Below, piece by piece: positions 1 through 28,564 of a stretch of 28,564 nt of DNA. Under the pieces are notes generated by a model. It was given only the letters and a program-made list of their open reading frames with translations, was not told the DNA's origin and made no database searches. The stretch is taken from IMG/VR virus record IMGVR_UViG_3300047316_000084, positions 1 through 28,564 of that record. One strand, 5' to 3'. The DNA comes from a virus. The stretch's first letter is position 1, and each line of letters opens with the position of its first letter. A program made the translations under genes and the position numbers.

Positions 1-423
1 GCTGTGGACGGCGCTGGCGGTCCCGACAGCCCGGCAGGCCAACAGGTCTACAAGGCCCTGACGGGCAAGAGCGTGGCCGAGCAACCGGCACCCAAGCCGG
101 TCGATCCGTTCGAAGGTCAGCCGCCTCACGTCAAGCTGGCGGTGGATGCGGCAGGCGGGATCGACTCCGAGCCCGGCAAGGCGACCTACAAGGCCCTGAC
201 CGGCAAGGACGCATCGGGCGTCGTAGCGGCACCCAAACGCGGCCGACCGGCGAAGGCAGTTACTCCGCCGACGCCCGCGGCCCCGGCAACCCCGACCGCG
301 CCTGCTCCCGCCCCGGCTCCGTCCGCGGCCCCCGCAGCAGCGGCTCCGGTGGCTGGCGCTGGACTGGGCTCCGATCTGGACGCCCTGCTCAGCCAAGCCA
401 TGAACACGCCGACAGCGAAGTAG
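1..423 (+). CDS. C-terminal part of AT-hook, repeat-containing phage protein (5' end outside window)
   Basis: The reading frame is open from the first base, so the real start lies upstream and only about 140 residues are visible. They contain two copies of a unit of about 25 residues with the pattern AVD-x-AGG-x-DS ... YKALTGK, one at the very start and one at about residues 48-72. A basic segment follows that fits an AT-hook (PKRGRPAK). Next comes an Ala/Pro-rich linker of about 45 residues and a short C-terminal tail (GLGSDLDALLSQAMN). An AT-hook binds the DNA minor groove, and the place just upstream of a replication gene suggests a DNA-binding role in replication or recombination. That role is inference; I do not recognise the family. 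A terminator hairpin follows the stop codon at once. Confidence 0.7.
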   Translation, partial: AVDGAGGPDSPAGQQVYKALTGKSVAEQPAPKPVDPFEGQPPHVKLAVDAAGGIDSEPGKATYKALTGKDASGVVAAPKRGRPAKAVTPPTPAAPATPTAPAPAPAPSAAPAAAAPVAGAGLGSDLDALLSQAMNTPTAK

Positions 424-431
424 TTGACTCA

Positions 432-473
432 AGCAGGCCCGTCTGCACTCCGGGTGCGGGGCCTGCTCTTTTC
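432..473 (+). terminator. Rho-independent terminator after the AT-hook gene
   Basis: A 9-bp stem, AGCAGGCCC (432-440) with GGGCCTGCT (459-467), is followed by CTTTTCT. The loop can form a further short GCAC/GTGC pairing. Only about a dozen bases separate it from the next start codon, so it may act as an attenuator rather than a full stop. Confidence 0.75.
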
Positions 474-484
474 TCGGGGGATCA

Positions 485-769
485 ATGTTCAACTGCACCA
501 AGTTCTGCAAGGTAATGGACGGCTCTGGCTTGACGCAGAAGGAGCTAACCTCCCTCTACGGCGTCTCCCGGCAGGCGCTTTATATATGGCGGGAGAAGGC
601 CCCGCACCAACAGACACTCGCGACGCGGGCGGAGAAGTACACCGACGCCCTCGAAGCTGCCATCACCAAGGGCGTGCTGCCGTTCCCGGCGAGCGCCACC
701 AAGGAGCAGCGCGCGAGCTTCCTACTGAAGATCGCCCAACGACTGCACTCCCTCACGGCTCCGAAGTAA
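485..769 (+). CDS. Small helix-turn-helix DNA-binding protein
   Basis: This 94-aa protein carries a helix-turn-helix pattern at about residues 15-40 (GLTQKELTSLYGVSRQALY followed by IW): a first helix with TQKEL, a turn around YGVS, and a recognition helix RQALYIWRE. The rest is helical, with no second domain visible. Such small HTH proteins in phages usually act as transcription regulators or replication accessory factors; the target is unknown. The ATG is preceded by a GGGGG Shine-Dalgarno-like run at 476-480. The gene sits between a terminator and the primase-helicase gene, which starts 10 bases after its stop, so the two are probably co-transcribed. An overlapping frame starting at 424 is open over the same stretch but shows no recognisable protein. 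Confidence 0.75.
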   Translation: MFNCTKFCKVMDGSGLTQKELTSLYGVSRQALYIWREKAPHQQTLATRAEKYTDALEAAITKGVLPFPASATKEQRASFLLKIAQRLHSLTAPK

Positions 770-779
770 CGGCGGCTAC

Positions 780-3674
780 GTGCAGACCATCGAATTCCTG
801 ACAGCGATCCTGCCGGGCGACTGCTGGTACTTCGTCGCCACGCCTACTCCGGGCGGCAAGGGCTTCGCTCACACCGCCTGCCGCACGCTGGAGGAGATGG
901 CGCACCGCATCGCCTTCCTCGAAAGCAACACGGCCGACAACATCTACTACGCGTGCTCCGGGTATCGCGAGGAGTACGTGGACCGGCCCAAGGAGTCCAA
1001 GGGCGAGATGAAGCTCGTGCGCTCCTACCGCATCAAGGAGAATGTTAAGCTCGTCAAATCATTCTGGCTCGATCTGGACGTAGGCGAGATCGAGCCCGGC
1101 AAGGCTGCGAAGTACCCGGATCAAAAGGCCGCGCTCATGGCGCTCAATCAGTTCCTGATCCAGACCGGCCTGCCCCGGCCGGTGGTCGTGTCGTCTGGCT
1201 ACGGCATACACGTCTACTGGCCGCTCACCTCCGCGGTGCTGCCGGGTCAGTGGAAGGCGACAGCCGTACAGTTGAAGGAGCTAACGAACGGCCTGCACAT
1301 GCTCACCGATCCCTCGCGGACCGCGGATGAAGCCAGCGTGCTCCGGCCGGTCGGCACCTCGAACCGGAAGATCAAGAACGGAGTCGCGGCCTCGTCGCCC
1401 GTCCGCACTCTCCTGCCGCTCGCCGGTCAGGCTGTGACGCTGATCGACCCGCTCGTATTCCATGGCACCATCCTCTCTGCGCTCAAGGCTAACAAGCTCG
1501 ACGCGGTGGACACCGACAAGAGCGACACGCTGAAGGTGAACCCGTCCGACATGATCGTGCCGGTCGGCGGTTACCAGAAGGTGTCGGCGATCAAGGTCGC
1601 GGACCGCTGCCAGCAGATCAAGTTGTTCAAGGAGACCGGCGGCATCAGCGAGCCCCATTGGTACCGCGCGCTCCAGATCATGCCGCATACCATCGAGGGC
1701 GAGAAGCTGGCCCACGAATGGAGCAAGGTGCACGCCGGGTATTCTCCGGACCAGACGGACCAGAAGCTCGCGCAGGTCCGCGACATGGGCCCGACGCTGT
1801 GCGCCACGTTCGCGAGCACGAACCCGGACGGTTGCAAGAACTGCCCGTTCGCCGGGAAGATCACCACGCCGCTCCAGCTTGGCACCGTACTGGAGGAGGC
1901 ACCCGCGCCGAAGATCAAGCAGGTCGTCGATGGCGCTGAGACCGAGATCACCCTGCCGAATCCCCCGCATCCGTTTAAACGCGGAAGCGCTGACCAGTCC
2001 GGGCTTTACATCGAAATCGATCAGGGCGTGCCAGTGCGCTTCTACCCTTACGATCTGTACCCGTATGAGATCATTAACGACGCGGGGAAGAATGAGGGAT
2101 CGGTCGGCGTGCGCCACTGGTTGCCCAAAGAGGACTGGAAGCAGTTCACCATTCCGCTCCAGCACTTCGAATCGCAGCGCGATTTTCTCGGGCGCATGCG
2201 CAACAACTTCGTGAACCCCGAGAACGGCAAATACATGGTGGCCTATATGGACGCGTACCTCCGGCAGCTTCAGGACCAGACGAAGATCAAGCAGCTTCAC
2301 ACCAAGATGGGCTGGCTTCCCGAGCCCCAACAGTTCCTCCTTGGCACGAAGCTCTACACGCCCAAGGGCACCTATCCGGCGGGAGTTAGCGCGACTGTCA
2401 GCACGAAGATCGTCAACAGCTTCCACGCCCGCGGCGCGCATGCGGACTGGCAGGACGCGATCCGCAAGTTCGACCGCGTGGGTCTGGAGGCCCATCTGTT
2501 CAGCATTCTGATCGGCTTCGGCGCTCCGCTGTTTAAACTTACCGGACACGGCGGGATCATTGCCTCGATGCTGGGCGAGACCAACGCGGGGAAGACCCTG
2601 TGCGCACGCGCGATGGCGTCGATCTACGGCAGCTTCGACCCGTTCAAGGCTGGGAAGAACGACACCTTCAACGCACGCATCGAGCGCATGGGGATGCTCT
2701 CCAACCTGCCGGTCTACCTCGACGAGACCACGAACATCCCCGCCGAGGACGTGAGCGAGTTGATGTACCAGATCAGTCAGGGCGTCGGGCGCACGCGCCT
2801 GCGCTCCGACTCGACCGTCCGCGAGGCGGCGGAGTGGAGCACCATCGTCCTCACCTCCGGCAACCGCAGCATGGTCGGTCGCCTGATGGAAGCCAAGGTC
2901 GATCCCGAGGCCGAGCTTGTCCGGCTGTTCGAGTACACGGTGCGCAAACACTCGTGGTTCGAGGCCGAGATGTCGGGCATCTACGACGTGCTCGACGCCA
3001 ACTACGGCACAGCCGGAGAGAAGTACATCAAGTACCTCGTGCAGCTTAGCGAGTCCGATATGAAGCAAGGTCTGCGCAAGCTATCCGACGACTTCGCCCA
3101 GCAGGTCGGCTTCGAGGGCAAGGAGCGTTTCTGGTACGCGCTCGTCGCGGCCGTGCTCTACGGTCTCTGGTGCGCGGACGCATCGGGCGCGCTAAAGCTG
3201 GAAGACACGAACGCCACCTATCAGCGACTCTGGACGTGGGCCCGCGAGCAAATCGCCCATCAGCGGGGCGTGGTCACCGATAGCAAGCTCGGCGCGGTCG
3301 AAGCTCTGTCCCTGTTCCTCAACGCGCACCTCGCAGATCGGCTGGTGATCATGGAGAACAGCGGCATCGTGGCGGTCGTGAAGCAGCCCGCGGCGCATGG
3401 TAAGCTCGGCATCGAATACAACCAGTCCACAGGGATACTCGCGGTCAGTCAGTCCCTCATGCGCAACTGGCTCAACAAGAACCAGCTTAACCCGCACCAG
3501 ATCAAGCAGGACCTGATGAAAGACGGGATCATGGTCCGGGGCGACATCGAGCACAAGATCACACTCGGGCGCGGCACCCAGTTCCAAGGGGGCCAGACGC
3601 GGGTCTGGAAGTTCGACGCGAAGAACCCGGCGCTGGGCGGCGCAGTGGAGCTACTCACCAAGGAGGGAGAATGA
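780..3674 (+). CDS. Primase-helicase fusion (AEP-like primase plus DUF927-like helicase)
   Basis: A 964-aa replication protein. The N-terminal third looks like an archaeo-eukaryotic-type primase: the acidic pair LDLD (D98, D100), then SSGYGIHVYW (138-147, His144), then LRPVGTSN (188-195). A three-cysteine segment follows (C341, C352, C355; GCKNCPF), possibly zinc-binding. The C-terminal half matches the DUF927 helicase pattern: Walker A GETNAGKT (599-606), Walker B VYLDE (D648, E649) and a polar TSGN motif (692-695) like sensor 1. It would unwind DNA and lay down primers at the phage replication fork. The start is a GTG with a weak ribosome site 10 bases after the HTH stop, so translational coupling is likely. 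The stop overlaps the Nudix start as ATGA. Domain assignment rests on motifs only. Confidence 0.88.
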   Translation: MQTIEFLTAILPGDCWYFVATPTPGGKGFAHTACRTLEEMAHRIAFLESNTADNIYYACSGYREEYVDRPKESKGEMKLVRSYRIKENVKLVKSFWLDLDVGEIEPGKAAKYPDQKAALMALNQFLIQTGLPRPVVVSSGYGIHVYWPLTSAVLPGQWKATAVQLKELTNGLHMLTDPSRTADEASVLRPVGTSNRKIKNGVAASSPVRTLLPLAGQAVTLIDPLVFHGTILSALKANKLDAVDTDKSDTLKVNPSDMIVPVGGYQKVSAIKVADRCQQIKLFKETGGISEPHWYRALQIMPHTIEGEKLAHEWSKVHAGYSPDQTDQKLAQVRDMGPTLCATFASTNPDGCKNCPFAGKITTPLQLGTVLEEAPAPKIKQVVDGAETEITLPNPPHPFKRGSADQSGLYIEIDQGVPVRFYPYDLYPYEIINDAGKNEGSVGVRHWLPKEDWKQFTIPLQHFESQRDFLGRMRNNFVNPENGKYMVAYMDAYLRQLQDQTKIKQLHTKMGWLPEPQQFLLGTKLYTPKGTYPAGVSATVSTKIVNSFHARGAHADWQDAIRKFDRVGLEAHLFSILIGFGAPLFKLTGHGGIIASMLGETNAGKTLCARAMASIYGSFDPFKAGKNDTFNARIERMGMLSNLPVYLDETTNIPAEDVSELMYQISQGVGRTRLRSDSTVREAAEWSTIVLTSGNRSMVGRLMEAKVDPEAELVRLFEYTVRKHSWFEAEMSGIYDVLDANYGTAGEKYIKYLVQLSESDMKQGLRKLSDDFAQQVGFEGKERFWYALVAAVLYGLWCADASGALKLEDTNATYQRLWTWAREQIAHQRGVVTDSKLGAVEALSLFLNAHLADRLVIMENSGIVAVVKQPAAHGKLGIEYNQSTGILAVSQSLMRNWLNKNQLNPHQIKQDLMKDGIMVRGDIEHKITLGRGTQFQGGQTRVWKFDAKNPALGGAVELLTKEGE

Positions 3675-4159
3675 AATTCGTCGGCACGTTCGCATTCAGC
3701 TACAACGATCAGTTCGTCGCGCTCGTCAAGAAGGACACCAAGAAGCTGCCGCACCTTAACGGCAAATGGAACGGGATCGGCGGGAAGATAGAGATCGGCG
3801 AGTCGCCGGTCGGCGCGGCCATGCGCGAGTTCGCCGAGGAGACGCTGATCAGACTCAACAAGGACGACATGGTGTTCGTCGAGTACCAGCGGTTCCCATC
3901 CGGCGTCCGGGTCGCCGCCGACTCGCGCTACTGCGTCGGGGATGAGGTCTACTGGTACGCGGTTCGCTTGCCGGTCGATGCGGCCGGATGCTTGCCCCTC
4001 CTACCCCGGCAGAACGACGCGGGCGAGGACCAACGCTGGCACTCTGTCCAGAGCACGCACGGTGTATATTTAAACGAGTGGCTGTGCCCGAACGTGGGCT
4101 ACCTGATCCCCAAGGCGGTGATCATGCTCCAGACGCCGTATCTGGACCGCCCGGCCTGA
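3671..4159 (+). CDS. Nudix hydrolase
   Basis: This 162-aa protein contains a Nudix box at residues 38-60: G38, five residues, E44, seven residues, then REFAEE (52-57). The usual glycine near the end of the box is replaced by leucine (TLI). The catalytic R52, E53, E56 and E57 are all present, so hydrolysis of a nucleoside diphosphate linked to another group (damaged dNTPs, dinucleotides or similar) is expected; the substrate cannot be told from sequence. The ATG overlaps the primase-helicase stop by four bases (ATGA), which couples their translation and suggests action on the nucleotide pool or on replication products. A terminator follows about 45 bases downstream. Confidence 0.9.
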   Translation: MKFVGTFAFSYNDQFVALVKKDTKKLPHLNGKWNGIGGKIEIGESPVGAAMREFAEETLIRLNKDDMVFVEYQRFPSGVRVAADSRYCVGDEVYWYAVRLPVDAAGCLPLLPRQNDAGEDQRWHSVQSTHGVYLNEWLCPNVGYLIPKAVIMLQTPYLDRPA

Positions 4160-4186
4160 TCGTGGCATACTGGTACTTGCCCTTTC

Positions 4187-4204
4187 GCGCTAGGAGTACA
4201 GCGC
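4187..4204 (+). other. Short stem-loop between the Nudix gene and its terminator
   Basis: GCGCT (4187-4191) can pair with AGCGC (4200-4204) around an 8-base loop AGGAGTAC. It lies directly before the terminator stem. No coding sequence follows the Shine-Dalgarno-like loop. It could be an mRNA-stabilising element or chance. Confidence 0.3.
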
Positions 4205-4205
4205 G

Positions 4206-4254
4206 ACCGGCAGGCCGCTCCCCCTCCCCCTGAGTCGCCTGCCGGTTCTTTTTT
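4206..4254 (+). terminator. Rho-independent terminator after the Nudix gene
   Basis: A 10-bp stem, ACCGGCAGGC (4206-4215) with GCCTGCCGGT (4237-4246), has a pyrimidine-rich 21-base loop and is followed by TCTTTTTTA. It closes the HTH / primase-helicase / Nudix unit and insulates it from the tRNA operon. Confidence 0.9.
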
Positions 4255-4257
4255 ATC

Positions 4258-4286
4258 TTGACGGGGATGAGGGCATCAGGTAAGAT
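4258..4286 (+). promoter_or_regulatory. Sigma-70-like promoter of the tRNA operon
   Basis: TTGACG (4258-4263) and TAAGAT (4281-4286) are separated by exactly 17 bases. The -35 matches TTGACA at five of six positions and the -10 keeps the key T, A and final AT of TATAAT. The predicted start site, about 4292-4294, falls directly before the 5' end of tRNA-His. It lies just after the upstream terminator, as expected for an independent operon read by host RNA polymerase. Confidence 0.75.
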
Positions 4287-4294
4287 GCTCGTTC

Positions 4295-4371
4295 GGTGGC
4301 GACGCTAGTGTAGTGGCAGCAAGGCGCGCTGTGAACGCGCAAGCGAGGGTTCGATTCCCCGCGTCACCCCA
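4295..4371 (+). tRNA. tRNA-His (anticodon GTG), divergent
   Basis: The anticodon arm is clean: 5-bp stem GCGCG/CGCGC around CTGTGAA, anticodon GTG. The acceptor pairs GGTGGCG (4295-4301) with CGTCACC, including one G-U pair, and an encoded CCA follows (4369-4371). A 5' extra G opposite a C discriminator is the hallmark of tRNA-His. The T-loop TTCGATT is standard. Odd points: the 3' side of the T stem is one base short, so only GGG/CCC pairs cleanly, and the D stem is weak. It would read CAC and CAU codons if functional. Confidence 0.8.
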
Positions 4372-4377
4372 CAGTCT

Positions 4378-4513
4378 CATTAAGCAGGTGCCCTAGCTCG
4401 AACTGGTGTGGCCTACCCCATCGGGGAGCCCTTCGAGTCAGGATACCAGCCGCGCGGCCCAGTCCTTCGGCGAGAGACAGCCAATGGGTTTGCGGTAGGG
4501 CACCGGCTTAATG
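4378..4513 (+). ncRNA. Unclassified structured RNA between tRNA-His and tRNA-Ala
   Basis: The 141-base spacer between the two tRNAs is closed by a long helix: CATTAAGC (4378-4385) and GGTGCCCTA (4387-4395) pair with TAGGGCACC (4496-4504) and GCTTAATG (4506-4513), giving 17 pairs with a single A-G mismatch. Inside are CTCGAA/TTCGAG (4397-4402 with 4432-4437), CCCC/GGGG (4416-4419 with 4423-4426) and a GCC/GGC hairpin at 4449-4458. CTGGT (4403-4407) could pair with ACCAG (4445-4449), which would make a pseudoknot. No open frame of protein-like character fills it. It is not a recognisable tRNA, tmRNA, RNase P RNA or hammerhead. It could be a regulatory RNA or a processing element for the tRNA precursor; the helix's last base is also the first base of tRNA-Ala. 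Confidence 0.55.
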
Positions 4514-4588
4514 GGGATGTAGCTCAGTTGGGAGAGCGGCTGCTTTGCAAGCAGCGGGTCGCAGGTTCGATCCCTGTCATCTCCACCA
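4513..4588 (+). tRNA. tRNA-Ala (anticodon TGC)
   Basis: This is a full cloverleaf. The acceptor GGGGATG pairs with CATCTCC and contains the G3-U70 wobble that is the main identity element for alanyl-tRNA synthetase. The D arm GCTC...GAGC, the anticodon stem GCTGC/GCAGC around TTTGCAA (anticodon 4546-4548) and the T arm GCAGG/CCTGT all pair. A73 and CCA (4586-4588) are encoded. It lies 5 bases from tRNA-Thr. Confidence 0.97.
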
Positions 4589-4593
4589 GATTC

Positions 4594-4670
4594 GCTCGCG
4601 TAGCTCAGTCGGCAGAGCAGCCGCCTTGTAAGCGGCAGGTCGCAGGTTCGATTCCGTGCCGTGAGCACCA
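4594..4670 (+). tRNA. tRNA-Thr (anticodon TGT)
   Basis: The acceptor GCTCGCG pairs with CGTGAGC (one G-U). The D arm GCTC/GAGC is standard, and the anticodon stem GCCGC/GCGGC surrounds CTTGTAA with anticodon TGT (4627-4629). A73 and CCA are encoded. The 3' side of the T stem has six bases instead of five, so one G bulges out (CC-G-TGC against GCAGG). This may reduce function or be tolerated. A GTTTAAAC octamer begins at the base after the CCA. Confidence 0.92.
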
Positions 4671-4691
4671 GTTTAAACGAAAGGGGGTGCG

Positions 4692-4844
4692 ATGAGCGCG
4701 AAACGAACGGAAGACAAGAAAGACCCGCGGTACCCGTGGACGGCCCGGCAGCGCCGTCAGAAGCTGGGCGGACGCCCGGCGCGCAAGAAGTCCCGCAAGT
4801 CCGGTGAACGCCGGGTGTTCAAAACCGCACCACGGCGTAGATAA
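4692..4844 (+). CDS. 50-aa strongly basic small protein
   Basis: ATG at 4692, stop TAA at 4842-4844, 50 codons. An AGGGGG ribosome site (4682-4687) stands at good spacing. About 21 of 50 residues are Lys or Arg and only four are acidic, giving a net charge near +17. It has one Trp (16) and KK-x-RKS, RRQK and terminal PRRR clusters. It lies at the end of the tRNA operon, 21 bases after tRNA-Thr, and is followed directly by the convergent terminator. The charge suggests nucleic-acid or ribosome binding (inference). I do not recognise the family, but start, ribosome site and placement make it a credible gene. Confidence 0.65.
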   Translation: MSAKRTEDKKDPRYPWTARQRRQKLGGRPARKKSRKSGERRVFKTAPRRR

Positions 4845-4847
4845 AGC

Positions 4848-4877
4848 AGCGGCCCCCATGAGGGGCCGTTGTCTTTT
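4848..4877. terminator. Terminator hairpin between the convergent arms
   Basis: CGGCCCC (4850-4856) pairs with GGGGCCG (4862-4868) around CATGA, extended by a G-U and an A-U pair at the base. On the + strand it is followed by GTCTTTTA, a reasonable U tract. On the - strand the downstream side is CTGCTTTAT, a weaker one. It lies 3 bases after the basic-protein stop and just before the last - strand stop codon (4876), so it may serve both arms. Confidence 0.8.
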
Positions 4878-5277
4878 ACAGGACCTTGTGACCCTTGCCG
4901 AAGACGCGGATAGTCGCTGCGCTATCGGCCGCAGCCTTCGAGCCTTGGAAGCGCACGCTGTAGAAGGCGCGCACGTCGATCAGGGCATAGCCCTGTTGAC
5001 CCGCGCCGAGCACCGCGAGATTGCCGCTGGAGGCGAGCAGGATGCCACCCGGCGTCCACGTGGAGGTGACCACAGTTTGATACACACCGTCCGGGCTCAT
5101 GCGGCCTTCCATGAAGAAAGCGTCCATCGCCTGCGTCGTGGCGGTAAGGTCCACGCCGATCTGATCGATGTCTTCGACCAGCACGTCCAGCATGACCGTG
5201 TTGCCGGTCGCGAGGACGGTGAGAGCGACGTTCTCCGCGATCACGCGGCCGGGGGTCTTCGATGTGACTTGTGACAT
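4876..5277 (-). CDS. Hypothetical 133-aa phage protein, last gene of the late operon
   Basis: The 133-aa product starts MSQVTSKTPGRV and is rich in Val, Thr, Ala and Gly with alternating hydrophobic residues, which suggests a beta-sandwich. No catalytic motif is visible. Its small beta-rich composition resembles capsid decoration or head-fibre proteins, but that is only a composition argument. The start has a strong site, GAAGGAGAC, seven bases before the ATG. It is the promoter-distal gene of the - strand operon, 19 bases after the cysteine-rich gene. Confidence 0.75.
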   Translation of the reverse strand: MSQVTSKTPGRVIAENVALTVLATGNTVMLDVLVEDIDQIGVDLTATTQAMDAFFMEGRMSPDGVYQTVVTSTWTPGGILLASSGNLAVLGAGQQGYALIDVRAFYSVRFQGSKAAADSAATIRVFGKGHKVL

Positions 5278-5296
5278 TGTTGTCTCCTTCGTTCAG

Positions 5297-5497
5297 TTAT
5301 TGATGCGGAAAAGGTCCGCCGTCTATGGGAATCCATTCCCCACACCACCCTTCACTAGATACAAGAGGATAGAGTGCCACCTGTCTCTTTCCTCCGACCG
5401 CCGGTACTTCCCGAGCGGGCACCCTCCTGCATTCTCCCGTTGCCGCAGAGAACCCCCAACAAGTCAGGCAGGTTTGTCCGGGTCCGGGCTTAGCCAT
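5297..5497 (-). CDS. Small cysteine-motif protein (66 aa)
   Basis: Four cysteines in the pattern C10-x2-C13-x9-C23 ... W51-C52-G-E suggest a small zinc-binding or rubredoxin-like fold. The pattern of a CxxC, a GxCRR and a terminal WCGEW recurs in small phage proteins of unknown function that I have seen in many genomes. It could bind nucleic acid or act as an adaptor; the sequence does not say. It is tightly packed between two other small genes (9 bases after the 61-aa gene, 19 bases before the 133-aa gene). Confidence 0.7.
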   Translation of the reverse strand: MAKPGPGQTCLTCWGFSAATGECRRVPAREVPAVGGKRQVALYPLVSSEGWCGEWIPIDGGPFPHQ

Positions 5498-5506
5498 AGC
5501 AGAGGG

Positions 5507-5692
5507 CTACTTGTTCGGGCGCAGCTTGCTCAGGGTCTCGTCCAGCTTCGCTTCTTTGCCAACCTTGCCGCCACGTGCCGCGGCCTTAGCGACGGCTTCC
5601 TTGGGAATCTTCTTGCCCATGGCATAGCCGAGGGCCTTGTGCAGCCCACCCTTGTTCTCTGTCGCTTTCGCGATGAAGTTCTTACCGGACAT
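5507..5692 (-). CDS. Small basic phage protein (61 aa)
   Basis: A short basic protein with the pattern KNFIAKATENKGGLHKALG, then GKKIPKEAVAKAA and GGKVGKEAKLDETL. This resembles a family of small phage proteins that carry a GALHK-LG...GKKIP signature near the N-terminus; their function is not established as far as I know. The ATG lies inside the end of the 193-aa membrane-protein gene (11-base overlap), so translation is coupled. Confidence 0.75.
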   Translation of the reverse strand: MSGKNFIAKATENKGGLHKALGYAMGKKIPKEAVAKAAARGGKVGKEAKLDETLSKLRPNK

Positions 5693-6263
5693 TGTAGCCT
5701 CCTACGTTTGGTTGGGACTGCTTGTTGCGGGTACCGAACCACCATAGAACGCACGTCGTGGTCAGGTACAGGATCGTATCGATGACGGTCTTCCACATCG
5801 TCAGGACAGTTGTCTGGTCGAGCGTCTGTTCAGCGTGGATCAGCGCGCGGACCTGAAGCCAGATGTAGGTCGTGAGCGCGCACAGGTAGACGGTGAGCGC
5901 CGGGCGCACGATCCCGCTCAGGAAGTCGAGCGCCACGAGGAAGCCGGTCGCTACCGGGCCCATCGGCTTGCCCGCGCTGTAGATGATCGCCTGCGACTTC
6001 AGGCTCTCAGAGAACGCGTTCGACTGGGCCACGTCCTTCGCGGCTTCGGCTTCGGTCGTCGCGACGGCGGTGCGTGCCTTCCACTCCGCTGCCATGATCG
6101 CGGCATCCTTGTCTTTCATCGTCTCGTCGTGATTCCATTGCGCCTTGAGTTGATCAAGCGCCTGCTTCTTGTTCCACGCGTCGAACGCCCGTTGCGCCAC
6201 GACGCCCAGAAGACCGGTCGCGCCGCCGGTAATGATCGATGTCAGGCTGCTAAGGATGTCCAT
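5682..6263 (-). CDS. Multi-pass membrane protein, holin-like
   Basis: The 193-aa protein has an N-terminal Gly-rich hydrophobic segment (about 8-24), an amphipathic charged helix rich in Ala, Lys and Glu (about 28-90), and two or three C-terminal membrane spans (about 102-119, 121-138 and 159-177). The tail is short and polar. This matches phage holin-type proteins that sit in the inner membrane, and the neighbourhood (DUF5675 protein, another membrane protein) supports a lysis role. A structural membrane-associated role is the alternative. The start is preceded by a GGAGG site 8-9 bases after the previous stop. Confidence 0.7.
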   Translation of the reverse strand: MDILSSLTSIITGGATGLLGVVAQRAFDAWNKKQALDQLKAQWNHDETMKDKDAAIMAAEWKARTAVATTEAEAAKDVAQSNAFSESLKSQAIIYSAGKPMGPVATGFLVALDFLSGIVRPALTVYLCALTTYIWLQVRALIHAEQTLDQTTVLTMWKTVIDTILYLTTTCVLWWFGTRNKQSQPNVGGYNVR

Positions 6264-6271
6264 GCTCCCTC

Positions 6272-6619
6272 CTATTTCGTCGGTTGTACTTGCACGCGCG
6301 GTCCGTAGAGGTTCTGGAACTCCTTCATCACAGCCTCCTCGGTCTCGCGCTGCTGCTGGAAGACCCCCGCTGTCGTGCGGTCCATGGGCGCTCCACCGAT
6401 GGACGGCGCGGGCTTGAGCGGCGTCGTGACCCTCGGCGTCGATGGCGTGGTCTGCACGGTCACGGCCGGGGGCGTGCGACCTTGCGCACGAGCGGCCTCA
6501 TCGCCCATGCGGATGGCCTCCGCATTCCGGCGCGCGAGCATCTGGTCCTCCGCGTCGGTCTGGATGCCGAGCATCATCCGCACATGATCTAGCGGCGACA
6601 TTCCATTGACATCAGCCAT
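6272..6619 (-). CDS. Hypothetical protein with SPLxxVxxMxG N-terminus (copy 2)
   Basis: The 115-aa protein begins MADVNGMSPLDHVRMMLG, which closely parallels the N-terminus of the protein at 7031-7417 (MAADNDLSPLERVQSMFG). The middle is Thr/Pro-rich and low in complexity (about 49-80), followed by a charged helix (QQQRETEEAVMKEFQNLYG). The shared head with divergent tails suggests two cargoes using one docking motif, or an old duplication. Its start overlaps the DUF5675 stop by 8 bases. No known family is recognised. Confidence 0.7.
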   Translation of the reverse strand: MADVNGMSPLDHVRMMLGIQTDAEDQMLARRNAEAIRMGDEAARAQGRTPPAVTVQTTPSTPRVTTPLKPAPSIGGAPMDRTTAGVFQQQRETEEAVMKEFQNLYGPRVQVQPTK

Positions 6620-7034
6620 TCACGATCTCCAGTTTAAATGGTCGTTGACCCATCTCCGTCTCGAACCGGCGCACCGCTGAGACCGAGACCAGCACTGCTT
6701 TTTGTCCATTCATCACGCCCAGCTTCTCACCCAGCGCGATGCAGCCATTCAGTTGCTTCTTGTAGCCGAGCGTCGCGTCACCCATGAAGTTCGCGGAGTG
6801 CATCCTGATCCCGAGGCGCGGGTCGGTGCCTTCCAGCAGGTACATGAACCGGCGGAAGTGGGTCGAGAACGTCCACACCACATTATACACCCCGTCCGGT
6901 ATGCACGACTCTGATTCCCGGTTATCGCGCCATGGTAGCTCCCCGGTGTACAGGAACAGACCGGAGGGCGTGATGATGTGGCCGAAGGTGCCCTGATCCC
7001 CACCGTCGAGCCGGGTCAGGATTACGTTGCTCAC
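6612..7034 (-). CDS. DUF5675 family protein, candidate lysis or cell-wall protein
   Basis: The 140-aa protein fits the DUF5675 pattern: an N-terminal TRL...GTFG strand, PWRDN (34-38), SCIPDGVY (43-50), a region with MHSANF (His79, Asn82), and LNGCIALG (Cys98). DUF5675 is an uncharacterised domain common in phage genomes near lysis genes. The conserved His and the later Gly-Cys resemble the active-site arrangement of L,D-transpeptidase-like enzymes, but that is a pattern comparison only. The start is GTG, overlapping the upstream stop as GTGA, so translation is coupled. No classical endolysin is found in this window, which makes it a candidate for cell-wall work. Confidence 0.82.
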   Translation of the reverse strand: MSNVILTRLDGGDQGTFGHIITPSGLFLYTGELPWRDNRESESCIPDGVYNVVWTFSTHFRRFMYLLEGTDPRLGIRMHSANFMGDATLGYKKQLNGCIALGEKLGVMNGQKAVLVSVSAVRRFETEMGQRPFKLEIVNG

Positions 7035-7417
7035 CCTCGCGTCCCGGTCATGCCGGGCGCGTATAGGCCCCCGGCCGGAGGCGCAGGCTCCTCGGGCTTC
7101 GGTACCTCACGGGCCCGCTGTTCGAGGATGCGGCGTAGGTTCTCCTGCCCTCGGGCAGCGCCCTGAGACCGGACTCGCTCCAGTAGCTCCTGAGAGGGGC
7201 TGGGACCGCCGATGGGGACCGGAGCGGGGATCGCTGCCGGGGTGATCGGCGCAGGCGCGGTTACGCCCTGCACGGGTGCGCCGGGTGCCGGGATACCCGG
7301 AGGGCCCTCCCCGGCTTCGATGAGGGCACGCTTGGTCTGATAGCTCACGCCATCGCCACGCGATCCGAACATCGACTGAACGCGCTCCAGCGGGCTGAGA
7401 TCGTTATCCGCGGCCAC
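7031..7417 (-). CDS. Hypothetical protein with SPLxxVxxMxG N-terminus (copy 1)
   Basis: This 128-aa protein begins MAADNDLSPLERVQSMFG and shares that head with the 115-aa protein at 6272-6619. Residues about 38-70 are a Pro/Ala-rich linker (PAPITPAAIPAPVP). A basic helix follows (PSQELLERVRSQGAARG, ENLRRILEQRARE), then a Pro/Gly-rich tail. It starts at GTG inside the end of the upstream membrane-protein gene (14-base overlap) and ends by overlapping the DUF5675 start. Function is unknown. Confidence 0.7.
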   Translation of the reverse strand: MAADNDLSPLERVQSMFGSRGDGVSYQTKRALIEAGEGPPGIPAPGAPVQGVTAPAPITPAAIPAPVPIGGPSPSQELLERVRSQGAARGQENLRRILEQRAREVPKPEEPAPPAGGLYAPGMTGTRG

Positions 7418-7700
7418 GGTCGATCCTGTCGATGATGCGGAGTTCCATGTCGCGCATGCCGTTCGTGAGCGAAAGAAAGCCGTCGCTCATGTCCTTGCTC
7501 ATCGTCTTCTGGTCGCGGAAAAGCTCGGCCACGTTGTCACGTTGCCGCAGCAATTCGGAATTGTCCGCCTTGGTCGCGACGGCAACCTCGACCTTCTTCA
7601 CACGGCTGACGGTGCCCTTGTAAATGATCCCGACCATGGCACCCATGGTAGCGAGGCAGGCCCCGCCGACTTGTTTCGCTGTGTCGATGTCGAATGACAT
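7404..7700 (-). CDS. Small membrane-anchored coiled-coil protein, holin or spanin-like
   Basis: I place the start at the ATG at 7700 (MSFDIDTAKQ) because an AGGGGG ribosome site stands directly before it; an in-frame start 18 bases earlier would run into that site. The 98-aa product has one membrane span at about 10-28 (VGGACLATMGAMVGIIY), then a basic turn and a long charged coiled coil to the end. This one-span plus coiled-coil design is seen in XhlA-like proteins and inner-membrane spanins of phage lysis cassettes. It follows the fibre gene by 8 bases. Confidence 0.7.
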   Translation of the reverse strand: MSFDIDTAKQVGGACLATMGAMVGIIYKGTVSRVKKVEVAVATKADNSELLRQRDNVAELFRDQKTMSKDMSDGFLSLTNGMRDMELRIIDRIDRGRG

Positions 7701-7708
7701 GATGCCCC

Positions 7709-8794
7709 CTATTGCCACGTCGGCGCAACGCCGGGGCCGTTGGAGGTAAGTACCTGTCCAGCGAGACCCGGATCATGGTTGATCTGAAGGGTACCGGCGG
7801 CAGGGATATTGAAGTTAATGTGTCCTGCAACACCCGCACCAGACGCTTGTCCAGCCTCAAACTCTACGATTCCCCCATCGTGATCCCCAGTACCTTGCCC
7901 GGCGGAAGCTGTAAAGAATACTCCCCCACCATTGCCCTCGTTAGGAACACCGGCGATGAACTCGATGGACCCAGCATTTCCTGTGTTCCCGGGGATTCCT
8001 GTAGCAAACGAAATGGACCCCGAATCTCCATCTCCCACAATGTCCCTTGTGCTAATCTGGACTCCACCGCCTATCACCATAGAAGCGATAGCAGCATCCA
8101 CCAGCCCCAATTCACCGGTTACGGGATCGAAAGTGAATCCGGAGTTGCTGGTCGTCCCTCCACCAGTGCCGAACAAAATCTCTGTAGCCGGAGCCGAGCC
8201 CGCACCAACTGTGGTCCACGTCGGCGCAGCGCCGGGGCCGTTCGAAGTCAGGACTCGACCTGCAATACCGGCATCGCTGTTGATCCGCATCTCACCACTA
8301 AGGGTGATCACGAGATTGCCGGGTGTGGTCCCCACGCCGGGAGCGATGCTTACATCGCCGCCTTGACCGGGTATCGCAGAACCCGCGTGGATAACACCGC
8401 CCTCCGCCGCGCCCGAATCGGGACCTCGTAACCTCGCGACACCGCCTTGAGCCGAAACGATATCGATAATCCCACCAGCGGTGACAAGTGTAGTACCGTT
8501 AAGGGTCAATGTCTGGGTATTAGGATCATAGGTAAAACCGGAGTCGCTCGTCACGCCGGTTCCGGTGCCGAATACAACTTGAGCTAGAGGCTGTGATCCT
8601 CCGCCCCCGCCGCCTTGCGAATCCTGCCACGTCGGCGAACTATCCGGACCGGTCGAGGTAAGCACTTGGCTCGCCGTGCCGGTGCCAAAGGCCGTGCGAT
8701 CTTTGGTGAAGACGAGAAGCGAGTCGAGCAGCTTCTTTACCTCCACGTCTATGAAGGACGCGGCAATATCGGAATGGGTGATAGGTTGGGTCAT
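7709..8794 (-). CDS. Tail-fibre-like protein with three VLTSxGPxxxPTW repeats
   Basis: The 361-aa protein starts MTQPITHSDIAASF. It contains three copies of a motif with the core VLTS-x-GP...PTW, near residues 43-56, 181-194 and at the very end. Two copies of a FGTG...SGFT(Y/F)DP unit lie between, along with Gly-rich beta-repeat segments and a GGGGGS-like linker near residue 60. Such repeats are typical of trimeric tail fibres and collar/adhesin stalks. The third PTW copy is the C-terminus itself; in many fibres this motif is followed by a further domain, so this one may be truncated or a short stalk. Ribosome site AAGGAG precedes the ATG. It probably acts at the virion surface in receptor contact. 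Confidence 0.75.
   Translation of the reverse strand: MTQPITHSDIAASFIDVEVKKLLDSLLVFTKDRTAFGTGTASQVLTSTGPDSSPTWQDSQGGGGGGSQPLAQVVFGTGTGVTSDSGFTYDPNTQTLTLNGTTLVTAGGIIDIVSAQGGVARLRGPDSGAAEGGVIHAGSAIPGQGGDVSIAPGVGTTPGNLVITLSGEMRINSDAGIAGRVLTSNGPGAAPTWTTVGAGSAPATEILFGTGGGTTSNSGFTFDPVTGELGLVDAAIASMVIGGGVQISTRDIVGDGDSGSISFATGIPGNTGNAGSIEFIAGVPNEGNGGGVFFTASAGQGTGDHDGGIVEFEAGQASGAGVAGHINFNIPAAGTLQINHDPGLAGQVLTSNGPGVAPTWQ
7715..8670. repeat. Three dispersed direct repeats of about 45 bp inside the fibre gene
   Basis: Copies at about 7715-7759, 8216-8260 and 8627-8670 share the core CCACGTCGGCG, a CCGG-rich middle and then GGTCGAGGTAAG-like or GTTGGAGGTAAG-like sequence. They encode the VLTSxGPxxxPTW motif. 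Copies one and two are nearly identical for about 25 bases. They are possible sites of homologous recombination between fibre genes. Confidence 0.8.
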
Positions 8795-8804
8795 GTTGTT
8801 CTCC

Positions 8805-9404
8805 TTAGCGAGTCACGGCCGAATCGAGGGTGATCACGCCTTGGAGGAGTCGTGTCACGACCCCATTGCTATCGGTAAGGTCCAGATCGTAGACCGCCGT
8901 TGTGAAAGTGAAAGCCGCTGTCACAGTGTCCGCGATAACAATCTGCACGGTACCCTTGGTGCCGCCGAGCACGATCCCGCCGTTCGCTTCTGTAAGAGTC
9001 ACGAGGATGGTGGATGAATTGATGTCCGGGCGAATCTGCATGCGAGCGGTATAATTCGTCAGATCGACGGGCGGATAGTAGAGCACTTCGCCGCCGGAGA
9101 TGTACGCCGCATAGCGTGTCGTGTCCTGCTGCAAGCGCAGCGTGTTGGCATCGACGAAGTACGCGAGTCGCGCCTTGCTGCTAACCGTTAGGTCACGCGA
9201 GCGGTTGTTGATCTGCGCCATGCCCACCACGCCGACGACGTACACCGGCCAGTCGATCTGAAGTCCGTGCGTCGCGACCGTGATCACCGCCTGTCCAGCC
9301 TTGGTGATGTTGGTGAGCGGCTTGGAGATAAGTACCGCCTGCGGGTACCGAATCACCGGATTAAACGTCGATCCCTGTTCGATAGTGAAGTCTTGATTGT
9401 CCAT
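8805..9404 (-). CDS. Beta-rich structural protein, fibre or baseplate accessory
   Basis: The 199-aa protein begins MDNQDFTIEQGSTFNPVIRY, has a middle domain (about 35-105) with a GLQIDWPVYVVGV segment, then a second beta domain with DLTNYTARMQIRPDI and a YDLDLTDSNGVVTRLL ending. The EQG-TF ... NYTARMQIR ... VYDLEL-like signature occurs in phage structural genes beside fibres and resembles the N-terminal Ig-like domain of upper-baseplate proteins; this is a resemblance, not proof. The region at about 35-105 looks like an insert between two halves of that fold. The start codon shares one base with the giant gene's stop (TAATG), so the two are translationally coupled. The fibre gene follows 10 bases later. 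Confidence 0.7.
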   Translation of the reverse strand: MDNQDFTIEQGSTFNPVIRYPQAVLISKPLTNITKAGQAVITVATHGLQIDWPVYVVGVVGMAQINNRSRDLTVSSKARLAYFVDANTLRLQQDTTRYAAYISGGEVLYYPPVDLTNYTARMQIRPDINSSTILVTLTEANGGIVLGGTKGTVQIVIADTVTAAFTFTTAVYDLDLTDSNGVVTRLLQGVITLDSAVTR

Positions 9405-12400
9405 TAGTTCCTCTCCAATCCGAGTGCCGCATCCGACGAACCACGCAACTGTCGGGGCAGCGTTAGTAAGGTCCGCTGATTCAGCGGCAGGTTAGCAAGC
9501 TGAATCTGACGACGGATCGATGACGGGCTAATCGCAATCGGCATGTTCGGGTAATACTTGTTCCACTCGGCGATGGTGTGCGCGACATCCGCGGCCTTCT
9601 CCGTATTCTTCTCGCGCAGGGCCTTTGCCAAATCGCTCGAAAAATCAACCTTCACTTGATTATAGAACGCCAGCGTCTGTTTGTCGATGGAGTCAGCCGT
9701 GTAAGCATTGGCGAGGGCCGACGAGGAGAAGCCCAGCGACTGCCAGAATGCCTCCGGTCCGCTCACGTCCACGAGGCGACGGCCACCCACGTCGGTCGCG
9801 TAGCCTCGCTCGAACTGCTCCCAGCCCTTGATCATGTTCCGGGCGGCGAGGGGCAGCGCCTGCTTCGCGGCTTCGTCGAAGTTGCCACGCGTCACGGAGT
9901 CCAGCCCGCCTGCGACGCTCGTGATCAGCGACCCCACGGGACCCAGCAGATCGTTCACGACCTTCTTGTAGTCAGCATCGGCCGCGCCGATACGCGTGCC
10001 GGGGATCATGTTGCCGAGCCCCACGCGGCTGGAGAAGCTGAGTCCTGTGAGTTCGTTCGCGATACCGTGGAGCATGACGCTCGACAGGTCCGCACCCACA
10101 ATAGACTCACTCGCCTGCTTGAGCACATTGCGCATTGCGCGCTTGGTGTTGAACGGCGAGCCGAAGACGCGCTGGGAGATTACGTCGATGATGTCGGCGA
10201 TGTCATCGGAGAACGGCAGGCCATCGATACCCGCCATCAGGGCGAAGCTCAGCATCATGTAAACGCCGGCTTGGGGCTTCTCGCGGAACAGATGTGCCAT
10301 GAGTTCTGCGGCGAAGATCGGATAGGTCTTGAACGTAAACAGCAGTGAGCCGACCGGGCCCCGCGCCATCGCCGGACGGTTGGCCTCGTCATAGCGGAAG
10401 TGCGTGGAGTACACCGCATCCTGCGCGAGCCTATAAGCTGCGTCGTTGGTGGCTTTGTTCTCCTTAGCGATCTTGTATGTGGCGATGAAAGCTGTCACGC
10501 GGTTGAACTGCTCCGAAAGGCGGAATGGCGTCATCCAAAGGCGAACGGCATTCTGCGTGCGGCCGGAGAGCGAGTATTCTTGCCCGCGAGAGAGGCCCAT
10601 GATCTGATAGATTTCCGTGTCGAGCACCGTGCCGTCCTGCGTCGCGATCTGAAGCGCCCGGCGCAGACCGTCCACTTCGTCGATGCCTTCCATCTTGATG
10701 GTTTGGTCCAGCAGCTTCGGCAGGTCGCGGATCGTGCTGAGCGAACGCCCGGCGATCATCGCGGCCCCGGTGAGCTTGGCAGCGGCATCGCTGTAGCTCG
10801 TGTGCTGCGTGAGCCACGGGAGCGTATTCATCGCGAGCGCGGTCATGTTGACCATCGCCGCGGAGGCCGAGCCGCCAAGAAAGTACACAGATGCGGCAGT
10901 ACGCATGCCGCGCGAGATCGCGTTGCCGGAGTTCGGAGCCATCGTGAAGTCGAGCGTCTTGTCCACGAGGTTCCGATAGAAGCCCGCTTTCTCGCCGTCG
11001 AGTTGCCACACGTTATTGTTGTACGTGTTGATCTCGACCTGACCATCCGGCGTGAAGCTCACGTCGGTCTCCTTGCCGTTGGCGGCGTCATTCATCGCCT
11101 CACCCAGTTCCGAGTAGGCGATCTTATTCGCCATGGTGACACCGAACTCCGCAAGCACGCGCGTCCCGTCTTCACTGTAGCCCGCAATGTTCTTGCGGCG
11201 GAAGATGCGGTTACGACGAGTGCTATCGGCGGCGATGAGCGCCTTGCCGATGCGCTCCTTCTCCGCCTGCGTCAGCTTTATCCCATGCCGCCCGGCGATG
11301 TTGAGGAACTGCTGGAAGGAGAGCGAGCCATCGTAATCCGGCTGGAAGCGATAGCCGTAGTCGAAGGTCACGTCCTCGTTCGGCAGGAGCTTCTGGAGGT
11401 TCGCAAGCTCGCCACGGGCATCGGCTTCGCGCTCGTGCTGCGAGTAGTAGACGGTGATGTGCTTGCCATCCTGCCCGGCGACATAGCCATGCACGATGTG
11501 ATCACCGTATCGTCGCTCGGGGAAGTAGCCCTCTGCCTTCAGGCGTTGAACCTGATCGAATCGTTCGCTATACCATTGCTGGAACTGTTCGTCGTTGGTG
11601 AACAGTTTGCGGTAGCTAACCGAGTCCGCCTTGAGTTCGGCGTCCAACTGGTTACCAATCATGGCGGTGGCCTGATCGAACATCTCGCGCTGCGTCTCGG
11701 TCAGGCTGTTACGCACGTTTAAATATCCTTCCGATCCGGTCGTCCATGCGTTCTCGGTGCGGAGGAGCAACGCCTTGCTGGCCGCGATCTTGTCGGTCTG
11801 GGTGCCCTTCTTCGAGCCGGTCCATGTGGAAAGCTGGCGCTCCACGGAGTCGGCGATCAGGCGCGACTTCCGCTGGGTGTACGCGGTCATCACATTGAAC
11901 GCGTTCTTGTAGCCCGCGCTGTGGCGCGCGAGGTTCAGCCCCGAGGAGAGATACTGGGCATAGAATCGCTTGAGTCCGCCGACCGCGCCGGTCAGTTCCG
12001 TAGATGCTTTGCTCACGAAGCTCTCGCGGATATCGGCCGGAGTCGCGATCTGATCCACTGCATCCGCCCACATGGCGTTAAGCTGCTGGCGGGGTAGCTC
12101 GCCCGCATCGACGCGCTGGGCGATGTCGGCCAACGACGCGGCACGGGAATAGAACGTCATCTCGCCCTGCGTCACTTTGCCGAAAGCGATGTCGTTGAAC
12201 AGACCGGCGTCAAGTTCGAACTGAGTGTCAAGACGGTTTAAACGAAGCGACCCATCAGCGATATCGCGGAACCCTTCGGCGTAGCTATAGTTCGCATCGT
12301 CAAAGTTCGCGCGGCTGAAGGGCGCGCTGAGCGCGAGGCGAATCCAGTTGACCATATAATCAAACTCGTGCTTCGGCTTGAGCTTGTAGACCGTCGGCCG

Positions 12401-15400
12401 TCCGCCCTTACCCAGCAGGTCCGTGCGCTCGTTGGCCGGAGCGAGCCCGCGCGTGAACCAACCACGCTCGATACCCTGCTTACGCGCGAGAGAGCGGACC
12501 ATGTTGCCGCGGGCCTTGATCGCCACCCAGACCGCTGCCTGCACCTGATCCGTCGCGAGCCCCATCTGGTTAGCCAGCCGCTTGACTTCAGCGTCGGCCC
12601 ACCAATAATTCGCGTCGCTAATCTTCCCGTCCTTCGAGCCGAAGCCGAAGATATGGGACATCCACATGTCGATGGTGGCGTCCTGCGACTCGCTGTTGTA
12701 GGTCACCGGGTCGATGGTCAGCATCATGTTCTTGAAGAACGATGTGATCTTCGGCGCAGTCTCGGGATTGCCGGGGAGAGTGTACATGTCCGCGTAATCA
12801 CGGTGGCCGGTACCGTCAAGAATGCGACTACCGTACTCGGCCTGACGGCGCGAGCCGCCTGCGTCGATCTTCTGACCGCGTTCCCATTGCACGTAGTGCT
12901 GGACCGCATGCTTTAGGTCCTCACCAACCGGCGTGCGCGGCGAGTACATCGCGACGAGCGCAGCCATCTTGCCCGCCTTAGCCTTGTCGCCACCGGCCCA
13001 TGCGAGGATCGCTTGCGCGGACCGGCGGTACCAGTTGCGAGCATCGCCGCCTTCGGTTGCCAGCCCCTTGAGGAGTGACCGCATCTTCTTCAGGTCCTGC
13101 GGCGTCTTGATCCACGCCGGGCGACCTTTGGCCTGTGAGGCGGCGTCCTTGTTCCGATTCAGAACCGTGGAGCCCGGCATCGCGTCGGGCTCGATGGATG
13201 AGACATACGACTCCTGCATCGTGCCGGAGTGCAGGTTCTGTAGCTCGCGCCGGGCATAGTCACCGCGCTCGATGCCGTTGAAGATGTCCTCGTAGGATGT
13301 CCAGCCGAGGCCATTGACGAAGTTGGAAATGCGCTCCAATGTCTGCTTAAACGCTTCGAACACCCGCTGCACGACGCCCTTAGCTTGAAGATCACCGCGC
13401 TTCCAGAACTCGAAGCCATAGGCGCGGGCTTCCGCCGGGACCGACTGGACCTCCTCCGTGATGTTGGTGCCGTTCGCCTTGTCGTAGGCGCGGGTCTTCT
13501 CGATCAGTGATGTGTGGAGCGGTGTGCCGACAGCGAACGCGGCCCGCACGACCTCGCGGTCCCGCGCCGGGAGCGTGGTGCTTTCGAGGTAGTGATAACC
13601 CTCATGGCCCGCGACAGACATGATGTCCTTCGCATTCAGCGCCAGTTCGATGATGGCCTTAGCGTTCGAGAGACGCAGCGCGCCGACGCCTTGCGGGAGA
13701 CTTTCCACCGTTTGCACGGTCAAACCACGGGGCGTACCAAGGATGTGTTCGAGGTACGAGAAGACCTGCTCACCCTTGGCGCGATGAACATCATTCGTCC
13801 GTTGATCGGCCGCGGAGCGCGAGTTGATGGGATCGCTCAGCAGCTTACCCCAGAGGGATTCCGGCAGCAAGTCCACCTTCTGTGCTGCGAACTCACGCTC
13901 ACCTTGCGGCTTGCCCTCATTGACATCGCTGAAGTTGACCCACGAGTTCTGGCCGATGTTATCCACCACGAGGGCCGGGAGAGCGACGTGACTATACATC
14001 TGCGCGTGCATCCGCGTGGCGTTAAGTTCGCCAGTCGGACCGAACTCGAAGCCGGTGCGGGCATGCGCGAATAGATCATGCACGGCGCGGCCCTTGAAGA
14101 CCTGCTCGGGCGTGCGGTACGGATGGGCCTCCCCGCCTTGGAAGACCCAGAGGTGATTGTTGCCGAACACGTCAGCGCGCATAGCGGCGCTAGAATCGTA
14201 GGGCTGGCCCTCCTTCGTCCAAGGTTCGATTTTGATGAACTGCGATACCGCGGCGAACATCTGTTCTTCTTCGAGCGCCATCGCGTCGAAGGCTTCTTTC
14301 ACGGTCTCATCCCGGTTCAGCGCCTGAAGCTGATCGTAGGCGCGGGCAATCTGTTTGCCAACCGCCGGGTCCATCTGGATGTACTCCAGTTCCTGAATCG
14401 GCGGCAGGCCATTTTCCGAGTTGTAAACCTGTGCCACGTCGAACAGCGGATGGCCGAGGTTGATCGTGGTCAGTGTGCGCAGGTCGAAGATCGCCTTCTG
14501 ATCGGCCGCGCGAGCGTAACCCAGCGCCGTCCGCATATCCGGCGTGGTGCGTGAGATGTCGAGGTAAGTCTGATTCGTATCTGCGTCGTACCACGTGCCG
14601 AGCAGGTAGGTATCGTTCGACAGCAAGTCATCGTTAGCACGGATGTACTGGGCGAGCGCGGCAGTGTTGGGATTGCCGGGAAGTGTGACCTCCCGTTGTT
14701 TAAACACACTGACCGCGTAGGCGCTCGTGCCAGCGGCGTCCCGGCCGGACCGGATGTACGTCGAAGACCCACCGGTCGCGAGATGGCGATCCAGCACCTC
14801 CTTCGCGCGGGCGTAAACCATCTTGTCCGGCATCGTCGGGAGCACGTGCTCGAAGATACTGGTCGAGACCGGCTGGACTGCCTGCGGGGTGAAGATGCGT
14901 AGCTGCCCGTTCGCGTACTGCATGGCGTCGTAGCCCATGTCGCGCACGTTCTTGGCGTACTGCATCCACGCGATGCCCTCGTGGGGACCGAACTGAGCCG
15001 CGACCTGCTGGCGGGCCTGAGCGAGCAACGGGTCATCAGAGCGGGCCTGATAGACCTTGGCGGGGTCCAGAGACCCTTCGTACTGCCGCCGCCCCTGCAC
15101 CGCGGGCTCGCGGTAGGTCGAGCCCTTCACGACGGCGCTGGTGTATGAGAGCCCCATGGCCTGTGCGAGCGGCCAGTCGGCCCCGCGCACGCCGGTACCC
15201 ATCGCGCCGGGGTTCGTCGTGCCACCGGGGACATCGCCCCAGTGCGTGAACTCGACCGTCGGCGCAACTGCGCCCTTATTGAACAGGGTCTGCTGGGCGG
15301 CGGTCTTCGGCAGGCCAGCCGCGGCCTTGACGGGCTTCGTCGAGCGCAACGGCTTCGTGCCGGGCTCGGCGATCTCAGGCGTCAGCGCGGCCGAGACGTG

Positions 15401-17332
15401 CTGTGTCAGATCATTGCGGAACGTCTCGATGTCCTGCGCCGGGAGTTTGCCCTTGAGTGCCTTGGCGAACTCGGTATTGAAGTGCTCGGTCGCCGCCGGG
15501 GCGTCAGGCTTAGCCAGCGAAGACTCGACCGCGCGCTTGAGCGCAGTGCCGATACTGGTAGCAGTCTCGGGCGAAAATGCGCCGGTCTGCACCAGATTGC
15601 CGACCACATTGTCCACGCCTTGCGAGTAGGCGTTGACGAAGTTCTCTTGTCGGCTCTGTGAAGTCTGCTCGCGGGCCACTGAGCGCGGCTTGCCGCCGAC
15701 CGAAGTAGCGACGGCCGGGGCGGTACGCTCGAATTCGCGAACAGCCTTTGCCTCCGCCTCGCTAAGCAGGAGGCCGCGGCCCCTCTTGATTAGGCCGACT
15801 TGACCTTCGAAGCTGCTCGCGCGCCCTGCTGTCCTGCCGCCTTGCGCTTCACTGAGTACGCGATTGCCAGCGCCTGATTGAGCGGCTTGCCCGCGTTCTT
15901 CTCCGCTGCTACGTTGTTGCTGAATGCTTGTTTTGAAGTTCCCTTGTCGAGCGGCATTGATGTCCTCCTTCTCTGCTAACCGCAGAATTTCGTCCTCCTG
16001 CGGGGTGATGATCTTCTGCACCTGAACTTCAGGCGTCCCTTCGCCGATGATCGTCGGATCGATAGTGCGTGCCTTCGGCTGGTAGTCCGGCGTCTCCTCC
16101 AGCGTCTTGAGATTGGATGCCTTCTGCGTGAGCGTAGCCAAGTCCGCTTGAGCGGCGAGGCGATCCTTCGCGATGGCTTGCTTCGTGCGGCCTGTCTTCG
16201 CGTCTGCCTTCTCCTCCGTGAGTGCGGAGATACGGCCATTCACCTCGTCGATATGCGCGTTGACCTGATCCAGCGGGCTCGTGATGGGATGATCTTCCGC
16301 GCCGGTCGTGGTGACATGGTTGAAGTCGTACACCATGCGCAGGTCCGCAGGGTTAAATTCTTCAAACGGTGAGCCCGTGGCACTTGTATCCGGCGTCGGC
16401 TGGACGGGCGCGGGTTCGACCGGAGCCTGTGCAGTCGCAACCGGCGCGGGCGCGGCAGCAGAGGCCGGAGCAGCGTGACCGAAGTGCTGGGCGGCACCGA
16501 CAGGGCCCCCAACGAGTCCGCCGCCGATAGCGCCGAGAAGTGCAGAGTTCAGATAGTCGCTCTGGGCTTCTTCGTCAGTAAGCGGCTGACCGGCAGCGAC
16601 GCGCTCGATACCCGTCTGTGCCAGTTCCGTGCCGCCCTCGACCGCGATTCCCGCCGCCGCGCCCTTCGCTCCGCCCTTCAGTATCTCCGTGAGACCCTTC
16701 GCCGGATTCAGCGCCTTGCGGCCGAACATGCCAAGCATCTTAGCGGCGAGCAATTCGGGGACAACGTCCAAGGAACCGGCGAGCGTGCCGCCTACGACCG
16801 ACCGAGCAGCGGCATCGGGAAGACCAGCATCAACGGCGTCTGGATAGATAGAACCAGCTTCTTGCGCAATCGAGGAGGCTGCGAGGCCGCCCACCATGCC
16901 AGCATTCTTCGCGATAAGAGCCTTAGCCGGATCGGCCAGACCGCGGGCGGCAAGCGCACCACCACTGCGGCCGAGAAGACCGGTCGTGAGAGCGATAGCG
17001 AGTTGGGGGACGAGATAACCTGCGCCGTACTTGGCATAGTCGATGCCTTCGCCGACGCCATGAACATCCTCGGCACGCATACCGGTCTTAGCGGATTCAG
17101 CCTGCGCATTTCGAGCCACATCGAGCCCGTAGTCCTGAAGTGACTGGATGCCGGACACGTCACCTGCGAGCGCGAGCGCGCCGCCCGCCGTGCTTTTCAG
17201 GTCGGACAGTCCAGACTTTAGACCACGCTTGAAAGGACCGGGCGCGTTGGGGTCTAAAAAGAGATCGGTACCGGCTACCGGTTTGCTTGCATCGAGACCT
17301 ACGCTCGATGCAAACAGGTCGTTGCCTGCCAT
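9404..17332 (-). CDS. Giant polyvalent virion protein (2642 aa) with ART-like, metallopeptidase and PLxRFG-like domains
   Basis: This gene takes up more than a quarter of the window. Order by residue: two DLF motifs at the N-terminus; Ala/Gly-rich hydrophobic segments (about 107-150 and 260-285) that could cross membranes; a charged coiled coil (about 355-415); an ADP-ribosyltransferase-like segment (about 692-815, FTHWGD with His697, GTGVRGAD, later GYDAMQY); a conserved phage segment with VHDLFAHA (His1085); a zincin motif HEGYHYLE (H1243, E1244, H1247) with a likely third ligand E1301; a helical segment (about 1405-1625, RNWYRRSAQ, YSPRTPV, QAAVWVAIK) resembling HhH-GPD-like domains; and a C-terminal region of about 880 residues like the PLxRFG / tail-700 family (WMTPFRLSEQFNR near 2264). 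Such proteins are thought to be carried in the virion and ejected with the DNA to modify or protect in the host. Roles here are inferred. Confidence 0.8.
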   Translation of the reverse strand: MAGNDLFASSVGLDASKPVAGTDLFLDPNAPGPFKRGLKSGLSDLKSTAGGALALAGDVSGIQSLQDYGLDVARNAQAESAKTGMRAEDVHGVGEGIDYAKYGAGYLVPQLAIALTTGLLGRSGGALAARGLADPAKALIAKNAGMVGGLAASSIAQEAGSIYPDAVDAGLPDAAARSVVGGTLAGSLDVVPELLAAKMLGMFGRKALNPAKGLTEILKGGAKGAAAGIAVEGGTELAQTGIERVAAGQPLTDEEAQSDYLNSALLGAIGGGLVGGPVGAAQHFGHAAPASAAAPAPVATAQAPVEPAPVQPTPDTSATGSPFEEFNPADLRMVYDFNHVTTTGAEDHPITSPLDQVNAHIDEVNGRISALTEEKADAKTGRTKQAIAKDRLAAQADLATLTQKASNLKTLEETPDYQPKARTIDPTIIGEGTPEVQVQKIITPQEDEILRLAEKEDINAARQGNFKTSIQQQRSSGEERGQAAQSGAGNRVLSEAQGGRTAGRASSFEGQVGLIKRGRGLLLSEAEAKAVREFERTAPAVATSVGGKPRSVAREQTSQSRQENFVNAYSQGVDNVVGNLVQTGAFSPETATSIGTALKRAVESSLAKPDAPAATEHFNTEFAKALKGKLPAQDIETFRNDLTQHVSAALTPEIAEPGTKPLRSTKPVKAAAGLPKTAAQQTLFNKGAVAPTVEFTHWGDVPGGTTNPGAMGTGVRGADWPLAQAMGLSYTSAVVKGSTYREPAVQGRRQYEGSLDPAKVYQARSDDPLLAQARQQVAAQFGPHEGIAWMQYAKNVRDMGYDAMQYANGQLRIFTPQAVQPVSTSIFEHVLPTMPDKMVYARAKEVLDRHLATGGSSTYIRSGRDAAGTSAYAVSVFKQREVTLPGNPNTAALAQYIRANDDLLSNDTYLLGTWYDADTNQTYLDISRTTPDMRTALGYARAADQKAIFDLRTLTTINLGHPLFDVAQVYNSENGLPPIQELEYIQMDPAVGKQIARAYDQLQALNRDETVKEAFDAMALEEEQMFAAVSQFIKIEPWTKEGQPYDSSAAMRADVFGNNHLWVFQGGEAHPYRTPEQVFKGRAVHDLFAHARTGFEFGPTGELNATRMHAQMYSHVALPALVVDNIGQNSWVNFSDVNEGKPQGEREFAAQKVDLLPESLWGKLLSDPINSRSAADQRTNDVHRAKGEQVFSYLEHILGTPRGLTVQTVESLPQGVGALRLSNAKAIIELALNAKDIMSVAGHEGYHYLESTTLPARDREVVRAAFAVGTPLHTSLIEKTRAYDKANGTNITEEVQSVPAEARAYGFEFWKRGDLQAKGVVQRVFEAFKQTLERISNFVNGLGWTSYEDIFNGIERGDYARRELQNLHSGTMQESYVSSIEPDAMPGSTVLNRNKDAASQAKGRPAWIKTPQDLKKMRSLLKGLATEGGDARNWYRRSAQAILAWAGGDKAKAGKMAALVAMYSPRTPVGEDLKHAVQHYVQWERGQKIDAGGSRRQAEYGSRILDGTGHRDYADMYTLPGNPETAPKITSFFKNMMLTIDPVTYNSESQDATIDMWMSHIFGFGSKDGKISDANYWWADAEVKRLANQMGLATDQVQAAVWVAIKARGNMVRSLARKQGIERGWFTRGLAPANERTDLLGKGGRPTVYKLKPKHEFDYMVNWIRLALSAPFSRANFDDANYSYAEGFRDIADGSLRLNRLDTQFELDAGLFNDIAFGKVTQGEMTFYSRAASLADIAQRVDAGELPRQQLNAMWADAVDQIATPADIRESFVSKASTELTGAVGGLKRFYAQYLSSGLNLARHSAGYKNAFNVMTAYTQRKSRLIADSVERQLSTWTGSKKGTQTDKIAASKALLLRTENAWTTGSEGYLNVRNSLTETQREMFDQATAMIGNQLDAELKADSVSYRKLFTNDEQFQQWYSERFDQVQRLKAEGYFPERRYGDHIVHGYVAGQDGKHITVYYSQHEREADARGELANLQKLLPNEDVTFDYGYRFQPDYDGSLSFQQFLNIAGRHGIKLTQAEKERIGKALIAADSTRRNRIFRRKNIAGYSEDGTRVLAEFGVTMANKIAYSELGEAMNDAANGKETDVSFTPDGQVEINTYNNNVWQLDGEKAGFYRNLVDKTLDFTMAPNSGNAISRGMRTAASVYFLGGSASAAMVNMTALAMNTLPWLTQHTSYSDAAAKLTGAAMIAGRSLSTIRDLPKLLDQTIKMEGIDEVDGLRRALQIATQDGTVLDTEIYQIMGLSRGQEYSLSGRTQNAVRLWMTPFRLSEQFNRVTAFIATYKIAKENKATNDAAYRLAQDAVYSTHFRYDEANRPAMARGPVGSLLFTFKTYPIFAAELMAHLFREKPQAGVYMMLSFALMAGIDGLPFSDDIADIIDVISQRVFGSPFNTKRAMRNVLKQASESIVGADLSSVMLHGIANELTGLSFSSRVGLGNMIPGTRIGAADADYKKVVNDLLGPVGSLITSVAGGLDSVTRGNFDEAAKQALPLAARNMIKGWEQFERGYATDVGGRRLVDVSGPEAFWQSLGFSSSALANAYTADSIDKQTLAFYNQVKVDFSSDLAKALREKNTEKAADVAHTIAEWNKYYPNMPIAISPSSIRRQIQLANLPLNQRTLLTLPRQLRGSSDAALGLERN

Positions 17333-17333
17333 G

Positions 17334-18545
17334 TTAGTTCATTCGCCCTTCTGCGCGTAGACGCGCGAGAACTGCTTCACGGGACATCTTGTTGGCCTTC
17401 ATTGTGGCAGTAATATCGGCCTCTGTCACCGGCTGGTTGACCTTCGGCGCGAGCGCCGTCTGGTTCTTGGTGTCCACGATCACCGGGTTGCCCATGGCAT
17501 CCACGGTCACCTTCTTGTTCTTGTCTCCGGCATCGGCAACCGCAGCCGCGCCGCGCAGATATGTTCCGGTTGCTGCGAGCCCACGAGCTTGCGCTTCCTG
17601 CCGCTTAGTTTCGACCCCAGCCGTCTTCAGATAGCGATTGAAAGATTGTCCGGAAGCAGCCGTCGCGCCGCGCTGTGCTGCGACCTCGCCGGAGAACTTG
17701 GCGAGGCTGTTGAAAATGCCGCCTTTGGTACCGAGGACCGGCAGACTGGTCGAGGGTGTCGTCTCGCCCGTCTGATCGACCGGTGCAGCGGCAGCGGCGG
17801 GGACGCCGGTATTGAACGCCAATGTGCGGCCCGTGCGCGTGTTCACGGCACCGCCAGTCCCGAGAGCGGGGATCGGCTTCTTGCCGTTGACCAAGTCTTG
17901 TACTTCTTGCGGGGCCAACGCCGGGGCCCCGTAAGCCGTGACGCCCGCCGGGATGCTCGTGGACGGTGCGGCAGTCGGTGCGGCGGCAGCGTTAGCACCG
18001 CCATTCGGAGCAAGCGCGTGACCGGTACTGGCAAAAGGATTAAGGGTATTCCCGAGGTCCACCAGAGCGCCAGCAGACCGAACACCAAGATCGCGCGCAA
18101 AACGGAGCCCCGGAGAATCAAGGTTCGACGGACCGATGCCGAATCGTTTCTCGTAGTCCTCGGTGGGAGTCTCATAGGTCTTCCCCGCAGATTGCGCCGC
18201 GGTCAGGCCGATGCCGACTGCGCCGAGGGCGCGGCCTCCGACTCGCAGCGCACGAAGGGCCCGTTGCCCGAAGGTCAGCCCGCTCTCGGCAGCAGCGGTG
18301 GCAACAGGAGCAGGATTGGTAGCGGTCGGTGTGGAGATGGCCGGAGTTGTAGCGGCACCGGAGGCACCGCCGAAGCGCGAGCCCGCTGCCTCCATGCCGG
18401 TCACAGCGTCGGCACCGTACTTCGCGACACGTGCCGCGCGATTGGCCGCAGCGAGATCAGCGCCGGGCGCAGCCGCGTTAGCGCCGCGCATGAGCTTCGT
18501 GACATCGCCCTCGAACTGAACTGTGCCGTCCGGATTGACAACCAT
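17334..18545 (-). CDS. Ala/Gly/Pro-rich protein, probable internal virion or ejection protein
   Basis: The 403-aa protein has an Ala-rich N-terminus, a Thr/Pro/Ala linker (about 65-88), an amphipathic Ala/Gly/Arg helix pair (about 92-122, RALRALRVGGRALGAVGIGL), and further low-complexity Ala/Pro stretches. The C-terminus is a compact charged helix (ATMKANKMSREAVLARLRAEG). No known domain is recognised. It ends one base before the giant gene's ATG (TAA-C-ATG), so the two are translated together. Amphipathic, low-complexity proteins in this position of podovirus-like genomes are often ejected with the DNA; that is inference. Confidence 0.7.
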   Translation of the reverse strand: MVVNPDGTVQFEGDVTKLMRGANAAAPGADLAAANRAARVAKYGADAVTGMEAAGSRFGGASGAATTPAISTPTATNPAPVATAAAESGLTFGQRALRALRVGGRALGAVGIGLTAAQSAGKTYETPTEDYEKRFGIGPSNLDSPGLRFARDLGVRSAGALVDLGNTLNPFASTGHALAPNGGANAAAAPTAAPSTSIPAGVTAYGAPALAPQEVQDLVNGKKPIPALGTGGAVNTRTGRTLAFNTGVPAAAAAPVDQTGETTPSTSLPVLGTKGGIFNSLAKFSGEVAAQRGATAASGQSFNRYLKTAGVETKRQEAQARGLAATGTYLRGAAAVADAGDKNKKVTVDAMGNPVIVDTKNQTALAPKVNQPVTEADITATMKANKMSREAVLARLRAEGRMN

Positions 18546-18554
18546 GTCTCCTCC

Positions 18555-20351
18555 TTACGAATTCGTGATCTCTGCGGCCAGAGTCGTGATCGACCCCAGC
18601 GTAGCTTCGACGATGCTCTTGTAGAAGTTCGAGCCAAACTCCGAAGCGTGGAGCCGCACATCGGCGCTCCGCACCAGTGCTTCGAGTTTCACTCGCGCGG
18701 ACTCCAGATTGATCTCCGCGGCCTTCGTGTTCCACGTGATGTTCGAGCCAAGTTCCTGAACCTGCAACTGGAACGCGGACTTCAGCGCATCCACCGACGT
18801 TGCGAAGGCAGAGATATCCGCCTTGTATGTGTCAATGGTAGCATTCAGCACGGCGACCTGCGAGGTAAGTGTCGCCCGGAATTGCTCGATCTGGGCCTGA
18901 TACCCCGCCAGACGGGTACGGGCCTGCTCGGTTTCGGCGTTTAAATTCGCAACCTGCACGTCAGCCTTGACCTTCGAGCCCTGAACCTGCGCGTTGTAGG
19001 CACTAACCTCGGCCTCGAAGGCAGTGATCTTGGCCGTCTCGCCTTCGATCTGGGCCTTGTACATGTTGAACTCGGCGACCTTCGCCTGCACCTGTTGGGC
19101 GTAAGCGTCCACAAGCCCTCGGAAGGCATCCAGACGGAGACGTTCGATCCCGGCTTGGATCGATGCCGCTTCCATGCGCGTGCGGTAGATGCCGACGACC
19201 GCTTGGATGCCAGCGATCTGCGCGTTGTATGCGTCGATGGCGGCGCGCTGAACCTCTACGTCGAGCCGGGCTGCATCGATCTGGGCCTTGAAAATCTCGA
19301 TCTGCGTGAGGGCAGCGCGTGTCTTCAGTTCGAAGACCTGTGCCTCGGCTTGGTACGACTGTACCCGCGCATTGTAGCGCGCGACGAGCGCGTTGAAGAC
19401 TTGGATCGAGAACTCCAGCACAGCCTTGGACGCGTTAAGCGCCCGCTCCATGATGGAGTTGTGGAAGTTGATGAGGATGGCTTCCAGTTCTTTGGACTCG
19501 CGGATCGTGAACTGCCGGTTCTGTACGAACAGATCGGCGCGCTTGATCGCGATGTCGCGATTGATACTCGATACCTTGTCGGACAGGTCCTGCTGTGCGC
19601 GCTCGACCGCGATTGACAGGTCGCCGGGCAGGAGCGGGAAGCCGCGCTGAGCGTGGAACTGGATCAGTTGATCGACCGCTTGTTCGGCCGTGTCGAACTC
19701 GCGCGACCGGGCGCGCTCCCACATGGCAAGCTCGTCAGTGATATCGATGCCGTACCCGCCATTCAGAATGTCATTGAGCAGCTTGGCCTTCGTCGCGTCG
19801 AGGAGAGCCGATTCGTAAACTGCCTCGGCGAACTGAAACGTATCCGTCGGTGCGACGAGATCATCCACCGGCAGATTAGCATTGAAGAACGGCAGTTGAA
19901 TCGTCGGCGCTGTCGGCAGGTTCGGCATCGTCACGCTAGGCGAGGCCGGGATCGTCACTACCGGAGCCTCGGGGATCACGGGATCGGTGATCAGCGGAGG
20001 AGTGGGCGCGGGCGGCAGCACGGCGCTCGGCGCGCTCGGCAGACTCAGGACCGGGGCGGACTTGAGGAAGTCCAGCACGGCAACCGGCACGACGGCGGTA
20101 AAGTCGAACGTCGGTGCGTCGGGAGCAGTGACCGTGATGCCGGGAATCGTGGGCCGGGTAGGACGCTGGCCGTCGAGTTCGGACTTCGCCGAATCGGTAA
20201 TGCCAGAACGACCGTAGCCCAAATCAGCGGGCACGGTAACCGGGAAGTCCTGATTCGCGAGGTTAGCGACCTGATTGATGAACGCGTTGGCCTGCACCAC
20301 CCAATCGGTGACGTAGGCTTGCTGACTCGCGATGATCTCAGGAACGGCCAT
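18555..20351 (-). CDS. Long helical coiled-coil virion protein
   Basis: The 598-aa protein has a Pro/Val/Thr-rich region (about 70-160, including repeated P-x-x-P spacing), then from about 165 to the end almost continuous helix. Residues about 310-510 show an apolipoprotein-like pattern in which YNAQV/YKAQIE/YQAQIEQF units recur roughly every 35-40 residues. This predicts a rod-like coiled coil or helical bundle. Position between the SPRY protein and the Ala-rich protein points to a tail or ejection component. No enzymatic motif is seen. The start has a GGGAG site, and the gene is 12 bases after the previous stop. Confidence 0.75.
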   Translation of the reverse strand: MAVPEIIASQQAYVTDWVVQANAFINQVANLANQDFPVTVPADLGYGRSGITDSAKSELDGQRPTRPTIPGITVTAPDAPTFDFTAVVPVAVLDFLKSAPVLSLPSAPSAVLPPAPTPPLITDPVIPEAPVVTIPASPSVTMPNLPTAPTIQLPFFNANLPVDDLVAPTDTFQFAEAVYESALLDATKAKLLNDILNGGYGIDITDELAMWERARSREFDTAEQAVDQLIQFHAQRGFPLLPGDLSIAVERAQQDLSDKVSSINRDIAIKRADLFVQNRQFTIRESKELEAILINFHNSIMERALNASKAVLEFSIQVFNALVARYNARVQSYQAEAQVFELKTRAALTQIEIFKAQIDAARLDVEVQRAAIDAYNAQIAGIQAVVGIYRTRMEAASIQAGIERLRLDAFRGLVDAYAQQVQAKVAEFNMYKAQIEGETAKITAFEAEVSAYNAQVQGSKVKADVQVANLNAETEQARTRLAGYQAQIEQFRATLTSQVAVLNATIDTYKADISAFATSVDALKSAFQLQVQELGSNITWNTKAAEINLESARVKLEALVRSADVRLHASEFGSNFYKSIVEATLGSITTLAAEITNS

Positions 20352-20363
20352 GGTAGTCTCCCA

Positions 20364-22148
20364 TTATACCACCCGGCGGTACGTCTTTTCCGGGTAGACC
20401 TGCACGTGTTCGAGGAGAAAGTCCGCGCCACCGACGTTCTCGACTCCGAACTGCCAGTAGGGCGACTTGGGCCCGCGGCCGACGGGGACGCGGCGCTGCT
20501 GTACGCCTGTGATGTTGTTCCACGGAAGCAGATACATCCGCTTCCCGTCCTGCGAGGTATAGGTCGAGAAGTGCACGTCACCGGTCGTCGAGTAGCCAGC
20601 GTAGATGCGCGGCACGCGCTTGTTGTAGCTCGTGCCGAAGCTCTCTGCGCCTGTGCGAACCATCGCGTCAATGCTGGCGGTCGCATCCTTATCTGCCGCC
20701 GTCAACTTCACCAAGCCAGCGTCCCCGGCCGCGAGCACGAGGTCCTGATACTCGGCGTAGCTATTGAAGTCGAAATTGCTGTACTCGGTGAGCCCCTTCT
20801 TCCGTACATTCAAGACCCATGTCCGGACGGCTGCGGCGATCTGGGAGATGCCATCGGCAGTCAGGATCGGGGCGAATAGAGACAGGTCCGCGGTGCCCAC
20901 GTAAGGACCATACCCGACCGCATTCAGCGTGATCAACGGTAGCGGCTTGGACAGGCGCAGGGAGTTCCCGATGAAACCCGAAGACGTGAGGTACATCTTC
21001 GGCAAGTCGAGCAGCAAGGTACCGAGACTCTCGCTAAAGCCCGTGGTGCTAAGCCGCAGGAGAGGCAGCGTCAGTCCGGCAGCGGCCGGGACATTCAAAC
21101 TCGCAATGGCCGAGAGGGTGAGGCGCGGAAGTGCCGCGAGGCCATCGGATACGGACCCGCCGATAAGGAACCCATCGGCGGTCAGTAGGGGAAGACCGAG
21201 ATTCGCCCCGGTGGTACTTGCCTGCAACTGGAGCATCGGGAGCGTATCGTTGAGCGCACCGTCTAATCCGCCAAAGCCAGTTGTGGACATAGTAATGATG
21301 GGGAGCGCGGCATCAAGACCGATAATTCCCGAGACAACCCCATGTCCAGAGGCCGTCAGCGGCTCCATTACTGAGAGCGAATAGGCGGCAGAATGCCCCG
21401 TACCATTACCCGTTATCGGCAAGAACGATACGATACCGAAAGGAAGCGGACCCCCACTGGCCGCGGCTGTGAGGGCTTGCATGATACCTGCACCGAGACC
21501 ATTATGTCCGCCAACAGCAGTAAAGGCAGGTAGGGTAACTGCACCAGCGGCGAGACGGAAACCACTAGCCGTCATCGCATTAAGAGAAACCGCGGCATTC
21601 CCATGGCTCGCTGCGGGCGGTGCATCCATACCAGCAAAACCGGCGGGGGGAGTAAATGTAAAGGCAGTCGCACCATTATTGATGGTAACTGCGGCTGCAA
21701 CGGCTCCATTGCAACTATAGCCGAACATCCATCCGCTAGCACTGGTAATACCAGTAAAAGCTACTCCTTGGCTAACATTATCCTTGTAAAATGTGATCTG
21801 ACCGGCATCCAAATCCATTGCAATGCCAATAGTATTTGCGGTACTATACGACGCGCCATAGCTAACATTGCCCGCGCCATTGGCTTTGGTACCGTCTGCG
21901 TTGTAAACATAGGCATCGGTAGTCCCGCCCAACGAAGCAGTCATGCTCGCAGAGGGATTACAGATACCCAGACGAACAAGAGTGACACTTGTAGCGATGG
22001 TAAGCTCGGCGTACCACTTACCAGAGGTTTTCTGAAGGGTGGTGCGAACTGCTTGCGGGACTCCACTACCGTCCGCAGTAGCAGTAAGATTCCCGTTTGA
22101 AAGGGTAATCCTTGCGCTCTTATTTGCGGGGTCGAATGTGACGGCCAT
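20364..22148 (-). CDS. SPRY-domain adhesin-like tail protein with internal repeats
   Basis: The 594-aa protein has three parts. Residues about 1-170 form a SPRY/B30.2-like beta domain (KWYAELTI, VRLGICN, NTIGIAMDLDAGQITFYKD). Residues about 175-440 contain roughly ten degenerate repeats of 22-26 residues with the pattern LP-x-(I/L)T ... ATGF ... G. Residues about 440-594 match a domain shared by many phage tail proteins (TWVLNVRKKGLTEYSNFDFNSY ... with KRVPRIYAGY, GRGPKSPYWQFGVEN). Together these suggest a virion-surface protein that binds a receptor or a glycan. The DNA for residues 1-170 is much less GC-rich than its surroundings, which suggests the SPRY module was acquired separately. A GGAG site precedes the ATG. 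Confidence 0.75.
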   Translation of the reverse strand: MAVTFDPANKSARITLSNGNLTATADGSGVPQAVRTTLQKTSGKWYAELTIATSVTLVRLGICNPSASMTASLGGTTDAYVYNADGTKANGAGNVSYGASYSTANTIGIAMDLDAGQITFYKDNVSQGVAFTGITSASGWMFGYSCNGAVAAAVTINNGATAFTFTPPAGFAGMDAPPAASHGNAAVSLNAMTASGFRLAAGAVTLPAFTAVGGHNGLGAGIMQALTAAASGGPLPFGIVSFLPITGNGTGHSAAYSLSVMEPLTASGHGVVSGIIGLDAALPIITMSTTGFGGLDGALNDTLPMLQLQASTTGANLGLPLLTADGFLIGGSVSDGLAALPRLTLSAIASLNVPAAAGLTLPLLRLSTTGFSESLGTLLLDLPKMYLTSSGFIGNSLRLSKPLPLITLNAVGYGPYVGTADLSLFAPILTADGISQIAAAVRTWVLNVRKKGLTEYSNFDFNSYAEYQDLVLAAGDAGLVKLTAADKDATASIDAMVRTGAESFGTSYNKRVPRIYAGYSTTGDVHFSTYTSQDGKRMYLLPWNNITGVQQRRVPVGRGPKSPYWQFGVENVGGADFLLEHVQVYPEKTYRRVV

Positions 22149-22169
22149 TACAGGTGCTCCAAAGATATG

Positions 22170-22195
22170 ATCCCCACACTGTTAAGTGTGGGGAT
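22170..22195 (-). terminator. Intercistronic stem-loop, weak terminator or mRNA-stability element
   Basis: An 11-bp perfect stem, ATCCCCACACT (22170-22180) with AGTGTGGGGAT (22185-22195), around a four-base loop. On the - strand it is followed by CATATCTTTGG, a poor U tract. It lies in the 70-base gap after the 259-aa gene and before the SPRY gene, which is one of the larger gaps in the late operon. It may partly terminate transcription or protect upstream mRNA. Confidence 0.6.
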
Positions 22196-22218
22196 TCTCA
22201 TGGGAGGAATCGACCCTT

Positions 22219-22998
22219 TTATGAGGTCGGGAGCGTAACGGTGAACGTGTCGATGGTCTGCGTTGCCCCGTTTGCAATGGAGGTCGTCGAGAGATTCAAT
22301 TCCGCGCCGGAGGTGGAGATCGCACCGTCCATACGCAGAACCGATTCGGTCGAATCAAGCGCGCCCGCATCCGAGACCGCGGCCTCGAACCGGAACCAGC
22401 CTGCCGTGCCAGTAGCGACTGACACTCCCGTCCATGTCTGCGAGGCCACTTTGGAGATAATCCCCGCAGCAACATCGCCCCAGAGCAAACCATTGACTGC
22501 CGTGACCCCGCCCGCCATATTGGATGCCGAGCCAAAGGAGATAGTTGTGCCGGTACCCGCGGGAACCCAAGTGTTCGGCAACGATCCGAAGCCCGGCTTG
22601 GCGGTCAATGTAATAACTCCCGTCGAGCCGGTAGTCGAGGCGGTGACGTAGGTGTTCTTCGGGTTATCATTGATCGCCTTCGCGACCAAGGTGGCCGTAC
22701 CGGCGACCGTACCGTCCGAAGCCACGACGCTTCCCATGATCTCGATACCGTTGAGGGTAAAGGTATTCGCCGAACCCGAAGTACCGCTCAACGTCAGTGA
22801 TCCAACTGACAGCACCTCACGCGTAAGCGCGCCCGATGAACTGGAATAGGTGCAAAGCAGCGTGCCCGTCGGGGCAGCGTCGGCGGTCGCGGGTTGTGCA
22901 CCTGTGTAAATCTTCAGCACGCAGTTGGACATCGCATACTTGAAGGCGCGGCCTTTGAGTACAGAGTTGCGCAGAGCAGCGGAAAGTCGCAGAGCCAT
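22219..22998 (-). CDS. Beta-rich structural protein, paralog B
   Basis: This 259-aa protein is a clear paralog of the neighbouring 257-aa protein. Both start with M-x-L-x-LS...LRN, and share KIYTGAQPATADAA / QVYTGSKPASPDAA near residue 31-45, an internal INDN(P/S)KNT segment, an ITLTAKPG segment, GTAGWFR, and a C-terminal LNLS/NMS...GATQT(I/L)(D/S)TF ending. The family is common among phage structural genes. The function is probably in the tail or head surface, but I cannot tell which. It lies 30 bases after paralog A, with a GGGAG site. Confidence 0.78.
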   Translation of the reverse strand: MALRLSAALRNSVLKGRAFKYAMSNCVLKIYTGAQPATADAAPTGTLLCTYSSSSGALTREVLSVGSLTLSGTSGSANTFTLNGIEIMGSVVASDGTVAGTATLVAKAINDNPKNTYVTASTTGSTGVITLTAKPGFGSLPNTWVPAGTGTTISFGSASNMAGGVTAVNGLLWGDVAAGIISKVASQTWTGVSVATGTAGWFRFEAAVSDAGALDSTESVLRMDGAISTSGAELNLSTTSIANGATQTIDTFTVTLPTS

Positions 22999-23028
22999 GT
23001 TGGTTTCTCCCTTTTACAGTCGGGGCGC

Positions 23029-23802
23029 TTAGGCCGCGGGCATCGTGAACGAGAACGTGGACAGCGTTTGCGTCGCGCCCGCCACGAAGTTGGTGTTCGA
23101 CATGTTCAGGTCAGCGCCGGAAGTCGCGACCGTGCCATCGAGACGGATGAAGGTCTCGGCGCTATCGGCCACGCCAGCATCGGCTACCGAACCGAGCATA
23201 CGGAACCAGCCAGCGGTACCCGTTTGCGCAGCGATACCCGACCAGACCGTGGTTGCGGGCTTCGAGATAACACCGCCGGATGCGTCATCGAACGTCAGGC
23301 CATTCGCAGCATCTGTGCCGCCGGTAAGGTCCGTGTCCGTCTTGGTGATCGTGGTGACCGTGGAGACCACAACGCCATTGCCCTGCGTGCCCAGTCCGGG
23401 CTTTGCGGTCAGCGTGATGGTTGCGGGCAGCGTGAATGATGCGACGAACTTGGTGTTCTTCGAGTTGTCGTTGATCGCCGAGATTACGTCAAGCGCCGTC
23501 TGTGCCAGCGTGCCATTGAAAGGCACTGCGGCGGGCAGGATAGAAATGGCATCCACCGTGATCGTGTTGACTGAACCTGCGCCGCCGCCGGTTAGCGCGA
23601 CGCTACCCACCGCCTGAACCTCCGGGGTGAAGACACCCGCGTTCAACGTGATGGTGGCGAGGAGAGTTCCAGCGATAGCCGCGTCCGGGCTGGCGGGCTT
23701 ACTGCCCGTGTAAACCTGAATGCGGCTGTTGGCGAAGGCTTGCTTCAGTGCACCGCCTTCGAGAAGAAAATTGCGAAGTCCTGTGGAAAGGCCCAAGCTC
23801 AT
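23029..23802 (-). CDS. Beta-rich structural protein, paralog A
   Basis: This 257-aa protein begins MSLGLSTGLRNFLLEGGALK and shows the same architecture as the 259-aa protein downstream: a short helical head, then a two-part beta domain with VYTGSKPASPDAA, INDNSKNT, ITLTAKPGLG, GTAGWFRMLG and GATQTLSTFSF. The tandem arrangement, about equal length and shared motifs indicate a local duplication followed by divergence. The probable site of action is the virion. The start has the strong leader AACAAAAGGAGA seven bases before the ATG. Confidence 0.78.
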   Translation of the reverse strand: MSLGLSTGLRNFLLEGGALKQAFANSRIQVYTGSKPASPDAAIAGTLLATITLNAGVFTPEVQAVGSVALTGGGAGSVNTITVDAISILPAAVPFNGTLAQTALDVISAINDNSKNTKFVASFTLPATITLTAKPGLGTQGNGVVVSTVTTITKTDTDLTGGTDAANGLTFDDASGGVISKPATTVWSGIAAQTGTAGWFRMLGSVADAGVADSAETFIRLDGTVATSGADLNMSNTNFVAGATQTLSTFSFTMPAA

Positions 23803-23829
23803 GTCGATCTCCTTTTGTTAGATATGTCG

Positions 23830-25062
23830 TTAAAACGCTGCGTTCGTGAAGCCTTCGGTTCCACGTAGCGTCACGACGTACTGAATGGTTCCGCCATGGT
23901 GACGCACAATCGCTGAACCTTCCTGCATAACCGGGAAGGCAAACCGCTCCTCGGTCAAGCTGACCAGCGAGCCGCCGTTAAGCCCGGCGACAATCCCCTT
24001 GGTGGTAACGAAGAATACAACCTGTCCTTGTTGGCCTTCGGCGAGATCGTCGGCTGGGCCATAGGCCGCGGTTCCAAGGATCGCGCCATGCACGGACTTT
24101 GTGACACGGGACCACTTCGACGGGTCGCGCCCATCGAGCCAAACTACCTCTGATTCCGTCCCTAAGTATACTCCGTCGTCCATGGGGGCGACAAGGGTTA
24201 TACGCTCGGGAAACGGCAAGCCCTTGCGCAGATCGAATAGCTCCGGTGCGTAGGGCTCGCTACGATACAACGTGTTGCCGCGGGCGAGTAGGATGTGCCC
24301 GGCGAACTGAGCGATCAACCGGCTGGGCAGGGCGGGGCTCAGGAACTGGGTCGCAAGCGGCAGCGTGCCAGTGCGGGGCTCATCGTAGGTCGCGGTGGTG
24401 GCATTCACCGGCAGATTGAACAGGGCGAACGGCTGGTCACCGTTGACCGAAGTGACGTATAGTCGTTTAAATGCTACCTCAGAACTGGGCGGGACGGGTA
24501 GGTCCACAAACTTGAGCCCGCCGCGAGCCAGCAATTCGAAGCCGCCTGTGCCCGGAGCGCCCGATTCTTGACCATCAGCGCGCACGTAGGTCACGGTGTA
24601 CTGATAGATTCCGGCAGGCAAGCTCCCGCCGATCACAGCAACGAACGGCAGTTTAGCAGGTACCGGTAGACCCCATGCTCGCGCAACGCCATCTTGTACC
24701 ACGCCGGTCTCGGTGCCGTTGGAGAAGAACACACGGGGCCCGACGGAGGCGTAGTACATGCGCTGATCGAGCGTAAGGTCAGACCGAAGCACGCGCTCGG
24801 TAAGGTCTGGCATGACTTGGATGAGATTGCTGCCACCGATCTGTAGCACGGTCATCCCGTTGCTCCAGAGAGAATGCCGAGGCGTCACGATGGTCGTGAC
24901 TTCATAGCCCTTGCGGCGGCGGAGGCGGAAGGCATCGGTCTGATCGACGTTTAAAGCAACGGCGAGATCGCCCGGATCGAAGCTCTCGATACCCACCGTG
25001 TTACGAAGGCCGAGGAACTTGTCGAACGTGAATACGTCCTTGTCTTCGTTAGTAGTAGCCAT
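23830..25062 (-). CDS. Tail protein, beta-propeller-like (nozzle candidate)
   Basis: I start this gene at the ATG at 25062 (MATTNEDKDVFTFDKF), giving 410 aa. A longer frame reaches 25200, but its extra 46 residues lie in the coding sequence of the adaptor gene and look like a shadow. The N-terminus has FDPGDLAVALNVDQTDAFRL followed by RRRKGYE, a pattern seen in tail proteins that begin with a 'NV ... RRG' strand pair. The rest is repeated beta strands (YYASVGPRVFFSNG, GIYQYTVTYVRADG, RLIAQFAGHILLARG, GVYLGTESEVVWLDG) that suggest propeller blades. It lies directly after the adaptor gene, overlapping it by 14 bases, where podoviruses encode tail nozzle proteins. Confidence 0.72.
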   Translation of the reverse strand: MATTNEDKDVFTFDKFLGLRNTVGIESFDPGDLAVALNVDQTDAFRLRRRKGYEVTTIVTPRHSLWSNGMTVLQIGGSNLIQVMPDLTERVLRSDLTLDQRMYYASVGPRVFFSNGTETGVVQDGVARAWGLPVPAKLPFVAVIGGSLPAGIYQYTVTYVRADGQESGAPGTGGFELLARGGLKFVDLPVPPSSEVAFKRLYVTSVNGDQPFALFNLPVNATTATYDEPRTGTLPLATQFLSPALPSRLIAQFAGHILLARGNTLYRSEPYAPELFDLRKGLPFPERITLVAPMDDGVYLGTESEVVWLDGRDPSKWSRVTKSVHGAILGTAAYGPADDLAEGQQGQVVFFVTTKGIVAGLNGGSLVSLTEERFAFPVMQEGSAIVRHHGGTIQYVVTLRGTEGFTNAAF

Positions 25063-25807
25063 CTTCCGTGCCTCGGCCCCACCCTTGGAAACGGAACTGC
25101 GGCATGGACTGCTGACGACGCTCGCGGTCGCGTTTGGCGATGGCGCAACGCTCGTTGAACTCGGCGACCCATTCCTTGCCGAGCTTGCGCAGCCCAGCAT
25201 CGATGTCAGCAGTATTCGCCATGCACGAGCCCGCGGCGAACTTCGCCAGTTCGAGATGGTGCTCCTCGGGAACCTCGGGCTCCTTGTCCGGGGCGTCCAA
25301 TGTCATCGGCACGAGCGGCAGGCGCACAACCGACAACATCAACTTGAGCACCGCGGACGGAGTATCCGGCTTGCGACGGATGCGAATGATGCGCGTGCCC
25401 AGATCGGTAGAGAACCGCTGCGGACGACCGGGCGTCTCGATCATTAGCGTGTTGATGTCCCAGAAGTCCGGGTCCATCAACTGCGTATCGGGATAGATGC
25501 GGTTGTCGTTGTAGCCGACCCGGACCAGATCGATATCGCTGTCGCTCAGGCGCACGGCCTTCACGAACAGGATCGACTTGTGGAAAGCGTAGTTGTTGAC
25601 GTTCTCCTGCAACTGAATCTGCGTGACGGTGGGCGTCGTCAAATCCTCGATCACCCACGCATCCCGCGCGAGCTTGCGTTCGGCCTCATTGAGATACCGG
25701 AGCACTACCTCGTCCGAAAATAGCTCATCGCTCGCGCCTTCCAGAAGGTCAGCGCGGTCGTCGAGCATCGGACCCGAGATGTGCTCCAGTAGCTCAGAGG
25801 TTTTCAT
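25049..25807 (-). CDS. Head-tail adaptor protein candidate
   Basis: The 252-aa protein begins MKTSELLEHISGPMLDD, followed by VVLRYLNEAERKLARDAWVIED, a helix pattern common in phage adaptor (gatekeeper) proteins that ring the portal. A beta section follows (YAFHKSILFVKAVRLSD, IDLVRVGYNDNRIY), then PEVPEEHHLELAKFAAGSCM, and a charged C-terminal helix with EFNERCAIAKRDRERRQQ. The EEHHLELAKFAAG helix is also typical of these proteins. The place between the capsid gene cluster and the tail gene fits a head-tail connector. The ATG lies three bases after the previous stop. Confidence 0.72.
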   Translation of the reverse strand: MKTSELLEHISGPMLDDRADLLEGASDELFSDEVVLRYLNEAERKLARDAWVIEDLTTPTVTQIQLQENVNNYAFHKSILFVKAVRLSDSDIDLVRVGYNDNRIYPDTQLMDPDFWDINTLMIETPGRPQRFSTDLGTRIIRIRRKPDTPSAVLKLMLSVVRLPLVPMTLDAPDKEPEVPEEHHLELAKFAAGSCMANTADIDAGLRKLGKEWVAEFNERCAIAKRDRERRQQSMPQFRFQGWGRGTEDGYY

Positions 25808-25810
25808 GTA

Positions 25811-26299
25811 CTAGATCGTCTCCGTCACCGGGATGTTCGGCTGCGGTTCGACCCGCGCGCCTGCTTCATCCACCGTCTTGCCGAAAATCTGGAACGGGAA
25901 TCGGCGGGCTTTGCGCCAGCCTTCATACCCGGCCGGGTTGCCGAAGGTGTCCAGCTTGATGATAGGACGTTCCTCGACGGCATTGCGCAGGACATCGACG
26001 ACTTCCTCCGGCACCTCGACGACCTTGCCACGCTTGATCTGGTACATGCGGCCGTTGACCTGCACCGGTACCGGATCGACTTCGTTGGGGTCACGTGCTT
26101 CGTCGATCAGGATCGCGAAACGCTCCCTGCCCTTCGAGCGCGATTCGTTCGCGCTGTTGCGGTGCTGGTCGAGAAGTTGCGCAGCATCGCGCTGCTTTTT
26201 CTCCGTCTCCAGAACCCTGATCCGTTCCATCAGTTGTGGGACGGTCAGTTCCACTTCATTGATGCCACCGGCTGCACCGGCATTCGCTTCTGTGTTCAT
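25811..26299 (-). CDS. Hypothetical phage protein (162 aa)
   Basis: The protein has a short Ala/Gly-rich head, a charged coiled-coil segment (about 15-60, QLMERIRVLETEKKQRDAAQ), then a compact domain with VNGRMYQIKRGKVVEVPEEV and a FPFQIFGKTVDEAG tail. The central segment, in which a 'VNG...Y.I.RG..V.VP..V...L' pattern can be read, occurs in phage genes near the capsid, where it is usually unassigned. The leader ACTTAACAGAAGGAG is identical over 15 bases to that of the major capsid gene. A scaffold or head role is possible but unsupported. Confidence 0.7.
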   Translation of the reverse strand: MNTEANAGAAGGINEVELTVPQLMERIRVLETEKKQRDAAQLLDQHRNSANESRSKGRERFAILIDEARDPNEVDPVPVQVNGRMYQIKRGKVVEVPEEVVDVLRNAVEERPIIKLDTFGNPAGYEGWRKARRFPFQIFGKTVDEAGARVEPQPNIPVTETI

Positions 26300-26327
26300 T
26301 TCCCCCTCCTTCTGTTAAGTTGGCCTA

Positions 26328-26594
26328 CTAGGTACCCTTGGTCACCGCCTCCTCGAAGGCTGCGGCGTAATCATGCTCGGGAAGCTGGGAGAGTGCTGTC
26401 TTCACCAGCTTCAATACCTCGGCGACGCTCTTGGCGGCATAGCTCTCGGTGCAATCGCCGATGTACGGCATGCTCGGTCCATTTTTGGACTTCGCTGCCT
26501 CGGCTTGTTTCTTCTTGATCTCCTCCATGTCGGGAACTTCGACCATGAAGCCATTCTCCAGCGGTTTGATCCGGATGACGTAATCGCCCATCAT
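26328..26594 (-). CDS. Hypothetical small protein (88 aa)
   Basis: The protein begins MMGDYVIRIKPLENGFMVEVPD, then has a Lys/Glu-rich helix (EEIKKKQAEAAKSKNG), a short PYIGDCTESYAAKS segment, and a final helix (VAEVLKLVKTALSQLPEHDYAAAFEEA). Two adjacent ATG codons are possible starts; AGGGAGG sits six bases before the first. It is the first gene after the strong terminator at 26614-26650, so it needs read-through or its own promoter. No family is recognised. Confidence 0.68.
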   Translation of the reverse strand: MMGDYVIRIKPLENGFMVEVPDMEEIKKKQAEAAKSKNGPSMPYIGDCTESYAAKSVAEVLKLVKTALSQLPEHDYAAAFEEAVTKGT

Positions 26595-26609
26595 ATCATA
26601 CCTCCCTTG

Positions 26610-26650
26610 AAAAAAGACCCCGCGCCGACGTGCGCCGAACGCGGGGTCTT
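26610..26650 (-). terminator. Strong rho-independent terminator inside the late operon
   Basis: On the - strand, AAGACCCCGCG pairs with CGCGGGGTCTT (26614-26624 with 26640-26650, 11 bp) around a 15-base loop, and the stem runs into a TTTTTT tract (complement of 26610-26615). It sits just after the 152-aa gene. It would limit read-through from the capsid module into the adaptor/tail genes. Confidence 0.92.
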
Positions 26651-26669
26651 GTAGGTCACGAACCGCCGA

Positions 26670-27128
26670 TTAGGCGACGGCGACCCAGCGATACTGCTTG
26701 TTTTGCAGGTTCGAGCCCGTCGCGATGGTCACGGTGAACAGAGGCTCGGCACCGGGGATCACGGTCTTCGTGTCGTTGATGATCGTGCTCGGGCCGGGAT
26801 AAGCGACGTTGTTCACGACGCCCGCGTTGGTTGCGTCCGGTGTGCCCGATCCGCCATCACGGTTGCCGGTAGCCGAAGCGATCACGATGATCGAACCGGT
26901 GTCCAGAGTACGCGTGCCTGCGGCCACGGTCAGGAGGGTATTGGCATCGACCATGCCTTCGTACTTCTCCGCTGTGATCCGGTCGGTCTCGTTGACCCAC
27001 TGGAAATACGTCGGCAGGAAGCCGAGGGTGATGACGAGCGCGCCGGGAGTGCCTGCGTCGTCGAAGTGACTCCCTTGGGCACGCTTGACGATGCCTTGGG
27101 TTTGAAACTGGGTAGCTGTGATTGTCAT
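26670..27128 (-). CDS. Small virion protein next to the capsid gene (decoration or head-fibre candidate)
   Basis: The 152-aa protein is beta-rich (MTITATQFQTQGIVKRAQGSH, then ALVITLGFLPTYFQWVNETD, TLLTVAAGTRTLDTGSIIVIA, LFTVTIATGSNLQNKQYRWVA). It has no enzymatic motif. A small beta-rich gene immediately after a major capsid gene is often a decoration or fibre protein; the FLPTYFQWVNETDR strand pattern recurs in such phage proteins. The leader is AGAAAAGGAGA, seven bases before the ATG. It lies between a hairpin after the capsid gene and the strong terminator. Confidence 0.68.
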   Translation of the reverse strand: MTITATQFQTQGIVKRAQGSHFDDAGTPGALVITLGFLPTYFQWVNETDRITAEKYEGMVDANTLLTVAAGTRTLDTGSIIVIASATGNRDGGSGTPDATNAGVVNNVAYPGPSTIINDTKTVIPGAEPLFTVTIATGSNLQNKQYRWVAVA

Positions 27129-27163
27129 GCGCGTCTCCTTTTCTGAATGGGGTTGGATCAGCA

Positions 27164-27184
27164 GCCGGGGATTAACACCCCGGC
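27164..27184 (-). other. Stem-loop after the major capsid gene
   Basis: GCCGGGG (27164-27170) pairs with CCCCGGC (27178-27184) around ATTAACA. The downstream side on the - strand has no U tract, so it is more likely an mRNA 3'-end stabiliser or pause than a terminator. Confidence 0.5.
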
Positions 27185-27192
27185 GTCACCGA

Positions 27193-28182
27193 TTAGTTCG
27201 TCGCGGCCACTTCGGCGCGAACCATCCACGCGTCGTTGAGGATGACCGAGTTCTGCATGGTCTTCCAACCGGCCGTACCACGCTGACCGAGGGGGTCGCC
27301 CGCGGCGGGCTTCGGGTTCACGACCATGATCGCGAGGCTGTCCTTGCCCTTGAGCGGGACGATCCCGTAGGCATCCTTGGCGAGATACAGCACCGGATAC
27401 ACGTCGGCGAGGGAACTGCCGGTTGAGATCATGGCACCGGCCGCACCGCCAGCGTTGGCGAACGAGGTGAAAATCGTCGAGCGCAGGTAGCGCACGTCTT
27501 CGACCGCGCCGACTTCGTTGGCGAACGGTGTCACCGTCCCGTACTGCTTGGTCGGGATGAAGCCGGTGATGTTGCGGATGTCGTTCTCCACGTCCGGGTG
27601 AACCAGACCGATGAAGGCCGCTTCGACGGGCTCCGTGCGGAAGTCCGGTGTGGACTTGACGACGGAGGTGATCATCTTCGCGTTCTGGCGCTTGAGGGCA
27701 CGGGTCGCCTTGCGCTGGAGTGCCAGCGTCAGCGGGGTGTTCACATCGGTACGGAGCGAACCGTTCGCGAGGAAGACGTTGGTGCCCGCCTTGATCACGT
27801 TGAAGCGCAGCGTCTCGACGGTCTGGGCGGCTTGTTCGCCGAGAACTTCTGTCAGTTGCTGGAGAAACGGGTCCTCGTGGGTGTCTTCGATCACGTCCGA
27901 GAACGGAACGAAGTCGCCGTACTGCTGAAGGGTCACGGAAACGTCGGTGACCGTCACGCGGCTACCGGCGGGCGTCACACCTTCGACGAGCGGGGTCAGC
28001 GCGAACGGCAGCGAATTGTACCGGCGGAACTTGGCGACCTTCGTGCTCTTGTTCGGCATGACATAGGTCTGGCCGAACTTTTCGAGGACGAGGTAGGGGA
28101 CGCCGCGAGCCAGCATTTTCGCGACGGCGTGGGCAGCGGTCCGGGGTGTGATGTCTCCATAGACCATGGGGGATGCGGACAT
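27193..28182 (-). CDS. Major capsid protein, N4-gp56 family
   Basis: The 329-aa protein matches the pattern of the N4-gp56 family of major capsid proteins: an N-terminal RGVPYLVLEKFGQTYVMPNK, then KVAKFRRYNSLPFALTPLVEG, the strand VTVTDVSVTLQQYGDFVPFSD, a long helix (QLTEVLGEQAAQTVETLRFNVI), an FIGLVHPDVENDIRNI strand (about 190-205), and a C-terminal WKTMQNSVILNDAWMVR. These fit the HK97-like fold that builds the icosahedral shell. The ATG is preceded by the strong leader CAGAAGGAGACACTC. A partial gene lies 32 bases upstream. This is the best-supported structural gene in the window. Confidence 0.9.
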   Translation of the reverse strand: MSASPMVYGDITPRTAAHAVAKMLARGVPYLVLEKFGQTYVMPNKSTKVAKFRRYNSLPFALTPLVEGVTPAGSRVTVTDVSVTLQQYGDFVPFSDVIEDTHEDPFLQQLTEVLGEQAAQTVETLRFNVIKAGTNVFLANGSLRTDVNTPLTLALQRKATRALKRQNAKMITSVVKSTPDFRTEPVEAAFIGLVHPDVENDIRNITGFIPTKQYGTVTPFANEVGAVEDVRYLRSTIFTSFANAGGAAGAMISTGSSLADVYPVLYLAKDAYGIVPLKGKDSLAIMVVNPKPAAGDPLGQRGTAGWKTMQNSVILNDAWMVRAEVAATN

Positions 28183-28214
28183 GAGTGTCTCCTTCTGTTA
28201 AGTGATTGGGGGAA

Positions 28215-28564
28215 TTACGCGCCGAGTACCGAAACCCACTTGCCCGCGGCGATGTCGATCAGGATACGCCGCTTCGTCGCGGCGATAGCCACACCGGTCG
28301 TGCTCGTGATGCCATCGATGGTCTCCGTGGCCGCAGCGTAAAGCTGCATGGAAGTTGCGCCGGAAAGATCGTCGTTGATCACCACGTGCGTCTTGCCGGA
28401 GCCCGTAGCCGCCGGAAGGATCGCCGAATCCGCGGCGTTTGCCACGATGGTAAACCGGTGAACCGACTTGGTGGCCGATAGGGCAAACGATCCGGAAGCC
28501 TGTGTGCCGCCAGCGCCCGCTGTCAGGGTGTCCTCGATGCCCGCCGCGCTGTAGCTGAAAAGAG
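28215..28564 (-). CDS. Unidentified phage protein upstream of the capsid gene (partial, 5' end outside window)
   Basis: The frame is open from the right edge of the window to the stop at 28215, so at least 115 residues are visible and the start lies beyond 28564. The visible part is Ala/Thr/Gly-rich and beta-like (TQASGSFALSATKSVHRFT, then ATGSGKTHVVINDDLSGATS). It contains the string ATGSGKTH, which looks like a P-loop, but the context (no Walker B, beta-rich, low complexity) makes an ATPase unlikely. The end, RRILIDIAAGKWVSVLG, resembles the C-terminal strand of small structural proteins. An internal GTG at 28445 is not the real start. Confidence 0.65.
   Translation of the reverse strand, partial: LFSYSAAGIEDTLTAGAGGTQASGSFALSATKSVHRFTIVANAADSAILPAATGSGKTHVVINDDLSGATSMQLYAAATETIDGITSTTGVAIAATKRRILIDIAAGKWVSVLGA

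What the first reader, a model, noticed from the sequence alone, without database searches (positions are those of the whole stretch)
4378..4513. Structured RNA of unknown class between phage tRNAs, closed by an 18-position helix
The spacer between tRNA-His and tRNA-Ala is closed by 17 base pairs with one A-G mismatch (4378-4395 with 4496-4513), and the interior offers three more hairpins and a possible pseudoknot (4403-4407 with 4445-4449). A random 141-base spacer would not be expected to close on itself this way. It starts within 7 bases of one tRNA end and ends on the first base of the next. Either it is a distinct RNA, or it is a processing stem comparable to the helices that flank rRNA precursors.
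Basis: partly seen in the sequence, partly recalled or inferred. Interest (0 to 1): 0.65.

Follow-up and report, generated by a model that had tools for sequence, protein, structure and literature searches.

The report
Helix-closed RNA between phage tRNA genes
Between two phage tRNA genes the spacer RNA closes on itself through a conserved 18-position stem, and the same design, a stem that begins in the tail of the preceding tRNA and encloses an exchangeable RNA, recurs in the tRNA arrays of many unrelated uncultured phages; what the enclosed RNA does is not known.

Summary
The helix is real and exact: 17 Watson-Crick pairs plus one A.G mismatch (4378-4395 with 4496-4513). None of 4,000 dinucleotide shuffles came near it, and it is the best of 5,684 equal stretches of the window. 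The extra hairpins and pseudoknot proposed inside are at chance level. The three related phages with a tRNA array close a matching spacer with compensatory changes; there the stem starts in the CCA tail of tRNA-Pro, a gene the window lacks.

The design is widespread. A 3'-arm motif from unrelated phages hits at least 120 stretches of the viral collection; 98 of 102 testable copies pair with an upstream arm (shuffled: 10 of 1,020), mostly in large tRNA arrays. Helices start at the tRNA discriminator base in 105 of 801 spacers, against 2-3 at control offsets. Interiors form at least 14 recurring families; one 13-member family has covarying internal stems and strongly covarying arms. Rfam has none, and no cultured phage checked has the CCA-anchored form.

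Best reading (mechanism inferred): a tRNA-array cassette whose terminal stem isolates the spacer, so tRNA maturation cuts out a small stem-protected RNA, comparable to T4 RNAC/RNAD. A pure processing stem is the main rival.

The parts
4258..4286 (+). sigma-70-like promoter (TTGACG - 17 nt - TAAGAT) just upstream of tRNA-His
   Evidence: consensus scan, 2 found in the region against 0.2 expected; function not tested
4298..4370 (+). tRNA-His (GTG), CCA encoded
   Evidence: ARAGORN; Rfam tRNA 38.2 bits
4371..4377 (+). 7-nt linker; 4375-4377 can also pair with 4514-4516, in competition with the tRNA-Ala acceptor stem
   Evidence: sequence; pair probabilities
4378..4395 (+). 5' arm of the closing helix (A4386 mismatched with G4505)
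   Evidence: exact pairing and statistics; covariation with relatives
4396..4495 (+). enclosed interior, 100 nt; no sequence or structure conservation detected
   Evidence: z +0.58 for 4397-4495; no similarity to other interiors; no Rfam match
4496..4513 (+). 3' arm of the closing helix; 4513 is also nucleotide 1 of tRNA-Ala
4513..4588 (+). tRNA-Ala (TGC)
   Evidence: ARAGORN; Rfam 68 bits
4594..4670 (+). tRNA-Thr (TGT)
   Evidence: ARAGORN; Rfam 60.5 bits

Best explanation
The spacer is a tRNA-array cassette: a terminal stem encloses an exchangeable interior and keeps it folded apart from its tRNA neighbours. Shown here: the stem exists, is far beyond chance, and is kept by compensatory changes in relatives; in the relatives its 5' arm starts in the CCA tail of the upstream tRNA and its 3' arm ends in the first bases of the downstream tRNA; the same architecture recurs with many different interiors in unrelated phage arrays. 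Inferred: the transcript is cut by the ordinary tRNA-maturation enzymes (RNase P at the 5' end of tRNA-Ala, 3'-end processing behind the CCA of the upstream tRNA), which releases the spacer as a small RNA of about 115-140 nt whose ends are protected by the stem. Its task is unknown; the window copy looks like a derivative that kept the stem after tRNA-Pro was lost or replaced.
For: Helix statistics. The related loci were found through a neighbouring protein, not through pairing, and all three that carry a tRNA array close a matching spacer: in L002/L003/window 94.7% of cells pair, 7 pairs have changes on both sides, 0/500 shuffles reach this, and slid registers drop to 28-52%; with L010, 92.6% paired and 9 pairs with changes on both sides. 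The helix coexists with the tRNA-Ala acceptor stem. General architecture: helices at the discriminator base in 105/801 spacers against 2-3/801 at +20 and +25; motif copies 98/102 paired against 10/1020 shuffled; a sample chosen only by a tRNA-Ala pattern has 9/76 closed spacers against 0/228 shuffled. G.U exceeds A.C 72 to 27 under symmetric scoring, so the pairing is kept at RNA level on the tRNA sense strand. Interiors recur as families; one family found by interior sequence alone has flanking arms that pair though they differ in sequence and internal stems that covary. T4 has two stable RNAs beside tRNA-Arg in its tRNA cluster, detected by Northern blot, function unknown (PMC9697503).
Against: No expression data for any of these phages. 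In the window clade the interior is not alignable and folds no better than shuffles, so a functional released RNA is not shown there. Elements as short as 41-47 nt exist, little more than the stem itself, so the interior is dispensable in some cases. The window copy is not anchored in a CCA tail.
Confidence: 0.5

Rival explanations
1. Pure processing or insulating stem. The helix is the working part: a double-stranded site (for RNase III, for instance) or a clamp that brings the 3' end of one tRNA next to the 5' end of the next, and the interior is passive filler.
For: In the window clade only the stem is conserved, not the interior. Minimal hairpins of 41-47 nt occur at the same place. Stem length of 17-24 bp is in the range of RNase III substrates (established knowledge, not tested here). 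Offset test shows a fixed start at the tRNA tail.
Against: Many interiors outside the window clade are conserved across contigs and upstream tRNAs, one with covarying internal stems, which filler would not be. No RNase III cut site could be tested.
Confidence: 0.3
2. Mobile palindromic element: short terminal inverted repeats with variable cargo that inserts behind tRNA tails, selected at DNA level.
For: Identical or near-identical interiors sit behind different tRNAs with different arms, for example 27 nt shared behind Glu, Pro and Lys; tandem copies occur without a tRNA called between them.
Against: G.U:A.C asymmetry of 72:27 points to RNA-level pairing on the tRNA strand. The window arms are not repeated elsewhere in the window. 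The motif is at chance level in bacterial genomes, with no helix in 24 testable hits. No target duplication or empty site was seen (not searched systematically).
Confidence: 0.12
3. Degenerate tRNA gene: the spacer is a decayed tRNA whose acceptor region has been extended.
For: 14 of 195 elements contain a T-arm-like hairpin, against 1 of 3,900 shuffles.
Against: 181 of 195 have none, and the window interior gives no tRNA match. The arms are 17-24 bp, not 7. No tRNA-Pro remnant was found in the spacer itself.
Confidence: 0.05
4. Chance complementarity.
For: None beyond the G+C-rich composition.
Against: 0 of 4,000 shuffles; best of 5,684 windows; compensatory changes in relatives.
Confidence: 0.01

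Closest known systems
T4 RNAC and RNAD (species 1 and species 2 RNA)
   Same: Small RNAs of 139 and 119 nt inside a phage tRNA cluster, RNAD starting 1 nt from tRNA-Arg; RNAC contains a T-arm-like hairpin, as some elements of the wider class do; function unknown (PMC9697503).
   Different: T4 has no long closing helix anchored in a tRNA tail; no sequence relation was found; T4 RNAs are shown by Northern blot, ours are not.
GOLLD and ROOL RNAs
   Same: Structured phage RNAs of unknown function often encoded near tRNA islands (PMC12286853).
   Different: Hundreds of nucleotides long; Rfam models, which include them per PMC12286853, did not match here.
rRNA and tRNA precursor processing stems (RNase III type)
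   Same: A long helix formed by sequences on both sides of an RNA segment in a polycistronic stable-RNA transcript (established knowledge).
   Different: Here the helix encloses the spacer rather than the mature RNA; cleavage not tested.
Closed Asn-Lys spacer of Alishewanella phages Slicko01 and Slickus01
   Same: A 104-nt spacer closed by a 15-position helix 3 nt behind tRNA-Asn; a cultured phage with the general form.
   Different: Not anchored in the CCA tail; sequence unrelated to the window.
E. coli rtT RNA of the tyrT operon
   Same: RNA released from a tRNA operon, with a basic micro-protein in the operon (from memory, a lead only).
   Different: Rfam holds it as a family and gave no match here.

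Membership tests
Any Rfam 15 family | score at or above the family's gathering threshold | tested here: not met
   Only the three tRNAs match in the window; permissive search of 4200-4720 gives nothing for the spacer above chance; L231 and L201 elements also unmatched
T4 RNAC/RNAD-like stable RNA in a phage tRNA cluster | encoded between or beside tRNA genes of a phage array | tested here: met
   window; T4
T4 RNAC/RNAD-like stable RNA in a phage tRNA cluster | accumulates as a discrete stable RNA | not testable with these tools
   no expression data for this uncultured phage
T4 RNAC/RNAD-like stable RNA in a phage tRNA cluster | sequence or structural homology to RNAC or RNAD | tested here: not met
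   no match of the spacer in the phage collection; folds differ
CCA-anchored closing-helix elements (class described here) | helix of 17 or more positions closing an inter-tRNA spacer | tested here: met
   class
CCA-anchored closing-helix elements (class described here) | 5' arm starts in the discriminator-CCA tail of the upstream tRNA | tested here: not met
   window helix starts 7 nt behind tRNA-His; met in its relatives L002, L003, L010
CCA-anchored closing-helix elements (class described here) | 3' arm ends at the 5' end of the next tRNA | tested here: met
   4513 is nucleotide 1 of tRNA-Ala
RNase III processing stem | cleaved by RNase III within the helix | not testable with these tools
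   needs in vitro cleavage or an rnc mutant
tRNA or tmRNA (degenerate copy) | cloverleaf or T-arm in the spacer | tested here: not met
   ARAGORN and Rfam, both strands

The most novel reading that the evidence does not exclude
Phage tRNA arrays carry a large, undescribed class of small structured RNAs with one common chassis: a 17-24 bp terminal stem that begins by pairing the discriminator-CCA tail of the preceding tRNA and ends at the next tRNA, around exchangeable interiors of many families. tRNA maturation would release them, and the window holds a copy that survived the loss of its tRNA-Pro anchor.
Probability: 0.45. Interest if true: 0.85.

Novelty: new variant of a known kind. Interest (0 to 1): 0.7.

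Why it matters
Two RNAs in the T4 tRNA cluster are still listed as of unknown function (PMC9697503). If the architecture seen here is a general cassette, such RNAs are not a T4 oddity but a common feature of phage tRNA arrays, with dozens of families to compare, a recognisable boundary signal (the tRNA tail paired in a helix), and a testable route of release. That would make the question of what phage tRNA arrays carry besides tRNAs directly testable, and would give annotators a way to find these RNAs.

Tried and rejected
Interior hairpins and pseudoknot: chance level. Known RNA families: none. Antisense or reverse-strand tRNA: none. Direct similarity of the spacer in the phage collection: only 19-nt chance matches. 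Relatives through the Nudix protein or the minus-strand protein: none new. Bacterial genomes with the DUF927-like protein: none; with the 3'-arm motif: 25 hits, about the number I estimate by chance, and no helix in 24 testable ones. Window interior against all other interiors: no similarity. Cultured tRNA-rich phages for the CCA-anchored form: none among nine checked. Element interiors in the phage collection: no match. MAFFT shifted the register of arm-only alignments (A5, A8), so the four-sequence window counts and the family arm counts were made ungapped in Python, with the register chosen by me. A first attempt to force the tRNA-Ala acceptor stem was one base out of register and was redone. 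In one search one item meant as a family control (L043) did not cover that element and is not used. Literature: searches found no description of such stems, but only open-access papers are held.

Full report
1. The observation. The window is a 28,564-bp virus record. tRNA-His (4298-4370), tRNA-Ala (4513-4588) and tRNA-Thr (4594-4670) lie in a row. With the same freedom of start and end, 4,000 dinucleotide shuffles reach at most 11.5 against 17.5, and no other of 5,684 windows of the record matches it. The helix has pair probabilities near 1 in the context of the whole tRNA transcript, and only its outermost pairs compete with the tRNA-Ala acceptor stem. The interior is another matter: it folds no better than shuffles (z +0.58) and the suggested pseudoknot pairing has probability 0.03.

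2. Relatives. A DUF927-like protein upstream of the array (780-3671) finds L002 and L003 at 73% identity and L010 at 40%. These were chosen by protein, not by RNA. In L002 and L003 the order is His, Pro, element, Ala; in L010 it is Pro, element, His, Ala. All three spacers are closed: CCATTTCG-T-AGGCGCACCA / TGGTGCGCCT-T-CGAAATGG in L002, the same outer part with an inner TGTG/CACA in L003, and CCATTAG-A-GTG-G-GCTCT / AGAGC-A-CAC-C-CTAATGG in L010. On window, L002 and L003, 94.7% of cells pair, 7 of 19 pairs have changes on both sides, no shuffle of 500 does as well, and slid registers drop to 28-52%. With L010 added, 92.6% pair and 9 pairs have changes on both sides. In the relatives the 5' arm starts in the CCA tail of tRNA-Pro; the window has no tRNA-Pro and its helix starts 7 nt behind tRNA-His. 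The simplest reading is that the window lost, or had replaced, the tRNA and kept the stem (inference). The interiors of the four cannot be aligned as wholes, though L002 and L003 share two short motifs in the same order (and inspection of the sequences).

3. A wider class. The 5' arm begins at the discriminator base and CCA of the upstream tRNA; the 3' arm often ends with the first GG of the next tRNA. In that sample, which was not chosen for any stem, 9 of 76 spacers of 40-300 nt are closed, against 0 of 228 shuffled. Of 102 testable copies 98 pair with an upstream arm that was not part of the pattern; shuffled upstream sequence gives 10 of 1,020. A similar pattern in bacterial genomes gives 25 hits (I estimate about 30 by chance), and none of 24 testable ones has such a helix. 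Over 801 spacers, helices of score 12 or more start at the discriminator base in 105 cases and at +20 or +25 in 2 and 3. The 801 include loci fetched by the 3'-arm pattern, so 105 is not a frequency; the comparison with control offsets is the test. With a score that treats G.U and A.C alike, G.U outnumber A.C 72 to 27 outside positions 1, 9 and 17, as expected for pairing at RNA level on the tRNA strand. Among 13 records tested, 6 carry a T4-type Gp23 capsid gene, including a 400-kb one; the window clade shows none and is a separate lineage, so the design crosses lineages or arose more than once.

4. Interiors. Total lengths run from 41 to about 270 nt. Interiors fall into at least 14 clusters of three or more members across contigs and upstream tRNAs. 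For ten clusters I took the interior alone, found further copies by sequence and then looked at their flanks: most pair, many with different sequences and some without a CCA; a minority of hits give weak or no pairing in the fixed flank window used. In the largest clean family, 13 sequences give five stems with 97% of cells paired and 12 of 21 pairs with changes on both sides, 0 of 500 shuffles as high. Its arms pair at 98.4% with all 16 pairs showing changes on both sides; arms of different members pair at 52% on average (the register was set by hand). Fourteen of 195 elements hold a T-arm-like hairpin. No family is in Rfam.

5. How it may work. What is shown is a selected RNA stem, bounded by tRNA ends, around an exchangeable interior. 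What is inferred is the rest: that tRNA maturation at the two boundaries frees the spacer, and that the stem protects its ends and keeps it from misfolding with the tRNAs. T4 gives a precedent: RNAC and RNAD lie beside tRNA-Arg in the T4 cluster, are seen on Northern blots as late RNAs and have no known function (PMC9697503). The main rival is a stem that serves processing alone; the non-conserved window interior and the 41-47-nt hairpins speak for it, the conserved interiors elsewhere against it. A mobile palindromic element is possible, since the same interior appears behind different tRNAs, but the RNA-level asymmetry and the absence of the arms elsewhere in the window speak against it.

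6. Known or new. No Rfam family and no paper found describes the stem; the literature search covered open-access papers only. GOLLD and ROOL are other phage RNAs near tRNA islands (PMC12286853), far larger. Nine tRNA-rich cultured phages have no CCA-anchored helix; one, Alishewanella phage Slicko01, has a closed spacer without the anchor, which makes it a usable test system. I rate it a new variant of a known kind, structured RNA in a phage tRNA array. By the strict CCA-anchor criterion the window copy itself fails, while its relatives meet it.

7. Limits. There is no expression evidence. The window clade has only four sequences. Several counts rest on thresholds and registers chosen here. The class was met by following one lead in one collection, so its true spread is not measured.

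Noticed in passing
window 4692-4844; L003 about 9699; L002 about 10454: A basic micro-protein (MSAKRTEDKKDPRYPWTARQRRQKLGGRPARKKSRKSGERRVFKTAPRRR) directly behind the tRNAs; relatives carry a similar one inside their tRNA array (VSFKRTADKQRPDWPWTARQRRTKAGGR...), sharing PWTARQRR-K-GGR.
   Followed up: partly
L003 about 8043; L002 about 8148: A 17-18-residue basic ORF (MSKAGKRPRPKP...) between tRNA-His and tRNA-Pro whose end runs into the start of tRNA-Pro.
   Followed up: no
window about 4210-4255; also L002, L003, L010, L011, L015: Terminator-like hairpin upstream of the tRNA genes with a conserved C-rich loop (CTCCCCCTCCCCCTG) followed by CCGGTTCTTTTT, kept in all these relatives. The loop resembles an anti-Shine-Dalgarno sequence.
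   Followed up: no
L002 about 8640-9020: An ORF that looks like a small HNH-type endonuclease sits where L003 has tRNA-Gly; tRNA-Gly-like sequence continues behind it.
   Followed up: no
L303 5371-5474 (OQ508956); L318 (OQ508957): Cultured Alishewanella phages with a 104-nt tRNA-Asn to tRNA-Lys spacer closed by a 15-position helix, z -2.5; nearly identical in both phages.
   Followed up: partly
L059, minus strand, upstream of tRNA-Ala: A 248-nt span closed by an A+T-rich helix of score 21.5 next to a tRNA-Ala; not classified.
   Followed up: no
L055, L036, L043 and L152-L231: In the A+T-rich elements helix position 9 is often an A.C mismatch and position 17 mostly a U.G wobble; both may be recognition or anti-cleavage features.
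   Followed up: partly
L213, L211, L216: Tandem copies of the element between tRNAs; copies without a tRNA in front often show ACTA or ATCA in place of ACCA.
   Followed up: no
MN988472 and relatives (Rhizobium phages RHph_TM): The homologue of the window's DUF927-like protein is annotated there as a putative integrase, which looks like a misannotation.
   Followed up: no
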